A DNA stretch of 64,000 nucleotides, from NCBI RefSeq assembly GCF_022815645.1, contig NZ_JALGRO010000004.1, positions 62,001 to 126,000 of the forward strand, written 5' to 3'. How positions within the stretch are numbered: position 1 is the first letter of the stretch; each line of letters begins with the position of its first letter. This DNA is from Curtobacterium sp. VKM Ac-2922 (GTDB taxonomy: Bacteria; Actinomycetota; Actinomycetes; Actinomycetales; Microbacteriaceae). Below the pieces are notes generated by a model, which ran no database searches, was not told the DNA's origin, and saw nothing but the letters and a program-made list of their open reading frames with translations. This document shows, piece after piece, positions 1 to 64,000 of this stretch. The position numbers were made by a program, and so were the translations under genes.

Positions 1-43
1 GCCGTTCGACGGCAACCTGGAGACTCTACCAGAACGGCGGGTC

Positions 44-493
44 TCAGACGGTTCTCGCTCGCAGACCCCGACGGCGTGGACGCACCGGCATCAGACTGCG
101 GACGAGGCCGACCAGGGTGGCCCCGAGCAGCCCGCCCAGGCCGTTCGCCAGCACGTCGCGGGGATCGGCGACACGGTACGGCAGCAGTTCGGCCTGCGCG
201 AGCTCGATGCCCGCGGACAGGGCGACGGCGATGACCGCGGCGACGGCCCACCAGCGCCGGGGCAACCACAGCGCGGCGATGGCACCGACCGGCACGAACA
301 TCGCGATGTTCGCCAGGAACTCCGTGCGGTCGTAGGTCAGCCACGTGCCACCGGGCAGCTGTCGGGCGAACGACAGCGCCCGGAGCACCAGCGTGTCCTC
401 GGCGTGCGAGAACACGTGCGGCGTCAGCGTCATCCGCCAGATCACCCAGGCGTAGGCGGCCGTCACGGCGAGCAGCAGGAGTTTCCGGAGCAT
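44..493 (-). CDS. VanZ family membrane protein
   Basis: A 149-residue hydrophobic protein with four predicted membrane segments, roughly residues 5-20, 55-75, 80-98 and 112-130. The segment reading DRTEFLANIAMFVPVG followed by an Ile-Glu-Leu-Ala-Gln stretch and a DPRDVLANGLGG block is the usual VanZ-like pattern. VanZ raises teicoplanin resistance in enterococci, but most actinobacterial members have no known function, so I assign no resistance. The start is the ATG of MLRKLL; the frame stays open upstream, but that part is Arg-rich and unlike the family. It is divergent from the GH6 gene. Family assignment is fairly secure. Confidence 0.75.
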   Translation of the reverse strand: MLRKLLLLAVTAAYAWVIWRMTLTPHVFSHAEDTLVLRALSFARQLPGGTWLTYDRTEFLANIAMFVPVGAIAALWLPRRWWAVAAVIAVALSAGIELAQAELLPYRVADPRDVLANGLGGLLGATLVGLVRSLMPVRPRRRGLRARTV

Positions 494-680
494 CCGGACA
501 GTGTGGGGGTGCGCCCTGCGCGGGACCTGGTGCGCGCCTGAGCGGGACCGGCACCCCACCTGTGGGATCGCCTGCACGGGGTGGCACCGTGCACGCCCGG
601 GGTGGAAGCATGGGCGCAGGGCGGGACAGGGCCGCCCGGCAGCGCCGACGGAGCACGGTCAGACCAGGGAGGACCGCTCG

Positions 681-1739
681 ATGCCGGACCACGGAACGCA
701 CACATCATCACCGACACCCGCACGGCGGACGAGTGCACGCCGCCAGTGGCTGTGGATCGGTGGTGCCGCCGTCGTGGTGGTCGCGGTCGTCGCCGCGGTC
801 GTGCTCTGGCTGCCGAGCGCGTCCGGACCCGACGGTCGGCGGATCGCCGAGCGCCGCACGCCCGCCCAGGTCTTCCCGGGCGGTCTCGCACGACAGCCCT
901 CGGCCGACAACCAGGCCGCGCGGTTCATGACCAGCGCGCGTGCCGAGGGGCAGGACGACACCGCCGACCGCCTGGCCGTCATCGCAGACCAGCCGATCGC
1001 GACGTGGCTGACGAACTCCTCGACCACGGTGACCCGGCAGACGATCCAGCGCGTCGTGGCGAGCGCGAAGGCACAGGACAAGACGCCGGTGTTCGTGCTG
1101 TACGCCGTGCCCGACCGCGACTGCGGCAGCTACTCGAAGGGCGGGACGGAGCGCTCCGCGTACGTGCCGTGGGTGCGTTCGGCCGTCAGGGCGATGGCCG
1201 GGTCGCACGCCGTGGTGCTCGTCGAACCCGACGCCATCGCCCAGATCCAGAACTGCAAGCGCCTGACCGACACACGGCTCCCCCTGCTGCGGAAGGCGGT
1301 CGGCGCGCTGACGGGGCACGGCCTGACGGTGTACCTGGACGGCGGCAACGAGAACCGGGTGCCCACCGCGACGATGGCGAAGTGGCTGCGGCAGGCCGGG
1401 GTCGACCAGACGCAGGGCTTCTTCACGAACGTGTCGAACTTCTACCGCGTCGACCAGGAACGCGCCTACGCCGACCACCTCGCCGACGCCATCGGGGGCG
1501 ATCCGCACTTCGTCATCGACGTCTCGCGCAACGGTCAGGGGTGGAAGGGCACCTGGTGCAACCCGTCCGGTGCGGGCCTCGGCCAGGACCCGCACGTGGC
1601 CGCCGGGTCCTCGCGCCTCGACGCCCTGCTCTGGGTGAAGACCCCCGGCCTGAGCGACGGCACCTGCAACGGCGGTCCGGCGGCCGGACAGTGGTGGGAG
1701 TCGTACGCGCTCGCACTGGTCGCGAACCGCAAGGGGTGA
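681..1739 (+). CDS. Glycoside hydrolase family 6 protein (cellulase-like), membrane-anchored
   Basis: A 352-residue GH6 enzyme, expected to cleave beta-1,4-glucan by inversion. A cytoplasmic stretch and one membrane segment (residues 22-44) come before the catalytic domain, so it is probably an anchored or signal-peptide-processed secreted enzyme. Family landmarks are visible: YAVPDRDCG with Asp147, VLVEPDA with Asp184 (the general acid in the family), TNVSNFY, VIDVSRNG, WCNPSGAGLG and LLWVKTPGLSDGTC near the C-terminus. No cellulose-binding module or linker is present. The ATG follows a GGGAGG-type ribosome site at 667-673. Plant-associated actinobacteria often carry such enzymes; activity on cellulose itself is inferred. 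Confidence 0.88.
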   Translation: MPDHGTHTSSPTPARRTSARRQWLWIGGAAVVVVAVVAAVVLWLPSASGPDGRRIAERRTPAQVFPGGLARQPSADNQAARFMTSARAEGQDDTADRLAVIADQPIATWLTNSSTTVTRQTIQRVVASAKAQDKTPVFVLYAVPDRDCGSYSKGGTERSAYVPWVRSAVRAMAGSHAVVLVEPDAIAQIQNCKRLTDTRLPLLRKAVGALTGHGLTVYLDGGNENRVPTATMAKWLRQAGVDQTQGFFTNVSNFYRVDQERAYADHLADAIGGDPHFVIDVSRNGQGWKGTWCNPSGAGLGQDPHVAAGSSRLDALLWVKTPGLSDGTCNGGPAAGQWWESYALALVANRKG

Positions 1740-1803
1740 CAGAACACGCACAGCAGCGCGGGGTCGGCTCCCGATGTCGGTGCACCGGGGTTGCATGGGC
1801 ACC

Positions 1804-2853
1804 ATGACCGCCGCCCAGCTCCGATCCGTCGTCCCGCCGTACCTGCTGCGCGCCATCGCGGACGCGCCGTCCGACGCGTTCCCCCGCGCCACCCCGGCCG
1901 CGCGCACAGCGCTTGCCTCGCTCGACGTCGTCCAGGCACCCAAGCACCAGGCCCGGGTCGCCCCGCAGCGGCTCACCGCACCGGACCGGTCGCCGCAGCG
2001 CAGCATCTCGGATGCCCGCGGAACGACCACGCTGCCCGGTACGCTCGTCCGCTCCGAGGGCGATCCCGACACCGGTGACGCCGCCGTCGACGAGGCCTAC
2101 GCCGGCCTGGGCGCGACGCACGCGTTCTGGCTCGACGTGTTCGGGCGCGTGTCGATCGACGGGGCCGGTCTGCCGCTCGACGCCACGGTGCACTACGGGC
2201 AGGACTACGACAACGCGTACTGGGACGGCAGCCGCATGGTGTTCGGCGACGGGGACGGCGAGGTCTTCACCCGCTTCACGATCGCGCTCGACGTCATCGG
2301 CCACGAGCTCACCCACGGCGTCACGCAGTACACCGCCGACCTGACCTACCAGGGGCAGTCCGGGGCGCTGAACGAGTCGATCAGCGACGTGTTCGGGTCC
2401 CTCGTCGCGCAGTACGCCAAGGGACAGACCACCGACCAGGCGAGCTGGCTGATCGGCGAGGGGCTGTTCCTGCCCGCGGTGCACGGTGTCGCCCTCCGCT
2501 CCATGAAGGCCCCCGGCACCGCGTACGACGACCCGGTGCTGGGCAAGGACCCACAGCCGGCGACGATGGCCGGGTACGTCGACACCACGGACGACGCCGG
2601 CGGAGTGCACACGAACTCGGGCATCCCGAACCACGCCTTCTACCTCGCAGCCACGGCGATCGGAGGCAAGGCCTGGGAGGGCGCCGGCGCTGTCTGGTGG
2701 GACGCGCTGACCTCGGCTGCGGTGACGGCGTCGATCGACTTCGCCGGGTTCGCCCGCGTCACCGTGTCGGCGGCCGACGCGCGGTTCGGTGCCGGGTCCA
2801 GCGAGTCCCAGGCCGTCAGTGCCGCATGGAAGGACGTCGGCGTCCTGGCCTGA
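1804..2853 (+). CDS. Protealysin-like M4 family metalloprotease
   Basis: A zinc metalloprotease of the thermolysin (M4) family, 349 residues from the ATG of MTAAQL; ATGs at 1774 and 1795 are alternatives. It has no signal peptide. Instead it opens with a short propeptide carrying the PPYLL motif typical of protealysin-type enzymes. The catalytic block HELTHG has zinc ligands His167 and His171 and catalytic Glu168, and Glu191 in GALNESISD is the third ligand. GGVHTNSGIPNHAFY carries the family's C-terminal active-site region. The next gene resembles emfourin, the dedicated protein inhibitor of protealysin, which supports this subfamily. Substrates are unknown. Confidence 0.9.
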   Translation: MTAAQLRSVVPPYLLRAIADAPSDAFPRATPAARTALASLDVVQAPKHQARVAPQRLTAPDRSPQRSISDARGTTTLPGTLVRSEGDPDTGDAAVDEAYAGLGATHAFWLDVFGRVSIDGAGLPLDATVHYGQDYDNAYWDGSRMVFGDGDGEVFTRFTIALDVIGHELTHGVTQYTADLTYQGQSGALNESISDVFGSLVAQYAKGQTTDQASWLIGEGLFLPAVHGVALRSMKAPGTAYDDPVLGKDPQPATMAGYVDTTDDAGGVHTNSGIPNHAFYLAATAIGGKAWEGAGAVWWDALTSAAVTASIDFAGFARVTVSAADARFGAGSSESQAVSAAWKDVGVLA

Positions 2854-2884
2854 CCCGGGCGCAACTGCGGGCACGGACTGCGCG

Positions 2885-2890
2885 TACCGT
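2885..2890 (+). promoter_or_regulatory. Probable -10 box (TACCGT) of a leaderless promoter for the emfourin-like gene
   Basis: TACCGT lies 7 nt before the ATG at 2898, so transcription would start at or next to the start codon. No Shine-Dalgarno sequence is seen. The same arrangement precedes many genes in this window. If real, the inhibitor has its own promoter inside the 44-bp gap after the protease gene. Confidence 0.5.
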
Positions 2891-2897
2891 CGGGCAC

Positions 2898-3167
2898 ATG
2901 CAGATCGTCGTCCGCCGGACCGGAGGGATCGCCGGCATGACCCGCAGCTGGCGCATCGACACCGAGTCGTGTGCCGACCCCGACGCCTGGTCGACCCTGG
3001 TCGACGGGCTGCCCGACGAACCGCCCGTCCGCCCGCAGCCCGTGCCCGACGACTTCGAGTGGACGATCACCGTCGCCCGCACCACCGTCCGGGTGCCGGG
3101 CAGCCAGCTGGACGGCCAGTGGGCCGCGCTCGTGGAGCGGGTGCGCGCGGAGGGCGAGCCGGCCTGA
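2898..3167 (+). CDS. Emfourin-like protein inhibitor of the adjacent M4 protease
   Basis: An 89-residue protein starting MQIVVRRTGGIAGMTRSW, which matches the emfourin pattern (basic N-terminal strand, then a Gly-Gly-hydrophobic-Ala-Gly turn). Emfourin of Serratia inhibits protealysin, and its gene lies beside the protealysin gene, as here 44 bp downstream. Residues 55-70 form an ITVARTTVRV strand and the C-terminus is a helix. No signal peptide is present, matching the signal-less protease. Function is assigned from the N-terminal motif plus neighbourhood; no inhibition data can be read from sequence. Acts presumably in the cytoplasm or after release together with the protease. Confidence 0.72.
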   Translation: MQIVVRRTGGIAGMTRSWRIDTESCADPDAWSTLVDGLPDEPPVRPQPVPDDFEWTITVARTTVRVPGSQLDGQWAALVERVRAEGEPA

Positions 3168-3335
3168 CGGCGCCGCGCCGGGCCTCCCGTCCGGCACCGC
3201 ACTCGGAGCGGTCCTGCGGATCGCACCCCCTGCCGGACGTTGCGCCCCGGTGCGACGGGGCGCGACGTCCGCGACGGGGTGCGAACCGCCGGCGACGGCC
3301 TCGGAGCGCCCCGGCGACGGCTTCGCGCCGTGCCG

Positions 3336-5579
3336 TCAGTCGACGTCGATGACCGTCAGGCGACGGGTCGGGCGCGTCATCGCCACGTAGACGGCCGCGG
3401 CCGCGCGGGCCGCGTCCGCGCCGACCCCGTCCGGGTCGACCAGCAGGACGCCGTCGAACTCCAGGCCCTTGGCGTCGGCGCCGGTCAGCACCGTGACCGA
3501 ACCAGCCCGCGGCGCGCCGAGGGACCGGACGTCCGAGTCGGTGTCGGCCAGGTGCCGCCGGACGGCCTCGACCTGGGCGTCCGGCACGATCACGCCGGTG
3601 GTGCCGGAGCCGATGTGGGCGCGCTCCGTCTCCACCGTGCGGGCGATGGTGTCGAGCACCTCGGCACGCGGCACCCGCAGGCGCACCACCGGGTCGCCGT
3701 CGCGCACGGCCTGGTTGGCGGTCACGGTCAGACCGGCAGAGGCGGCGAACTCGCCCGCGGCCTGCACGATCGAGCGCGGCGTGCGGTAGTTGACGGTGAG
3801 TTCCTCGACCCGGTGGGCGAGCGGGACCTGCGGCGCGCGACCACGACGGCGGCGTGCAAGCGCCCCGATGACGTCGTCCCAGGTGCGCGCGGCCCCGGGC
3901 GACGAACCCTGCGCCATGTCACCGACGATCGTGAACGAACGCAGCGGGTTGCGTCGCGCCAGCACCCGCCACTGCATGGGCGAGAGCTCCTGGGCCTCGT
4001 CGACGACGATGTGGCCGTAGGTCCACTCGCGGTCCTCGGCGGCGCGCTCGGCGGTGGTGCGGGGGTCGCCGCCCTCGGCGAAGGCGCCCGCGACCTGCTC
4101 CGCGGACACGATGCCCTCGACGCCCATGTTCTCGATGGCCTGGCGCGCGTTCTCGATGTCCCGGTTGCGGCTGGCCTTCGCCTGGCGCTTGGCGGCACCG
4201 CCCGTGGGGTCGAACGTGCCGAGGAGTTCGGCGGCCTCGTCGAGCAGCGGGACGTCCTCGACCGTGAACCCCACGCCCCGCTCGCGGGTCAGCAGGGCAC
4301 GGCGCTCCGGGGACCAGTTCGGGGTCAGGGACGCGAGCCAGTTCGGTCGGGCGTACAGGTCCTCGAGCAGCTTCTCGGCCGGCAGTGGCAGCCACGCGGT
4401 GTTGAGCAGCACGCGGGCGTCGTACGACGAGCGGATGTCCTCGCGCAGCACCTTGAGGTCGGCGTCGTCGACCGTCGTGCCACGTTCGCGCAGCTGGTCG
4501 GCGAGCAGCTTCACCATCGCGTCGAGCGCCGACTTGTTGAACGTGATGCGGGCGACGTTGTGCGGCTTGCCCCGGTCCTGCGCACGGTGCATCGCGTCGG
4601 CGACGAGCTGCGGCGGGACGACCAGGCGCTCGCCCTCGACGTCGAGCGTGGTGGGCTCGGTCGGGACGACCTGGCGGGACCGCACGGCACGGCGCAGCAG
4701 GTCGGCCATCTCGCCGGACCCCTTCACCGCGGCGACGTCACGGCGGTCGTGGGTGGAGGTCCGGACGCCCGGGTACAGCGACCCGAGCGAGGCCATCACG
4801 ACGCCGGTCTCACCGAGCGAGGGGAGCACCTGCTCGATGTAGGTCAGGAACGCCGGGGACGGTCCGACGACCAGCACGCCCGAGCCCCGCAGGCGCTCGC
4901 GGTACGAGTACAGCAGGTAGGCCGCGCGGTGCAGTGCGACGGCGGTCTTGCCGGTGCCGGGGCCGCCCTGCACGATCAGGACGCCCTCGAGCGGGGAGCG
5001 GATGATGCGGTCCTGCTCGCCCTGGATCGTCGCGACGATGTCGGTCATGCGCCCGGTGCGCTCGGCGGTGACGGCAGCCAGCAGTGCACCCTCGCCCTGC
5101 AGGTGGGTGCGCTCGTCGTCGTAGAGCGTGGCGTCGAAGACCTCGTCCTCGACGCCCACGACCCTGCGGCCCTCGAGCGACAGGTGCCGGCGGGCGCGCA
5201 TGCCCATCGGGTGCGCGGCGGTGGCCTGGTAGAAGGCACTGGCACCGGGGACGCGCCAGTCCAGCAGCAGCGGCCGGTGCTCGGCGTCGCGCAGCCCGAC
5301 GCGGCCGATGTAGCGGAACGCGCTCTCGCCGTCGGACGGGTCGGCGACCTCGAGCCGCCCGAACACCAGGCGGTCGCCCACGCGCTCGAGCGTCTGGATG
5401 GTGTCTTCGTAGAGCTTGGCGAACGCGTCGCGCTCGCTACGGCTCTGGTGGTTCCCACCGACCGCCTGGCGGCGGGTCTCGGCGAGTCGCTGTTCGGCCT
5501 CGGCGGTCAGCTCGTCGAGGCGGGCGAAGAGCCCGTCGACGTACCCGCGCTCGCGGTCGATCTCGGTCGGTTCGGACAC
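3336..5579 (-). CDS. HelD/HelR-type ATPase (RNA polymerase recycling factor, UvrD-like)
   Basis: A 747-residue UvrD/Rep-type ATPase. The start is the GTG of MSEPTEIDRERGYVDGLF; the frame extends further upstream only through a homopolymer-coded Pro/Gly tract. Residues 1-75 form a long helical arm that HelD proteins insert into RNA polymerase. Walker A is GGPGTGKT at 205-212 and Walker B is VVDEAQE at about 525-531. The C-terminus has the TGADAKGLEFDGVLLVD and VAMTRPTRRL blocks of superfamily 1 helicases. HelR homologues remove stalled or rifampicin-bound polymerase and give rifampicin tolerance in actinobacteria; that role here is inferred from family and length. The gene stands alone, convergent with the emfourin-like gene. 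Confidence 0.82.
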   Translation of the reverse strand: MSEPTEIDRERGYVDGLFARLDELTAEAEQRLAETRRQAVGGNHQSRSERDAFAKLYEDTIQTLERVGDRLVFGRLEVADPSDGESAFRYIGRVGLRDAEHRPLLLDWRVPGASAFYQATAAHPMGMRARRHLSLEGRRVVGVEDEVFDATLYDDERTHLQGEGALLAAVTAERTGRMTDIVATIQGEQDRIIRSPLEGVLIVQGGPGTGKTAVALHRAAYLLYSYRERLRGSGVLVVGPSPAFLTYIEQVLPSLGETGVVMASLGSLYPGVRTSTHDRRDVAAVKGSGEMADLLRRAVRSRQVVPTEPTTLDVEGERLVVPPQLVADAMHRAQDRGKPHNVARITFNKSALDAMVKLLADQLRERGTTVDDADLKVLREDIRSSYDARVLLNTAWLPLPAEKLLEDLYARPNWLASLTPNWSPERRALLTRERGVGFTVEDVPLLDEAAELLGTFDPTGGAAKRQAKASRNRDIENARQAIENMGVEGIVSAEQVAGAFAEGGDPRTTAERAAEDREWTYGHIVVDEAQELSPMQWRVLARRNPLRSFTIVGDMAQGSSPGAARTWDDVIGALARRRRGRAPQVPLAHRVEELTVNYRTPRSIVQAAGEFAASAGLTVTANQAVRDGDPVVRLRVPRAEVLDTIARTVETERAHIGSGTTGVIVPDAQVEAVRRHLADTDSDVRSLGAPRAGSVTVLTGADAKGLEFDGVLLVDPDGVGADAARAAAAVYVAMTRPTRRLTVIDVD

Positions 5580-5629
5580 ACGCAACCCTTCGGGACAGGG
5601 GTATCCAGTGTAGTCCCACCGAACCGGAC

Positions 5630-5669
5630 GGGGGGGGGGGGGGGGGGGGGGGGCCCCCCCCCCCCCCCC
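5630..5669. repeat. Homopolymer block: 24 G followed directly by 16 C
   Basis: An uninterrupted run of 24 G (5630-5653) then 16 C (5654-5669) in the 138-bp spacer between the HelD-like gene and the first sugar permease gene. The two runs are complementary, so the block is also a 16-bp perfect inverted repeat with no loop. Nothing else in the window resembles it. It may be a sequencing or assembly artefact, a phase-variable tract, or a join over missing sequence. Confidence 0.95.
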
Positions 5670-5717
5670 ACCAGTCCGCCCCCACTCGTGTTCCGACACC
5701 GGCAAGGAGGCCGTGAA

Positions 5718-6740
5718 GTGTCAGCAGCAACAGAGATCCCCGCCGCCGTCCCGAACCCCACGGGGCTCGAACCGCAGAAGCGGCGGCGTGGCGGCCTGAA
5801 CGCCGAGCACGGCCGCTGGGCCGTGTACCTGATCGGCCCGACGATCGTGCTGTTGGCGATCGTGATCGGCTACCCGGTCGTCAGTGCGATCATCCAGTCG
5901 TTCCAGCTCGACGCCGGACTCGACAAGGCGACCGGCCTGTTCGTGCAGGGCGGCTTCGCCGGGGTCACCAACTACGCGCACTGGCTCGGACAGCAGTGCG
6001 GCAACGTCACCTGCCCGCCCGGCAGCCTCGGCTCGCAGTTCTGGGTGTCGATGGGCAACACCGTCTTCTTCACGATCGTCACCGTCGCGTTCGAGACGCT
6101 GATCGGCGTGTGGATGGCGATCATCATGAACCGCAACTTCACGGGCCGCGCCCTGGTCCGCGCCGCGATCCTGGTACCGTGGGCGATCCCGACGGCCGTC
6201 ACCGCGAAGCTCTGGTACTTCATCTTCGACGCGAACGGCGTGCTCAACCACGTCATCGGTCACCAGATCCTGTGGACCAGCGGCGAGTGGGCATCGCGGT
6301 GGGCGGTCATCATCGCCGACACGTGGAAGACCACCCCGTTCATGGCGCTGCTGATCCTGGCGGGCCTGCAGCTCATCCCCGAGGACGTCTACGAGGCCGG
6401 CAAGATGGACGGTGCGTCGACGCTGCAGCGCTTCTGGCTGATCACGCTGCCGCTGCTGCGACCCGCGCTCATGGTCGCGATCCTGTTCCGCGTGCTCGAC
6501 GCGCTGCGCATGTACGACCTGCCTGCGATCCTGACCGGCGGCGGTGGTGGGTCCGGCAACGCCACCACGACGCTGTCGATCCTGGTGGTCGACCAGATCC
6601 GGCAGGGGTTCAACTCCGCATCGGCCCTGTCGACGATCACGTTCCTGGTCATCTTCATCGTCGCCTTCCTGTTCGTGCGCTTCCTCGGAGCGAACGTCGT
6701 GCAGACGCAGGCAGCCCAGCAGAAGGGTGAACTCAAGTGA
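5718..6740 (+). CDS. Sugar ABC transporter permease, MalF type
   Basis: A 340-residue inner-membrane permease of the carbohydrate uptake (CUT1) family. The GTG start has a strong AAGGAGG site 7 nt upstream. After a cytoplasmic N-terminal tail the protein has six membrane segments. The ATPase-docking EAA loop reads EAGKMDGAS near residue 230, and is followed by an LPLLRPALM helix. The stop overlaps the next start (GTGA at 6737-6740), so both permeases are translated together. A CUT1 operon normally begins with a solute-binding protein gene; none is seen upstream, where the homopolymer block lies instead. The sugar cannot be named. Confidence 0.9.
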   Translation: MSAATEIPAAVPNPTGLEPQKRRRGGLNAEHGRWAVYLIGPTIVLLAIVIGYPVVSAIIQSFQLDAGLDKATGLFVQGGFAGVTNYAHWLGQQCGNVTCPPGSLGSQFWVSMGNTVFFTIVTVAFETLIGVWMAIIMNRNFTGRALVRAAILVPWAIPTAVTAKLWYFIFDANGVLNHVIGHQILWTSGEWASRWAVIIADTWKTTPFMALLILAGLQLIPEDVYEAGKMDGASTLQRFWLITLPLLRPALMVAILFRVLDALRMYDLPAILTGGGGGSGNATTTLSILVVDQIRQGFNSASALSTITFLVIFIVAFLFVRFLGANVVQTQAAQQKGELK

Positions 6741-7648
6741 CGCTCGCAGCCGATCGCCCCCGGTCCACGACCCGCTCGCGCGAGAAGTCGATCGACCGCG
6801 CCGACGTCCGCATCAAGCGCGACACCGGTCCTCGTGTCCGCACGGCCGTGCAGGCGATCGTCATCGCGGTCTGGTGCCTGCTGCCGTTCTACTGGATGGT
6901 CGTCACGAGCTTCCGCGACGTCGGGTTCACGTTCGACGCCACCCCCTGGCCGACCCACGTCACGCTCGACAACTACACGACGGCGTTCTCCACCGCGCTC
7001 GGCAACCACCTGGGGCGCGCGCTGGCGAACAGCCTGCTCATCGGTGGGGTCGTCACGATCATCGCGCTGCTGGTCGGCACGAGCGCGGCCTACGCGCTGG
7101 CCCGGCTGGAGTTCAAGGGCAAGTCGCTCATCGCCGGTGCGATCCTGGCGGCGTCGATGTTCCCGGGCGTCGCGCTCATCTCGCCGCTGTTCCAGCTCTT
7201 CACGGACATCGGCTGGATGGGGTCGTACCAGGCGCTGATCCTGCCGAGCATCTCGTTCGTGCTGCCGCTGACGGTCTACACGCTCGCGAGCTTCTTCCGC
7301 GAGATGCCGTGGGACCTCGAAGAGGCCGCCCGCATCGACGGGTGCACCCGCGTGCAGGCCTTCCGGCGGATCATCCTGCCGCTCGCCGCGCCCGCGGTGT
7401 TCACGACCGCGATCCTGGCGTTCATCTCGTCCTGGAACGAGTACCTCATCTCGTCGCAGCTGTCGAGCGACGCCACTCAGCCCGTGACCGTCGCCATCGC
7501 GTCGTTCGCCGGTTCCCAGCCCCACCAGGAGCCGTACACCGCCGTGATGGCGGCGGGGACGATCGTCACGATCCCGCTCGTCATCCTGGTGCTCGTGTTC
7601 CAGCGACGCATCGTGGCCGGCCTGACCGCCGGCGGCGTGAAGGGCTGA
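6737..7648 (+). CDS. Sugar ABC transporter permease, MalG type
   Basis: A 303-residue partner permease. A basic N-terminal tail is followed by six membrane segments and a well-kept EAA loop, EEAARIDGCTRVQAFRRI, near residue 200. LPFYWMVVTSFR after the first segment and SSWNEYLISSQL are typical of MalG-type proteins. It is translationally coupled to the MalF-type gene through a GTGA overlap. No ATPase gene lies nearby; actinobacterial CUT1 systems often share one MsiK-type ATPase encoded elsewhere, which is the likely arrangement here. Confidence 0.9.
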   Translation: MTLAADRPRSTTRSREKSIDRADVRIKRDTGPRVRTAVQAIVIAVWCLLPFYWMVVTSFRDVGFTFDATPWPTHVTLDNYTTAFSTALGNHLGRALANSLLIGGVVTIIALLVGTSAAYALARLEFKGKSLIAGAILAASMFPGVALISPLFQLFTDIGWMGSYQALILPSISFVLPLTVYTLASFFREMPWDLEEAARIDGCTRVQAFRRIILPLAAPAVFTTAILAFISSWNEYLISSQLSSDATQPVTVAIASFAGSQPHQEPYTAVMAAGTIVTIPLVILVLVFQRRIVAGLTAGGVKG

Positions 7649-7653
7649 CGGCC

Positions 7654-7878
7654 ATGGCCCTGCGTTCCCCGCGTCGACCCTCGGCGCCCATCGAGGAGGC
7701 GATCGGCTTCGTCGGCTTCTTCGGCATCGCGTTCCTGCTCGTCACGGTGTTCTGCGAGTTCACGGGACGCCCCGCCCTGGGCTGGGCACTCACCCTGCTG
7801 GCCTGCGTGCTCGCCGTGGTCGTGCTCGACGTCTGGCGGGTGCGGGTGCTCCGGCGGACCGCGAGCGCGGACGGCTGA
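7654..7878 (+). CDS. Small membrane protein of unknown function
   Basis: A 74-residue protein with two membrane segments, about residues 16-34 and 43-60, and basic tails. It starts 5 bp after the MalG-type permease and is probably cotranscribed with it. I do not recognise a family. The position suggests an accessory of the transporter, but similar short proteins near sugar operons have no known role. The reading frame is GC-rich at third positions like its neighbours, which supports it being real. Confidence 0.6.
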   Translation: MALRSPRRPSAPIEEAIGFVGFFGIAFLLVTVFCEFTGRPALGWALTLLACVLAVVVLDVWRVRVLRRTASADG

Positions 7879-7894
7879 CGGGCCTCCAGGCCGT

Positions 7895-8905
7895 GTGATG
7901 GGGATCCAGGAGATCGCGACCGTCACGGGGCTGTCCAAGGCCACGGTCTCCCGCGCGTTGCGCGGACTGCCGACGGTCGCGGACACCACGATCGACCAGG
8001 TCCGGCGGGTCGCCGACGAACTCGGGTACGTCCCCAGTTCGGCGGCGGCCGGTCTGGCCACCGGACGGCAGCGCGCGGTCGGTGTCGTCGTGCCGGTGAT
8101 CGACCGGTGGTTCTACGTCAAGGCCATGGGTGGGGTCGACGCCGAGCTGCGCCGCGCCGGGTACGACCTGGTGCTCTACAACCTGGGCGGCCCGGACGGC
8201 GACCGTGACCGTGCCTTCCGGCGCTCGATGCTGCGGCACCGCGTCGATGCCCTCGTGCTGCTGTCGCTCGTGCTCGACGCGACCGAGCGGAACGAACTGC
8301 AGCTGAGCCGCCACCCGATGATCGTGATCGGCGGGCCGGCCCCGGGCATCCGGAACGTCGGCGTGGACGACCTGCACGTCGAGGGGCTCGCCGTCGGACA
8401 CCTGCTCGCACTCGGCCACCGACGGATCGCCTACGTCGGCGGGCAGGACGAGGCCGGGATGAACGTGGCGGTGCCCTACCGGCGGCGCGACGGGTTCCTG
8501 GACGGCATGCGCGCCGCCGGGTGCCCCGTGGCCGACCGGTGGCTCGTCGACGGCCGGTTCTCGTTCGCCGGGGGAGTGGCCGCCGGTGCTGCGCTGCTGG
8601 ACGTCCCCGCTCGGGACCGGCCGACGGCGGTGTCCTGTGCGTCCGACGAGATGGCGCTCGGCGTGCTGCTCACCGCCGCCCGGCTGGGCTTGCGCGTGCC
8701 GGAGGACCTGTCGGTGGTCGGCATCGACGGCCACGAGTACGGCGCTCCGGCGGGGTTGACGACCGTCGCGCAGGACCCCGAGGCGCAGGGGCGGACCGCC
8801 GCGCTCGCGGTCCTGGCCGAGGTCGACGGCGCTCCGGCCGACCTGCTGCCCGCGGCCCCGGCACGGCTGGTGGTCCGGCGGAGCACCGCGGCGCCGCGGA
8901 TCTGA
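7895..8905 (+). CDS. LacI family transcriptional regulator
   Basis: A 336-residue LacI/GalR regulator. The N-terminal helix-turn-helix reads IQEIATVTGLSKATVSRAL (residues 4-22), with the hinge helix around SSAAAGLATG. The effector domain begins at VGVVVPVIDRWF and resembles periplasmic sugar-binding proteins, ending with DLSVVGIDGHEYG and a TTVAQDPEAQG stretch. The start may be GTG 7895 or the adjoining ATG 7898. It follows the sugar permeases by 17 bp after the small membrane protein gene and most likely represses that operon in response to its sugar. Confidence 0.9.
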   Translation: MMGIQEIATVTGLSKATVSRALRGLPTVADTTIDQVRRVADELGYVPSSAAAGLATGRQRAVGVVVPVIDRWFYVKAMGGVDAELRRAGYDLVLYNLGGPDGDRDRAFRRSMLRHRVDALVLLSLVLDATERNELQLSRHPMIVIGGPAPGIRNVGVDDLHVEGLAVGHLLALGHRRIAYVGGQDEAGMNVAVPYRRRDGFLDGMRAAGCPVADRWLVDGRFSFAGGVAAGAALLDVPARDRPTAVSCASDEMALGVLLTAARLGLRVPEDLSVVGIDGHEYGAPAGLTTVAQDPEAQGRTAALAVLAEVDGAPADLLPAAPARLVVRRSTAAPRI

Positions 8906-8930
8906 GGCTCGGTCCCTGCGCGGCGTGCTG

Positions 8931-9039
8931 GCGCGGACGTTCGCTGCCTGCCGGCGCGGACGTTCGCTGCCTGCCGGCGCGGACGTTCGCTGCCTGCCGG
9001 CGCGGACGTTCGCCGCCCGCCGGCGCGTACGCTCGCGGC
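8931..9039. repeat. Tandem array of a 23-bp repeat upstream of the MBL-fold gene
   Basis: Three perfect copies of a 23-bp unit starting GCGCGGACGTTCGCTG (8931-8953, 8954-8976, 8977-8999), a fourth with a few changes (9000-9022), and a fifth partial, diverged copy (9023-9039) that abuts the start codon at 9040. The diverged fifth unit supplies the TACGCT box used as the likely -10 element. The array fills most of the 134-bp spacer after the LacI-type gene. Confidence 0.93.
9028..9033 (+). promoter_or_regulatory. Probable -10 box (TACGCT) of a leaderless promoter
   Basis: TACGCT lies exactly 6 nt before the ATG at 9040, with no ribosome-binding site between. It sits in the last, diverged copy of the 23-bp repeat, where the perfect units read GACGTTC instead. 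Confidence 0.5.
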
Positions 9040-9675
9040 ATGCAGGTGACGAAGCTCGAACACGCGTGCCAGATCGTCGAGCAGGACGGTGCCCGACTGG
9101 TCATCGACCCCGGCGGCTTCACGCGCGACGTCGACGTCGACGGGGTGGTGGCGGTCGTCGTCACCCACGAACACGCGGACCACGTCATGCCCGAACAGCT
9201 CACCCGGATCCTCGGAGCGAACCCCGGTGCGCGGGTGTTCGGGCCGCCCGGGGTCGCCCGGGCACTCGCCGACACCGGCGTGCACGTCGAGGTCGTGACG
9301 GACGGTGCGCGGCACTCGGTCGGGCCGTTCGACCTGACGTTCCACGGCACGCAGCACACCGTCATCCACGCGTCCGTTCCGGTCGTCGACAACACCGGCG
9401 TGCTGGTGGGCGGGCGGCTCTTCTTCCCCGGGGACAGCTACACGGTGCCCGGGGTCCCCGTCGAGGTGCTCGCGGCCCCGGTGGGTGCGCCGTGGCTCAA
9501 GGTCGCCGAGATGATGGACTACGTCACCGCGATCGCACCGCGCCGCGCCTACCCGGTGCACGAGGCGACACTGTCCGACATCGGGTTCGACATGCACGTC
9601 GGGCGCCTGCGGCAGGTCGTGGAGCCCGCCGGGGAACTCGTCGTGTTGCGCCCGGGGGAGTCGATGGCCCTCTGA
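9040..9675 (+). CDS. MBL-fold metal-dependent hydrolase, UlaG-like
   Basis: A 211-residue metallo-beta-lactamase-fold protein. It opens with VTKLEHACQIVEQDGARLVIDPGG, typical of the UlaG/YtnP-like branch, and carries the metal motif THEHADH at about residues 44-50. A later His in HGTQHTVIH and the Asp of FFPGDSY complete the expected metal site. The substrate is not predictable; members include lactonases and general hydrolases. It has its own leaderless-looking promoter within the upstream tandem repeat and stands alone before two tRNA genes. Confidence 0.82.
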   Translation: MQVTKLEHACQIVEQDGARLVIDPGGFTRDVDVDGVVAVVVTHEHADHVMPEQLTRILGANPGARVFGPPGVARALADTGVHVEVVTDGARHSVGPFDLTFHGTQHTVIHASVPVVDNTGVLVGGRLFFPGDSYTVPGVPVEVLAAPVGAPWLKVAEMMDYVTAIAPRRAYPVHEATLSDIGFDMHVGRLRQVVEPAGELVVLRPGESMAL

Positions 9676-9765
9676 CCGGGCGGTGGTGACGGCGTGGCCG
9701 GCCTGCGACACGCCTCGTTTTGGCGCGCTGCCGGGCTTGTGCAATACTTGTCTAGTTGTCGGAAC

Positions 9766-9841
9766 GGCCCCATCGTACAGAGGCCTAGTACGTCGCCCTC
9801 TCACGGCGGTAACGCGGGTTCGAATCCCGCTGGGGTCACCA
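9766..9841 (+). tRNA. tRNA-Glu (anticodon CTC)
   Basis: A full cloverleaf: acceptor GGCCCCA pairs with TGGGGTC, the anticodon stem TCGCC/GGCGG encloses a CTCTCAC loop with anticodon CTC, and the T loop is GGTTCGAATCC. The CCA end is encoded (9839-9841). It differs from the second copy at only a few bases in the D arm and anticodon stem. Confidence 0.95.
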
Positions 9842-9878
9842 CGGTGGCTTCCTCCGAGTCCGACAACAAGTATGCCGC

Positions 9879-9954
9879 GGCCCCATCGTATAGCGGCCTA
9901 GTACGCTGCCCTCTCACGGCGGTAACGCGGGTTCGAATCCCGCTGGGGTCACCA
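9879..9954 (+). tRNA. tRNA-Glu (anticodon CTC), second copy
   Basis: Same acceptor, T arm and CTC anticodon as the copy 37 bp upstream, with stem CTGCC/GGCGG and an encoded CCA. The two are probably one transcript, ending at the hairpin that begins 3 bp downstream. Confidence 0.95.
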
Positions 9955-9956
9955 CC

Positions 9957-9991
9957 AGAACTCCCGTCGGACATCGTCCGGCGGGAGTTCT
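9957..9991 (+). terminator. Hairpin terminator after the tRNA-Glu pair
   Basis: AGAACTCCCGTCGGAC (9957-9972) pairs with GTCCGGCGGGAGTTCT (9976-9991) over 16 bp with one G-T pair and a 3-nt loop. Position right after the second CCA end makes it the tRNA terminator; there is no long T run, as is common in high-GC bacteria. It also faces the end of the minus-strand gene at 10026. Confidence 0.85.
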
Positions 9992-10025
9992 CGCGTTCAG
10001 GCCGCACGTGTTGCGCGTGACCAGT

Positions 10026-10958
10026 TCAGCTCGCCGCCGTGACGTCCCGGACGACGAAGCGCGGGATCTCCACCGCCAGCGTCGCGCGGCACGTGGTGAA
10101 GGTCGGCCCCGTCCGCACGTGTTCGAGCCGCACGCGCAGCACGCCGTCGTCGCCGGCCACGTCGACCGACCACCCACCCGGTTCGCTCGGCAGCTCGGTC
10201 GCGGACATCGGTCGGAACGCGTCCAGGCGCGTGTCGCCGGTGTGCCGGACCGCGGCGGCGACGGCTGCCTGCTCGACGTGCGACAGGGTCGACCGCCCGC
10301 GGTACCCGTCCTGCAGGACCCGACCCTGCAGGTACGCATCCGCGATCGCCACCGGGTCGTGGTCGTCGACACGACCGTGGTTCACCCCGTGCGGGAACAG
10401 CATCATGGTGGCGGCGAAGCGGTCACCACCCAGGTGCGAGCACTCCCACGTCTCGTCGGGGTAGGCCTCGGACAGCCGCTCGGCGACCGCCCGACCCCGC
10501 ACCGCGCAGCACGCGTCGTGGCGCCCGTGTGCACACACCACGAACAGCGCCTGGTCGGACGGGACCCCGGAGCTGCCGTCGAGCGGGAGCGTCAGGAACT
10601 CGTGCGGGGACGAGACTTCGCCCCAGTGCGTCGTCGCGCGTTCGGCGTCGACCACGGCCCACCGCCACCGGCCGGAGCCGCGGGAGCGCCCCGGTCGACG
10701 CACGGCCAGGATCCGCATGCCGGCGTGCTGCACCCGCCGGGCGATCGCCGCACCCAGCTCGGGGTCGAGCACGGGGGAGTCCGTCCACACGTTCCAGCCC
10801 CAGGCGCCGGCGACCTCGACGAGCAGCCAGCGCTTGCCGGGGGACGCCGTGGCCGACACGTCCTCGTCGCGCAGACGGGCGCCCGCGCTGCAGGCCGGAC
10901 CGCCGCTCGAGCGGGGGAGTCCGGGGTCGGTCGGTCCGGTACGACGCCACTCGGTCAC
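10026..10958 (-). CDS. Sucrase/ferredoxin-like (thioredoxin-fold ferredoxin) protein
   Basis: A 310-residue protein of the Suc_Fer-like family, related to the Apd1/Aim32 thioredoxin-like ferredoxins that carry a [2Fe-2S] cluster. Visible Cys/His blocks are PACSAG near residue 23, VVCAHGRHDACCAVRG at 141-155 and WECSHLGGDRFAATMMLFP at 171-189. These match the family's cluster-binding region. The C-terminal 60 residues contain extra beta strands. The GTG start overlaps the stop of the cupin gene (GTGA), so the two are translated together. In this setting it could deliver electrons or iron to the cupin oxygenase; that is inference. Confidence 0.78.
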   Translation of the reverse strand: MTEWRRTGPTDPGLPRSSGGPACSAGARLRDEDVSATASPGKRWLLVEVAGAWGWNVWTDSPVLDPELGAAIARRVQHAGMRILAVRRPGRSRGSGRWRWAVVDAERATTHWGEVSSPHEFLTLPLDGSSGVPSDQALFVVCAHGRHDACCAVRGRAVAERLSEAYPDETWECSHLGGDRFAATMMLFPHGVNHGRVDDHDPVAIADAYLQGRVLQDGYRGRSTLSHVEQAAVAAAVRHTGDTRLDAFRPMSATELPSEPGGWSVDVAGDDGVLRVRLEHVRTGPTFTTCRATLAVEIPRFVVRDVTAAS

Positions 10959-12196
10959 GAGGCCGGTACCAGCACGCCTTCCCGCAGCAGGCGTCGCACG
11001 ACGACGACGGCGTCGTCCTCGTCGAGCCCCGGCAGCGTGCCGACCGCGTGGATGGTGCCGTCCGACAGCGCATGCAGTGCGTCGGAGCACACGGCGGGCA
11101 GCCGCACGGTCGTCCTCGGCAGCGTGATCGCGACCTGGGCGCCCTCGGTGCGGACGTCCGCCGGCATGCCCTCGCGCCAGCGCACCCGGTCGGTGCCGGT
11201 CAGCGCCGCCGCGACCTCGACCGTGTGCAGGGGACGGACGGGTTCGGGCCGGGTGGACCGAGCGAAGCGGGCTCCGACCGTGGCGGCGACGGCGGGCGAG
11301 GGGTCCTCCGTCGTCGTCAGCGCGGCGACCAGTTCGTCGGCGGCCGCACGGACCTCGGTGGCGATCTGCTCGGGGTCGCCGAGGTCGATGCCGAGGGGCA
11401 GCGACGCCCGCAGCGCATCGGAGCGCAGGGCGCGTTCGACGAGCACCCGGGCCAGGTCCGACCGTGTGACGGCGGGCATGCCGATCGTCAGGTGGATGGT
11501 GGTGCCGCCGAGCGCGGTCGCCGAGTGCAGGTACCCACGGGGCAGGTAGAGGGCGTCGCCCGGTGCCAGCACCGTGTCGATCGCGGGCGTGCCGGCAGCG
11601 CGGGCGGCCACGGCGTCGCGGTGGTCGCTCCACGGCTCGTCGCCGAACGGCAGCTCGTGGACCGGCTCGTGGATCACCCAGCGTTTCTCGCCGGCGATCT
11701 GCAGCACGAACACGTCGTGCACGTCGTAGTGCGGGTCGAACCCGCGCGAGGACGCCGGGGTGATGTACGCGTTGACCTGGGCCGGGTGCCCGAGCTCGGC
11801 GACCAGGCGCCGCGTGAACTCCTGCAGCGGCGGCCAGGTGCGGTGCAGACCCTGCAGCACGATGGTGGACCCGGCGGCGAACTCGGCGAGCACCTTCTCG
11901 GAACTGACCTGGTCACCGACCTCGGCGCCGTAGCCGCCCGGTGCGGTGAACGCCTGCGGGGACAGCACCGAGCCGTCCTTCGCCATCCGGATGAACGGCG
12001 TCCGGAGCCCCCGGACACTCAGCAGCTCGTCGGCCGCCTGGGTGGAGAACAGGTCGTCGAACGTCGACCCGAGGTCGTCGGCGCTACTCAGGAGCGCCTG
12101 CCGGCCCCAGTACCGGTCGGCGAAGTCGTCGGCCGGGACGGCGACGCACCGCTGGAGTGCGCTCGCCGTCCCCACCGTCTCGAGCCCTCGGCTCAC
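10955..12196 (-). CDS. JmjC-type cupin (cupin_4) oxygenase
   Basis: A 413-residue protein of the JmjC-like cupin family that includes the ribosomal-protein arginine hydroxylases. The Fe(II) site is seen in FDPHYDVHDVFVLQIAGEKR (His-x-Asp), with the distal His in YLPRGYLHSATA. Such enzymes use 2-oxoglutarate and oxygen to hydroxylate a side chain in a protein or peptide. The GTG start overlaps the stop of the repeat-peptide gene upstream and the stop overlaps the Suc_Fer-like gene downstream. That tight coupling suggests the repeat peptide is its substrate; a ribosomal protein is the alternative. The C-terminal third holds a winged-helix-like region as in ROXA proteins. Confidence 0.8.
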   Translation of the reverse strand: MSRGLETVGTASALQRCVAVPADDFADRYWGRQALLSSADDLGSTFDDLFSTQAADELLSVRGLRTPFIRMAKDGSVLSPQAFTAPGGYGAEVGDQVSSEKVLAEFAAGSTIVLQGLHRTWPPLQEFTRRLVAELGHPAQVNAYITPASSRGFDPHYDVHDVFVLQIAGEKRWVIHEPVHELPFGDEPWSDHRDAVAARAAGTPAIDTVLAPGDALYLPRGYLHSATALGGTTIHLTIGMPAVTRSDLARVLVERALRSDALRASLPLGIDLGDPEQIATEVRAAADELVAALTTTEDPSPAVAATVGARFARSTRPEPVRPLHTVEVAAALTGTDRVRWREGMPADVRTEGAQVAITLPRTTVRLPAVCSDALHALSDGTIHAVGTLPGLDEDDAVVVVRRLLREGVLVPAS

Positions 12197-12450
12197 GCGG
12201 AGCCGTCCGCGCCGCCGTCGTGGCCGTTGGGGTTGGCGCCGCCGTCCGCGGGGCCTTCGCCCGCGTCGGCGGAGCCGTCCGCACCGCCGTCGTGGCCGTT
12301 CGGGTTCGCGCCGCCGTCCGCGGGGCCTTCACCGGCGTCGGCGGAGCCGTCCGCACCGCCGTCGTGGCCGTTCGGGTTCGCGCCGCCGTCCGCCGGGCCT
12401 TCGCCGGCGCTCTGCGGGTCGGTCGTGATGTCGTCGTCGTTGATGCTCAT
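12193..12450 (-). CDS. Repeat peptide of 3 x 24 residues, possible RiPP-like precursor
   Basis: An 85-residue peptide: a 14-residue acidic leader (MSINDDDITTDPQS), then three copies of a 24-residue unit beginning AGEGPADGGANPNGHDGG at residues 15, 39 and 63; the last copy lacks one residue. Units are identical in amino acids, and the base differences between them are synonymous, so selection acts on the protein. There is no Cys, aromatic residue or membrane segment. The stop overlaps the GTG start of the cupin oxygenase (GTGA). I do not know this family. A multi-core modified peptide or a metal-binding peptide would fit; Asn, Asp and His in NPNGHDGG are candidate hydroxylation sites. Confidence 0.75.
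   Translation of the reverse strand: MSINDDDITTDPQSAGEGPADGGANPNGHDGGADGSADAGEGPADGGANPNGHDGGADGSADAGEGPADGGANPNGHDGGADGSA
12197..12412. repeat. Three tandem 72-bp repeats inside the peptide gene
   Basis: Copies at 12197-12268, 12269-12340 and 12341-12412, each starting GCGGAGCCGTCCGC on the plus strand. Copies two and three are almost identical; copy one differs at several wobble positions. The unit length is 24 codons, so copy number can change without a frameshift. Confidence 0.95.
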
Positions 12451-12534
12451 GGTGGTCCCTTGTTCACCGAGCGGCGCGGTGCCGTCTGCGCCCGAGCGTA
12501 GGACGTGCGGCTGACGAGGGTCCAGGATTGTCCC

Positions 12535-12963
12535 GTGCATGACGACCGACCACCCCATCTCCGCTGGCACCTGATCGGTCTCGTGGCCCTCGGCGGCGCG
12601 ATCGGCACCGCCGTGCGAGCCGTGCTGTCCGACCTGGCACCCGCGGTCGACGGCCTGAGCTGGACGATCCTGGCGATCAACGTCGTCGGGGCGTTCTGCC
12701 TCGGGCTGCTGCTCGAGGCGCTCGCGCGGCGCGGCCCCGACGTCGGACGGCGGCGCACCGTGCGGCTGCTCGTGGGCACGGGGGTGCTCGGCGGGTTCAC
12801 GACCTACAGCACCCTGGCGGACGACACCGCACGGCTGCTCGTCGACGGCCGATGGGGCGCCGGGGCCGGGTACGCGCTGCTCTCCGTGGTGCTCGGGCTC
12901 GCAGCGGTGGTCGTCGGGCTGGTCGTGGCCACCCGGGGGCGCACCGCCGGGAGCGGACGGTGA
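12535..12963 (+). CDS. crcB: Fluoride channel subunit, CrcB/Fluc family (first of two)
   Basis: A 142-residue protein with four membrane segments. GGAIGTAVRAVL at residues 21-32 and the GGFTTYSTL block near residue 85 are the Fluc signatures; the Thr-rich break in the third helix carries the central sodium and fluoride track. It exports fluoride from the cytoplasm. Two adjacent crcB genes usually form a heterodimeric channel. GTG start, with a CAGGAT box 6 nt upstream and no ribosome site. Its stop overlaps the second crcB gene by GTGA. Confidence 0.88.
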   Translation: MHDDRPPHLRWHLIGLVALGGAIGTAVRAVLSDLAPAVDGLSWTILAINVVGAFCLGLLLEALARRGPDVGRRRTVRLLVGTGVLGGFTTYSTLADDTARLLVDGRWGAGAGYALLSVVLGLAAVVVGLVVATRGRTAGSGR

Positions 12964-13334
12964 GCCCGCTCGAGGTGCTGCTGGTCGCCGTGGGCGGCGG
13001 GCTCGGGGCAGCGCTGCGCTTCGTCCTGGACGGCGTCGTGAAGTCCCGCGTCAGCGGCTTCCCGCTCGGCACCATGGTCATCAACGTGAGCGGATCGCTC
13101 GTCCTGGGGCTGCTGACCGGCCTGGGCCAGGCCGGGACGCTCGCTCTCGTGCCCGTCGCGGTGCTCGGCACGGGCATGATGGGTGGGTACACGACGTTCT
13201 CGACGGCGAGTGTCGAGACCGTGCGACTCGTGCAGGCCGGCAAGACCGGCTCCGCAGTCCTGAACAGCCTCGGCATGCTCGTCGTCTCGGTCGGCGCAGC
13301 CGCGCTCGGCCTCTGGCTCGGAAGGAACACATGA
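12960..13334 (+). CDS. crcB: Fluoride channel subunit, CrcB/Fluc family (second of two)
   Basis: A 124-residue four-helix Fluc subunit. VGGGLGAALRFVLDG at the N-terminus and GGYTTFSTAS near residue 78 are the conserved blocks. Its start overlaps the stop of the first subunit and its stop overlaps the phosphatase start (ATGA), so all three genes form one coupled operon. Dual-topology partners pair antiparallel; charge distribution between the two copies should decide orientation. Confidence 0.88.
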   Translation: MSPLEVLLVAVGGGLGAALRFVLDGVVKSRVSGFPLGTMVINVSGSLVLGLLTGLGQAGTLALVPVAVLGTGMMGGYTTFSTASVETVRLVQAGKTGSAVLNSLGMLVVSVGAAALGLWLGRNT

Positions 13335-13933
13335 CCTCGGAACGCCCCGGCGAACTCGTCCTCGTCCGTCACGGGGAGACGGAGTGGTCCAAGAGCGGTC
13401 AGCACACCGGCCGCACGGACATCCCGCTCACCGACAACGGCATCGAGCAGGCGCAGCGCGCCGGACGGTACCTGGCCGATCGGGACTTCGCGCTCGCGCT
13501 TTCGAGCCCACTCCGGCGTGCCCGCGACACCGCCGCGCTCATCGGCCTGGACCCCGAGCTCGACGAGGACCTGTACGAGTGGGACTACGGCGCGTACGAG
13601 GGCCTGACGACCCCGCAGATCAAGGTGCAGCGCCACGGCCCGTGGGACCTGTGGACCGACGGTGTGCCCGCCGGAGCGACCCCGGGCGAGTCCGCGGCCG
13701 AGGTGCGTGTCCGGGCGGAACGCGTGCTCGACCGCGCGCGCCTGGTGCTGGCCGAGGGCCAGGACGCCGTCTTCGTCGCGCACGGCCACGTGCTGCGGGC
13801 GATCGGCGCGGCGTGGATCCGGCTCGCCCCCCAGGACGGCGCGGTGCTGGCACTGTCGACCGCCTCGGTGAGCGTGCTCGGCTACGAGCACGGCCGCCCC
13901 GTCATCGACGCCTGGAACATCCAGCCCCGCTAG
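13331..13933 (+). CDS. Histidine phosphatase family protein
   Basis: A 200-residue member of the phosphoglycerate mutase-like branch of histidine phosphatases. The catalytic motif is LVRHGETEW with His14; SSPLRRARDTA supplies the second phosphate pocket and FVAHGHVLRA near residue 150 the second His. The middle carries an acid residue in LYEWDYGAYEG. The substrate is unknown; relatives include phosphosugar and acid phosphatases. Coupled by an ATGA overlap to the second fluoride channel gene, although no link to fluoride is established. Confidence 0.88.
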   Translation: MTSERPGELVLVRHGETEWSKSGQHTGRTDIPLTDNGIEQAQRAGRYLADRDFALALSSPLRRARDTAALIGLDPELDEDLYEWDYGAYEGLTTPQIKVQRHGPWDLWTDGVPAGATPGESAAEVRVRAERVLDRARLVLAEGQDAVFVAHGHVLRAIGAAWIRLAPQDGAVLALSTASVSVLGYEHGRPVIDAWNIQPR

Positions 13934-14042
13934 CCGCGGAACCCGCCGGACGGGAGGCCGCCAGCGGGACGACACGATCGATGTCGTACGACGTCGGCGA
14001 TGTCGTTCCGAGTCAGCCGCGGGGGCGGGGGCGGGGTGCGCG

Positions 14043-15599
14043 TCAGACCGTGGCCTGGGTGCCGTGCACGCGTCCGACCACGACGTCGACGATCCCCGCG
14101 ACGAGGGCCGCCGCGACGAACGCCAGCGACACGCCGAGCCCGAGCGGCAGCCCGGTCGTGTGGTCACCGTTCGAGCTGGCGAGTGCCGAGTAGAACACGC
14201 TGCCGACGGCCGCGATCCCGATCGCCGAGCCGACGCGGGCGCCGACCTGGATCAGCCCGCCCGCCGAGCCCCCCTGTTCGACGGGCACCTCGGACAGGGT
14301 GAGGGTCTGGTTCGGCGAGATCGTCAGCCCGGACCCGATGCCGGCGACCAGCAGCGGTGCGATGAGCCACCAGCCCAGGTCGGGACCGTAGTGGTTCGAC
14401 ACCACCCACACCACGGCGCCCAGGCCGATCAGCACCAGGATCGTGCCGATCACGATGAGCTGTCGGCCGAACCGGTGCACGATCCGCCCGCCGATGGTCG
14501 ACGCGATGCCCGAGCCGACCGCGAACGGCACACTCGTCGCACCGGCCAGCAGCGCCGAGTAGTGCAGCCCGGACTGCAGGGTCAGGGTCAGCACGAAGAA
14601 CAGCGGGGTGAAGCCGGCGAAGTACAGCGTGGCGAGTCCCACACCGAGCGAGAAGGACCGGCGGCGGAACAGCCCGAGGTCGATCACCGGTTCCTTGGTC
14701 CGCGCGTACCGGCGCTCCCACAGCACGAACGCCACGGCGAGCACCACGGCGACGACCACGAGCCACCACTTCGTGCCGCTCTTCCACACCTCGGACTGCA
14801 CGAACGGCAGCAGCAGCGCCACGACGGCCGCACCGAGCAGGGCGATGCCCACCGGGTCGAAGTCGTGCTGCTTGCCGCGCTCCGACGACGCCGCTGCGGG
14901 CAGGTAGCGGAAGGCCAGGAGGATCGTGATCAGCCCCACGGGCAGGTTCACGAAGAAGACGAAGCGCCACCCGTTCTCGCTGCCGAACGCGGTGATCAGC
15001 AGGCCGCCGATCAGCGGGCCGATCGCGGTCGCGATGCCGACCGTCGCGCCGAAGAGCCCGAACGCGGTGCCACGCTCCTTGCCGCGGAAGAGCTGCTGGA
15101 TGAGCGCGGTGACCTGCGGGGTGAGCAGACCGCCCGCGAGCCCCTGCACCAGGCGGGCGATGACGAGCACCAGGCCGTTCGGGGCGAACCCGCACAGCGC
15201 GCTGGCGACGGTGAACAGCCCGACGCCGATGACGAACATCCGACGGCGCCCCGAGGCGTCACCGAGCCGGCCGCCGGGGACCAGCAGCAGCCCGAAGGAC
15301 AGGGCGTACCCGGACAGGATCCACTGCACGGCCTCGGGGGTGGCCCCGGGCAGGCCGGCGGAGATCGACTGCAGCGCGACGTTCACGATCGAGACGTCGA
15401 GCAGCACGATGCCACCACCGAGCAGACAGATGACGAGCGCCTTCCAGCGGTTGGGATCCGGTGCGTCGTCGGCCGGCGGTGGCGACGTCGGCTGCTCGGG
15501 CGGACGCGGGGTCGCGGTGGCGGCCGCGTGGTGCGCGGCGTGGTGCTGGACGGTGGGAGCCTGGTCCGGCTCGACGGGTTTGCGGTGATCGGCGCTCAT
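14043..15599 (-). CDS. MFS drug exporter, DHA2 (EmrB/QacA) type
   Basis: A 518-residue transporter with about 14 membrane segments after a 45-residue Pro/Ala-rich cytoplasmic tail. Motif A appears as PGGRLGDASGRRRMF after the second segment, and motif C-like GLATPQV-type sequence as LAGGLLTPQV in segment five. DHA2 proteins export drugs or dyes using the proton gradient; the substrate here cannot be told. The gene stands alone, 67 bp from the FUSC-type gene, reading the same way. No regulator is adjacent. Confidence 0.88.
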   Translation of the reverse strand: MSADHRKPVEPDQAPTVQHHAAHHAAATATPRPPEQPTSPPPADDAPDPNRWKALVICLLGGGIVLLDVSIVNVALQSISAGLPGATPEAVQWILSGYALSFGLLLVPGGRLGDASGRRRMFVIGVGLFTVASALCGFAPNGLVLVIARLVQGLAGGLLTPQVTALIQQLFRGKERGTAFGLFGATVGIATAIGPLIGGLLITAFGSENGWRFVFFVNLPVGLITILLAFRYLPAAASSERGKQHDFDPVGIALLGAAVVALLLPFVQSEVWKSGTKWWLVVVAVVLAVAFVLWERRYARTKEPVIDLGLFRRRSFSLGVGLATLYFAGFTPLFFVLTLTLQSGLHYSALLAGATSVPFAVGSGIASTIGGRIVHRFGRQLIVIGTILVLIGLGAVVWVVSNHYGPDLGWWLIAPLLVAGIGSGLTISPNQTLTLSEVPVEQGGSAGGLIQVGARVGSAIGIAAVGSVFYSALASSNGDHTTGLPLGLGVSLAFVAAALVAGIVDVVVGRVHGTQATV

Positions 15600-15666
15600 G
15601 ACGCTCCCACGCTAGGCTCGCCCGTCCCGCCGGTCCGCAGCGAGGGGGCGGTCCGCTGTCCCCCGA

Positions 15667-16734
15667 TCAGACGGTGCGGATCGTGCTCGTCGCTCCGAGG
15701 GCCCGTCCACGACGGCGTTCGATGGCGCGTCCGACGGCCAGGAGCGCCACGCTGACCAGGGCGCCCAGGGTGGTCTGCGCGACGCGGTCGAGTGCCAGCA
15801 GCTCCGGCGCCTCGGGCACGCTGAGCCACGACACGGCGAGCGCGAGCGGGGTCAGGAACAGCAGGCTGACGGCGTAGTTCCGCGCGACGAAGACCTCGGC
15901 GAAGAACTGGCCGACGATCGCGATCACCACGATCCACCAGAGTTCCGGCTCGAGCAGCAGGATCCCCACGGCGATGACGGTGCCGCCGATCGTGCCGACG
16001 AAGCGCTGCAGGGCACGAACAACGGTGTGGCGCTGGCGGAGCGCAGGCAAGGTCGACACCACGGCGATGACGGCCCAGTACGGGTGGCCGAGCCCGGGGA
16101 AGACCTCGGCGATCGCCCCCGCGACGAGCGCTCCGACGACGTTGAGTGCCACGGTCTCCCACAGTGCCGGGGTGCGCAGCACGGCCAGGGACCGCTGCTT
16201 GGGTTCGGCGAGCGGGCGGAACCGGTGTGGCGCTCGGGGGTGGCCGACCCGCCGGACGACGGCGCCGGACATCGCGACGAGCCAGGCCCACACCACCGAG
16301 CCCAGGACGATCGCGGTCACGACGGGCAGGTCGGCCGGCCGCAGGGGCACGAGTGCCGACACGACGAACGCGAAGGTCGGGAAGATCGGTTGCGCGGGGA
16401 TCGTGCGCAGCGCACTGAGGGTGCCGACGGCGACCACCAGCACGACGACGAGTCCGACCGCCTGCAGCCAGAGCGCGGCGCCGGCCATCGACACCGCGAT
16501 CCCTGCGAACATGCACAGGGTCTGCAGGGCGCCGGCGATGCCCGTCGTGACGGCCCGCTGCCGGTACGGCTCGGTCTGGCCGAAGATCGCGGTGAAGCCG
16601 GCGAACATCGCGAAGGCCGCGTACTGGGGCATGCCGAGGGCGACGAGCAGCGCGAGCGGGACGCCGCCGGCCACGGCGGCGCGCGCGGCGCCCTCGAGGT
16701 TGACGGTGCGCAGGGAGTGCGGGGGTGTCGGCAT
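15667..16734 (-). CDS. FUSC family membrane protein (aromatic acid exporter-like)
   Basis: A 355-residue protein with two blocks of membrane segments, residues about 20-165 and 205-320, separated by a basic loop with [15 protein letters not shown]. This is the arrangement of the fusaric acid resistance / aromatic acid exporter family. The second block starts at [17 protein letters not shown] and has [13 protein letters not shown], the usual FUSC_2 signature. The ATG of [16 protein letters not shown] is used. Substrate unknown. It is divergent from leuC, so the palindrome at 16800-16815 could act on it too. Confidence 0.75.
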
Positions 16735-16799
16735 ACCCGACCATCCTCCCACCGCGACACCTGTCGGCGAACGTCGGTCGAGCCTCCACGCCGGTCCGT

Positions 16800-16815
16800 C
16801 GTTGGTATACCAACG
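16800..16815. promoter_or_regulatory. Perfect 16-bp palindrome, GntR-like operator upstream of leuC
   Basis: CGTTGGTATACCAACG is a perfect palindrome. Its core TTGGTATACCAA looks like FadR-type GntR operators. It lies between the expected -35 region and a TAGCAT -10 candidate at 16820-16825 for leuC, a normal place for repression, and also faces the FUSC-type gene. Which regulator binds is unknown. Confidence 0.7.
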
Positions 16816-16854
16816 GTGCTAGCATCGTCGGACGCGAAGAAGGGCAGGACCGTC

Positions 16855-18288
16855 ATGGGCAGGACGCTCGCCGAGAAGGTGTGGGACGACCACGTCGTGG
16901 TCAAGGGTGAGGACGGCAACCCCGACCTCCTGTACATCGACCTGCACCTCGTGCACGAGGTGACGAGCCCGCAGGCGTTCGACGGCCTGCGGCAGGCAGG
17001 GCGGCCGGTGCGCCGGCTGGACCTGACCATCGCGACCGAGGACCACAACACCCCGACCCTGGCCATCGACCGGCCCATCGCCGACCCGACCAGCCGCACC
17101 CAGATCGAGACCCTGCGCCGCAACTGCGCTGAGTTCGGCGTGCGGCTGCACTCCCTGGGTGACAAGGAGCAGGGCATCGTGCACGTCGTCGGGCCGCAGC
17201 TCGGACTGACCATGCCGGGCATCACGGTCGTTTGCGGGGACTCGCACACCTCCACCCACGGGGCGTTCGGGGCGATGGCGTTCGGCATCGGCACGAGCGA
17301 GGTCGAGCACGTGCTCGCCACGCAGACGCTGCCGCTCAAGCCCTTCAAGACCATGGCCGTCACGGTCGAGGGCACCCTGCGCGACGGGGTGACCGCGAAG
17401 GACGTCATCCTGGCGGTCATCGCCCAGATCGGCACCGGCGGTGGGCAGGGCTACGTGCTCGAGTACCGCGGCTCGGCGATCCGTGCGCTCTCGATGGAGG
17501 GGCGCATGACGATCTGCAACATGTCGATCGAGGCCGGTGCCCGCGCCGGCATGGTCGCCCCCGACCAGACCACGTACGACTACGTGCAGGGCCGAGACCA
17601 CGCGCCCACCGGTGCCGACTGGGACCAGGCCGTGGCGTACTGGGACACCCTGGCCACCGACGACGACGCGGTCTTCGACGCCGAGGTCTTCATCGACGCC
17701 GACACGCTCGAGCCCTTCGTCACCTGGGGCACCAACCCCGGTCAGGGTGTGTCGCTGTCGCAGACGGTGCCCTCGCCCGCCGACTACGCCGACCCCAACG
17801 ACCGCGCCGCGGCCGAACGGGCGCTGGAGTACATGGACATCCAGGCCGGCACGCCGATGAAGGACATCGCCGTCGACGCGGTGTTCATGGGGTCGTGCAC
17901 GAACTCGCGCATCGAGGACCTGCGGGCCTTCGCCTCGGTCATCAAGGGCCGCACCAAGGCCGAGGGGGTGCGCGTGATGGTGGTGCCCGGGTCCGCCCGT
18001 GTCCGGCTCGAAGCCGAGGCCGAGGGGCTCGACAAGGTGTTCACCGACTTCGGCGCCGAGTGGCGGTTCGCCGGCTGCTCGATGTGCCTCGGGATGAACC
18101 CCGACCAGCTCGCGCCGGGGGAGCGCTGCGCCTCGACCTCGAACCGCAACTTCGAGGGCCGCCAGGGCAAGGGCGGCCGCACCCACCTGGTGTCCCCGCT
18201 CGTGGCCGCCGCGACCGCCGTGCGCGGCACGCTGTCCAGCCCGTGGGACCTGACACACGACGAAGCCGTCCTCGAAGGAGCGCACTGA
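16855..18288 (+). CDS. leuC: 3-isopropylmalate dehydratase large subunit
   Basis: A 477-residue aconitase-family subunit that isomerises 2- to 3-isopropylmalate in leucine synthesis, working with LeuD. The [4Fe-4S] ligands are the Cys of FMGSCTNSR and the two Cys of [27 protein letters not shown] is the substrate loop. The start ATG is 30 nt after a TAGCAT box. Its stop overlaps the leuD start by one base (TGATG). In many actinobacteria an IclR-type gene (LtbR) lies divergent from leuC; here a FUSC-type gene and a GntR-like operator take that place. Confidence 0.97.
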
Positions 18289-18884
18289 TGGACAAGATCA
18301 CCACGGTCACCGGGATCGCTGCGCCGCTCAAGCGCTCGAACGTCGACACCGACCAGATCATCCCCGCCGTGTACCTGAAGCGCGTGACGAAGACCGGGTT
18401 CGAGGACGCGCTGTTCTCCGGCTGGCGCCAGGACCCGGCGTTCGTGCTGAACCAGCCCGCGTACCAGGGTGCCCAGGTGCTCGTCGCCGGGCCGGACTTC
18501 GGCACCGGGTCGTCCCGTGAGCACGCCGTGTGGGCGCTCCGCGACTTCGGGTTCCGGGTGGTCGTGTCGCCGAAGTTCGCCGACATCTTCAAGGGCAACG
18601 CGGGCAAGCAGGGCCTGGTCACCGCGATGGTCACCGAACCGGACGTCGAACGGCTCTGGGCGGCGATCGAGGCGTCCCCGGGCATCCAGGCGACCGTGGA
18701 CCTCGGCACCCAGCGCGTGTCGCTGGGCGATGTGGACGTGGCTTTCGAGATCGACGCTTACACTCGTTGGCGGTTGATGGAAGGGCTCGACGACATCGGG
18801 CTCACCCTCCGTGACGAGACCTCGATCACGGAGTTCGAATCCCGCCGGGCAACTTGGCGGCCGAAAACATTGCCGGTGAAGTAG
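18288..18884 (+). CDS. leuD: 3-isopropylmalate dehydratase small subunit
   Basis: A 198-residue swivelling subunit of the LeuCD enzyme. [16 protein letters not shown] and [17 protein letters not shown] are the conserved blocks; the latter carries the Gly-Ser-Ser-Arg substrate-binding loop. Length is normal for the family. It is coupled to leuC by a one-base overlap and its stop overlaps the GTG start of murA by one base, so leucine synthesis and a cell-wall gene share a transcript. Confidence 0.97.
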
Positions 18885-20251
18885 TGAACTCTCTCGTACA
18901 GGACGCAGCAGCAGCAGGGGCACGCGTGGGACTCAAGTCAGACGAGATCGTCATCCGCGGTGGCAAGCCGCTGGTCGGACGCATCGAGGTCCGCGGCGCG
19001 AAGAACCTCGCGACGAAGGCGATGGTCGCATCGCTCCTGGGCGACACCCCGTCGATCCTCAAGGACGTGCCGGACATCTCCGACGTCAAGGTCGTCCGCG
19101 CGCTGCTCGAGGTGCACGGTGTGCGCATCACCGATCCTGCACGAGGCGAGCTCATCCTCGACCCGTCGAACGTCGAGTCGGCGCACTTCGCCGAGATCGA
19201 CGCCCACGCCGGCTCGAGCCGCATCCCGATCCTGTTCTGCGGCCCGCTGCTGCACAAGCTCGGCGAGGCCTTCATCCCCGACCTGGGTGGCTGCCGCATC
19301 GGTGACCGCCCGATCGACTTCCACCTCGACGCCCTGCGCGCCATGGGTGCCGTCGTCGACAAGCAGATCAACGGCATCCACATCACGGCCCCGAACGGTC
19401 TCAAGGGCGCCAACATCGAGCTGCCCTACCCGAGCGTCGGTGCGACCGAGCAGGTCCTGCTGTCCTCGACCCTGGCCGAGGGCGTGACCGAGCTGCGCAA
19501 CGCCGCGATCGAGCCCGAGATCATGGACCTCATCGCGATCCTGCAGAAGATGGGCGCGATCATCACGGTCGAGCCGAACCGCACGATCTTCATCGAGGGC
19601 GTCAAGACGCTCCGCGGCTACACGCACCGGGCGATCAACGACCGCAACGAAGCGGCGAGCTGGGCCTCCGCAGCACTCGCGACCAACGGCGACATCTTCG
19701 TCGAGGGCGCGAAGCAGCAGGAGCTCATGACCTTCCTCAACGTCTTCCGCAAGGTCGGCGGTGGGTTCGACATCCAAGAGGACGGCATCCGCTTCTACCG
19801 CGAGCTCGACGTCCTGAAGCCCGTCGTCATCGAGACCGACGTGCACCCCGGCTTCATGACCGACTGGCAGCAGCCGCTCGTCGTCGCCCTGACCCAGGCC
19901 GAGGGCCGCAGCGTCGTGCACGAGACCGTCTACGAGAACCGTTTCGGCTTCACCGATGCCCTGAACGAGATGGGTGCCGACATCGTCGTGCACAAGGAGG
20001 GACTGCCCGGGCACGACCGCCGCGTCGCGCGTCGTCCGTTCGAGCAGGCCGCCGTCGTCACCGGTCCGACCAAGCTGCACGGCGCGAACGTGCGCGTGCC
20101 CGACCTGCGTGGCGGGTTCAGCCACCTCATCGCGGCGCTGACCGCCGAGGGCGAGTCGCACATCACCAACGTCGGCATCATCAGCCGCGGGTACGAGCAC
20201 TTCATCCCGAAGCTGCGGAAGCTCGGCGCGGACTTCGACTTCGCAGGCTGA
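18884..20251 (+). CDS. murA: UDP-N-acetylglucosamine 1-carboxyvinyltransferase
   Basis: A 455-residue MurA, which adds enolpyruvate from PEP to UDP-GlcNAc in the first committed step of peptidoglycan synthesis. The GTG start (MNSLVQD) fits related proteins; a TTG 30 nt upstream is also open. KNLATKAMVASLL is the substrate block. The flexible loop reads LGGCRIGDRP with Cys137, the residue that fosfomycin alkylates, so this copy should be sensitive, unlike mycobacterial MurA, which has Asp there. An N-terminal extension of about 20 residues precedes the IVIRGGKPL start of the fold. Confidence 0.96.
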   Translation: MNSLVQDAAAAGARVGLKSDEIVIRGGKPLVGRIEVRGAKNLATKAMVASLLGDTPSILKDVPDISDVKVVRALLEVHGVRITDPARGELILDPSNVESAHFAEIDAHAGSSRIPILFCGPLLHKLGEAFIPDLGGCRIGDRPIDFHLDALRAMGAVVDKQINGIHITAPNGLKGANIELPYPSVGATEQVLLSSTLAEGVTELRNAAIEPEIMDLIAILQKMGAIITVEPNRTIFIEGVKTLRGYTHRAINDRNEAASWASAALATNGDIFVEGAKQQELMTFLNVFRKVGGGFDIQEDGIRFYRELDVLKPVVIETDVHPGFMTDWQQPLVVALTQAEGRSVVHETVYENRFGFTDALNEMGADIVVHKEGLPGHDRRVARRPFEQAAVVTGPTKLHGANVRVPDLRGGFSHLIAALTAEGESHITNVGIISRGYEHFIPKLRKLGADFDFAG

Positions 20252-20252
20252 C

Positions 20253-21086
20253 GTGGCCACCGACCACGGCGCGACGCCGGACGATGCCGCGCGCCCGGTG
20301 CGTGGCGACCTCGACGTGGTGACCACCGGGCTGCCGAACCCCGGCCGCCGGTGGAAGCGCGGCGAACCCAACGTCGCCTTCCGCATCACGGCGGTCGCCG
20401 TCATCCCGCTGTTCCGGTGGGTGTCGGCGTACCGCTGGCACGGCCCGAACCGGTTGCCCGAGCACGGCGCGTTCGTGGTGGCACCGAACCACTACACGAA
20501 CATCGACCCGCTGGTCGTCGGCACGGCCGTGTGGGTCAGTCGGCGCCTGCCGCGCTTCCTGGCCAAGGCCTCGATCTTCCGCGTGCCCGTGGTCGGCAAG
20601 CTGATGACCGGCATGGGGCAGATCCCCGTCGAACGCTCGGGACGCACCCGGCTCAACGACCCGCTGGGCGGTGGACGCAGCCTGGTCGAGCAGGGCGGCG
20701 CGGTGATCGTCTACCCCGAGGGCACCCTGACGCGCGACCCGGACCTGTGGCCGATGCGCGGCAAGACCGGAGCGGCCCGGATCGCGCTCGAGAACGACGT
20801 CCCGCTCATCCCGATGGCCCACTGGGGCACGCAGCGGATCATGCCGCGGTACTCCAAGAAGCTCAACCTGTTCCGTCGCGCCCACGTCGACGTCGTGTTC
20901 GGCACGCCGATGGACCTCTCCGCGTACCGGGGTCGTCCACTCGACGCCAAGCTGCTCAACGAGGTCACCGACAAGCTGATGGCCGAGATCACCGCGCTCG
21001 TCGAACAGCTGCGTGGCGAACGGGCGCCAGCGGTGCGCTGGGACCCGACCGCGAACAACCAGAAGGAGACCGGCAGGTTTGAGTGA
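20253..21086 (+). CDS. 1-acyl-sn-glycerol-3-phosphate acyltransferase (PlsC family)
   Basis: A 277-residue acyltransferase that probably turns lysophosphatidate into phosphatidate at the membrane. The catalytic HX4D box is NHYTNID, the second block VERSGRTRLND and the third YPEGTLTRD. The N-terminal 60 residues include a hydrophobic stretch near ITAVAVIPLFRW. GTG start one base after the murA stop. It lies directly before gpsA, whose product makes the glycerol-3-phosphate backbone, giving a phospholipid pair. Confidence 0.9.
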   Translation: MATDHGATPDDAARPVRGDLDVVTTGLPNPGRRWKRGEPNVAFRITAVAVIPLFRWVSAYRWHGPNRLPEHGAFVVAPNHYTNIDPLVVGTAVWVSRRLPRFLAKASIFRVPVVGKLMTGMGQIPVERSGRTRLNDPLGGGRSLVEQGGAVIVYPEGTLTRDPDLWPMRGKTGAARIALENDVPLIPMAHWGTQRIMPRYSKKLNLFRRAHVDVVFGTPMDLSAYRGRPLDAKLLNEVTDKLMAEITALVEQLRGERAPAVRWDPTANNQKETGRFE

Positions 21087-22206
21087 CGCAGCCGACCGGA
21101 CCGGCGTGTCCGGCCTCCGACCGCACGACGACCACCCGGACCCGACCGCCGCTGCCCGCGGCGCCGTCGACACCGCGGCGATCCGCGTGGTCATGCAGTC
21201 CACGGACAAGCCCCGTGTCGCCGTCATCGGCGCCGGCAGCTGGGGGACCACGTTCGCGAAGGTCCTGGCCGAGGGCGGCGCCTCCACCGTCGTCTGGGCC
21301 CGCCGGCCCGAGGTAGCGCGCGAGATCACCGAGACCAAGCGCAACTCCGAGTACCTGCCGGGCATCAACCTGCCCCGGACCCTGACGGCGTCGACGTCGC
21401 TGGCCGCGGTGCTCGACGGCGCCGAACAGGTCTACGTCTCGGTGCCGTCGCAGACCCTGCGTTCGAACCTCGCCGCGATCCGCGAGCTTCTGCCCGCCGG
21501 TGTGCCCGTCGTCAGCCTGATGAAGGGCGTCGAGAAGGCCACGGGCCTGCGCATGAGCGAGGTGCTGCTCGAGGGCCTGGGGATCGACCAGGACCGCATC
21601 GCCGTCGCGAGCGGCCCGAACCTGGCACTCGAGATCGCCCGCCGCCAGCCCACCGCGGCCGTCGTGTCGTCGACGAGCGCGGACACCGCCAGCGCCGTGG
21701 CCGCCGTGGCGACGAACCCCTACTTCCGGTCGTTCATCAACACCGACGTCATCGGCACCGAGTTCGGCGGGGTCCTGAAGAACCTGATCGCCGTCGCGAT
21801 CGGCATCGTCGACGGGGTCGGCTACGGCGAGAACACCAAGGCGTCGATCATCACCCGCGGACTGGCCGAGATGACCGAGTTCGCGGTGTCGCTCGGCGCG
21901 CAGCCGTCGACGCTGTCCGGGCTCGCGGGCCTGGGCGACCTCATCGCGACGTGCCAGTCGCCGCTGTCGCGGAACAACACCGCGGGTCGGCTGCTCGGGC
22001 AGGGGTACCGCTTCGACGAGGTCGTGCGGCAGATGAACCAGACCGCCGAGGGACTCGCATCGGTCGCACCGATCCTGGCACTCGCCGCGGCGAACGGCGT
22101 CGACATGCCCATCGTGGGGCAGGTGGCCGAGGTCCTCGCCGGTAGGCTCGATCCGCGCAACATCGCGCCGCACCTCACCGAGACCGACGAGCCCCAGGGC
22201 GAGTGA
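21079..22206 (+). CDS. gpsA: Glycerol-3-phosphate dehydrogenase [NAD(P)+]
   Basis: A GpsA enzyme that reduces dihydroxyacetone phosphate to glycerol-3-phosphate for phospholipids. VAVIGAGSWGTTFAKVL is the dinucleotide-binding site; SGPNLALEI and the Lys of FGGVLKNLIAVAIG carry catalytic residues. The start is uncertain: TTG 21079 (375 residues, overlapping the acyltransferase end, AAGGAG site at 21062) or ATG 21193 (337 residues, nearer the family length but with no ribosome site). The extra 38 residues look disordered. Its stop overlaps GTG 22203. Confidence 0.94.
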   Translation: MSDAADRTGVSGLRPHDDHPDPTAAARGAVDTAAIRVVMQSTDKPRVAVIGAGSWGTTFAKVLAEGGASTVVWARRPEVAREITETKRNSEYLPGINLPRTLTASTSLAAVLDGAEQVYVSVPSQTLRSNLAAIRELLPAGVPVVSLMKGVEKATGLRMSEVLLEGLGIDQDRIAVASGPNLALEIARRQPTAAVVSSTSADTASAVAAVATNPYFRSFINTDVIGTEFGGVLKNLIAVAIGIVDGVGYGENTKASIITRGLAEMTEFAVSLGAQPSTLSGLAGLGDLIATCQSPLSRNNTAGRLLGQGYRFDEVVRQMNQTAEGLASVAPILALAAANGVDMPIVGQVAEVLAGRLDPRNIAPHLTETDEPQGE

Positions 22207-22235
22207 CCGGTCCGACCACCCGGACTGGAGCGCCC

Positions 22236-23333
22236 ATGAGCGAGAACGCCCCCGCCACCACCGTCGTCGTCGTGCTGTTCGGCGGCCGGTCGAGCGAGCA
22301 CGAGATCAGCTGCGTCACCGCGGGCGGCATCATGGACGCCGTCGACCGTGGCGCGTACGACGTCGTGCCGGTCGGCATCACCAAGGACGGCGCGTTCACG
22401 CTGCAGCCCGACGACCCGGCGCAGTGGGCCCTGGTCGGCCAGCAGCTCCCCGTCGTGCCGGACAACGGCACGCGTGTGCGGTTCCCGTCCGCTGCCGAAC
22501 CCCGCGCGCTGACCGTCGAACACCCCGACGGCTCCACGACCACGGTCCCCGTCGACATCGTCTTCCCGATCCTGCACGGACCGTTCGGCGAGGACGGCAC
22601 CGTCCAGGGCATGCTCGAGACCGCCGGGCTGCCCTACGTCGGCGACGGGGTGCTCGCGAGCGCGCTGGCGATGGACAAGCACGTCGCCAAGGCCGTGCTC
22701 GAGCACGCCGGCCTGCGCGTCGCCCCGTGGACCACCGTGCTGCGCCGCGAGTGGATCGCCGACGAGCTCGGTGTCGCCGAGACGATCGCCGCGCACGGGT
22801 GGCCGCTATTCGTCAAGCCCGCCCGCGCCGGCTCGAGCATGGGCGTCTCGCGCGTCGACGGTCCGGACGAACTGGCCGCCGCGATGCACCTGGCGTTCGA
22901 GCACGACACCAAGGTGATCGTCGAGCCCCGCGTGGTCGGCCGCGAGGTCGAGGTCGCGGTGCTCGAGGGCCGCGACGGCGTGCCGCGCACCAGCCTGCCC
23001 GGCGAGATCGTCGTGGCCGAGGACGGCTTCTACGACTTCGCGGCCAAGTACCTGGGCGGCGACGAGCAGCTGCTGTGCCCGGCGCCTCTGACCGCGGCGG
23101 AGACCGACGTGATCCGCTCGATCGGTGCTCGCGCGTTCGAGGCGATCGGCGGCTCCGGGCTCGCCCGCGTCGACTGCTTCCTGACCGACGACGGCTTCGT
23201 CGTGAACGAGGTCAACACGATGCCGGGCTTCACCCCGTTCTCGATGTACCCGCGTTGCTGGGCCGCGTCCGGTGTCAGCTACCCGGAGCTCGTGACCGAG
23301 CTCATCGAGCTGGGACGCGCCGCCGTCCGCTGA
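22236..23333 (+). CDS. ddl: D-alanine-D-alanine ligase
   Basis: A 365-residue ATP-grasp ligase that joins two D-Ala for peptidoglycan. FGGRSSEHEISC is the N-terminal block, HGPFGEDGTVQG the substrate loop, SSMGVSRV the ATP-binding omega region and NEVNTMPGFTPFSMYP the metal and D-Ala site. The ATG has a GGAG site 5 nt upstream; a GTG at 22203 overlapping gpsA is the alternative. The Tyr/Phe residue that separates Ddl from D-Ala-D-Lac ligases was not checked in detail. Last gene before the repeat-filled spacer. Confidence 0.95.
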   Translation: MSENAPATTVVVVLFGGRSSEHEISCVTAGGIMDAVDRGAYDVVPVGITKDGAFTLQPDDPAQWALVGQQLPVVPDNGTRVRFPSAAEPRALTVEHPDGSTTTVPVDIVFPILHGPFGEDGTVQGMLETAGLPYVGDGVLASALAMDKHVAKAVLEHAGLRVAPWTTVLRREWIADELGVAETIAAHGWPLFVKPARAGSSMGVSRVDGPDELAAAMHLAFEHDTKVIVEPRVVGREVEVAVLEGRDGVPRTSLPGEIVVAEDGFYDFAAKYLGGDEQLLCPAPLTAAETDVIRSIGARAFEAIGGSGLARVDCFLTDDGFVVNEVNTMPGFTPFSMYPRCWAASGVSYPELVTELIELGRAAVR

Positions 23334-23453
23334 CCGCACCGCGCGCGCCTGTGGCTGGGTGCGTGTCGGCCTGGAGACTCGGTGTGGGTCCGGCCGCGCG
23401 CCTGTCGTCGCGCCTGTCGTCGCGCCTCTTGTTGCGCCTCTTGTCCGGTGGGT

Positions 23454-23563
23454 GGTCACGACACCCCGTGCGGTGTGCGCCGACCGGTCAGCATCCGTCG
23501 GTTCGCGCGTCGGCGAGCGACGGAACGTGACCACTCGGCGGAGCTGAGCGGGGTGTCGTGACC
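23454..23563. repeat. 110-bp element with perfect 14-bp inverted ends (copy 1)
   Basis: Left end GGTCACGACACCCC (23454-23467) and right end GGGGTGTCGTGACC (23550-23563) are perfect inverted repeats. Inside, CCGTCG and CGACGG can pair. The inner right flank reads CGTGACCACTCGGCGGAGC. No coding potential of its own. Same length as copies 2 and 3. Confidence 0.9.
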
Positions 23564-23678
23564 GGTCGGGAAGCCGGCTGGCCGGGCCCGTGGCTGGCCT
23601 GTGGCTGGTTCTGTGTCGGACTGGAGGCTCGGTGCGGGCCCGGCCGCAGGCCTCCTGTCGCCCTCTTGTCCGGTGGGT

Positions 23679-23788
23679 GGTCGCGACACCCCGTGCGGTG
23701 TGCGTCGACCGGTCAGCATCCGTCGGTTCGCGCGCTGGTGACCGACGGAACGTGACCACTCGGCGGAGCTGAGCGGGGTGTCGTGCCC
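23679..23788. repeat. 110-bp inverted-end element (copy 2)
   Basis: Left end GGTCGCGACACCCC (23679-23692), right end GGGGTGTCGTGCCC (23775-23788). Nearly identical to copy 1 over the whole 110 bp, with a few changes in the centre and one in each end. Confidence 0.9.
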
Positions 23789-23850
23789 GGTCGGAAAGCC
23801 GGCTGGCCGGGCGCGCCGGGCGCGCGGGGCGCGCGGCGGAAGCTGGTGCG

Positions 23851-24327
23851 TCAGCCGTTGACGTCGGACGGGTCGAGGCACCGGTGACCGTCCTTCGGCA
23901 GGGACGCGACGGCCGTGCCGATGTCCTGCAGGACCTGGTCGGTGGTCTTGGTCGAGTCGATGACGACCTGCACCGCCGGGTCACGACCGAACGTCGTGTA
24001 GACGATCCGCTTGCCCTCGTCGTCGCGGATCCAGTCCACCGTGCCCTTCGTGAAGCACGGCAGGTCGGAGACCGTCGGCACCGCGACCCCGCAGCGGTAC
24101 AGCGCCGCCGACGGATCGCCCCACGCGGCGGTCGCCTGGGCGTTCGTGTTGCGCAGGGCGTACTTCGTGTCCACGGTGTCCGGCAGGCGGACCTGGGCGG
24201 TGGCGCACGCGGCGGCGTTCGCGGACGGGGCGGCGGTCATCGCGACGGCGTTCGTGCACCCGGTCAGCGCGGCGGCGACCAGGACGGTCACGCCCAGGGC
24301 GACGAGGGTGCGGCGTGCGGCGGACAT
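23851..24327 (-). CDS. DUF3515 family lipoprotein
   Basis: A 158-residue protein with a lipoprotein signal peptide: basic MSAARR, hydrophobic stretch, and lipobox LTGC with Cys24. The mature part has four further Cys (CATAQVRLP, YRCGVAV, LPCFTKG, HRCLDPS), likely two disulfides, and the WGDP...YRCGV block that defines DUF3515. Function is unknown, but the family is conserved in Actinobacteria next to thiL and ddl, as here. Divergent from thiL with only 24 bp between start codons. Confidence 0.85.
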   Translation of the reverse strand: MSAARRTLVALGVTVLVAAALTGCTNAVAMTAAPSANAAACATAQVRLPDTVDTKYALRNTNAQATAAWGDPSAALYRCGVAVPTVSDLPCFTKGTVDWIRDDEGKRIVYTTFGRDPAVQVVIDSTKTTDQVLQDIGTAVASLPKDGHRCLDPSDVNG

Positions 24328-24335
24328 CGGTGTCC

Positions 24336-24345
24336 AGGCTACCGT
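24336..24345. promoter_or_regulatory. Overlapping divergent -10 boxes for DUF3515 gene and thiL
   Basis: On the minus strand TAGCCT (24341 to 24336) lies 8 nt before the DUF3515 ATG. On the plus strand TACCGT (24340-24345) lies 6 nt before the thiL GTG. The boxes share two bases, so both promoters cannot easily be melted at once. Neither gene has a ribosome-binding site. Confidence 0.5.
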
Positions 24346-24351
24346 TCTCGT

Positions 24352-25365
24352 GTGGACGCGACGGACGAACGGACCGGACCGGTGGACGCCTGGACGGGGC
24401 CGACGGTGGGGGAGCTCGGGGAGTTGGTCGTGCTCGACCGCGTGACCGCGCGGCTGCCGTCCGGGGCGCCGATCGTGGGCCCCGGGGACGACTGCGCCGT
24501 GGTCGCGGCGCCCGACGGACGCTTCGTCGCCACGACCGACATGATGGTGCACGGGCCCGACTTCCGGTGGGCGTGGTCGACGCCCGAGGACGTCGGCTGG
24601 AAGGCGGCCGCGACGAACCTGTCCGACGTCGCGGCGATGGGGGCGGTGCCGACCGGACTCGTCGTCGCGATCGCCGCACCGCAGGACACCCCCGTGGCCG
24701 TGCTCGAGGGCATCGCGGACGGGTTCCGTCTGGCGGTCGACGCACTCGCTCCCGGGTGCGGTGTCGTCGGCGGTGACCTGTCGACGTCGTCGGCGTTCAC
24801 CCTGGCGGTGACCGCGTTCGGCGACCTGCAGGGCCGGGCGCCGGTGCTCCGCTCGGGTGCTCGCGTCGGGGACGTGCTGGCGGTCGCGGGTGAACTCGGC
24901 GAGGCGGCGCGTGGGCTCGGGCGGTTGTTCCGCTCCGGGGTCGACGCCTCCGGGGTGCCGTCCGCCGAGGCGGTGCGGGTGAACGACCTGGATGCTGACC
25001 CGACCGTGGCACGGCAGCGTCGCCCGGTGCCGCCGATCGACGGCGGGGCGGGTGCCGCACGGGCCGGCGCGACGGCGATGCTCGACCTGTCCGACGGACT
25101 CGCCATCGACGGCGGCCGTCTGGCGCGTGCGAGTGACGTCACCCTGGCGCTCGACGCCGACGCGGTGCAGGACGACGTCGCGCTGCACGGCGGCGAGGAC
25201 CACGGACTGCTCGCGACGTTCCCCGCGGACGTCGCCCTGCCGAGCGGCTTCCGGCGGCTGGGCGTGGTGGTGCAGCGTGGCACCGCCGACGTCCTGCTCG
25301 GGGACCGACCCGTGCCGACGACGGGGTGGGACCCCTACGCCGACTGGGACGGCGCTGCGGGCTGA
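24352..25365 (+). CDS. thiL: Thiamine-monophosphate kinase
   Basis: A 337-residue ThiL, which phosphorylates thiamine monophosphate to the active diphosphate. GPGDDCAVVAAPD carries the Mg-binding Asp pair, VATTDMMVHGPDFR the next metal site, and AATNLSDVAAMGA and VVGGDLSTSSAF the ATP and Mg loops. AMLDLSDGLAIDG in the C-terminal half is the second Asp cluster. GTG start, 6 nt after TACCGT. Convergent with rsmD. Confidence 0.94.
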   Translation: MDATDERTGPVDAWTGPTVGELGELVVLDRVTARLPSGAPIVGPGDDCAVVAAPDGRFVATTDMMVHGPDFRWAWSTPEDVGWKAAATNLSDVAAMGAVPTGLVVAIAAPQDTPVAVLEGIADGFRLAVDALAPGCGVVGGDLSTSSAFTLAVTAFGDLQGRAPVLRSGARVGDVLAVAGELGEAARGLGRLFRSGVDASGVPSAEAVRVNDLDADPTVARQRRPVPPIDGGAGAARAGATAMLDLSDGLAIDGGRLARASDVTLALDADAVQDDVALHGGEDHGLLATFPADVALPSGFRRLGVVVQRGTADVLLGDRPVPTTGWDPYADWDGAAG

Positions 25366-25407
25366 GGGCACGCTCGGCCGGCACGTGCGCTCGGCCGACT
25401 TGCTTGC

Positions 25408-25971
25408 TCAGGCCTCGGACGCCACGGCTTCCCACGCCACGGTCTCGCCGTAGCTGCGCTTGCTGAACGGCGCCAGGCCCGCGGGCCAGGTCGGCTCCGG
25501 GGACCGTTTGCTGCGCTCCACGACGACCACTGCGTCCGGCGTCAGCTTCGGCGCGAGGGTCGCGAGCACCTCGGTGAGCTCGGTCTCGGGGACGTCGTAC
25601 GGCGGGTCGATGAACACCAGGTCGAAGGTGCGCACTGTGCCGCGCAGGTAGCCGAGCACCGGCTGCGGGTACACGTCGATCCGCACGCCCGTGACGCGCT
25701 GTTGCACGGCGCGCGCGTTCTCACGACAGACGGCCGCCGCTGCCGGAGCGCGGTCGACCAGCACGACCTCGACCGCGCCGCGCGACGCCGCTTCGAGCCC
25801 GAGCGCCCCGGTCCCCGCGTACAGGTCCGCCACCGAGGCGTCGTCCACCAGCCCGCGGGCGTCGAGCGACGAGAACAGTGCCTCGCGCACGCGGTCGCTG
25901 GTCGGGCGGGTGCCCGACTTCGGCACCCGGAGCGTCAGGGAGCCGGCGGCGCCGGCGATGATGCGGGTCAT
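25408..25971 (-). CDS. rsmD: 16S rRNA (guanine(966)-N(2))-methyltransferase
   Basis: A 187-residue RsmD-type methyltransferase acting on 16S rRNA in the small subunit. The N-terminus MTRIIAGAAGSLTL is family-typical, DLYAGTGALGLEA binds SAM and FIDPPYD is the catalytic N6/N2-methylase motif. A TACGGT box 6 nt upstream and no ribosome site suggest a leaderless transcript. Divergent from recG. Confidence 0.92.
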   Translation of the reverse strand: MTRIIAGAAGSLTLRVPKSGTRPTSDRVREALFSSLDARGLVDDASVADLYAGTGALGLEAASRGAVEVVLVDRAPAAAAVCRENARAVQQRVTGVRIDVYPQPVLGYLRGTVRTFDLVFIDPPYDVPETELTEVLATLAPKLTPDAVVVVERSKRSPEPTWPAGLAPFSKRSYGETVAWEAVASEA

Positions 25972-25977
25972 GCTGCA

Positions 25978-25983
25978 ACCGTA
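25978..25983 (-). promoter_or_regulatory. Probable -10 box (TACGGT) for rsmD
   Basis: Read on the minus strand, TACGGT ends 6 nt before the rsmD ATG. The recG counterpart, TACCGT at 26082-26087, ends 6 nt before its GTG, so the 122-bp spacer holds two divergent leaderless promoters. Confidence 0.5.
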
Positions 25984-26093
25984 GCGGCCGCAGGCGGTCC
26001 CACCGGAGTTGCCCACAGGGCCGCCGGACAGCGTTCTCCACAGGCCGGCCGGGAGGCTCGGGGCACGTCGGCCGTGACGGGTACCGTTGCCGT

Positions 26094-28385
26094 GTGGTCA
26101 CCTCCAGAGCCGCCGCACCGGCGGACGCGCCCTCCGACACCCCCGACGGGGTCGCTGGCGCCGCGGTGCCCGCTCGGACCGAGTGGGGCCCAGCTCCGCT
26201 CGACACCCGGCTGGCCACGGTGCTGGGCGGTCGGACCGCGAAGGCCGTCGAGAAGGCCTTCGGTCACCGCACGGTGGGGGAGTTCCTCGAGCACGCGCCC
26301 CGGCGGTACGCCGAGCGCGGGGCACTCACCGCGCTCGACTCCCTGGCGATCGGCGAGTCGGTGACCATCGTGGCCGAGGTGGTCGACGTCCGCGAACGCA
26401 CGATGCGGCAGCGGCGCGGGTCGATCCTCGAAGCCAAGATCGGCGACGGCAAGGGCCTGCTGACGCTGACGTTCTTCAACCAGGGCTGGCGCACGAAGGA
26501 CCTGGTGGTGGGTGCCCGCGGCATCTTCGCCGGCAAGGTCGGCGACTACCGCGGCGCCCGGCAGCTGGCACACCCCGACTACGAGCTCTTCGACGACGAC
26601 GACCCCCGGGCCACGGCCGACCCCGAGTCGGACGAGGCGATCCGGTTCTCGCAGCAGCCGATCCCGATCTACCCGGCGACGGCCTCGCTGTCCTCGTGGC
26701 AGATCGCCAAGGCCATGGCCGTCGTGCTCGACACCCTGCCGGACATCGCCGACCCGATCCCGTCCTCGGTGCGCACACGGCTGGGCCTGGTGCCGTTCCG
26801 TCGCGCGCTCGAGCTGCTGCACCGCCCCGAGAAGGTCGCCGACTTCAAGCGCGCACAGGACGCACTGCGGTACCGCGAGGCGTTCGTGCTGCAGACCGCA
26901 CTGGTCCAGCGGCGGATCGCGGCCCGTGCCACCGCCTCGACGTCGCGCACCGCGTCACCCGGCGGCATCCTCGAACGGTTCGACGCCACCCTGCCCTTCA
27001 CCCTGACCGACGACCAGCAGAGCGTCGGGGCCGAGATCGCGCACGACCTGGCCGGGTCGTGGCCGATGCACCGGCTGGTGCAGGGCGAGGTCGGCTCGGG
27101 CAAGACCCTGGTGGCGATCCGGGCGATGCTCACCGTGGCCGAGTCCGGCGGGCAGTCCGCGCTCATCGCGCCGACCGAGGTCCTCGCCGCGCAGCACCTG
27201 CGGTCGATCGTGAAGTTCCTGGGCCCCGACCTGGCGGCCGAGCTCCGTCCCGTCATCCTGACCGGCTCGCAGTCCACCGACGAACGACGGCGCGCGTTGC
27301 TGGCCGCTGCCTCCGGCGGCTCGCGGTTGGTCGTCGGCACGCACGCGCTGCTGGGCGACCGGGTCGACTTCGCCGAACTCGGGCTGGTGGTCGTCGACGA
27401 GCAGCACCGGTTCGGGGTCGAACAGCGCGAGGCCCTGCGCACGAAGGGGCAGACCCCGCCGCACGTGCTGGTGCTCACGGCGACGCCGATCCCGCGCACG
27501 GTGGCCATGACCGTGTTCGGCGACCTCGACGTCTCCACCATCGCGGGCATGCCGTCCGGACGCGCCGGTGTCGAGACCCACGCGGTCGGCCTCGCCGAGC
27601 ACCCCGGGTGGGAGTCCCGCATCTGGACGCGGATGGCCGAGGAACTCGGCACGGGACGGCAGGCCTTCGTGGTCTGTCCCGCGATCGACGAAGCGCACGC
27701 CGAGGACGACGGCCCTGCGCTGGTCCGCGAGCAGGGGGCTCCCGACGGCGACGACGAGGCACCGAAACGCGCGCCGGCGACCGTGCTGGCCACCGCGGAA
27801 CGCATGCGCACGATGCCCGTGCTGCAGGGGCGCCGGATCGAGGTCCTGCACGGCCGGATGTCCGGCGACGAGAAGGACCGCGTGATGACGGCGTTCGCGT
27901 CCGGCGACGTCGACGTCCTGGTCGCGACGACCGTGATCGAGGTCGGCGTGGACGTGCCGAACGCGTCGATGATGGCGATCCTCGACGCCGACCGCTTCGG
28001 GGTCTCGCAGCTGCACCAGCTGCGCGGCCGCATCGGCCGTGGCCAGTGGCCGGGCGTGTGCCTGCTCGTGACCACCGCCGAGGCCGACACCACCTCGCGC
28101 GAGCGTGTCGACGCGGTGGCCGCCTCGGACGACGGCTTCGAACTCGCCCGGGTCGACCTCGAGCTCCGGCGTGAGGGCGACGTGCTGGGCGAGCGGCAGT
28201 CCGGTGGGCGGTCCTCGCTCAACCTGCTGCGCGTCGTCCGCGACGCCGACCTCATCATGGACGCACGCGAGGAAGCCGAGCGGCTACTGGAACGCGACCC
28301 GGGCCTCCAGGACCAGCCGGAGCTCCGCGCCGCGCTGGCCCGGCGCCTCGACGAGTCGGACGCCGCGTTCCTCGGCAAGAACTAG
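26094..28385 (+). CDS. recG: ATP-dependent DNA helicase RecG
   Basis: A 763-residue RecG that reverses stalled forks and processes branched DNA. An N-terminal OB/wedge domain (about residues 60-150) precedes the helicase core: GEVGSGKT (Walker A, near residue 335), DEQHRFG (motif II), TATPIPRT (motif III) and [10 protein letters not shown] (motif VI). An acidic insert around residues 540-565, [14 protein letters not shown] and following, lengthens it over the enterobacterial protein, as often in actinobacteria. GTG start 6 nt after TACCGT. Confidence 0.95.
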
Positions 28386-28413
28386 CAGAGCCCGGTTCGG
28401 TATCGTCGCTGCC

Positions 28414-28905
28414 ATGACGCAGATCGCGGTGGTCCCCGGATCCTTCGACCCCGTGACCCTTGGGCACCTCGACGTGATCGGGCGCGCGGCCGGGCTGTTC
28501 GACGAGGTCCACGTGCTCGTGGTGCACAACCCCGACAAGAAGACCGCGATGTTCGACGCCGTCGACCGCGTCCGGCTCATCGAGGAGTCCCTGGCCGAGG
28601 TCGGTGCACCGGAGAACATCCGGGTCGGGGAGTGGACGGCTGGGCTGCTCGTCGACTACTGCCGCCAGGTCGGGGCCTCGGTCCTGGTGAAGGGCGTGCG
28701 CTCCGGCGAGGACGTCGCCTACGAGACCCCGATGGCGATCATGAACCGGCACCTGGCGAACGTCGAGACGGTGTTCCTGCTGCCCGACGCCGCACGGGCC
28801 CACGTGTCGAGTTCGCTCATCCGCCAGGTCGCCAGCCTGGGCGGCGACGTCACGCCGTACGTGCCCGCGGTGGTCGGCGAGGCGCTCCGTCGGCGCCTGG
28901 GCTGA
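28414..28905 (+). CDS. coaD: Phosphopantetheine adenylyltransferase
   Basis: A 163-residue hexameric nucleotidyltransferase that makes dephospho-CoA in CoA synthesis. [14 protein letters not shown] contains the T/HxGH nucleotide site, [12 protein letters not shown] the phosphate-binding block and [16 protein letters not shown] the C-terminal signature. Length is normal. TATCGT lies 7 nt before the ATG, so the transcript is probably leaderless and separate from recG, 28 bp upstream. Confidence 0.96.
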
Positions 28906-28965
28906 CGACGCGCGCGCCACGCCGCTCCTCGACGTCTGCTCTGGTCCGCGCTAGGATGGTCGATC

Positions 28966-29508
28966 GTGTCTTCCCCCGTGACCAGCCCCTACGCCCTGCG
29001 CGTGCGTGACCTCGCGCACCGCCCGGGCGAGATGCGCGAGCACACGCTCGACATCACCGTCCCCGAAGCCCTCGGTGCCGGTGTCGTCGCGGTCCAGGAA
29101 GGCGCGGAGATGCACATCGAGCTCCGGCTCGAGGGGCTCCACGAAGGGGTGCTCGTCTCCGGGCACGCCTCGGCCGAGGCCACCGGGCAGTGCTCGCGCT
29201 GCCTGATCGACATCGCCGAGCCCGTCGAGGTCGATTTCGCCGAGCTGTTCGCGTATGATCCCTCGGAGGATTTCGACTTCCATGTTCACGAAGACCACGT
29301 GGATTGTGAACCGGTCGTTCGAGACGCGGTGGTGCTGTCGCTGCCGTTCCAGCCGGTCTGCCGACCGGACTGCCCAGGACTCGACCCGGTGACGGGTGAG
29401 CGACTGGCAGATCTGGGTGATCGCCCGGCGTCCGCGCCGACCGATCTCCGCTGGGCCGCGCTCGACGGACTCACGTTCGACGAGACCGACCGCACCTCCA
29501 CCGACTGA
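28966..29508 (+). CDS. DUF177 (YceD-like) protein
   Basis: A 180-residue YceD/DUF177 protein. Four Cys in QCSRC (near 70) and CRPDC (near 130) form a probable zinc site, with acidic segments between. Members are encoded directly before rpmF across bacteria and have been linked to 23S rRNA maturation and L32 supply. That arrangement is kept here: rpmF begins 27 bp downstream and rnc follows. GTG start with TAGGAT 8 nt upstream, suggesting one promoter for the DUF177-rpmF-rnc-mutM group. Confidence 0.9.
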   Translation: MSSPVTSPYALRVRDLAHRPGEMREHTLDITVPEALGAGVVAVQEGAEMHIELRLEGLHEGVLVSGHASAEATGQCSRCLIDIAEPVEVDFAELFAYDPSEDFDFHVHEDHVDCEPVVRDAVVLSLPFQPVCRPDCPGLDPVTGERLADLGDRPASAPTDLRWAALDGLTFDETDRTSTD

Positions 29509-29535
29509 CCACCGACCAACCGAAAGAGAACCACC

Positions 29536-29739
29536 ATGGCCGTTCCCAAGCGCAAGCAATCCCGTGCCAACACGCACGCCCGTCGTTCGCAGTGGAAGGC
29601 CGCGCCGGTCCAGCTCGTGAAGACGATCGAGAACGGTCAGGTCACCTACAGCCTCCCGCACCGCGCGAAGGTCGTCGAGGACTCGGCCGGCACCCCCCTG
29701 TACATGGAGTACAAGGGCCGCAAGGTCGCCGACGTCTGA
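29536..29739 (+). CDS. rpmF: 50S ribosomal protein L32
   Basis: A 67-residue basic L32. [20 protein letters not shown] is the standard N-terminus. The four-Cys zinc ribbon present in some L32 forms is absent, so this is the zinc-independent type. A GAGA ribosome site precedes the ATG. The rnc GTG follows the stop directly. Confidence 0.97.
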
Positions 29740-30507
29740 GTGACGACACGCATGAAGGCGACGTCCGGTTCCGCGGGGTCCAACCCCGTGGGGTCGGACG
29801 TCGTTCGTCTGCAGGCCCTGCTGGGCGTGCAGGTCGACCCTGAGCTGCTGCAGCTCGCCCTGACCCACCGCTCGTTCGCGTACGAGCACGGCGGGATCGG
29901 GCACAACGAACGCCTCGAGTTCCTCGGGGACTCCATCCTCGGTCAGGCCGTCACGGTGAAGCTCTACCGCGACTTCCCGCACCTCGACGAGGGCGACCTG
30001 GCCAAGCGCCGGGCGAGCCTGGTGTCGACGGTCGCGCTGGCCGAGATCGCCCGACTGATCGGCCTGGGCGCCTACGTCCGCCTGGGCAAGGGCGAAGAGC
30101 TCACCGGCGGCCGCGACAAGTCCTCGATCCTGGCCGACACCGTCGAAGCCGTCATCGGTGCGACCTACCTGTCCGCCGGTCCCGACGACGCCACCGCGCT
30201 CGTCCTGCGGCTCGTGCAGCCGCTGCTCATCGACCCGGACCGCTTCGGTGCCGCGATGGACCCGAAGACCAGCCTGCAGGAACTGGCTTCGTCGCTCTCC
30301 CTCGGCAACCCCGTCTACCGCGTGACCGAAGAGGGCCCTGACCACGACAAGGTCTTCCACGCGACCGTCGTGCTGCAGGGCGAGGACATCGCGACCGGCT
30401 CGGGCACCAGCAAGAAGACCGCCGAGATGGCCGCCGCGCTCGACTCGTGGACGCGCCTGTCCGGCCGCACGATCGACACCCCGGCCGTCCTGCCCGCCGA
30501 GGCCTAG
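29740..30507 (+). CDS. rnc: Ribonuclease III
   Basis: A 255-residue RNase III that cuts double-stranded RNA, including rRNA precursors. NERLEFLGDSILG is the catalytic signature with the Mg-binding Glu and Asp, and DTVEAVIGATYL the second metal block. A double-stranded RNA-binding domain fills the last 75 residues, ending near SGTSKKTAEMAAALD. GTG start right after the rpmF stop; ATG at 29752 is an alternative. Confidence 0.96.
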   Translation: MTTRMKATSGSAGSNPVGSDVVRLQALLGVQVDPELLQLALTHRSFAYEHGGIGHNERLEFLGDSILGQAVTVKLYRDFPHLDEGDLAKRRASLVSTVALAEIARLIGLGAYVRLGKGEELTGGRDKSSILADTVEAVIGATYLSAGPDDATALVLRLVQPLLIDPDRFGAAMDPKTSLQELASSLSLGNPVYRVTEEGPDHDKVFHATVVLQGEDIATGSGTSKKTAEMAAALDSWTRLSGRTIDTPAVLPAEA

Positions 30508-30510
30508 GGC

Positions 30511-31476
30511 GTGCCGGAACTCCCCGAGGTCGAGGTCGTCCGCGCCGGCCTCGAACCCGCCGTCAGCGGCGCCCGCATCACGGCGGTCCAGGTCGTCGAC
30601 GAGCGAGCCCTGACCCGGCACGACGGCCCCGGCGAGGACTTCGCGCACCGGTTGACCGGGCGCACGATCCAGGCTGCGGTCCGCCGCGGCAAGTTCCTGT
30701 GGATGCCGCTCGACGACGCTGCCGACGGACCCGAGGCCCTGGTCGCGCACCTCGGCATGAGCGGTCAGATCCTGCTCGGCCGCGATCGACCGGCCGCCAG
30801 GCATCGTCGGATCCTGCTGCAGGTCCAGCCGGCGGGCACCACCCGCGACGGCTTCCCGGAGTCGCCGGTCGAGCTGGAGTTCGTCGACCAGCGGACGTTC
30901 GGGTCGATGGCGATCGACCGCATGGTGCCGACCGTCGACGGCGCTCCGGCCGGATCGGCGGGGGTCGTCGACCTGCAGCAGCCCGACGCCGCGTGGCGAC
31001 GACGCATCCCCGGCCAGGTGTCGCACATCGCCCGCGACCCGCTGGACGCCGCCTTCGATGACGCCCGGTTCGTCCAGATGGCCCGCAAGCGCTCGAGCGG
31101 CATCAAGCGCGTGCTGCTCGACCAGGGCGTCATCAGCGGCATCGGCAACATCTACGCGGACGAGTCCCTGTGGGCGGCGAAGCTCCACCACGACCGCCCC
31201 GCCGACCGCCTGCCCCGGGCGACCGTGCAGCTGTTGCTCGACGAGGTGCGGAGCGTGCTGCGACGGGCCCTCGAGGACGGCGGCACGAGCTTCGACGCGC
31301 AGTACGTCAACGTGAACGGGCAGTCCGGGTACTTCTCGCAGCGCCTGAACGTCTACGGGCAGCAGGGCAAGCCGTGCCCCCGGTGCGGCACCACGATCGT
31401 CCGCGAGGCCTTCATGAACCGCTCCAGCCACCGTTGCCCCGTGTGCCAACCCAGCCCGCGCCTCCGCACGCGCTAG
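30511..31476 (+). CDS. mutM: Formamidopyrimidine-DNA glycosylase
   Basis: A 321-residue Fpg that removes 8-oxoguanine and opened purines and nicks the site. The N-terminal PELPEVE carries catalytic Pro2 and Glu3; RRGKFLW holds the conserved Lys. The helix-two-turn-helix is at GIGNIYADESLWAA, and the C-terminal zinc finger is CPRCG...RCPVC. GTG start 4 bp after rnc, which places repair with RNA processing in one transcript. Confidence 0.96.
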   Translation: MPELPEVEVVRAGLEPAVSGARITAVQVVDERALTRHDGPGEDFAHRLTGRTIQAAVRRGKFLWMPLDDAADGPEALVAHLGMSGQILLGRDRPAARHRRILLQVQPAGTTRDGFPESPVELEFVDQRTFGSMAIDRMVPTVDGAPAGSAGVVDLQQPDAAWRRRIPGQVSHIARDPLDAAFDDARFVQMARKRSSGIKRVLLDQGVISGIGNIYADESLWAAKLHHDRPADRLPRATVQLLLDEVRSVLRRALEDGGTSFDAQYVNVNGQSGYFSQRLNVYGQQGKPCPRCGTTIVREAFMNRSSHRCPVCQPSPRLRTR

Positions 31477-31547
31477 CCTGACGCCCAGCACCGCCCGAAC
31501 AGCGAGCCACGAGCCACCCGGAGCACCACCGGACCACCGGAGACCGC

Positions 31548-34500
31548 ATGTACTTGAAGAGCCTGACCATCAAGGGGTTCAAGTCCTTCGCGCAGCCGAC
31601 GACGTTCGCATTCGAGCCCGGTGTCACGTGCATCGTCGGCCCGAACGGCTCGGGCAAGTCCAACGTCGTCGACGCCCTGGCCTGGGTGATGGGGGAGCAG
31701 GGCGCGAAGACCCTGCGCGGCGGCAAGATGGAGGACGTCATCTTCGCTGGCACCTCGACCCGCGGTCCGCTCGGTCGGGCGCAGGTGATGCTGACGATCG
31801 ACAACACCGACGGGCTGCTGCCGATCGACTACAGCGAGGTGACGATCGCGCGCACCCTGTTCCGCAACGGGGGCAGCGAGTACGCCATCAACGGTGAGAA
31901 CTGCCGTCTGCTCGACGTGCAGGAACTGCTGAGCGACACCGGTCTCGGTCGCGAGATGCACGTGATCGTCGGGCAGGGGCAGCTCGACAAGGTCCTGCAC
32001 GCGACCCCGGAGGACCGCCGCGGATTCATCGAAGAGGCCGCGGGGATCCTGAAGCACCGCCGGCGCAAGGAGAAGACGCTCCGCAAGCTCGAGGCGATGC
32101 AGACCAACCTGACCCGGTTGTCCGACCTGGCGGGGGAGATCCGTCGCCAGCTGAAGCCGCTGGGGCGGCAGGCCGAGGTGGCGCGCAAGGCCCAGTCGGT
32201 CGCCGCGGTCGCCCGTGACGCCAAGGCCCGCATCCTGGCCGACGACGTGGTCCGCCTGCGCCGCGAACTCCACGAGCACCAGGAGGTCGAGGCCGGCCGG
32301 AAGTCCGAGCGCATCGTCCTGACCGAGCGGCTCGACCAGACCCGGGCGCGCCAGCAGCACGTCGAGCAGAGCATGGTCGGCGACGACGTCGACCGGGCCC
32401 GCACCGTGGTGCACCGGCTCGAGAGCGTCCAGGAACGCCTGCGCGGCCTGTCCAGCCTGGCGAACCAGCGGCTGATGTTCCTGGCGCAGCAGGCCGACGC
32501 CCCGCAGCAGGGCCCGACCGTCACCGCCGAACAGGTCGCGGGTGTGCGGGCCGAGGCCGAGCGCCTCGACGCCAGGGCCACGGCGATGGCCGGGGACCAG
32601 ACTGCCGCCGCCCAGGCGGTGCAGCGCGCCCGGGCCGAGCTCGACGCGCTCGACGAGCAGATCGCAGCGCAGGCAGCGCAGGTGTCCCAGCACGACCTCG
32701 ACGCGCAACGACTTGCCAGCGCGGTGGAGGTCGCCCGGTCGCGGCGCGGATCCGCCGTCGCCGACCGCGAGCGTCGGGAACGCGCGCTGGCCGAGGCGAC
32801 CGACCGTGCCCGTGCCGCACAGGCCGCGCTGGCCGAGGTCGGACGGGACCCGTCCGTCGACGCCGACCCCGAAGCACTCCAGCGCGCGCTCGAGGCCGCC
32901 CGCGCGCGGCTCGAACAGGCGCAGACCGCACGGGACGCCGCGCGCGACCGACTGCACACCCTCGAGCGTGAACGCGACGCCCTCGACGCCCGGGTCGCCG
33001 CGCTCGGCATGTCGATCGACGTGCGCGACGGTTCGCAGGCGCTCATCGATGCCGGGCGTGCCGGGATCACCGGTCGCCTGGCCGACCAGCTCACGGTGAC
33101 GCCCGGGTGGGAGAGCGCGATCGCCACGGCCCTGGACGGCCTGGCCGACGCGGTCCTGGCGGACGACCGAGCTGTCGCGCTCGACGCCGTCGCCCACGCC
33201 CGCGCCGCCGACATCGGGCGCATCGACGTGGTGGTCGCGGATGCCGGAGCGTCGAGGACGGACACGCCCGTCCCCGAAGGCGTCCGTCGCGCGCTCGACC
33301 TGGTGTCCGGGCCGCCGGCGTTGTCCGCGGTGTTGGCCGACACCCTCATCGCCGAGACGGACGACGTCGACCTCGACGCGGTGCTCGCCGCGGCGCCGCA
33401 GGCGACGGTCGTGACCCGCTCCGGTGACCTGGTGCGGGCCGTCCGCGTGACCGGCGGTGGTGAACGGACCACGTCCCGCATCGAGCTGGTGGCCGAGCGC
33501 GACGATGCGGTGGCCCGGCGCGACGCGATCCGCAGCGATGCCGAGGACGCGGCCACGAGCCTCCAGGCTGCGCGCACCGCGACGGACGAGGCGCGACGCC
33601 AGGCGGACGACGCCGACCGTGCCAGCCGCGCGTCCGCGGCGGCGGCAGCGGAGTACGACCGTCGCAGCGCGAGCGTGCGGGCGGGGGCGGAGAACGCCGC
33701 GGCCGAGGTGGAGCGGCTCCGTGCGGCCCTGGCCGAGACGGACGGTGCCGTCGAGGCTGCCGACGCGCAGCTGGCCACCGCTGAACAGGCGCGTGACGCA
33801 CACGCTGCCGGACCACGTCCGACGGTCGACGCCTCGGCGCGGCCGGCGCTGCTCGACGCGCTCGAGCAGGCGCGCGCCGCCGAGATCGAGCAGCGCATCC
33901 AGGTCGAGACCGTGCGCGAGCGGGCACGGTCTGAGCGGACCCGCGCCGACCAGCTGGACCGGCAGCTCGAGGCCGAGCGTGCTGCGGCCGAGGAGGCCGC
34001 GCGGCTCGCGGTGATCCGGCGGGCGCAGATCGCGACGGCCGACAGCGTGCTGGCCGACCTGCCGGCGGTGCTGGGCGCCGTCGACCGGTCGCTCGCCGAC
34101 GCCCGGGTGCAGCTCGCCACCGCCGAGTCCGAGCGGTCCCGGCGCAACACCGAGCTGCAGACCATCCGCAACGAGGAACGGGAGCTGCGGGACCGGCTGC
34201 AGTCGATCACCGACGGTGTGCTCTCGCTCGAGATGGAGATCTACGAGAAGAAGCTGCACGTGTCCGGCGTGCTCGACCGTGCGCAGAGCGAGCTCGGGCT
34301 GGTCGAGGCCGTGCTGGTGGCGGAGTACGGACCCCACGTGCCGGTGCCCGTCGACGTGCTCATCGACCCGAGGGTCCTGGCACGGCGGCACCGGGATGCC
34401 GAGCGGGCCGCGGCGGCGATGCAGTCCGGCGCCGAGGCGGCGGCCGATGCGGTGGCTGACGACCTCGACGCAGATGGCGTCGACGAGGATCTGCCGGAAC

Positions 34501-35273
34501 TCGCCGTCGAGTCCACCCTGCCCGGCGGCCCGGCGCTGCCCGAGTTCGACGCGACGGACGACGTCGACCCCGCCGACGTGGCGACCGTGCCGTACGACCG
34601 ACAGGAGCAGGAACGACGCCTCAAGGCCGCCGAGCGCGACCTCGGGCAGCTCGGCAAGGTGAACCCCCTGGCGCTCGAGGAGTTCCAGGCGCTCGAGCAG
34701 CGGCACGCGTTCCTGACGGAGCAGCTGGAGGACCTGCAGAAGACCCGCACCGACCTGATGACCATCATCGACGAGCTCGACCAGAAGATGCAGACGATCT
34801 TCGAGTCCGCGTTCAACGACACCCGGGACGCCTTCGACGAGGTGTTCCCGATCCTGTTCCCGGGCGGCTCGGGGTCGATCACGCTGACGGACCCGACGAA
34901 CCTGCTGGCGACGGGCATCGACGTGCAGGTCAGGCCCGCCGGCAAGAAGATCGACCGGTTGACGCTGCTGTCCGGCGGTGAGCGCTCGCTGGCGGCGGTG
35001 GCGTTGCTGGTGGCGATCTTCACCGCGCGGCCGTCGCCGTTCTACATCATGGACGAGGTCGAGGCAGCGCTCGACGACGCCAATCTCGGTCGTCTGCTGA
35101 CGGTGTTCGAGCGGCTCCGCGAGACCTCACAGCTCATCGTCATCACGCACCAGAAGCGCACGATGGAGATCGCGGATGCGCTGTACGGGGTGTCGATGCG
35201 CCAGGACGGCGTCTCCGCGGTCGTCGGGCAGCGCGTGCAGCGCCGCGAGCCCGAGCCCGCCGACGCGGCCTGA
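31548..35273 (+). CDS. smc: Chromosome segregation protein SMC
   Basis: A 1241-residue SMC, the ATPase of the condensin-like complex with ScpA and ScpB that organises the chromosome. Walker A is GPNGSGKSN at 31-39. Two coiled-coil arms (about 165-500 and 660-1040) surround a hinge with RAGITGRLADQL near 500-510. The C-terminal head has LSGGERSLAAVALLV and DEVEAALDD. An acidic insert rich in Asp and Glu lies near 965-1010 in the second arm. GGAG site before the ATG. In many relatives ftsY follows; here a GT87-type gene does. Confidence 0.97.
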   Translation: MYLKSLTIKGFKSFAQPTTFAFEPGVTCIVGPNGSGKSNVVDALAWVMGEQGAKTLRGGKMEDVIFAGTSTRGPLGRAQVMLTIDNTDGLLPIDYSEVTIARTLFRNGGSEYAINGENCRLLDVQELLSDTGLGREMHVIVGQGQLDKVLHATPEDRRGFIEEAAGILKHRRRKEKTLRKLEAMQTNLTRLSDLAGEIRRQLKPLGRQAEVARKAQSVAAVARDAKARILADDVVRLRRELHEHQEVEAGRKSERIVLTERLDQTRARQQHVEQSMVGDDVDRARTVVHRLESVQERLRGLSSLANQRLMFLAQQADAPQQGPTVTAEQVAGVRAEAERLDARATAMAGDQTAAAQAVQRARAELDALDEQIAAQAAQVSQHDLDAQRLASAVEVARSRRGSAVADRERRERALAEATDRARAAQAALAEVGRDPSVDADPEALQRALEAARARLEQAQTARDAARDRLHTLERERDALDARVAALGMSIDVRDGSQALIDAGRAGITGRLADQLTVTPGWESAIATALDGLADAVLADDRAVALDAVAHARAADIGRIDVVVADAGASRTDTPVPEGVRRALDLVSGPPALSAVLADTLIAETDDVDLDAVLAAAPQATVVTRSGDLVRAVRVTGGGERTTSRIELVAERDDAVARRDAIRSDAEDAATSLQAARTATDEARRQADDADRASRASAAAAAEYDRRSASVRAGAENAAAEVERLRAALAETDGAVEAADAQLATAEQARDAHAAGPRPTVDASARPALLDALEQARAAEIEQRIQVETVRERARSERTRADQLDRQLEAERAAAEEAARLAVIRRAQIATADSVLADLPAVLGAVDRSLADARVQLATAESERSRRNTELQTIRNEERELRDRLQSITDGVLSLEMEIYEKKLHVSGVLDRAQSELGLVEAVLVAEYGPHVPVPVDVLIDPRVLARRHRDAERAAAAMQSGAEAAADAVADDLDADGVDEDLPELAVESTLPGGPALPEFDATDDVDPADVATVPYDRQEQERRLKAAERDLGQLGKVNPLALEEFQALEQRHAFLTEQLEDLQKTRTDLMTIIDELDQKMQTIFESAFNDTRDAFDEVFPILFPGGSGSITLTDPTNLLATGIDVQVRPAGKKIDRLTLLSGGERSLAAVALLVAIFTARPSPFYIMDEVEAALDDANLGRLLTVFERLRETSQLIVITHQKRTMEIADALYGVSMRQDGVSAVVGQRVQRREPEPADAA

Positions 35274-35400
35274 CGGCGGCGGCGGCCGCGGGGGCGGCGC
35301 CGAGTCTCGGTCTGGCGGACAGTTTCGACCCTGCGCGACCCGCAGGATGTCCGCAGGGCCGAGTCTCGGCGCGCGGCCGGCGGGCCCGACCGCGGCAGCA

Positions 35401-35448
35401 GACGGACAGGAGGCGCGGTGCCAGCTGGCACCGCGCCTCCAGTCCGTC
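35401..35448. terminator. Long hairpin terminator after smc
   Basis: Bases 35401-35422 pair with 35427-35448 over 22 bp with one A-A mismatch, around a self-complementary AGCT. It starts GACGGACAGGAGGC and ends GCCTCCAGTCCGTC. No T run follows. It separates smc from the promoter of the next gene (TACGCT at 35466-35471). Confidence 0.8.
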
Positions 35449-35477
35449 TCGTGCACCGGGGAAGTTACGCTCGTCCG

Positions 35478-36806
35478 GTGCAGCAGTCCAGGTGGTTCGC
35501 GCCCGTCGGCGCAGCGGTCGCGTTCCTGGCGGTCCACGCCGTGCTGTGGTGGCTCGCCACGACGCTGCCCAACCAGCCGATCGGTGACGTCGAGATCACC
35601 TACCGACGGTGGATCGCGACCGGGCTGACCGACCACGTCTGGGTCGGCACCGACACCGCCTGGGTCTACCCGATCCTGGCGATCCTGCCGATGGCCGCCG
35701 CGGCGATCGGTGGTGTCGAGCACATCGCCACCGGGTGGCTCGCGCTCATGGTCGTGCTCGACGCGGTCGCCTGCGTGTTCCTCTGGCGGTTCCGCGCGCT
35801 CGGCGTCCGGGTCGTGTGGTGGTGGCTGCTCTTCCTGCTCGCGCTGGGGCCGATCGGGCTCGGGCGGATCGACACCGTCGCGACGGCCGTCGCGATGATC
35901 GGCGTGTGCTTCGTCGCGACCCGGCCGGCCGTGGCCTCCGCGGTGTTCACCGCCGCCGCGTGGGTCAAGGTGTGGCCCGCGGCGCTCGTCGGCGTGCTGC
36001 TGGTGCTGCGGCGCGGCCACCGTCGCGGTGTGGTCGTCGGGGCGCTGACCGTCACCGCCGTCGTCGTGCTGGTCGACGTGCTGTTCGGCGGCGCGGCGTA
36101 CCTGCTGTCGTTCGTCGGCCAGCAGTCCGGCCGTGCGCTGCAGATCGAGTCGCCGCTCGCGACGCCGTTCATGTGGGCCGCCGCCGCGCACGTGCCCGGT
36201 GCCGCGGTCTACTACGACACGGGCATCCTGACCTTCGAGGTCTCGGGCGCCGGCACCCACCTGGCCGCGGCGCTCTCGACACCGCTGATGACGGTCGTCG
36301 TGCTCGGCGGGGTCCTGCTGGCGGCGTGGGCGGTCGGCCGTGGCGCTCGTCGTACGGACGTCGCGCCGGTGCTCGCGCTGCTGTTCGTCGCGGCGCTCAT
36401 CGCGACGAACAAGGTCGGGTCGCCGCAGTACGTCGGGTGGTTCGCGGTGCCGATCGTGTGGGGACTGGTCGCCGGACGGGGCAGCGCCCGCCGGTTCCTG
36501 CCGGTCGCGATCGCCGCGGTGCCGATGGCGCTGCTGACGCAGGTGATCTACCCCGGCTACTACGACCAGGTGCTCACCGTGCAGCCGTGGATCCTGGTCG
36601 TGCTGACGCTCCGGAACGTGCTCGAGGTCGCGCTGCTGGTGTGGGCCGTCGTCGCGGTGGTGCGGATGGGGCTGGGAGGGACGCGGGGGCGCGTCGGTGC
36701 TGGTGCTGGCACGGCTGCCGCCGCTGGCGCGGCTGGCTCGGACGGCGTGTCTGGTGCGGACGGTCCTGCGCGGACGCGTCCGCCGAGGGGCAGGATGGAC
36801 GCATGA
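35478..36806 (+). CDS. GT87/DUF2029-type membrane glycosyltransferase
   Basis: A 442-residue protein with about ten membrane segments, belonging to the polyprenol-phosphate-dependent mannosyltransferase-like group. VEITYRRWIATG early, a GLGRIDTVATAVAM block in mid-protein and TAAAWVKVWPAAL are typical. The catalytic acid is not certain. Such enzymes decorate lipoglycans or cell-wall polymers outside the membrane. GTG start 6 nt after TACGCT. A Gly/Ala-rich tail follows the last helix and the stop overlaps the next ATG (ATGA). Confidence 0.72.
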   Translation: MQQSRWFAPVGAAVAFLAVHAVLWWLATTLPNQPIGDVEITYRRWIATGLTDHVWVGTDTAWVYPILAILPMAAAAIGGVEHIATGWLALMVVLDAVACVFLWRFRALGVRVVWWWLLFLLALGPIGLGRIDTVATAVAMIGVCFVATRPAVASAVFTAAAWVKVWPAALVGVLLVLRRGHRRGVVVGALTVTAVVVLVDVLFGGAAYLLSFVGQQSGRALQIESPLATPFMWAAAAHVPGAAVYYDTGILTFEVSGAGTHLAAALSTPLMTVVVLGGVLLAAWAVGRGARRTDVAPVLALLFVAALIATNKVGSPQYVGWFAVPIVWGLVAGRGSARRFLPVAIAAVPMALLTQVIYPGYYDQVLTVQPWILVVLTLRNVLEVALLVWAVVAVVRMGLGGTRGRVGAGAGTAAAAGAAGSDGVSGADGPARTRPPRGRMDA

Positions 36807-37117
36807 TCGTCGCCTTCTCCGTCGCTCCCTCCGGTGGGCCGTCCGCACAGTCCGACGGGTCCGTGCACGATGCCGTCGCGGCAGCCGTGCGGGTCGTCCG
36901 CGACTCCGGGTTGCCGAACCGCACGTCGTCGATGTTCACCGAGATCGAGGGCGAGTGGGACGAGGTCATGGACGTCGTCAAGCGCGCCACCGAGGCCGTG
37001 GGGGAGTACGGCACGCGGGTGTCGCTCGTGCTGAAGGCCGACATCCGCCCGGGGTGGACCGGGGAGCTCGACGGCAAGGTGTCGCGTCTCGAAGCCGCGC
37101 TCGGGGACGGTTCCTGA
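36803..37117 (+). CDS. MTH1187-type thiamine-binding protein
   Basis: A 104-residue protein of the YqgV/MTH1187 family, small ferredoxin-fold proteins that bind thiamine or hydroxymethylpyrimidine. MIVAFSVAPSG, FTEIEGEWDEVMDVVKRA and SLVLKADIRPG are the conserved parts. It starts in the stop of the GT87-type gene, but a CAGGAT box 6 nt before the ATG could drive it separately. No thiamine riboswitch is visible. Confidence 0.85.
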   Translation: MIVAFSVAPSGGPSAQSDGSVHDAVAAAVRVVRDSGLPNRTSSMFTEIEGEWDEVMDVVKRATEAVGEYGTRVSLVLKADIRPGWTGELDGKVSRLEAALGDGS

Positions 37118-37223
37118 GTCCTCGTCCGACACGCCGCCCGGGTTGCCGGTGATGTCGGTGGTCGGGTGTGTCATGGCCGCAGGCAGTCACGACCGGTGGC
37201 GCCGACAGGGCGAGGAGTCAGCG

Positions 37224-37412
37224 ATGCTGCACGACGAGATGCACGACGGCTGGTGCGACGACTGCGACACGCAGACGGTCGTCGTCGATCGTGACGCCGC
37301 GTCGGGCAGCGCCTGGGCGACGTGCACGGAGTGTGGTGCCGGGTGGGTGCACCGTGACGATTCGCCGGAGCACCGCGTCGTCGAGCACGAGCAAGAGCGC
37401 CGCGCCGCCTGA
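37224..37412 (+). CDS. Small two-CxxC (zinc-ribbon-like) protein
   Basis: A 62-residue acidic protein with CDDC at residues 12-15 and CTEC at about 38-41, spaced like a single zinc ribbon, followed by GWVHRDD and an acidic tail. A GAGGAG site sits 5 nt before the ATG. No family is recognised. A GTCCTGC/GCAGGAC hairpin at 37415-37429 follows the stop and may end the transcript. Its small size and metal-type spacing suggest a nucleic-acid or protein-binding accessory. Confidence 0.65.
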   Translation: MLHDEMHDGWCDDCDTQTVVVDRDAASGSAWATCTECGAGWVHRDDSPEHRVVEHEQERRAA

Positions 37413-37563
37413 CGGTCCTGCTGCAGGACGGCCCTTCGGTTCTGGTCGAATCGATTCGGCCGGGGCTTCCATCGACGCGTTGGAGCGGTCTACACTGACC
37501 GGGTACCCCGCCTGACGGGCCCGGTACGGACCCGACCGCCAACCACGTTCGAAGACCAGGCAC

Positions 37564-38829
37564 ATGTCCCAGCTCTCGCCGGCGCGTCGCGCGCTCGCCA
37601 TCACCGCACTCGCCCTGGGCGGGTTCGCCATCGGGTCGACCGAGTTCGTCGCGATGGGGCTGCTGCCGAACATCGCGCAGGCGCTGCTGCCCACGCAGTA
37701 CGCCGCCGACCCGGACGCCGGGATCGCGCACGCCGGGTGGCTCGTCAGTGCCTACGCGCTGGGCGTCGTCGTCGGTGCCCCGACCATCGCGGCGATGAGC
37801 GCGAAGTTCCCCCGCAAGGGCCTCTTGCTCGTCCTGCTCATCGGCTTCGTCCTGGCCACCATCGCCAGCGCACTGCTGCCCTCGTTCGGCCTGGTGCTCC
37901 TGGCACGATTCGTCGCCGGCCTGCCGCACGGCGCCTACTTCGGCATCGCGTCCATCGTCGCCGGCGACATCATGGGGCCGGGCAAGCGCGGCAAGGGCAT
38001 CGCGATGGTGCTGCTCGGGCTGTCCGTCGCCAACGTCATCGGTGTGCCGGCCATCACCTGGGTGGGGCAGAACGCCGGCTGGCGCGTGGCGTACGGCGTC
38101 GTCGCCGTGCTCTTCGTGGCCACGTTCCTGGCCGTCGCCGCGTTCGTGCCGCGCTCCGCCCGCGACCAGTCCGCGTCGATCGGCCGCGAGCTCCGGGCGT
38201 TCCGTGTGCCGCAGGTCTGGCTCGTGATGGGGCTCGGGGCCGTCGGCTTCGGTGGGTTCTTCGCCGTGTACTCGTACATCTCGCCGCTGGTCACCACCGT
38301 GACCGGACTGCCCGAAGCCGTCGTGCCGCTCGTGCTCGTCGTGGTCGGGCTCGGCATGGTGGTCGGCGGGATCCTCGGCGGGCACCTGGCCGACCACAGC
38401 GTCAAGCGCACGATCTACATCGGCATGCTGGCGCTGATCGCGTCGCTGCTGTTCATCGTGCTGACGGCGCAGTGGACCGTCGGCGTCTTCGTCGGGGCGT
38501 TCCTGCTCGGCGCCACGTCGTCGGCCATCCCGCCCGCCGTCCAGTCGCGGCTGATGGACGTCGCGGGTGATGCGCGCACGATCGCCGCGGCGCTGAACCA
38601 CTCGGCCTTCAACATCGGCAACTCGCTCGGCGCGGCCCTGGGTGGCGCGGTCATCGCCGCCGGGTTCGGGTTCGTCGCGCCGGGGTGGCTCGGCATCGGC
38701 CTGGCGCTCCTCGGTGTCGGCATGACGGCGGTCAGCTACAGCGTCGAGCGTCGGACGACCCGGCGCGCGCGGCTGACCAGCCGGCACCCGTCGACGGGCC
38801 CGATCACGGCGCCGGTCCCCACCGCCTGA
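37564..38829 (+). CDS. MFS transporter, DHA1 (sugar/drug efflux) type
   Basis: A 421-residue transporter with twelve membrane segments. IGSTEFVAMGLLPNIAQ at the start is typical of the AraJ/YdhP branch; PRKGLLLVLL is a motif-A-like loop and GLPHGAYFGIASIVAGD lies in segment five. The substrate is not predictable; relatives export arabinose polymers, chloramphenicol or purine nucleosides. TACACT at 37491-37496 is a possible -10 box, giving a leader of about 60 nt, unlike the leaderless genes around it. Confidence 0.87.
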   Translation: MSQLSPARRALAITALALGGFAIGSTEFVAMGLLPNIAQALLPTQYAADPDAGIAHAGWLVSAYALGVVVGAPTIAAMSAKFPRKGLLLVLLIGFVLATIASALLPSFGLVLLARFVAGLPHGAYFGIASIVAGDIMGPGKRGKGIAMVLLGLSVANVIGVPAITWVGQNAGWRVAYGVVAVLFVATFLAVAAFVPRSARDQSASIGRELRAFRVPQVWLVMGLGAVGFGGFFAVYSYISPLVTTVTGLPEAVVPLVLVVVGLGMVVGGILGGHLADHSVKRTIYIGMLALIASLLFIVLTAQWTVGVFVGAFLLGATSSAIPPAVQSRLMDVAGDARTIAAALNHSAFNIGNSLGAALGGAVIAAGFGFVAPGWLGIGLALLGVGMTAVSYSVERRTTRRARLTSRHPSTGPITAPVPTA

Positions 38830-38845
38830 GCAGCGGACGGCTGGG

Positions 38846-39430
38846 TCACGCTGTTGTGGCGCCGCGGCGTCGCGGGCGCTGCCATCGCCGCCAGAGCCGT
38901 TGCAGGTCGCCCCACCGGCCGGCCAGGAAGACGCCGAGTGCGGTGACCCCGACCGCCGTCAGCGCCGGCCCGACCCACCCGAGATCGATCGACTCGCGGT
39001 CGTACACGATGGTCGGCAGACCGTCGTCCTCAGCGTCGACGTCGCGCCACCCGGCGCGCACCGGTGCAGTCGGTACCTCGTCAGGCGAGAACCCGCCGTC
39101 GTCCAGGCTGACGTCGTGCAGCGTGCGGTTGCCGTCGTCGGCGGTCCAGTTCCCGAACGCCGTGCACGTCTCGCCGTACCGCGCGGGCTCACACGAGACG
39201 TGCTTCGCCGTGAAGGTGCCCCAGTGGACCGGTTCCCGAAGGGACGCCCGCTCGGCGACGGTGATGGCGACACACGCGACGGTGACCGCGGCGAGGACCA
39301 GGTACGTGGCCATCGCCAGCGCCGTGACGACGGGGTGACGTCGACGGAGAGTGGAAGCGGTGTGTCGTCGTCTGGCCGCAGGTCGCCGTCGGGGTCCGCG
39401 GGTGCCGTCCGGCGGGTTCGATGGTGCCAC
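38846..39430 (-). CDS. Hypothetical membrane protein with extracytoplasmic domain
   Basis: A 194-residue protein of unknown function. A basic 30-residue tail leads to one membrane segment (about 35-60); then comes an outside domain with two Cys (VSCEPARYGETC, a likely disulfide) and several Asp/Glu, and a second segment near 150-172 followed by an Arg-rich end. GTG start 6 nt after TACGAT on the minus strand. Convergent with the MFS gene. Confidence 0.7.
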   Translation of the reverse strand: MAPSNPPDGTRGPRRRPAARRRHTASTLRRRHPVVTALAMATYLVLAAVTVACVAITVAERASLREPVHWGTFTAKHVSCEPARYGETCTAFGNWTADDGNRTLHDVSLDDGGFSPDEVPTAPVRAGWRDVDAEDDGLPTIVYDRESIDLGWVGPALTAVGVTALGVFLAGRWGDLQRLWRRWQRPRRRGATTA

Positions 39431-39475
39431 GACTCGATCGTAGGGCCGCGCGACCCGTCAACCCGGCCGTCGAGT

Positions 39476-39585
39476 GGTCGCGACACCCCGTCCGCGCTGC
39501 ACCGAGTGGTCGGAGAACGTCGATCGGCCCCGGTCCGGCCGACGATCCGTGACCGCTCGGCGAAGGCGAGCGGGGAGTCGTGACC
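39476..39585. repeat. 110-bp inverted-end element (copy 3)
   Basis: Left end GGTCGCGACACCCC (39476-39489), right end GGGGAGTCGTGACC (39572-39585): the same 14-bp inverted ends and the same 110-bp length as the copies at 23.5 kb. The centre differs, but the inner right flank CGTGACCGCTCGGCG is kept. It lies in the spacer between two minus-strand genes. Confidence 0.88.
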
Positions 39586-39634
39586 AGTCGGGGCCGATCG
39601 AGAGGGAGAAACTGCCGAACAGGAGCCGCGGGGG

Positions 39635-40306
39635 CTACAGCCCGTGCGGGCTGCCGTCCTCGAAGATGATGCCGTCGGTGATGGCGCGCTTGCGCAGTGC
39701 CACCTTCGTGCCCACGTCGAAGCCGGCCACGCGGTACTTCTCGCGGATGCGCTTGAGGTAGCTCTTGGCGGTCTCCTCCGAGATGCCGAGCTGGTACGCG
39801 ACGCTCTTGACGGGCTCGCCGCCGCCGTACAGTGCCATGACACGACGTTCCTGCGCGCTGAGCTTCGGGACACCACCCACGTCGCCGCTGTTGATCGCCA
39901 GGTCGAGTTCGGCGGACACGTACTGCTCGCCGCGCTGCGCCGACCGGATCGCCTCGACGATCATCTCGGCGTCCTCGCTCTTGACCAGGTAGCCGAGCGC
40001 TCCGGACCCGAGGGCCTCGCGCACGACGTTCGGCTCGGAGTACGTGCTCATGACGACGGTCTTCACACCGGCGGTCTTGAGCGTCGAGATCTTCAACGAG
40101 ACCGGGATCGAGTCCTTCAGGTCGAGGTCGAGGAGCACGACATCGACCGGGAACGCCGGGCTGGTGAGCAGCTCGGGCCAGGTCGTCACGGCGGCGACGA
40201 GCGTGATGTCGTCGGCGGCACCGCGGATCCACTCGGTGAGCGCGCCGAGGAGCATCCTGTGGTCGTCGACGAGGGCGAGTCGGATCGGTTGCTCTGGAGT
40301 CGCCAT
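39635..40306 (-). CDS. LuxR-type response regulator
   Basis: A 223-residue two-component regulator. The receiver has LALVDDHRMLL and the phosphate-accepting Asp60 in VVLLDLDLKD, with Lys in GYLVKSED. The C-terminal LuxR-like helix-turn-helix begins at LSAQERRVMALY and includes GISEETAKSYLKRI. An AAAGGA site precedes the ATG. It lies downstream of a kinase-like membrane protein and a histidine kinase, forming a three-gene signalling set; its targets are unknown. Confidence 0.92.
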   Translation of the reverse strand: MATPEQPIRLALVDDHRMLLGALTEWIRGAADDITLVAAVTTWPELLTSPAFPVDVVLLDLDLKDSIPVSLKISTLKTAGVKTVVMSTYSEPNVVREALGSGALGYLVKSEDAEMIVEAIRSAQRGEQYVSAELDLAINSGDVGGVPKLSAQERRVMALYGGGEPVKSVAYQLGISEETAKSYLKRIREKYRVAGFDVGTKVALRKRAITDGIIFEDGSPHGL

Positions 40307-40406
40307 GCTGGCGTCCTTTCTCGTGGTCTGCGTGGCCGAGCCTAGGTGGCGGGCGCACTCGGGTGGCGCAGGCTGTCCGGGTGTCCGGCAAGCGCGTCGG
40401 GACACG

Positions 40407-41729
40407 TCACATCGTGGGGTGCCGGCTCACGACGCAGTGGGCGTGGACGTGGACCGCGCCGTCCCGCATCGTGTCGGTGTACGGGCCGATCCGGGCGAGA
40501 CCGCTCCAGGTCGCCGGTCCGAGTCGCCGACGGGGGATCCCGCGGGACTCGATGACGATCGGCACGTCCATCGTGTCGTCGGTCACCGGGTGACCGTCGC
40601 TGCCGACGGGCCCGAGCGTCACCGACACCATCGGGACCCCGGGCTGCAGTCCACGTCCGTCGCCGACCATCTGCCACAGCGCCTGCAGCAGTCCGTCACG
40701 CTGGGCCGGCGTCAGGTGACCGGCGAGCGACCCGGGGTCGGCGACACTGACCGCACGTCCCAGGTGGTCGGACTCGGTGATCGCGTGGTAGAGCCAGGTC
40801 TCACGGCGGCCCTCGATCAGGTGCAGGCGGAGTTCGGTGGCCAGTGAGGCGGCGACCGACGAGGACGCGTCGGACAGGGGCAGCGGGTCCGTCCCGTTGG
40901 CGACGGCGTCCAGGAGCTTCTCGGCGGCCAGGTCGAGGCGCGCGAGCTCGTCCGACGCCAGCATCCCGACGGCGAACTGGGGTGCCGTGACGTTCGACTG
41001 CACGAGCACCCGGTCGAGTTCGCGTTGCACCAGCTGCCGGAAGCGGTGCGTGACGAAGATGGCCACCGACGGCGGCACGACGACCAGGGCGAGCATCGAG
41101 AACAGCCCCGGGATCGTGTCGGCCGTGATCGGCGTGGAGGCGATCGACATCGCCACGAACGCCAGCCCGAGCACCGTGATCGCGGTCGCGACCTCGCGCG
41201 CCGGACGGAGGGTCGCGACGGGCAGCAGGGCGAACCCGGCCGCGACCGACGCGGTCGCCGTGTGGGCCAGGTCGTGCTCGGGCCACACGCCGATGAAGTC
41301 GAGCGTCACGACGCACGCGAGCACGACGCAGATCAGCACGAACGCGACACCGGTCAGGCGTTCGCCGTACGTCATGACGCTCAGCGCGACACCGACCGAC
41401 GCGATGGCGAAGAGGATCCAGGCCGCCGCCGGCAGCCACGGCATCGAGTAGTCGTTCCACCGGGTCAGGAAGAGCGCGATGCCGGCCACGGCCTCGACCG
41501 CGGTCAGGACAGCGGCACCCAGGCCGAGGTGCCCCGCACCGAGTGACGCCCCCGGCTTCGCGGCCTGCCGCAGCGAGCGTGCGCCGGTGGAGGTGGAGGG
41601 GAGGCCGCGCGCCTGCCGACGTTCCGTGCCCCGGTACCGCTCACGGGCCTCCCGTCGGGTCCGCGGAGCGGGCTGCTGCGGCTCGCCCGGGAGTCCGCGG
41701 TTGATGGTGTCCTCTGGCAGTCGGCTCAT
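40407..41729 (-). CDS. Membrane protein with degenerate sensor-kinase-like domain
   Basis: A 440-residue protein between a histidine kinase and a response regulator. A basic 65-residue tail is followed by about six membrane segments to residue 225. The C-terminal half begins with a helix like a dimerisation helix (FRQLVQRELDRVLVQ), but it lacks the phosphorylatable His and the Asn and Gly boxes of a working ATPase domain. It ends in SGLARIGPYTDTM and HVHAHCVV strands. Its start overlaps the kinase stop (ATGA). I read it as a pseudokinase partner; the family is not named. Confidence 0.68.
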   Translation of the reverse strand: MSRLPEDTINRGLPGEPQQPAPRTRREARERYRGTERRQARGLPSTSTGARSLRQAAKPGASLGAGHLGLGAAVLTAVEAVAGIALFLTRWNDYSMPWLPAAAWILFAIASVGVALSVMTYGERLTGVAFVLICVVLACVVTLDFIGVWPEHDLAHTATASVAAGFALLPVATLRPAREVATAITVLGLAFVAMSIASTPITADTIPGLFSMLALVVVPPSVAIFVTHRFRQLVQRELDRVLVQSNVTAPQFAVGMLASDELARLDLAAEKLLDAVANGTDPLPLSDASSSVAASLATELRLHLIEGRRETWLYHAITESDHLGRAVSVADPGSLAGHLTPAQRDGLLQALWQMVGDGRGLQPGVPMVSVTLGPVGSDGHPVTDDTMDVPIVIESRGIPRRRLGPATWSGLARIGPYTDTMRDGAVHVHAHCVVSRHPTM

Positions 41730-43027
41730 CGTGGTGCCTCCAGGACGACCGTGGTGCCGGAGCCCGGCGCGGAGAACAGCCGCGCGTCACCGCCGACCTC
41801 GCGCAGACGGTTCACGACGCTCTCCTTGAAGCCGAGGCGCTCTTCGTCGATGGCGCCGATCTCGAACCCGACACCGGAGTCGGTGACCATCGCACGGACC
41901 ATGTCGTTGTCGTGGACGATCGTGACGTGCGCCTCGGCGACACCCGCGTGCCGGCGGACGTTCTCGAGGCACTCGGCCAGCGCGAGCAGGAACGCATCGA
42001 GCACGTGCGACGGCAGCAGGACCTGCCCGGTGCCGTGCCAGCTGACCTCGAGGCCCATCCGGCCGAACCGCTGCTTGACCGACTCGAGGGTCTGCCCGAG
42101 CGGAGACTCCTCGGCGCGGGTCAGGGAGTAGTCGCCGGACTGTTGCGGCTGCGGGGTCGCACCGAGGCGCAGGTGCCGGAGCAGGCGGGCGTCCTCGGCT
42201 GCCTGCTCGCGCATGGCCTGCTCGGAGACACCACGGCCGGAGTGCGCCAGCAGGGTGAGCGTGGCGAGGACCGTGTCGTGCAGCAGCCGGGCGCCCTGTC
42301 GGCGCTGGGCCTCGGTCTCGCTGGCCTGACGTTCGGCGCGGTGGGCGGTGCCGATGCTGTAGATGCGGCGGGCGACCCGGGGGATGCTGAGCGAGATCCA
42401 GTACGCGACGACCGCCGTCAGGATCCAGCCGAGCGCGGTGCCGCCGACCGTGGTGTTGAGGACCGACCCGGTCGCGTGCACCATGATCGCCAGGGACGCC
42501 GCACCGCCGAGGACCGACAGTCCGAGTCCGGCCAGGTGCCCGCGCTGCGCCATCAACAGCGAGGACAGCCCACCGGCAGCCAGCGGGACCAGGCCGCTCG
42601 CGACGACGAGCCGGTCCTCGCCGGTGGTCGCGGTGGTCAGGACGAGCAGTGCGGACAGGCCCGAGACCTGCGCCAGGGCGGTCCACCAGACGGCGCCGTT
42701 CCAGCCGAAGACCACGAGCGCGCCGATCATCACGACGATGCAGGCGACGCCGATCGCCAGGGGACCGGCCGGCACCGCGAACGAGCAGAGGACGCTGACC
42801 AGGCTGATCAGCGTGCAGACGATGCCGACGACACGGGTCGTCGACCGGAGGAGCCGGTCACGTTCCTGTGCGATGAGTTCCATCGGTGTCCTGAGAGAGA
42901 TGTCGTCGGTCGTCGTGGGACGCGTGTCGTCGTCGACACGCGGTGGTGCAGGTGCTGCTCTTTCCGGTGCCCGTCCGTTCGGGTTCGCGAGCGGTTGGGA
43001 AACGCGAGCCTCGGTCGTGACCGACAC
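41726..43027 (-). CDS. Membrane sensor histidine kinase (NarL-system type)
   Basis: A 433-residue kinase. Six membrane segments (about residues 65-215) follow a Pro-rich tail. The H box reads RLLHDTVLATLTLLAH in HisKA_3 style, the N box LALAECLENVRRHAG, and the G boxes VTDSGVGFEIGAI and APGSGTTVVLEAP. It should phosphorylate the LuxR-type regulator two genes downstream. GTG start. The gene for the degenerate homologue is coupled to it by ATGA. Confidence 0.88.
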   Translation of the reverse strand: MSVTTEARVSQPLANPNGRAPERAAPAPPRVDDDTRPTTTDDISLRTPMELIAQERDRLLRSTTRVVGIVCTLISLVSVLCSFAVPAGPLAIGVACIVVMIGALVVFGWNGAVWWTALAQVSGLSALLVLTTATTGEDRLVVASGLVPLAAGGLSSLLMAQRGHLAGLGLSVLGGAASLAIMVHATGSVLNTTVGGTALGWILTAVVAYWISLSIPRVARRIYSIGTAHRAERQASETEAQRRQGARLLHDTVLATLTLLAHSGRGVSEQAMREQAAEDARLLRHLRLGATPQPQQSGDYSLTRAEESPLGQTLESVKQRFGRMGLEVSWHGTGQVLLPSHVLDAFLLALAECLENVRRHAGVAEAHVTIVHDNDMVRAMVTDSGVGFEIGAIDEERLGFKESVVNRLREVGGDARLFSAPGSGTTVVLEAPR

Positions 43028-43139
43028 TCGGCCATCATTCCACGGGGGACACCCGATGGGGGTCGTTCGGCGCGCCAGGTCGTTGGGTTTGGCAACGAAG
43101 TCGTTATCGCGGGCGCGATGGAGTCGTCACCGCACGCGC

Positions 43140-44339
43140 TCAGTCGAGCAGTCGGCGCAGGTGTTCCCCGACCGCCTGGTGCTCGATGAGGAACCCGTCG
43201 TGCCCGAACTCGCTCGCGATGACCGCCGCACGGTCACCGTCGATCGCTCCCGGCACCCCGGCCGCGATCCGGTGCTGGTCCTCGACCGGGAACAGCCGGT
43301 CGCTCGAGATCCCGACGACGAGGGTGCGCGCCGAGATCCGGCCGAGCGCGGCCGCCACCCCGCCGCGCCCCGCCCCGAGGTCGTGCGAGTCCATCGCGTG
43401 GGTCAGCGTGACGTACGTCGAGGCGTCGAACCGGCGGGTGAACTTGTTGCCGTGGAAGTCGAGGTAGCTCTCCACCGAGAACCGGCCGTCGTCGCCGAGC
43501 GGTGACACGTCGGACTGCCACGACCGGTCGAACCGCCCGTTCAGCTCGTCCGAGGCGCGGTACGTCATCATCGCCATCCGCCGGGCGAGTGACAGCCCGC
43601 GGGAGGGACCCTCGCCGGCGTCGGCCTCGAAGTAGTCGCCACCGGCGAACCCCGGGTCCATCTGGATCGCGGCCCGCTGCAGCGAGTTCGCGGCGATCTG
43701 GTCCGCGGTGGTCTGTGCGGTGCTCGCGAGCACCGCCAGCCGCTCGACCCGCTCGGGGTGCACCGTCGCGAACTCGAGCGCGTGCATGCCGCCCATCGAC
43801 CCGCCGACGACGGCCGCGAACCGGTCGATCCCCAGCGCGTCGGCGAGCTGGACCTGTGCCTGCACCTGGTCGCGCACGGTCACGAACGGGAAGCGCGAGC
43901 CCCACTCCACCCCGTCGGGCGCCACCGACGAGGGCCCGGTCGAACCCTGGCAGCCGCCGAGCATGTTCGGCGCGACGACGAACCAGCGGTCGGTGTCGAT
44001 CGCCCGGCCCGGCCCGACGACGTCGCCCCACCACCCGGCGGTCCGGTGGCCGGGGCCGGCGTCGCCCGTCACGTGCGAGTCGCCGGTCAGTGCGTGGAAC
44101 ACCAGGATCGCGTTGTCGCGGTCGGGTGCGAGCTCGCCCCAGGTCTCGTAGGCGATCCGCACGCTCGGCAGGCGGCCGCCGCGGACCCACTGCTCGCCGA
44201 TCGACACGAACCGCCGCGATCCGGGGTGGTCGCCCGGACGCCAGGCTCCGGTGACGGGCGGCTTGCCGAGGGTGCCGAGCGCGGTGCCCGGGACCAGGGT
44301 GGACGGCACGGAGTCCTCGGGAGTCGTCTGCCAGTCCAT
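43140..44339 (-). CDS. metX: Homoserine O-acetyltransferase
   Basis: A 399-residue alpha/beta-hydrolase-fold enzyme that activates homoserine with acetyl-CoA for methionine synthesis. The nucleophile Ser is in VVGGSMGGMHALEF; NMLGGCQGSTGPSS and DSHDLGAGRGG are family blocks, and the catalytic His is in SEFGHDGFL. It makes the substrate for the MetY enzyme encoded just upstream. The 216-bp spacer between them carries strong hairpins, so metX probably has its own promoter or a read-through control. Confidence 0.95.
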   Translation of the reverse strand: MDWQTTPEDSVPSTLVPGTALGTLGKPPVTGAWRPGDHPGSRRFVSIGEQWVRGGRLPSVRIAYETWGELAPDRDNAILVFHALTGDSHVTGDAGPGHRTAGWWGDVVGPGRAIDTDRWFVVAPNMLGGCQGSTGPSSVAPDGVEWGSRFPFVTVRDQVQAQVQLADALGIDRFAAVVGGSMGGMHALEFATVHPERVERLAVLASTAQTTADQIAANSLQRAAIQMDPGFAGGDYFEADAGEGPSRGLSLARRMAMMTYRASDELNGRFDRSWQSDVSPLGDDGRFSVESYLDFHGNKFTRRFDASTYVTLTHAMDSHDLGAGRGGVAAALGRISARTLVVGISSDRLFPVEDQHRIAAGVPGAIDGDRAAVIASEFGHDGFLIEHQAVGEHLRRLLD

Positions 44340-44481
44340 GGTGCGTCCATTCTCGTGGACGGGCGGCCCGGGCGCCGCCGTGTTACGTCCGCCGGGGCGC
44401 GTGGTCGGGTCGCGCCCGGTGCGACACCGTGGACGTCGTCCGACATCGGATCTGTCGCACGAGCGGAGGTGTCCCACGGAG

Positions 44482-44519
44482 ACGACGATGCCGCTGTCGT
44501 GCGACAGCGGCATCGTCGT
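44482..44519 (-). terminator. 17-bp perfect hairpin between metY and metX
   Basis: ACGACGATGCCGCTGTC (44482-44498) and GACAGCGGCATCGTCGT (44503-44519) pair perfectly around a 4-nt loop, 37 bp after the metY stop. A second weaker stem, GTGCGACA (44419-44426) with TGTCGCAC (44453-44460), lies closer to metX. The first likely ends or attenuates metY transcription; there is no clear T run. Confidence 0.75.
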
Positions 44520-44555
44520 TCCGCCGGCAGCGCGAGCGCGGCGCCAGCGAGGGAG

Positions 44556-45887
44556 CTACGCGCGCAGCCCCGCCTGCGACACCGCACGCGCCGCCGCGAG
44601 CCCGGCTTCGAGGTCCGCCTTCAGGTCGTCGACGTTCTCGAGCCCCACGGACAGGCGCACCAGACCCGGCGTGACCCCGGTGGTCAGCTGCTGCTCGGGC
44701 GTGAGCTGCGAGTGCGTGGTCGACGCCGGGTGGATGACGAGCGACCGCACGTCGCCGATGTTCGCCAGGTGCGAGAACAGCGTCAGGTTGTCCACGAGCG
44801 CACGACCCGCGTCCACGCCGCCCTTGAGCTCGAACGACAGCACCGCGCCGACGCCCTTCGGTGCGTACCGGCTGGCGGCGCCGTACCAGGGCGAGGTCGG
44901 CAGGCCCGCGTACGCCACCGTGGCGACGTCCGGGTGCGCGTCGAGCCACTCCGCGATCTCCTGCGCGTTCTGCACGTGCCGTTCGATGCGGAGCGACAGG
45001 GTCTCGATGCCCTGCAGTAGCGCGAATGCCGTGTCGGGGGAGTTGGACGCGCCCAGGTCGCGCAGCAGCTGCACCCGCGCCTTGATGATGTAGGCCAGCG
45101 CGTTGCCCACCGCCTCGGCGAAGACGGCCCCGTGGTACGAGGGGTCGGGCGTGTTGAACTCGGGGAACTTCTCCGGGTGCTCGGACCACGGGAACGTGCC
45201 GCCGTCGACGATGATCCCGCCGATGACCGTGCCGTGCCCGCCGAGGAACTTCGTCGCGGAGTGCACCACGATGTCGGCGCCGTGCTCGAACGGACGGATC
45301 AGGTACGGCGTCGCGATGGTGTTGTCGACGATGAGCGGCACGCCGGCCTCGTGCGCGATGCCCGCGACCGTCGTGATGTCGAGCACGTTGATCTTCGGGT
45401 TGCCGATCGTCTCGGCGAAGAACAGCTTGGTGTTCGGGCGGACGGCGCGGCGCCACTCCTCGGGGTCGTCCTGGTCCTCGACGAAGGTGGTCTCGATGCC
45501 CAGGCGTGCCAGCGTGTACTTGAACAGGTTGTACGTGCCGCCGTAGATCGACGACGAGGACACGATGTGGTCGCCCGCCTGCGCGATGTTCAGCACCGCG
45601 TACGTCTCGGCCGCCTGGCCGCTCGCGACGAGCAGCGCGCCCGAACCGCCCTCGAGCGCGGCGATGCGCTGTTCGAGGACGTCGTTCGTCGGGTTCATGA
45701 TGCGCGAGTAGATGTTGCCCGGCTTCGCCAGCGCGAACAGGTCACGCGCGTGGTCGGAGTCCTGGAAGACGTACGAGGTCGTCTTGTAGATCGGCGTCGC
45801 ACGGGCCCCGGTGGTCGGGTCCGGCTGCGCGCCGGCGTGGATCTGCGTGGTCTCGAAGCGCCACTGGGCGGCGTCGTTGTCGGTCAT
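44556..45887 (-). CDS. metY: O-acetylhomoserine sulfhydrylase
   Basis: A 443-residue PLP enzyme of the Cys/Met metabolism family that makes homocysteine from O-acetylhomoserine and sulfide. FETTQIHAGAQPDPTTGA opens the protein; YSRIMNPT binds PLP phosphate, VDNTIATPYLIRP the ring, and HSATKFLGGHG holds the Schiff-base Lys. Length and the metX neighbour favour the direct sulfhydrylation route over cystathionine synthase. No SAM riboswitch could be recognised in the leader. Confidence 0.95.
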   Translation of the reverse strand: MTDNDAAQWRFETTQIHAGAQPDPTTGARATPIYKTTSYVFQDSDHARDLFALAKPGNIYSRIMNPTNDVLEQRIAALEGGSGALLVASGQAAETYAVLNIAQAGDHIVSSSSIYGGTYNLFKYTLARLGIETTFVEDQDDPEEWRRAVRPNTKLFFAETIGNPKINVLDITTVAGIAHEAGVPLIVDNTIATPYLIRPFEHGADIVVHSATKFLGGHGTVIGGIIVDGGTFPWSEHPEKFPEFNTPDPSYHGAVFAEAVGNALAYIIKARVQLLRDLGASNSPDTAFALLQGIETLSLRIERHVQNAQEIAEWLDAHPDVATVAYAGLPTSPWYGAASRYAPKGVGAVLSFELKGGVDAGRALVDNLTLFSHLANIGDVRSLVIHPASTTHSQLTPEQQLTTGVTPGLVRLSVGLENVDDLKADLEAGLAAARAVSQAGLRA

Positions 45888-46270
45888 GTCGGGCTCCTGT
45901 CCGTCTGCTGGCGTCCCGGCCGGGAGGCTCGGATCACGTGCGCGTCGCGGCTCACGCTACGGACGTGGCCGGGCGGGCACCAGCGCTGCCGACTCGTGAC
46001 GTAACGCGCGCTGCGGGCGCGAGCCGGGCCTCCCGTCCGCCGCGCGCACGGTGCGCGCCTGGCGTGTGGTGCGCACCTGGCCGGCTGGTGCGCGGTTGTT
46101 GCCGTGCACGGGGCGGGCAATCTCGCACGTACCGTCAACCTCGCACGTACCGCAAACCTCGCACGGTGCGCTCGTCCGTCGGCGGTGACCACGGGGGATC
46201 GGTCGCGGCCTGCCGCGACGTCGCGCGCTGCCGACTGAGCGCAGCGAAGACGACCGCCTGCGCGGAGATG
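45888..46270. other. 383-bp spacer upstream of metY, with an 18-bp triple repeat
   Basis: No gene is credible here. It is the leader and promoter region of metY and the 3' flank of the acyltransferase gene. Three 18-bp tandem units of the type AAYCTCGCACGTACCGYM occupy 46119-46172, the third diverged. A GCCTCCCGTCCG motif at about 46028-46039 matches the hairpin family seen elsewhere. Confidence 0.75.
46119..46172. repeat. Three tandem 18-bp repeats
   Basis: Units at 46119-46136, 46137-46154 and 46155-46172. The first two share AAYCTCGCACGTACCG; the third keeps AACCTCGCAC then diverges. They lie about 230 bp upstream of metY and could be an operator array. Confidence 0.85.
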
Positions 46271-47353
46271 TCACTGCCGGAACAGCCAGCCGACCTTCGG
46301 CTCGAGCAACCACCGCATGGCACGGCGCACGAACGGCTGCGCCAGGAACAGGCTCACCGCGCACGCGATCGCCACCATCAGCAGCACGAACGGCCATGCC
46401 GAGTGCGGACCGGCCAGCACGCCGGACTCGCGGATCGGGTAGAGCACGAAGGTGTGGAGCAGGTAGACGTACATCGTCGCGGCACCGAACTGCGTGATCC
46501 ACACGTTCCGCCGCGGCACGAGCACCAGGAACGACGCCGTCAGCAGGGTCGCCAGCAGCATCAGCCCGAAGCGGACGGCCCCGGCCCACCAGGCGTCCTC
46601 GCCCAGGCCGGAGTACGAGTCGTCGTAGAAGAACCAGTGGTGCAGGTCGAACTCCTTGAACTGCGGGATCCACACCACGCACGAGACCGCCCACGCCAGG
46701 AAGACCAGCCCCGCCGCGAGACGCACCCGGACCACCGTGCGGCGACCGGCCTCGTACCAGCGGTCGAACACGCCCCACTGCTTGACCTGCCATCCGAGCA
46801 GGAAGAACGGCAGCAGGCTGATCGCCCGCGACAACGAGAGCGTCGAGTCGACGTTGTCGAAGTACCCGACGCCGATGCTGAACACGACCGCCCAGAACAG
46901 CGGCCACCGCAGCTGCGCCAGGTACGGCAGGATCAGCCGGAAGATCCCGAGCGCCAGCAGGAACCACAGTGTCCACGTCGGCTGGGTCGGGTTGAACGTC
47001 TTGCCACCCTCGACGATCCCCTGCACCACGGTCCAGATCGTCTGCATGATGATGTACGGCACGACGATGTCGGTGATCGTCCGCCGCATCCGCTTGGCCG
47101 TCGGGGTGTCCGCCGACGAGAAGTACCCGCTGATCACACCGAACGCCGGCATGTGGAACGCGTAGATGAACGTGTACAGCGCCAGCGCGTGCTCGCTCGC
47201 GGTCGTCTGGCGCTGGATGGCGTGCCCGATCACCACGAGCGTGACCGCCAGGAACCGCGCGGTGTCCCACATCGGGATCCGCACGCGGGCGCGGCCCGGC
47301 TCCAGGCTGGTCGCCGGGGCCGAGGGAGCCGGGGGAGCTGCGTCGGTCGTCAT
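46271..47353 (-). CDS. Acyltransferase family 3 membrane protein
   Basis: A 360-residue integral membrane O-acyltransferase with about ten segments. IPMWDTARFLAVTLVVIGHAI carries the conserved His of the family; FHMPAFGVISGYFSS is the second signature. Such enzymes acetylate cell-surface sugars or polymers. It resembles the fucose 4-O-acetylase-like branch. TACCGT on the minus strand lies 8 nt before the ATG. The acceptor is unknown. Confidence 0.85.
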   Translation of the reverse strand: MTTDAAPPAPSAPATSLEPGRARVRIPMWDTARFLAVTLVVIGHAIQRQTTASEHALALYTFIYAFHMPAFGVISGYFSSADTPTAKRMRRTITDIVVPYIIMQTIWTVVQGIVEGGKTFNPTQPTWTLWFLLALGIFRLILPYLAQLRWPLFWAVVFSIGVGYFDNVDSTLSLSRAISLLPFFLLGWQVKQWGVFDRWYEAGRRTVVRVRLAAGLVFLAWAVSCVVWIPQFKEFDLHHWFFYDDSYSGLGEDAWWAGAVRFGLMLLATLLTASFLVLVPRRNVWITQFGAATMYVYLLHTFVLYPIRESGVLAGPHSAWPFVLLMVAIACAVSLFLAQPFVRRAMRWLLEPKVGWLFRQ

Positions 47354-47458
47354 CGACGGTCACGGTACCGGGAACCGAGCCGCCCGGTGTCGGTACGGTG
47401 GCCACGTCACCACGCCGACCCGACCGGTCGGCCACCGCCGGACAGCTGGAGGAACCAC

Positions 47459-48232
47459 ATGGCACGTCGCGTCGTCGTCACCGGAGCGAGCTCGGGCATC
47501 GGAGCAGCGACCGTCCGCCGCTTCCGCGCGCAGGGCTGGGACGTGCTGGCGGTCGCCCGCCGCGCCGACCGGCTGGCGGCGCTCGCCGCCGAGACAGGCG
47601 CCGAGACGATGGTGGTCGACGTCACCTCGGCCGACGACGTCGCCGCGCTCGCCGCCCATGTGGCCGCGACCGGGGGTGTCCACGCGCTGGTCAACAACGC
47701 CGGGGGTGCGCTCGGGTCGGCCACGGTCGAGGAGTCCGACGTCGAGGACTGGCGCACGATGTTCGAGGTGAACGTCATCGGCACGAAGCGGGTCGTCGCC
47801 GCGCTGTTGCCGCACCTGCGGGACGGCGCCCGGGCCGAGGGCAGCGCGGACATCGTCACCGTGACCAGCACCGCGGGGTTCGTGTCGTACGAGAACGGCG
47901 GCGGGTACAACGCCGCGAAGGCCGCCGAGCACGCCCTGGTCGGAGCCCTGCGCCTGGAGCTGAACGGCGAGCCGATCCGCGTGGTCGAGATCGCGCCGGG
48001 GCTGGTGAAGACGGACGAGTTCGCACTCGTGCGCTTCGGCGGCGACGCGGCCAAGGCGGCTGCGGTCTACGACGGGGTCGAGGACCCGTTGAGCGCCGAC
48101 GACGTGGCCGAGGCGATCGTGCACAGCGTCGAACTGCCCCCGCACGTCAACCTCGACCTGATCACCATCCGTCCGGTGGCCCAGTCGGCACAGCACAAGC
48201 TCGCCCGCGGCGCCCTGGCGCCGAAGGCGTAG
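47459..48232 (+). CDS. SDR family NAD(P)-dependent oxidoreductase
   Basis: A 257-residue classical short-chain dehydrogenase. VVTGASSGIGAATVRRF binds the cofactor, and the Arg of VARRADR after strand two suggests NADP. NNAGGAL stabilises the fold. The catalytic Ser and YNAAK lie in TSTAGFVSYENGGGYNAAK, and the tail resembles YdfG-like 3-hydroxy acid dehydrogenases. Unlike many neighbours it has a good GGAGG ribosome site before the ATG. Substrate not assigned. Confidence 0.88.
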   Translation: MARRVVVTGASSGIGAATVRRFRAQGWDVLAVARRADRLAALAAETGAETMVVDVTSADDVAALAAHVAATGGVHALVNNAGGALGSATVEESDVEDWRTMFEVNVIGTKRVVAALLPHLRDGARAEGSADIVTVTSTAGFVSYENGGGYNAAKAAEHALVGALRLELNGEPIRVVEIAPGLVKTDEFALVRFGGDAAKAAAVYDGVEDPLSADDVAEAIVHSVELPPHVNLDLITIRPVAQSAQHKLARGALAPKA

Positions 48233-48330
48233 CCGCACCCGCCCGCACCCGCTCGCCCGCACCCGCCCGCACGCGCCCGGGCGGCAACTGCAGGTCGCGG
48301 CGGTGGCGCCCCTGCCGGTACCGTGGTCGG

Positions 48331-48861
48331 ATGCCGATCAGCAGCGAACCCGCCGAGTCCCCGTCGCCAGCTGTGGTCACCGTGACGAGCGGCCCCGAGG
48401 TGCTCGGCTGGCTGGAGTTCGGTGACGCGGCCCGCCTGCTCGCCAAGGACGTGCTGTCCGCCGGCTTCGAGCCCGAGGTCGTCGTGGCCGTCGCCCGCGG
48501 TGGCCTGATCATCGCCGGTGCCGTCGCCTACGCGCTCGGCACCAAGGAGTGCGGCTCGATCAACGTCGAGTTCTACACCGACGTCGAACAGCGGCTCGAG
48601 GAACCCGTCGTGCTCGCCCCCGCGCTCGACGCCCCCAGCCTGGCCGGCAAGCGCGTCCTGGTCGTCGACGACGTCTCCGACTCCGGACGCACCCTGGCGC
48701 TCGTCGTCGACATCATCACCCGCGCGGGTGCCGACGTGCGCACCGCGTGCCTGTACTCGAAGCCCGGCACCGTGCTCGAGCCCGACCACGTCTGGCGTCG
48801 GGTCGACGGCTGGATCACGTTCCCCTGGAGCGCCCTCGCACCGGTGACGGCCGAGTCGTGA
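48331..48861 (+). CDS. Phosphoribosyltransferase family protein
   Basis: A 176-residue type I PRTase. The PRPP motif is VLVVDDVSDSGRTL near residues 109-122; VVVAVARGGLIIAG is the pyrophosphate loop. These proteins salvage purine or xanthine bases; the closest look is to hypoxanthine/xanthine-type enzymes with a WITFPW end that is common in this group. TACCGT lies 6 nt before the ATG. The stop overlaps the next gene (GTGA). Confidence 0.85.
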   Translation: MPISSEPAESPSPAVVTVTSGPEVLGWLEFGDAARLLAKDVLSAGFEPEVVVAVARGGLIIAGAVAYALGTKECGSINVEFYTDVEQRLEEPVVLAPALDAPSLAGKRVLVVDDVSDSGRTLALVVDIITRAGADVRTACLYSKPGTVLEPDHVWRRVDGWITFPWSALAPVTAES

Positions 48862-49571
48862 GCATCCACCTGGTCGGCGGCGGACCCTTCGCCGCGTCCG
48901 ACGCCGCCACGCCCTTCCTCGCCGAGGCGACCGCCCGTGCAGCCGCGGTCGGCCGCAGCGCGCCCCGCATCGGACTGCTGTCGGTCAGCAGCGCCGACGG
49001 GACCACCCCGTCGTCGACGCCCGACATCGCCTCGGTGCTGTCGGACACGGCCGACGTGCTGGTGACCGAGGTCGCGCCCGGCCAGCCCTTCACGACGAGC
49101 GTGCTCAGCGACGTCGACGCACTCGTCATCGGGGGTGGCCGCACGCCCGACTACCTCGACGCGATCGCCCCGCTCGTCGACCAGATCCGGCTGCTCGTCG
49201 CCGACGGTCTGCCGTACCTGGGCTACTCGGCCGGCGCGATGATCGCCGCCGACCGTGCCCTGGTGGGCGGATGGCGTGTCGGCGGCGTCGAGGTCTGCCC
49301 CGAAGGTGCCTCCGAGGGACTCGACGAGGTGGAGCTCCGCGAGGGGCTCGGCCTGGTCGACCTGACGATCGACGTGCACGCGGTGCAGGCGGGCACGCTC
49401 GCGCGGCTCGTGGCCAGCGCCGAGGCCGAGTTCGTCACGGCAGGGCTGGCCATCGACGAGGACACCGTGCTCGTCGTCGGCGAGGGCGCGCTCGAGGTCC
49501 GCGGCTCCGGCAGTGTCTGGCGCGTGGTCTCCGGGGACGAGTCGGTCTCGGTCGCAACCATGGGCGCCTAG
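48858..49571 (+). CDS. Peptidase S51-like / class I glutamine amidotransferase-like protein
   Basis: A 237-residue protein of the dipeptidase E/cyanophycinase fold. The nucleophile Ser is in YLGYSAGAMIAAD; ALVIGGGRTPDYLDA precedes it, and DVHAVQAGTLARL later carries a likely catalytic His. The natural substrate is unclear; true S51 enzymes cut Asp-X dipeptides. GTG start overlapping the phosphoribosyltransferase stop. Confidence 0.78.
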   Translation: MSIHLVGGGPFAASDAATPFLAEATARAAAVGRSAPRIGLLSVSSADGTTPSSTPDIASVLSDTADVLVTEVAPGQPFTTSVLSDVDALVIGGGRTPDYLDAIAPLVDQIRLLVADGLPYLGYSAGAMIAADRALVGGWRVGGVEVCPEGASEGLDEVELREGLGLVDLTIDVHAVQAGTLARLVASAEAEFVTAGLAIDEDTVLVVGEGALEVRGSGSVWRVVSGDESVSVATMGA

Positions 49572-49598
49572 CCCCGACCGGCACGGAAGCGCCACCCG

Positions 49599-50285
49599 AT
49601 GCAACCGGCACCCCTGTCCCAGCTCGTCGACCCCGGCTGGGCCCGCGCGCTCGCGCCGGTCGAGGACGACGTCCACCGCATGGGCCAGTGGCTGCGCGAG
49701 GAGACAGCAGCCGGGCGCCCGTACCTGCCGGCGGGTCCGGCCGTGCTCCGCGCGTTCACGTACCCGTTCGACCAGGTGAAGGTGCTGGTCATCGGGCAGG
49801 ACCCGTACCCGACGCCCGGGCACCCGATCGGCCTGTCGTTCGCGGTCGACCCCGACGTGCGGCCCGTCCCACGCAGCCTGGCGAACATCTACCGCGAACT
49901 CCACGACGACCTCGGTCTCACCCCGCCCGTTCACGGTGACCTGCGGCCGTGGTCCGAGCGTGGCGTGATGCTGCTCAACCGCGTGCTGACCGTCGGTGCC
50001 GGCGACGCGGGCAGCCACCGGGGCAAGGGCTGGGAGCGCGTGACCGAACAGGCCGTCCGGGCGCTGGTCGCGCGGCAGCAGCCGCTGGTCGCGGTGCTCT
50101 GGGGCGCGCAGGCGAAGTCCGTGCAGCCGTTCCTGGGGGACACGCCGGTCGTCGCGTCGGCGCACCCGAGTCCGCTGAGTGCCTCGCGCGGGTTCTTCGG
50201 CAGCCGGCCGTTCTCGCAGGTCGACGACCTGCTCGTGGCGCAGGGCGCCCACCCCGTCGACTGGTCGCTGCCGACCCAGCCGTGA
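49599..50285 (+). CDS. ung: Uracil-DNA glycosylase, family 1
   Basis: A 228-residue UDG that removes uracil from [23 protein letters not shown] contains the catalytic Asp68, LLNRVLTV the uracil-binding Asn, and [13 protein letters not shown] the DNA-intercalating loop. It follows the S51-like gene by 27 bp with no obvious promoter, so it may share that transcript. A 13-bp hairpin at 50319-50354 ends the group. Confidence 0.96.
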
Positions 50286-50318
50286 CGGGCCGTGGGCCGC
50301 ACCACGGTCCGGACGGGA

Positions 50319-50354
50319 GGCCCGTGGTGGGCCCGCACCGTGCCTCCCGTCCGG
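50319..50354. terminator. Hairpin after ung
   Basis: CCGGACGGGAGGC (50319-50331) pairs perfectly with GCCTCCCGTCCGG (50342-50354) around a 10-nt loop. It is one of several GGACKGGAGGC hairpins in gene-free gaps in this window and lies just before the GNAT promoter. Confidence 0.8.
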
Positions 50355-50407
50355 TCGTTGGTCCGGACCGCCGCCCGGATGCGGGCTTGCACCCGTAGGC
50401 TCGGGGC

Positions 50408-51025
50408 GTGCTCGAGGAGGAATACCGCCAGCGGAGGATCTTGCCCCGCCACCTGCGACCGCCGACGCCCACCGAGACGGCCTTCACCTGGTCGATCCGG
50501 TCTGCCGAACCCGCCGACCTGCCCGACATCCGCGAGATCCACGCACACTACGTGCGGAACTCGTCCGTGACCTTCGACGGCGCGGTGCTGTCGTTCGCGG
50601 CGTGGAAGAAGCGCTTCGAGGAGATCCGCCGCCGGCAGCTGCCGTTCCTGGTCGCGGTGAACCCGGCGGGGCAGCTGCTCGGGTACGCGCTGGTCGACCC
50701 GTGGAACCCGCGCGACCGGTCGAACCACGTCGTCGAGAACTCGATCTACCTGGGGCCGGCGTCGGGCGGCAAGGGGCTCGGGCGGGCGCTGATGGAGGCG
50801 CTGCTGGACGCCTGCCGCGATGCGGGCGTGCGTGAGGTCGTGGCCGTGATCGCCGACCGCTCCGCCGACGCCTCGATCCGGTTGCACGAGCGGCTCGGCT
50901 TCGAGGAGATCGGCCGGATGGGCAAGGTCGGCTACAAGTACGACCGGTGGCTCGGCACGGTGACGATGCGGCTGCGGCTGAAGGGCGGCCGGTCGCGGCG
51001 TGGGCGCGAGCGCGAGCGGCGCTGA
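50408..51025 (+). CDS. GNAT N-acetyltransferase, phosphinothricin acetyltransferase-like
   Basis: A 205-residue acetyltransferase. IRSAEPADLPDIREIHAHYV begins the GNAT fold, YLGPASGGKGLGRALMEALL is the acetyl-CoA loop, and GFEEIGRMGKVGYKYDRW is the Pat/Bar-type end. Relatives acetylate phosphinothricin, methionine sulfone or other amines; the substrate is not proven. GTG start, TAGGCT 6 nt upstream. About 28 residues precede the domain, so a later start is possible. Confidence 0.85.
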   Translation: MLEEEYRQRRILPRHLRPPTPTETAFTWSIRSAEPADLPDIREIHAHYVRNSSVTFDGAVLSFAAWKKRFEEIRRRQLPFLVAVNPAGQLLGYALVDPWNPRDRSNHVVENSIYLGPASGGKGLGRALMEALLDACRDAGVREVVAVIADRSADASIRLHERLGFEEIGRMGKVGYKYDRWLGTVTMRLRLKGGRSRRGRERERR

Positions 51026-51033
51026 ACCGCCTG

Positions 51034-51747
51034 TCACCGACCGGTTGCTCCCGGTGCCTCGGCGATGAACTCGTCGCGCGTGACCGACAGCAGCGCCGTC
51101 GCGGCCGATGACGCGGCGCGTGGATCCCCGGCTGCCAGGGCCCGCCCGACGGCCTGGTGTCGCGCGGCGGCGGCGTCGGTCCACCCCGTGATCGTGTCGC
51201 GGGACTCGCTGGTTCGGGTGCGGAGCAGTGCCTCGACGGTGCCGGCGAAGTGGGCGAAGACGGCGTTGCCGGACCCGACCAGCAGCGCCCGGTGGAACCG
51301 CACGTCGGCCTCGAGGTACGCGCGCCCGTCGCCCCGTGCGGCGGCGTCGACCATCTCGAGCGCGGCGTCGAGCACCGCGGCGGCAGCCTCGTCGCCGCGT
51401 GCCGCGGTCAGTCCGGCAGCGACCGGTTCGATCCCCAGGCGCAGCTCCAACAGCTCCCGCTGCTGCGCGAAGTAGGTCGCGGGACCGCCGCGCCAGCGGA
51501 TCACGGCGGGCGAGAGCAGCTCCCACGCGGTGGTCGGCAGCACCTGGGTCCCGACGCGCTGCCGCGGTTCGACCAGCCCGAGCGACTGCAGGACGCGCAG
51601 GGCCTCGCGGACGACGGAGCGCGACACGCCGAACTCCGTCGCGATGTCCTCGGGGCGCAGGACCGTGCCGACGGGGGCGTCGCCGGACACGATGCGCTCC
51701 CCGAGCGTGTCGAGCACCTGCGCGTGCAGGCCGCGGGGTGTGGGCAT
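51034..51747 (-). CDS. GntR family regulator, FadR subfamily
   Basis: A 237-residue regulator with an N-terminal winged helix (LGERIVSGDAPVGTVLRPED, then FGVSRSVVREALRVLQSLGLV) and a helical FCD effector domain from about residue 90, whose metal-binding Asp/His set includes FHRALLVGSGN. The ATG has a GGAGG site. Divergent from the gluconate permease and kinase genes, it most likely represses them until gluconate or a phosphate derivative binds. The palindrome at 51852-51865 is its probable operator. Confidence 0.9.
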   Translation of the reverse strand: MPTPRGLHAQVLDTLGERIVSGDAPVGTVLRPEDIATEFGVSRSVVREALRVLQSLGLVEPRQRVGTQVLPTTAWELLSPAVIRWRGGPATYFAQQRELLELRLGIEPVAAGLTAARGDEAAAAVLDAALEMVDAAARGDGRAYLEADVRFHRALLVGSGNAVFAHFAGTVEALLRTRTSESRDTITGWTDAAAARHQAVGRALAAGDPRAASSAATALLSVTRDEFIAEAPGATGR

Positions 51748-51851
51748 CGTTCCTCCGTGCAGCATCGGGGCGACGGCACCGTGACGTGGTCGCCGTCGCA
51801 GCGGCAGACTGCCGTGACGGGCGACGTTGCGCACGGTGCACCGCCGTGTAG

Positions 51852-51865
51852 TCTGATTAATCAGA
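51852..51865. promoter_or_regulatory. Perfect 14-bp palindrome, probable GntR operator
   Basis: TCTGATTAATCAGA lies in the spacer between gntR-type and gntP genes. Its AT-rich core stands out sharply against the local GC content. FadR-type regulators bind sites of this size, so autoregulation and control of gntP-gntK are likely. Confidence 0.72.
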
Positions 51866-51940
51866 TTATTGCGGAGTCGTTCGGACATCGCACACGACCG
51901 TGACGGGACCGCGGAGCAGCGGTCCCAGGAAGGGGCACCG

Positions 51941-53473
51941 ATGCCTCATCTCCCGACCGCCGGCGGCGCACTGCTCGCCGCGGGCACCGAGACCGTCAAG
52001 GCCGCGGGTCCCGTGCCACAACTCGTGATCGCCGCCCTGATCGGCGTGGTCGTCATCATCGTGCTGATCACGTGGCTGAAGATCCACCCGTTCATCGCGC
52101 TGACGATCGGCGCCCTCGGCGTCGGCATCGGCGCCGGACTCGCTCCCGAGAAGGCCGTGACGAGCTTCGGCGACGGCTTCGGCGCGACGATGACGAGTGT
52201 CGGCATCCTGGTCGGGCTCGGGTCGATGTTCGGCAAGATGCTCGTCGACTCCGGCGCGGCCGACCGGGTCGTCGACACCCTGGTCCGCCGGTCGTCGAAG
52301 GCCGCGCTGCCGTGGACGATGGCGCTGATCGGGGCGCTGATCGGCCTGCCGATGTTCTTCGAGGTCGGCCTGGTCCTGCTCATCCCGATCATCGTGCTCG
52401 TCGCCAAGCGCAGCGACGTCCCGATCATGAAGATCGCGGTGCCGGCGCTGGTCGGCCTGTCCACGATGCACGCCTTCGTCCCGCCGCACCCCGGCCCGCT
52501 GGTCGCGATCGCCACGGTGGGCGCGAACCTCGGTACGACCCTGGCGTTCGGCATCGTGCTGGCGGTCCCGGTGATCATCCTGGCGGGGCCGGTGTTCGCT
52601 CGCTTCGCCGCCCGCTGGGTCGACATCCCCGCGCCCGACCTGTTCGGCTCGCGCGGATCGGTGGCGGACTCCGGGTTCGGCACTGGATCGGGTGACCCGG
52701 CGCACGAGGGCCGCCAGGCCCGGCGCGGTCCCGCCACGCAGGACACCGCCTCCCTGCCGAACGGCAAGAGCGACTTCACCCGCGTGATCAGTGAGCCGCG
52801 CAGCCCGTCCTTCACGATCGCGATCGTCGGCATCCTGCTGCCCGTCGTGCTCATGCTCGCCCAGGCGATCCGCGAGGCGACCGCGCCCGACGCCTCGGGC
52901 ACGTGGGTCGGCCTGCTGGACTTCCTCGGCACCCCGATGATCGCGATCGGCATCGCCGCGCTGTACGCGATCGTGTTCTTCGCGATCGGCGGCGGCATGG
53001 ACCGGTCAGCCGTGGCGAAGTCGCTCGAGAGCGCGCTGCCCCCGGTGGCCGGCGTGCTGCTCATCGTCGGCGCCGGTGGTGGGTTCAAGCAGGTGCTCAT
53101 CGACACGGGCATCGGCGGGGTGATCGCCGACGCGGTGAAGGACTCCGGTGTGTCGGTGCTGCTCGTCGCCTGGATCGTGTCCGCGCTGGTCCGCGTCGCC
53201 ACCGGGTCCGCCACCGTCGCCACGGTCACGGCCGCCGGCATCATGGCGCCGATCGCGCACGACCTGTCCTCGCCCGTGGTGTCCCTGCTGGTGCTGGCGA
53301 TCGGCGCCGGCTCGGTGTTCCTGTCGCACGTCAACGACGCCGGGTTCTGGCTGGTGAAGGGGTACCTCAACACCACCGTGGGGCAGACGTTCAAGACCTG
53401 GACGGTGCTGGAGTGCCTGATCTCGGTGCTCGGACTGCTGGGCGTGCTGCTGGCGGGGGTGTTCATCCGATGA
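51941..53473 (+). CDS. gntP: Gluconate:H+ symporter, GntP family
   Basis: A 510-residue permease with about 12-14 membrane segments. IGALIGLPMFFEVGLVLLIPI and HVNDAGFWLVKGYLNTTVG are GntP family signatures, and VGLSTMHAFVPPHPGPL is the substrate region. A 50-residue polar loop with NGKSDFTRVI lies in mid-protein. AAGGGGC before the ATG. It imports gluconate or related hexonates; the kinase gene overlaps its stop by ATGA. Confidence 0.93.
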   Translation: MPHLPTAGGALLAAGTETVKAAGPVPQLVIAALIGVVVIIVLITWLKIHPFIALTIGALGVGIGAGLAPEKAVTSFGDGFGATMTSVGILVGLGSMFGKMLVDSGAADRVVDTLVRRSSKAALPWTMALIGALIGLPMFFEVGLVLLIPIIVLVAKRSDVPIMKIAVPALVGLSTMHAFVPPHPGPLVAIATVGANLGTTLAFGIVLAVPVIILAGPVFARFAARWVDIPAPDLFGSRGSVADSGFGTGSGDPAHEGRQARRGPATQDTASLPNGKSDFTRVISEPRSPSFTIAIVGILLPVVLMLAQAIREATAPDASGTWVGLLDFLGTPMIAIGIAALYAIVFFAIGGGMDRSAVAKSLESALPPVAGVLLIVGAGGGFKQVLIDTGIGGVIADAVKDSGVSVLLVAWIVSALVRVATGSATVATVTAAGIMAPIAHDLSSPVVSLLVLAIGAGSVFLSHVNDAGFWLVKGYLNTTVGQTFKTWTVLECLISVLGLLGVLLAGVFIR

Positions 53474-54024
53474 GCGCCGTCACCGACCGCGACCTGGATG
53501 CTCGGGTCCTGGTGGTCATGGGCGTCTCCGGGTCCGGCAAGTCCACGGTCGCCGCGATGGTGGCCGAACGGCTGGGCTGGGACTTCGCCGAGGGTGACGC
53601 CATGCACCCGCCCGCGAACGTCGCGAAGATGCAGGCGGGGACCCCGCTCGACGACGACGACCGGTGGCCGTGGCTCGACGTGGTCGCAGCGTGGATCCGC
53701 GACCACCTGGCGTCCGGCACGCACGGCGTCGTGACCTGCTCGGCGCTGAAGCGCTCCTACCGCGACGTGCTCCGTGCGCCCGGGGTGGTGTTCGTGCACG
53801 TTGCCGGCGACGGCACCCTGATCGAGGACCGGATGTCCGCGCGATCGGGCCACTTCATGCCGACCTCGCTGCTGGCGTCCCAGCTGGCGACCCTCGAGCC
53901 ACCGCAGCCCGACGAGGCGCACGTCACGATCGCTGCCGACCGCACGCCCGAGGCCGAGTGCGACGAGGTCGTCGAACGACTGGGACTCGACCCCACGCCT
54001 CCGCGAACCGGACCGACTACGTGA
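53470..54024 (+). CDS. gntK: Gluconokinase
   Basis: A 184-residue P-loop kinase that makes 6-phosphogluconate. Walker A is GVSGSGKST at residues 18-26; EGDAMHPPANVAKM, CSALKRSYRDVLR and RSGHFMPTSLLASQ are GntK blocks. Coupled to gntP by ATGA. The last 8 bp overlap the end of the L,D-transpeptidase gene on the other strand. Confidence 0.95.
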   Translation: MSAVTDRDLDARVLVVMGVSGSGKSTVAAMVAERLGWDFAEGDAMHPPANVAKMQAGTPLDDDDRWPWLDVVAAWIRDHLASGTHGVVTCSALKRSYRDVLRAPGVVFVHVAGDGTLIEDRMSARSGHFMPTSLLASQLATLEPPQPDEAHVTIAADRTPEAECDEVVERLGLDPTPPRTGPTT

Positions 54025-54928
54025 ACTGGATCGGCGTCCCGACGGGCAGCTGCGCGAGCGTCTTCGTCATCTCCGCCGAGATCCGGACGCACCCGTGCGA
54101 GCTGCCCGTCGGGTCCGGGTAGTAGTGCAGGGCGGTCAGGGCCGCGTTGCCGCCGTACGACGGGATGCGTGACGAGTGCGCCCCGGTCAGGATGATCGGG
54201 TTGCCCTGCGTGTAGGTCACCCGCGTGTCGACGTAGGCCGCCTCGACGTAGGTCGAGGTCGCCGTGGGCGTCGGGTCGTCCGGGGTCCCGAGTCGTGCAC
54301 CCTCGGTCGCCGACACCGAGCCGTCCTTCCCGACGACCGAGACCGTGTTGGCAGCGACGTCGACGCGGATCATCCGGTCGGTGCCGGTGACCGTGAAGTC
54401 GGCGGCGCGGGCCCACGCGAACGTCGCACTCGGGGCCTCGGGGTTCCCTCCGTCGCCCGGCGTCCGGTTGCGTGCTGGTGTCGACACGAGCAGCATGCCG
54501 CCGTCCACCCCGGCCGAGCGACCCCACACCGCGGTCGCCGCAGGCGTGTCGATCGTCGACACCGTGGTCGACAGGGTCGCGACGGGTGCGGCATCGGCGG
54601 CCGGACTCGCGAACAGGGCGACGAGCGGGGCCTTCGGCGTGGCGATCTCCCACGTGGCCTCGGGGTGCACGGTGGACCCGTCGAGCAGCTGCCCGATCAC
54701 CCCGTCGTGGTACGCCAGGGGGAGTGCGGCGAGCTCGGCCGACGACGGTGCTGCGGGCACGGCGGCGAGCGTCGGGGTGGGCGTCGGTGTCGAGGTGGGT
54801 GCGACGGAGCGCGTCGGGCCCGCCGCGGTCACCGTCGGCTGGTGCGCGTTCCCCACGACGACCGCGACGACGATCCCCACCGCCACCAGCCCGCCCACCC
54901 CGGCCGTGATCCACGTCCTGCGTTGCAT
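54017..54928 (-). CDS. L,D-transpeptidase (YkuD domain)
   Basis: A 303-residue exported enzyme. A signal anchor (residues 6-28) is followed by a Thr/Pro-rich linker, a roughly 130-residue domain, and a C-terminal YkuD domain. The catalytic motif is SSHGCVRISAE with its Cys, and the His is in GAHSSRIP or upstream. It would form 3-3 crosslinks in peptidoglycan or attach proteins. A GGGGGAG site precedes the ATG. The middle domain may match the wall-binding domains of actinobacterial enzymes but is not identified. Confidence 0.88.
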   Translation of the reverse strand: MQRRTWITAGVGGLVAVGIVVAVVVGNAHQPTVTAAGPTRSVAPTSTPTPTPTLAAVPAAPSSAELAALPLAYHDGVIGQLLDGSTVHPEATWEIATPKAPLVALFASPAADAAPVATLSTTVSTIDTPAATAVWGRSAGVDGGMLLVSTPARNRTPGDGGNPEAPSATFAWARAADFTVTGTDRMIRVDVAANTVSVVGKDGSVSATEGARLGTPDDPTPTATSTYVEAAYVDTRVTYTQGNPIILTGAHSSRIPSYGGNAALTALHYYPDPTGSSHGCVRISAEMTKTLAQLPVGTPIQFT

Positions 54929-55077
54929 GTCTCCCCCTGTCCGAGTCCAGTCCACCAGACGATGCCCGTTCGTGCACAGGAAGCACGATCGTGCGCGGGC
55001 GGTCGGAACATCCGACCGACCACGCGCGGTCCGACCGCCAACGCGCGATCCTGCATCCTGCGGCGCGTGCGTGCGAG

Positions 55078-55121
55078 CGGACTGGAGGCGCGGGCCGGGC
55101 CCGACCCGGGCCTCCAGTCCG
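55078..55121 (-). terminator. Hairpin after the ABC-F gene
   Basis: CGGACTGGAGGC (55078-55089) pairs perfectly with GCCTCCAGTCCG (55110-55121), with a GC-rich loop that can pair further. It lies 6 bp after the stop of the minus-strand ABC-F gene. Confidence 0.8.
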
Positions 55122-55127
55122 GTGGTC

Positions 55128-56792
55128 CTAGCGTTCCGTGACGCGCCCCGCCTGCACCAGCCACTGGCGGTCCAGGCGCACCGTCTCGAGCATCCGCCGG
55201 TCGTGCGTGACGAGCAGCAGGGTGCCGTCGTAGGACTCGAGTGCCTGTTCGAGCTGCTCGATCGCGGCGAGGTCCAGGTGGTTGGTCGGTTCGTCGAGCA
55301 CCAGGACGTTGACGCCGCGGGCCTGCAGCAGCGCCAGGCCCGCGCGGGTGCGCTCACCGGGGGAGAGCTCACCAGCGGAGCGCCCGACGTGGTCCGCCTT
55401 CAGCCCGAACTTGGCGAGCAGGGTGCGGACCTCGGCCGTGGCCATCTCGGGGACCAGTCCCTCGAACACCGCAGCGAGCGGCTCGGTCCCCGTGAACCGT
55501 CCGCGGGCCTGGTCGATCTCGCCGACCGCCACGCTCGAGCCGGTGCTCGCGGTGCCCGTCGTCGGTGCCTGCGTGCCGAGCAGCGCGCGCAGCAGGGTCG
55601 ACTTGCCGGCGCCGTTCGGGCCGGTGATCCCGATGCGGTCGCCGCCGTCGACCTGCAGCGACACCGGCCCCAGCGTGAAGTCGCCCTGCGTGAACGTCGC
55701 GTCGGACAGCGTTGCGACGACGGCCGAGGAGCGCGGTGCCTGGCCGATGGTGAACTCGAGCTGCCACTCCTTGCGGGGTTCGTCGACCTCGTCGAGCCGG
55801 GCGATGCGGGACTCCATCTGGCGGACCTTCTGCGCCTGCTTCTCGCTCGACTCGGACGCGGCCTTGCGGCGGATCTTGTCGTTGTCCGGTGCCTTCTTCA
55901 TCGCGTTCCGGACGCCCTGGCTCGACCACTCGCGCTGCGTCCGTGCCCGCGACACCAGGTCGGCCTTCGTCGAGGCGAACTCGTCGTACGCGTCGCGCTT
56001 GTGCTGCCGGGCGATCTCGCGTTCTTCGAGGTACGCGTCGTACCCGCCGCCGAACAACCGGTTCGAGGACTGGGCCAGGTCGAGTTCGAGTACGGCGGTG
56101 ACCGAACGCGCCAGGAACTCGCGGTCGTGGCTGACGAGCACGGCACCGCCGCGCAGTCCGTGCACGAAGGTCTCGAGCCGCGCCAGGCCGTCCAGGTCGA
56201 GGTCGTTCGTGGGCTCGTCGAGCAGCACGATGTCGAAGCGTGACAGCAGCAGCGCCGCCAGGCCCACGCGTGCCGCCTGTCCGCCGGACAACGACGTCAT
56301 GAGCGACTCCGCGGTCACCGAGCCCTCGGCGTCCCCGAGGGTCAGCCCGAGGTCGGCCAGCACGGCGGGTGCGCGCTCGTCGAGGTCGGCCGCGCCCGAG
56401 GCCAGCCACCGGTCGAGCGCCACGGAGTACCGGTCGCCGGCGTCGTCGCCCGCGTCCGGGTCACCGAGCGCCGCGGCGGCCGTGTCCATCTCGGCCGTCG
56501 CGTCGGCGCAGCCGGTGCGCCGCGCGAGGTAGGCGGCGACGGTCTCGCCCGCGACGCGCTCGTGTTCCTGGGGGAGCCAGCCCACGAAGGCATCCGCGGG
56601 GGCCAGCGACACCGTGCCGGCCATGGGTTCGTCGACGCCTGCCAGCAGGCGCAGCAGGGTGGACTTGCCGGCGCCGTTCACACCGACGACACCGATGACG
56701 TCACCGGGCGCGACCGTCAGGTCGAGGGAGTCGAACAGCGTGCGTGCGGCGTAGCCGCCGGCGAGGCCCTTGGCGACGAGCGTGGCGGTCAT
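55128..56792 (-). CDS. ABC-F family ATPase
   Basis: A 554-residue protein with two ATPase domains and no membrane part. Walker A motifs are GVNGAGKST (37-45) and GPNGAGKST (near 395); signatures are SLSGGQAARVG and LSPGERTRAG; both Walker B regions read LLDEPTND or VLDEPTNH. A charged linker (about 265-345) joins them. ABC-F proteins act on the ribosome, either as translation factors or as antibiotic protection proteins; the class cannot be set from sequence alone. GACGAT lies 6 nt before the ATG. Confidence 0.92.
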   Translation of the reverse strand: MTATLVAKGLAGGYAARTLFDSLDLTVAPGDVIGVVGVNGAGKSTLLRLLAGVDEPMAGTVSLAPADAFVGWLPQEHERVAGETVAAYLARRTGCADATAEMDTAAAALGDPDAGDDAGDRYSVALDRWLASGAADLDERAPAVLADLGLTLGDAEGSVTAESLMTSLSGGQAARVGLAALLLSRFDIVLLDEPTNDLDLDGLARLETFVHGLRGGAVLVSHDREFLARSVTAVLELDLAQSSNRLFGGGYDAYLEEREIARQHKRDAYDEFASTKADLVSRARTQREWSSQGVRNAMKKAPDNDKIRRKAASESSEKQAQKVRQMESRIARLDEVDEPRKEWQLEFTIGQAPRSSAVVATLSDATFTQGDFTLGPVSLQVDGGDRIGITGPNGAGKSTLLRALLGTQAPTTGTASTGSSVAVGEIDQARGRFTGTEPLAAVFEGLVPEMATAEVRTLLAKFGLKADHVGRSAGELSPGERTRAGLALLQARGVNVLVLDEPTNHLDLAAIEQLEQALESYDGTLLLVTHDRRMLETVRLDRQWLVQAGRVTER

Positions 56793-56827
56793 GGGTCCAT
56801 CGTCCCATCTGCGAGTTCAGTCAGTGT

Positions 56828-56845
56828 TTTCACACATGTGTGAAA
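56828..56845. promoter_or_regulatory. Perfect 18-bp palindrome, operator of the ABC exporter operon
   Basis: TTTCACACATGTGTGAAA is a perfect palindrome covering the expected -35 region of the promoter whose -10 box is TACGGT at 56852-56857. The operon it precedes ends with a MarR/GbsR-like regulator gene, so self-controlled repression is the simple reading. Confidence 0.8.
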
Positions 56846-56864
56846 TCGGCGTACGGTTCGAGTC

Positions 56865-57767
56865 ATGTCCGATGTCATCGTCACCCGCGGCCTGGTCAAG
56901 CACTTCGGTCGCACCGCTGCCCTGGACGGGCTCGACCTGGCCGTCGGTGCCGGCGAGGTCCACGGGTTCCTCGGACCGAACGGTGCGGGCAAGTCCACCA
57001 CGATCCGGATCCTGCTCGGGCTCGTCCGAGCGTCCGGTGGACAGGTGTCGGTCGGCGGCCGGGATCCCTGGCACGACGCCGTGGCGGTGCACCGGACCCT
57101 GGCGTACGTCCCCGGTGACGTCAGCCTGTGGCCGACGCTGACCGGCGGCGAGGCGATCGACCTGCTCACCCGGTTGCGTGGCGGCGCCGACCCCGAACTG
57201 CGTGCGCGACTCGTGCGGGACTTCGACCTCGACGTGCGGAAGCGGTCACGGGCGTACTCGAAGGGCAACCGGCAGAAGGTCGCCCTGGTCGCCGCGTTCG
57301 CCCGTCGGGCCGACCTGTACGTGCTGGACGAGCCGACGAGCGGGCTCGACCCGGTGATGGAGGCCGTGTTCCGGCGCGAGGTCGAGCGCGTCCGCGACGA
57401 GGGGGCGACCGTGCTGCTGTCGAGTCACGTGCTCAGCGAGGTCGAGGAACTGTGCGACCGGGTCACGATCGTCCGCGCCGGCCGGACGGTCGAGTCCGGC
57501 AGCCTGGCCGACCTGCGGCACCTGACCCGCACCCGGTTCCGGGTGGTCGCCGGGCACGGGATCGACGGCCTGGCGGACGTGGCCGGGGTGCACGACCTGC
57601 AGCGCGAGGGCGAGGCCACCGTGTTCGACGTCGACCAGGGCGCGCTCGACCGGGTGCTGGGGGTCGTCGCCGCCGCCGGGGTCAGCGGCCTGACCGTCAC
57701 GCCGCCCACGCTCGAGGAACTGTTCCTGCGGCACTACGGCGTCCAGGCCGACGGAGCAGCACGATGA
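56865..57767 (+). CDS. ABC exporter ATP-binding protein
   Basis: A 300-residue ATPase of the drug/antibiotic export group. Walker A is GPNGAGKST (37-45), the signature YSKGNRQKVALVAAF, Walker B LYVLDEPTSGLDP and the switch SSHVLSEVE. A C-terminal 90-residue extension is usual for this group. ATG 7 nt after TACGGT. It overlaps the permease gene by ATGA. Confidence 0.92.
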   Translation: MSDVIVTRGLVKHFGRTAALDGLDLAVGAGEVHGFLGPNGAGKSTTIRILLGLVRASGGQVSVGGRDPWHDAVAVHRTLAYVPGDVSLWPTLTGGEAIDLLTRLRGGADPELRARLVRDFDLDVRKRSRAYSKGNRQKVALVAAFARRADLYVLDEPTSGLDPVMEAVFRREVERVRDEGATVLLSSHVLSEVEELCDRVTIVRAGRTVESGSLADLRHLTRTRFRVVAGHGIDGLADVAGVHDLQREGEATVFDVDQGALDRVLGVVAAAGVSGLTVTPPTLEELFLRHYGVQADGAAR

Positions 57768-59374
57768 TCGCCGTCCTGCGACTGCAGCTGCGACGGGACC
57801 GCGTGCAGCTGCCGGTGTGGATCGTGCTGACGTCGGCGCTCTGGCTGGTCAGCGCGCAGGCGATCCGCACCGAGTTCGGCTCGCCCGACACCGCGGGGCG
57901 GTTGCTCGACGCGGTGATCGCGAACCCGGGCGTCGTCGCCGTGCGCGGTCTGCCCGACGGCGTCCGCACCGACCAGCTCGTGTTCTTCCAGGTGTTCACG
58001 TTCGTCGCCATCCTGGCCGGGCTGATGGCGACGTTCCTGGTGACGCGACACGTGCGCGGTGACGAGGAGCGCGGTCGGCTCGAGGTGCTCGGCGCGACCC
58101 CGGTCGGGCGCTCCACACCGCTCCGCGTCGTGCTCGTGCTCGGCGTCGTCGCCGAGGTGGTCCTGGGTGTCGGGAGCGCCCTGGCGATGCTGCTCGCCGG
58201 GTTCGACACGGGCGGCAGCTGGCTCGCGGGGGCGACCGTGGCCGGAGTCGGACTGGCCTTCCTCGGCGTCGGGGCACTGCTCGGCCAGCTGCTGCCCACC
58301 GGTCGGGCCGCGAACAGTGCGGGCGTCGTGGTCGTCGTCGGTGCGTACCTGGTGCGCGCCGTCGGGGACGCGCTCGGCACCCCGGACCTGACCCGGCACA
58401 CGATCGCGGCAGCGTGGCCCTCGTTCGTCACGCCGATCGGCTGGGCCGAGCAGGTCAGCCCGTTCCGCGAGCAGCGCGCCGGGTGGCTCGTGGCGCTCGT
58501 CGCACTCGGTGCCGTGGCCGCGACCGTCGCGTTGGTGCTGCAGCGCGACCGGGACCTCGGCGCGAGCCTGGTGCGCGAACGGCCCGGTCGTGCCACCGCA
58601 CCGCGGATGCTCCGCTCGTCCGCTGCACTGGCGTGGCGGCTGCACGCTCCCGCTGCCGTCGCCTGGGCCGTCGGCGGTGGGGTGTTCGGACTGTTCGCGG
58701 GCGGCTTGTCGGGTGCGATCCGCGACGCGGGCGCGGGGGATGCCGGGATCCAGCAGGTCCTGCGGGCGCTGGCATCCGGCGGGTCATCGAGCCTGACCGA
58801 CACCTTCGTCGTGGCGGTCGCGGGGATGGCCGGGGTGCTCGGGTCGGCCGCGGGTGTGCAGGGCGTGCTGCGGATGCGCGGCGAGGAGACCGAGGGGCGT
58901 GCCGAGGCGGTGCTCGCGACGCCGGTCGCCCGCACGCGGTGGCTGCTGGCGTCGGTCGCGGCGGCCGCGATGTCCGGGGTGGTCGTGGCGGTCGCGTTCG
59001 GGGTGGTGGCGGCGGTGACGTTCGCCGCGACCCTCCCGGCGGACGCGCGTGGAGCCTCCAGTCTGCTGGCCGGGATCGCACAGGTGCCGGCCATCGCGTT
59101 CTTCACCGGTCTGACCGCGGTCGCCGTCGCGGTGGTGCCGCGTGCCGCGGCCGTGGTCGGGTGGGGCGCGCTCGCGCTGGCGTACCTGATCGGCCCGCTC
59201 GGGTCGCTGCTCGGACTGGCCGACGCCGTCGTGCACCTCAGCCCCTTCACCCAGACGCCGTCGGTGCCGGGGCCGGATCCGCAGTGGGGTGGCGCGGTCG
59301 TCGTGCTGGTGATCGCTGTCCTGCTCGGGGGCACCGCCGTGGTCGCGATGCGCCGACGGGAGCTGACGACGTGA
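57764..59374 (+). CDS. ABC exporter permease (polyketide antibiotic exporter-like)
   Basis: A 536-residue permease with about twelve membrane segments in two repeats of six. RGDEERGRLEVLGATPVGR and MRGEETEGRAEAVLATPVAR are the matching cytoplasmic loops of the two halves, showing an internal duplication. This architecture is that of tetronasin-type antibiotic exporters in actinobacteria. Partner of the ATPase upstream; the regulator gene follows. Confidence 0.87.
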   Translation: MIAVLRLQLRRDRVQLPVWIVLTSALWLVSAQAIRTEFGSPDTAGRLLDAVIANPGVVAVRGLPDGVRTDQLVFFQVFTFVAILAGLMATFLVTRHVRGDEERGRLEVLGATPVGRSTPLRVVLVLGVVAEVVLGVGSALAMLLAGFDTGGSWLAGATVAGVGLAFLGVGALLGQLLPTGRAANSAGVVVVVGAYLVRAVGDALGTPDLTRHTIAAAWPSFVTPIGWAEQVSPFREQRAGWLVALVALGAVAATVALVLQRDRDLGASLVRERPGRATAPRMLRSSAALAWRLHAPAAVAWAVGGGVFGLFAGGLSGAIRDAGAGDAGIQQVLRALASGGSSSLTDTFVVAVAGMAGVLGSAAGVQGVLRMRGEETEGRAEAVLATPVARTRWLLASVAAAAMSGVVVAVAFGVVAAVTFAATLPADARGASSLLAGIAQVPAIAFFTGLTAVAVAVVPRAAAVVGWGALALAYLIGPLGSLLGLADAVVHLSPFTQTPSVPGPDPQWGGAVVVLVIAVLLGGTAVVAMRRRELTT

Positions 59375-59415
59375 CGTCGGCGCGGGGGCCGGCCGGTTCG
59401 GGGGAGACTGGTGCG

Positions 59416-59868
59416 ATGGACGCGAGTGACGACTTCGTGCAGCGGACCGCGAGCGCGCTGACGGCCGCCGGGTTCCCGCGCATGCCCGCGAGCGTCATGA
59501 TGGCACTCATGGGTGCCGACGCCGAGGGGCTGACCGCGGACGAGATCGGAGCCCGGGTGGGTGCGAGTCCGGCCGCCGTGTCGGGCGCGGTGCGGTACCT
59601 GGAGAACGTCGGGCTGCTGCGACGGCGCCGTCGGCCCGGAGAGCGTCGGGCGCTGCACGAACTGACCGAGCACGCGTGGTCCGCCGCGACGGGTGGCCGC
59701 ACCGACCTGTACGACCACCTGCTGACCCTCAGCGCGGCCGAACTCGAACGCCTGCCCGAGGGCTCGATCGTGCGCGAGCGCATCGCCGAGATGGCGGACT
59801 TCATGGAGTTCGCACGAGACGCCCTGCCCCGGCTGCTGGCCGAGTGGCGTGAGTCCCGGCGGGGGTGA
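59416..59868 (+). CDS. MarR/GbsR-like transcriptional regulator
   Basis: A 150-residue winged-helix regulator. The DNA-binding part is LTADEIGARVGASPAAVSGAVRYLENVGLL (about residues 35-64), with a charged wing RRRRRPGERR. A C-terminal helix pair likely dimerises. ATG with a GGGGAGA site; a GTG at 59371 overlapping the permease stop is also open. It probably represses the exporter operon at the palindrome 56828-56845. Its stop overlaps the TauE gene (GTGA). Confidence 0.85.
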   Translation: MDASDDFVQRTASALTAAGFPRMPASVMMALMGADAEGLTADEIGARVGASPAAVSGAVRYLENVGLLRRRRRPGERRALHELTEHAWSAATGGRTDLYDHLLTLSAAELERLPEGSIVRERIAEMADFMEFARDALPRLLAEWRESRRG

Positions 59869-60608
59869 CCGTGCTGACGGCCGCGTTCCTGCTGCTGGCA
59901 GGGGTGCTCGCCGGGGTCATCGGCACGGCGGGTGGCATCACGTCGCTCGTCGCCTACCCGGCACTGCTGGCCGTGGGTGTCCCGCCGTTCGCCGCCAACG
60001 TCACCAACTCGGTGGCCCTGCTCGGCAGCGGTGCGAGCTCGGCCCTGCGCGCGCGGCGTGACCTGGTCGGACACGGGGCGACGCTCCGGCGGTGGGCACC
60101 CGTGACCGTCCTGGTGTCGGCGGCCGGCGCGGTGCTGCTGCTCGTCACGCCGACGCACGTGTTCGACCGGGTCGTGCCGTACCTGGTCGCCCTGGGATCG
60201 GTGCTGCTGCTCGTGCAGCCCTGGATCGACCGTCGACGCGCGTCCGCCCGGTTGCGCCCGGTGGCGGCGACCGCGAGCGTGTCGGCGGTGTCGCTGTACA
60301 ACGGGTACTTCGGCGCCGGAGCCGGCGTGCTCATGATCGCGGTGATGCTGCTCGACGGTGAACCGGTGCTGCACCGGGCGAACGCGCTGAAGAACGTGCT
60401 GCTGGTCGCCGCCGACGTGGTGCCCGCGGTGCTGTTCGCGGTGTCGGGTGCCGTCGTGTGGGCCTTCGTCTGGCCGCTCGGGCTGGGTGCCGTGGTCGGC
60501 GGGCTGATCGGTCCGTCGGTGGCGCGTCGGGTGCCGCAGACCCCGTTGCGGATCGGGATCGCCGTGTGCGGGTTCGTGCTGGCCGGGTACCTGCTCGTCG
60601 CGGCGTGA
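59865..60608 (+). CDS. TauE/SafE family anion exporter
   Basis: A 247-residue membrane protein with about seven to eight segments. GVIGTAGGITSLVAYPALL and NGYFGAGAGVLMIAVMLL are the two repeated Gly-rich family motifs. Members export sulfite or sulfoacetate-like anions; the substrate here is unknown. It is translationally coupled to the MarR-like gene, so the exporter's inducer might also raise its level. Confidence 0.86.
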   Translation: MTVLTAAFLLLAGVLAGVIGTAGGITSLVAYPALLAVGVPPFAANVTNSVALLGSGASSALRARRDLVGHGATLRRWAPVTVLVSAAGAVLLLVTPTHVFDRVVPYLVALGSVLLLVQPWIDRRRASARLRPVAATASVSAVSLYNGYFGAGAGVLMIAVMLLDGEPVLHRANALKNVLLVAADVVPAVLFAVSGAVVWAFVWPLGLGAVVGGLIGPSVARRVPQTPLRIGIAVCGFVLAGYLLVAA

Positions 60609-60658
60609 CGGGGACCGCGCCCCGGCTGGTGGCCGGGACGCGGTCGTGTGGGTCGTGC

Positions 60659-60841
60659 CTAGTGCTCGTCGTAGTGGTCGTCGTGCCGGGCGTGCTTGTG
60701 CCCGTCGTGCACGTAGTCGACGTGGTCGCCGTGCTGCACGGTCTCGTGCTGGTCGCCGTCGGTGCCGTGCTCGTGCTGCGCGACGTCGTGCTCGGCGACG
60801 CGGTGCTCCGCGGGGGTGGGCGTGTCGTTCGTGTCGGTCAT
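60659..60841 (-). CDS. Small histidine-rich metal-binding protein
   Basis: A 60-residue protein with about 14 His and many Asp/Glu, and no Cys or membrane part. The C-terminal half QHGDHVDYVHDGHKHARHDD is like short actinobacterial His-rich peptides often mislabelled as zinc transporter permease. Binding of zinc or nickel is likely. A GGAAGGA site precedes the ATG, and a possible Zur/Fur-type box lies at 60854-60871. Confidence 0.72.
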   Translation of the reverse strand: MTDTNDTPTPAEHRVAEHDVAQHEHGTDGDQHETVQHGDHVDYVHDGHKHARHDDHYDEH

Positions 60842-60853
60842 GGTGGTCCTTCC

Positions 60854-60871
60854 TGATAGTGGTTCTCATCA
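60854..60871. promoter_or_regulatory. Possible Zur/Fur-type box before the His-rich gene
   Basis: TGATAGTGGTTCTCATCA has matching TGAT/ATCA ends and an imperfect centre. On the minus strand it lies between a TACGCT -10 candidate (60877 to 60872) and the start codon, where a bound repressor would block transcription. Confidence 0.42.
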
Positions 60872-60911
60872 AGCGTAGGGGGTGGTGGTCGTCCTCCGCT
60901 ACGGTCGGCGC

Positions 60912-61478
60912 ATGGGTCGCGTCGAGGTCGTTGAGTACCGCCCGGCATGGCCCGCACGGTTCGCCGAGCTCCGCGACGCGTACGCCGACGCCCTCCGGAT
61001 CGCCGACGTGCCGGTCGTGGCCATCGAGCACGTCGGCAGCACGGCGGTGCCGGGGTTGGCGGCGAAGCCGGTGATCGACGTGGACGTCGTGGTCGGCGCG
61101 ACCGAGGTCGACGCGGCGGCGGCGCTCGGTCGGATCGGGTTCCGACGATCGGCCGCCACGGGCGTACCGGGGCGCGTTGCGTTCGTCACGCCCGAGCGGT
61201 TCCGCCCGAGCAACACGTACGTCGTGGTCGACGGCTCCCTCGCGCTGCGGAACCACCTGGCGGTCCGTGACGTGCTGCGTGCCGACCCGTCGCTGCGCGA
61301 CGAGTACGCGGCGGTCAAGCGGCACGCGGCCGCGGACGCTGCGGACATCGACGCCTACCTCGCCATGAAGGAGGCCGTGCTCACGCGGGTCCTGCAGCGC
61401 GCCGGTCTGTCTGCGGCTGATCTGGCCGGCATCGCGGCCGCGAACCGCGCGATCGCGAAGCGGGGTGCGCTGGGCTGA
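60912..61478 (+). CDS. GrpB/UPF0157 family protein
   Basis: A 188-residue member of the GrpB family with a nucleotidyltransferase-like fold. VEVVEYRPAWPARF, IEHVGSTAVPGLAAKPVIDVDV and NHLAVRDVLRADP are the typical blocks. Function is unknown; some members are fused to kinases or coaE. TACGGT lies 6 nt before the ATG. Confidence 0.88.
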   Translation: MGRVEVVEYRPAWPARFAELRDAYADALRIADVPVVAIEHVGSTAVPGLAAKPVIDVDVVVGATEVDAAAALGRIGFRRSAATGVPGRVAFVTPERFRPSNTYVVVDGSLALRNHLAVRDVLRADPSLRDEYAAVKRHAAADAADIDAYLAMKEAVLTRVLQRAGLSAADLAGIAAANRAIAKRGALG

Positions 61479-61490
61479 TCGGTCAGCTGG

Positions 61491-62321
61491 TCACCGGGCC
61501 GCGGTCCACGTCGCGATGTGGTCGACGGCGGTCGTGAAGTCGGGGGTGCCCGGGTGGTTCAGGAACGCGTGGCGGCTGCCGGCCAGCACACGGCGGTCGA
61601 GTGGCACCGACGCCGCGGTGAGTTCGGCCGCGAACTGTTCGCCCGAGCCACGCATCGCGTCGAGGTCCGCGTCGACCATCAGCGTCGGCGGGAATCCGTC
61701 GACCGGGTGGCCACCGGAGAAGGCCCGGCGGTCGGTGCGCATCCGTTCCGTCCCCGCGTAGGCGCGGTTCGCGGCGTCGAGCGCCCACGGAGCGTGGGTC
61801 AGCCGCCGGTGCCCTCGGACCGAGCGGAGCACACCGGCATCGCGGGGGAGCCGGGCGTGGAAGAACCCGTACGCCAGCACGGTGCCGACCGGCGGGGGGA
61901 TGTCGAGGCCGGTCGACGTCAGGGTGCCGGTCACCGCGGCGGCGAGGCAGGCACCGGCACTCGCGCCGCCGAGGACCACGCCGCGCGCTGCACGTTCCGC
62001 GACGGACCGGTAGACGTGGACGACCTCGTCGTGGGCCGCGGGGGCGGGTCGCCGGGCACGAGCGCCGGAGCGGCCGACCCACGGCATCCCGGGGACGGGT
62101 CCGAGTCGGTAGCCCACCGCGACGACGGGCACGCCGCGCTCGGCGAGAGCAGTGGCGACGGCGTCGGACTCGGGCTGGTCCAGGTCACCGCGGAAGAACC
62201 CGCCGCCGTGCAGCCACAGCAGGGTCGGCGCCACGGGACATGCCGGCCGGTACCACCGCACGGGGACGGCGCCGTCCGGGCCCTCCACGACCGCATCGGT
62301 CAGCGTCAGCACCGGCGTCAC
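61491..62321 (-). CDS. Alpha/beta hydrolase, hormone-sensitive-lipase type
   Basis: A 276-residue esterase. The oxyanion block is LWLHGGGFFRG, the nucleophile Ser is in LGGASAGACL, the Asp is near MVDADLDAMRGSG, and the His is in GSRHAFLNHPG. Substrate unknown; short acyl esters are usual. Its start overlaps the YigZ gene stop (GTGA), so the two are coupled. Confidence 0.88.
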   Translation of the reverse strand: MTPVLTLTDAVVEGPDGAVPVRWYRPACPVAPTLLWLHGGGFFRGDLDQPESDAVATALAERGVPVVAVGYRLGPVPGMPWVGRSGARARRPAPAAHDEVVHVYRSVAERAARGVVLGGASAGACLAAAVTGTLTSTGLDIPPPVGTVLAYGFFHARLPRDAGVLRSVRGHRRLTHAPWALDAANRAYAGTERMRTDRRAFSGGHPVDGFPPTLMVDADLDAMRGSGEQFAAELTAASVPLDRRVLAGSRHAFLNHPGTPDFTTAVDHIATWTAAR

Positions 62322-62995
62322 GCTCCGAAGTGGCCGGTCGAGGCGGGAGCGCCCGGCACGTCGACGATGCGCTCGGCTCCCACCACGGGGTCGAGCGTGC
62401 CACCGGACGCGGCAGCCAGGTCGGCGCGCAGCACGTCGACGTCGTCGTGCGGCACGGACACCGCGAAGGTCGCGGCAGCGCCGTACGACGTCGCACCGAG
62501 GACCGCCCGGCGCCGTGCGACCCAGTCGCGCAGGACGTTGTCGATGCGGCCGGCGTCGGCGTGCGGGACGTCCACGGTGACGTCGGTGAGGGCTTCGCGG
62601 CGCACCAGGGACGCCCGGTCGAGTGCCTCGGACACCGAGGTCGAGTACGCCCGCACCAGGCCGCCGGCACCGAGCTTGACGCCGCCGAAGTACCGTGTCA
62701 CGACAGCGACCAGGTCGGTCAGGTCGCGCCGTCGCAGGACCTCGAGCATCGGGACCCCGGCGGTGCCGGACGGCTCACCGTCGTCGGAGGAACGTGCCTG
62801 GTCGCCCAGGACACCGGTCACCATCGCCGAGCAGTGGTGCCGGGCGTCCCACGCCTGCTTGCGGACGTCGGCGATGACCCGGTCGGCTGCCGCTGGATCG
62901 GAGGCCGGGACGACGTGGGTGATGAACCGGGACTTCGTGATGACGATCTCGTGCTCGACGGCGGCCGCGATCGTGGACGGGTACCGGCGGGCCAT
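62318..62995 (-). CDS. YigZ/IMPACT family protein
   Basis: A 225-residue YigZ-type protein. KSRFITHVVPASDPA, DARHHCSAMV and SDDGEPSGTAGVPML, with VVTRYFGGVKLGAGGLVRAY, are the family signatures. A ferredoxin-like C-terminal domain follows. The function in bacteria is not settled; the eukaryotic homologue modulates the Gcn2 stress kinase. Confidence 0.92.
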   Translation of the reverse strand: MARRYPSTIAAAVEHEIVITKSRFITHVVPASDPAAADRVIADVRKQAWDARHHCSAMVTGVLGDQARSSDDGEPSGTAGVPMLEVLRRRDLTDLVAVVTRYFGGVKLGAGGLVRAYSTSVSEALDRASLVRREALTDVTVDVPHADAGRIDNVLRDWVARRRAVLGATSYGAAATFAVSVPHDDVDVLRADLAAASGGTLDPVVGAERIVDVPGAPASTGHFGA

Positions 62996-63032
62996 CCGAC
63001 GAGCGTAGCGAGGCCGGCGCCTGTCGCGCCGG

Positions 63033-63596
63033 TCAGGCCTGCGCGTCGACCTCGCCCGTGTAGTCGCGGATGCGTCGCGCGGGGACGCCGGCGTAGACGC
63101 CGTGCGACTCCAGGCGGCCGCGGACGACGGCGCCCGCCGCGACGATCACGTCGTCCTCGATGTGGGCGCCGGGCAGGATCATCGACCCGCCGCCGATCCA
63201 GACCCGCTCGCCGATGACGACGGGGCGTCCGGACGCGACCGGGTCCCAGCGGCCGGCGCTGTCGATGTCGTGGTGGCTCGTCATGATGCTGACCCGCATG
63301 CCGAGCGCGGACCCGTCGCCGATGGTCACCGGGGCGACCGACTCGATGGACACCGACTTGTTGATGAACACGCCGCGGCCGATCGTCAGGTTGTGGGCGC
63401 CCCCGGTGACCGAGAACCCGTGCCCGGGGCCGGACAGCACGTGTGCCCCGCCGGCCCGCAGCAGGAGCCGTCGGACGAAGCGCGGCAGGAACACGGAGCC
63501 GAGCAGGTTCGAGAACACCGCGTGCTCCACGGCGGTCGCCGCGTCCTCGCGCAACAGGGAGACGGCCGAGGGGCCGGACTTGGTGCTGGTGCTCAT
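63033..63596 (-). CDS. Hexapeptide-repeat acetyltransferase (LbetaH fold)
   Basis: A 187-residue O-acetyltransferase of the maltose/galactoside acetyltransferase type. Left-handed helix repeats run from about LTIGRGVFINKSVSIE to VIVAAGAVVRG. The catalytic His is in MTSHHDIDSAG and the end VYAGVPARRIRDY is typical. Probably acetylates a sugar with acetyl-CoA; the acceptor is unknown. It may belong to surface polysaccharide synthesis. Confidence 0.85.
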   Translation of the reverse strand: MSTSTKSGPSAVSLLREDAATAVEHAVFSNLLGSVFLPRFVRRLLLRAGGAHVLSGPGHGFSVTGGAHNLTIGRGVFINKSVSIESVAPVTIGDGSALGMRVSIMTSHHDIDSAGRWDPVASGRPVVIGERVWIGGGSMILPGAHIEDDVIVAAGAVVRGRLESHGVYAGVPARRIRDYTGEVDAQA

Positions 63597-63736
63597 CGTC
63601 GCTCCGAACGTCGGGAGCGGTGGGGTCACCGCCATGCGTGAACCTAGGCGGCACCGCATGAGCCCCACAATCGCGTGTGCGGACTCTTGCGGTGTTCCGC
63701 GCAGTCCGACCGGCTGCCCGCATAGGCTCGGGGATC

Positions 63737-64000
63737 GTGTTCGAACTCCACCACCTGTCGGCGCAGGACCTCTGGGACTGGATCCGGCGCGGCGACACCA
63801 CGGCCCGCGAAGCGACGGAGCACTACCTCGCCCGGATCGAGCGGTTGGACGGGGGACTCGGCGCCTTCGTGACCGTGACCGCGGAGGCCGCACGCCAGCG
63901 AGCCGACCGTATCGGGCACCTGGTGCCGACGTCACGACCGCTGTGGGGCCTCCCGTCCGCGGACAAGGACCTGTACGACCGGACCGGCGTGCCGACCGGA
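63737..64000 (+). CDS. Amidase, N-terminal part (cut by window end)
   Basis: The first 88 residues of an amidase-signature enzyme run off the window. LSAQDLWDWIRRGDTTAREATEHYLARI and GLPSADKDLYDRTGVPTG are family-typical; Lys77 in the latter is the catalytic Lys of the Ser-cisSer-Lys triad. TAGGCT lies 8 nt before the GTG start. It could be an amide hydrolase or the GatA paralogue of aminoacyl-tRNA repair; the rest is needed to tell. Confidence 0.8.
   Translation, partial: MFELHHLSAQDLWDWIRRGDTTAREATEHYLARIERLDGGLGAFVTVTAEAARQRADRIGHLVPTSRPLWGLPSADKDLYDRTGVPTG

Follow-up and report, generated by a model that had tools for sequence, protein, structure and literature searches.

A small repetitive peptide and a JmjC-type oxygenase, encoded side by side in Curtobacterium sp. 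VKM Ac-2922, are a real and strongly conserved pair that works like a RiPP system. The reading favored here, at a probability of about 0.6, is a compact RiPP-like system in which the peptide serves the oxygenase as its dedicated substrate and has its side chains hydroxylated, most likely at the beta-carbon of aspartate. The parts of this reading differ in strength: it is highly probable that the peptide is the substrate of the oxygenase and moderately probable that aspartate is the modification target.

The cassette lies on the minus strand of the window, the whole 64,000-nucleotide stretch of DNA that was analyzed, and runs from 12450 to 10026 in the order peptide gene, JmjC_2 oxygenase gene, Suc_Fer-like gene, with GTGA as a four-base overlap at both junctions. 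A preliminary description of this DNA had three overlapping minus-strand genes here, and its coordinates, strands, lengths and both junctions are confirmed. The precursor-like peptide gene (12193..12450, minus strand) starts at ATG, stops at TGA and encodes 85 amino acids: a putative N-terminal leader, MSINDDDITTDPQSA, which contains a DDDI motif (12406..12450), and then three units of GEGPADGGANPNGHDGGADGSADA, located by tandem-repeat detection and unit comparison at 12334..12405, 12262..12333 and 12196..12261. The second unit has the protein sequence of the first, and the third ends two residues early; the units initially described as three identical 24-residue repeats therefore share one protein sequence but measure 24, 24 and 22 residues. 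At the DNA level, the repeat has a 72-nt period, 3.1 copies and 93% matches. The oxygenase gene (10955..12196, minus strand) encodes a 413-residue JmjC_2 (ROX-type) Fe(II)/2OG oxygenase, referred to below as the cupin, and the third gene (10026..10958, minus strand) a Suc_Fer-like protein of 310 amino acids. Pfam assigns the oxygenase to JmjC_2 (1.4e-26) and the third protein to Suc_Fer-like (5.5e-17), while the peptide has no family match in Pfam or NCBIfam.

Variation among the repeat units is silent. The units in the window differ pairwise by 1, 4 and 5 nt over the 21 residues (63 nt) compared, and every difference is synonymous, as had been claimed. Across the nine Curtobacterium genomes with the gene, 23 readable units have a single protein sequence and codon changes that are synonymous only; these units were found by script on that exact sequence, and the printed peptides, read by eye, hold no other version of the unit. 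All nine genus cupins have an adjoining peptide with two or three units, one of the nine peptides (L008) being partly masked by an N-gap. In the close group of relatives, 224 units from the best 80 of 576 candidate loci read G-E-G-x-A-DGG-[AS]-N-P-x-G-H-DGGADG-x-A at their free positions. Asn and His are each present in 222 of the 224, and since the units were located through their DGG...DGGADG frame, both residues lie outside that frame. Synonymous-only change and the retention of Asn and His suggest that selection acts on the protein sequence of the peptide, and this counts as support for the favored reading. A GC-rich simple repeat could instead be a low-complexity artefact that merely resembles a gene; this explanation is contradicted by the synonymous-only variation, by the conserved start and position of the ORF upstream of the cupin and by the GTGA that it shares with the cupin gene in the window, and can in practice be dismissed.

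The linkage of peptide and cupin was assessed in 132 distinct cupin homologues (32-100% identity), picked by the cupin and not by the peptide. They represent the closer part of the family, pooled from several searches after removal of cupins identical over a 140-residue stretch: the order search gave loci for 30 matches and the phylum search contributed L159-L188, in each case part of the matches only, and the pooled set leaves out lower-scoring JmjC_2 matches without loci (e.g. G638, G701, G802, G819 and G835). Two loci (L120 and L185) could not be judged, as contig ends intervene. A repetitive, Asp-containing peptide is encoded just upstream of the cupin in 129 of the 130 judged loci; 122 of these peptides were called by script (L027 and L062 among them are cut by a contig end) and seven by eye, including the partly masked L008. 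The sole exception, L171, has no clear peptide and carries a long acidic ORF without a repeat instead. A gene-encoded putative precursor next to a candidate modifying enzyme, the arrangement that characterizes RiPPs, is the rule in these loci, with side-chain modification as its predicted outcome. The earlier proposal that peptide and oxygenase form one unit, which was to fall if cupin homologues mostly lacked the peptide gene, is borne out by the opposite pattern.

Two further searches agree on this linkage. In the best 80 of 576 candidate loci (3.7-13.3 kb each), a six-frame scan for ORFs with at least two [DN]GG[AST][DE] motifs finds a peptide ORF on the strand of the cupin in 78 loci, its end lying between -29 and +156 nt relative to the estimated start of the cupin, and no other ORF of this kind in the scanned sequence. 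Of the two exceptions, L049 has an N-gap inside the repeat, and in L120 the contig begins only 23 bases ahead of the cupin. In the converse direction, the DNA pattern for HDGGADG matches 40 of 396 genomes of the phylum, 11 of them with two or more matches within 300 bp, and in all 11 the cluster adjoins a cupin with an E-value below 1e-140. The matches in the other 29 genomes are single or scattered and fall outside the converse count. In one more genome with a cupin of this kind, the twelfth (G670), Gln replaces the His of the peptide.

The start of the peptide is more widely shared than its core. Of 128 peptides, 108 have a DDDI-type acidic motif ahead of the core, 95 of them called by script and 13 read by eye; the script alone gives 95 of 122, and the larger figure follows after seven starts were re-set and six ORFs added by eye, L008, which has the motif, being left uncounted. 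The motif is common to peptides with wholly different cores, appearing as INDDDITT, LSDEDIETV and VEDEDIVTT. The 20 peptides without it are mainly (ADGG)n peptides that start with MSETP or similar, and two of the 20 are cut by a contig end. A conserved N-terminal motif ahead of varied cores behaves as a leader would, and the assignment as a putative leader follows from this pattern of conservation.

Middle-group cores consist of (ADGG)n plus one or more HDGG units. In the distant group, whose cupins are 32-39% identical and represent eight families from outside the class plus one belonging to the same order, Asp alternates along the core with Ala, Gly, Ser or Thr. In the 15 distant cores scored, 39% of residues are Asp, and 12 of these cores have no His and 12 no Asn; L181, a distant member outside these 15, is built of SADGTDQG repeats and contains some His and Asn. 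The core initially singled out, NPNGHDGG, is therefore a local version only, its deep relatives being Asp-rich and mostly devoid of Asn or His. Aspartate is favored as the target because the distant cores are so rich in Asp and mostly lack both other residues. As the peptide ORFs were chosen by their Asp or DGG content, finding Asp in all cores is in part circular, which slightly lowers confidence in the main reading, and the loss of His and Asn in the distant cores is the only informative part of this comparison.

The oxygenase model has the full-length ROX (NO66/MINA) fold, with predicted dimerization and winged-helix domains after the JmjC domain. Its iron ligands (H156, D158 and H224, the HxD..H site) and 2OG lysine (K171), identified by alignment, are invariant in the family alignment. 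Profile and fold comparison uphold the earlier placement of the enzyme in an Fe(II)/2OG family that hydroxylates protein side chains. The cupin shares its full predicted fold, HxD..H site and 2OG lysine with NO66 (RIOX1) and MINA53 (RIOX2), and Y144 is the Tyr328 equivalent; it differs from both in its one-to-one link with a small repetitive peptide and in having Gly239 in place of the serine that contacts the substrate histidine. R65, R70, H160 and D161 are invariant in the cupin family, whereas NO66 has Ile and Glu at the positions of H160 and D161. YcfD, the uL16 arginine hydroxylase, stands further off in the profile comparison, which gives 2e-41 for NO66 but 3e-19 and 3e-14 for the Rhodothermus and E. 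coli proteins, respectively.

NO66, MINA and YcfD are ribosomal oxygenases with the same whole fold, and by analogy the cupin could hydroxylate a ribosomal protein, with the peptide as its regulator or decoy. Such a role is very improbable: no more than 9 of 66 Curtobacterium genomes have the cupin, at identities of at least 79% (a different JmjC_2 protein in G031, locus L016, 35% identical, is excluded from the nine), and the peptide accompanies it in all but one of the judged loci.

A closer competitor keeps the same system and places the modification on the His of each NPxGHDGG unit, beta-hydroxylated as by NO66 and MINA, with the Asp-only distant cores as a separate specialization. The closest solved relatives of the cupin are these two histidyl hydroxylases, NO66 is reported to prefer NHXH preceded by three glycines (PMC4556315), which resembles GGANPxGH, and the near-complete retention of both His and Asn by close-group units (222 of 224 units from the best 80 of 576 candidate loci keep the His) fits a His target and speaks against Asp. 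However, Ser421 of NO66 is described as contacting the substrate His (PMC4556315), as are Ser421 and Ser257 of NO66 and MINA together (PMC9994133), and this serine aligns with Gly239, invariant in 50 aligned members of the cupin family. Together with the 12 of 15 distant cores without His, this leaves a His target as an unlikely alternative to aspartate hydroxylation.

The C-terminal winged-helix domain of the oxygenase (10958..11188, minus strand) is a candidate leader-binding domain, consisting of three strands followed by helices in the secondary structure of the model. R401 and R402 of the oxygenase are nearly invariant in the family alignment. Sequence comparison does not support a PqqD-type recognition element in this domain: hhalign gives it a probability of 0.6%, and Pfam finds no PqqD in 50 members.

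The Suc_Fer gene is accessory to the peptide-cupin pair. It lies downstream in 70 of the best 80 of 576 candidate loci and is absent from the other 10, and six of those 10 genomes, drafts that keep peptide and cupin, show no Suc_Fer gene anywhere. Of the three-gene coupled cassette first proposed, the association of peptide and cupin stands, with the third gene as an optional addition. The expected thioredoxin-like ferredoxin domain is found in the Suc_Fer-like protein ([2Fe-2S] type, residues about 134-228). Like the thioredoxin-like ferredoxins Aim32 and Apd1 as reported (PMC8482512), it belongs to the Suc_Fer family and has a CX8C motif (C142, C151), but their HX3H is HX3D (H175, D179) in 71 of 71 aligned proteins. 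In the window protein (10026-10958), HX3D may point to an unusual set of [2Fe-2S] ligands.

Apart from the three cassette genes, every non-overlapping ORF cluster is limited to nine or fewer of the best 80 of 576 candidate loci, with flanks of up to 6 kb, and no protease or exporter is conserved within the same limits. A wider gene cluster was rejected, the remaining large ORF clusters being, by position only, antisense ORFs over the cassette. No MNIO (DUF692) enzyme, as would be expected for an MNIO or methanobactin-type metal peptide, is present among the three proteins by Pfam, and these 80 loci show no fourth conserved gene. A defense system was likewise discarded, as PADLOC matches none of the three proteins. 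The absence of a conserved protease or exporter, the missing PqqD-type sequence match in the C-terminal domain, the 20 of 128 peptides without the leader motif and L171 without a clear peptide are points against the RiPP model.

The peptide might alternatively be a disordered partner that is not a substrate, such as a metal buffer or chaperone feeding iron to the oxygenase or ferredoxin, while the oxygenase acts elsewhere. An Asp-, His- and Gly-rich sequence could bind metal, its neighbors are iron proteins, and the cassette has neither protease nor exporter. However, near-invariant repeats fit a substrate better, and upstream of the peptide in 76 loci, IdeR/DtxR, Zur and Fur boxes are no more frequent than in shuffled sequence, which makes this explanation improbable and also runs counter to the metal-peptide reading offered in the preliminary description. 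NrdR boxes in the same 76 loci are likewise no more frequent than in shuffles, and LexA shows a slight excess of low-mismatch sites.

Carriers extend well beyond the genus. At an E-value of 1e-20, matches occur in 64 of 396 genomes (29 of 110 genera) of the order, and profile matches in 58 of 396 genomes (40 of 237 genera) of the phylum. Among the named carriers are Curtobacterium, Cellulomonas, Leifsonia, Agromyces, Herbiconiux, Rhodococcus, Gordonia, Mycobacterium and Actinokineospora. Viral contigs yield six pattern matches, none of them a relative. A plasmid search with the peptide returns no match, a result that the low-complexity filter may affect by hiding such sequence, and plasmid cupins are all below 60% identity. 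A JmjC_2 protein on a Streptomyces clavuligerus plasmid (L189, 2742-4155) is 31.6% identical to the cupin; a 48-residue ORF upstream of it combines an acidic DEIEV segment with an Asp-rich end, and an S9 peptidase and an ABC transporter are nearby. Another Streptomyces plasmid (L190, 1-7179) has consecutive genes for a pair of cupin proteins, a carbamoyltransferase, a DinB protein and an M13 metallopeptidase, and on a cyanobacterial plasmid (L191, 1-4155) a JmjC_2 protein lies near a LanM-type lanthipeptide synthetase gene.

In the window, the cassette is flanked by a tRNA-Glu pair (9766-9954) on one side and by presumably crcB-like genes (12505-13334) on the other. The cassette occupies this site in three (L212-L214) of 20 loci compared within the genus. 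In seven cassette-free loci, the tRNA pair lies 63-192 bp from the crcB match and the interval is nearly empty; the distance is 616-955 bp in four more, and six have no tRNA within the stretch examined. Presence in three loci and absence elsewhere at the tRNA-Glu/crcB site indicate that the cassette is gained or lost there as a block. Elsewhere in the window, a run of 24 G (5630-5653) looks like a contingency-type homopolymer and precedes an ORF taken to be an ABC-transporter permease, and a GC-rich 23-bp tandem repeat of 5.4 copies (8919-9043) separates what are presumably a LacI-type regulator and a metallo-hydrolase ORF.

In the proposed RiPP-like system, the acidic INDDDITT segment at the N-terminus would serve as leader, and the glycine-rich repeats would form the core. 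Using O2, Fe(II) and 2-oxoglutarate, the oxygenase would hydroxylate side chains in every repeat, most likely at the beta-carbon of Asp, with the His of the NPxGHDGG unit as second candidate. The Suc_Fer protein may be an optional electron or iron partner, for instance keeping the iron of the oxygenase ferrous or handling product-bound metal. Because the cassette encodes neither a protease nor an exporter of its own, the product is probably kept inside the cell or handled by general machinery. The simplest guess at its final function, and a weak one, would be a repeat peptide that binds metal intracellularly.

A search of the open literature, with most subscription papers beyond its reach, finds no description of a peptide-cupin-Suc_Fer cassette, in line with the initial impression that it matches no described class. 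A 2025 paper in JACS reportedly concerns 2OG-dependent macrocyclization in RiPPs and may overlap with the present cassette. Three published cases come close in other ways. BipG is a JmjC enzyme reported to hydroxylate Orn in a RiPP precursor during biphenomycin biosynthesis (PMC12707348). It is a precedent for the favored reading and would share with the cupin its action on a RiPP precursor, but it differs in its Orn target and in its setting, a large cluster where it is one of several tailoring enzymes alongside a radical SAM enzyme, an MNIO, an arginase and a protease (PMC12707348). Corallotide is described as a graspetide whose five repeats undergo hydroxylation by a 2OG oxygenase (PMC13097080). 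Both systems would have a core of repeated units, in each of which a 2OG enzyme places a hydroxyl group; in corallotide, however, an isopeptide macrocycle forms first, the target is Lys and the cluster group is reported only in Corallococcus (PMC13097080). Bacterial JmjC (PF08007) homologues of about 30% identity, with RRE-like folds and RiPP-like contexts, appear in a 2025 paper (PMC12710340). They may overlap with the present superfamily, and the single sentence given to them names no peptide, repeat, leader or ferredoxin (PMC12710340).

A broader formulation is tentative and carries well under even odds: an undescribed, phylum-wide RiPP class in which a JmjC enzyme closer in sequence to NO66/MINA than to YcfD would turn ribosomal repeat peptides into poly-(beta-hydroxyaspartyl) peptides, with an intracellular metal-binding product and with eukaryotic ribosome hydroxylases as possible descendants of such enzymes. 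If the core aspartates are hydroxylated, the product would be a gene-encoded repetitive hydroxy-acid peptide, useful for metal chemistry and biocatalysis. A large family of JmjC oxygenases gains a concrete candidate substrate, RiPP-like systems gain a minimal two-gene architecture without a protease or exporter of its own, and the human ribosomal oxygenases gain bacterial relatives.
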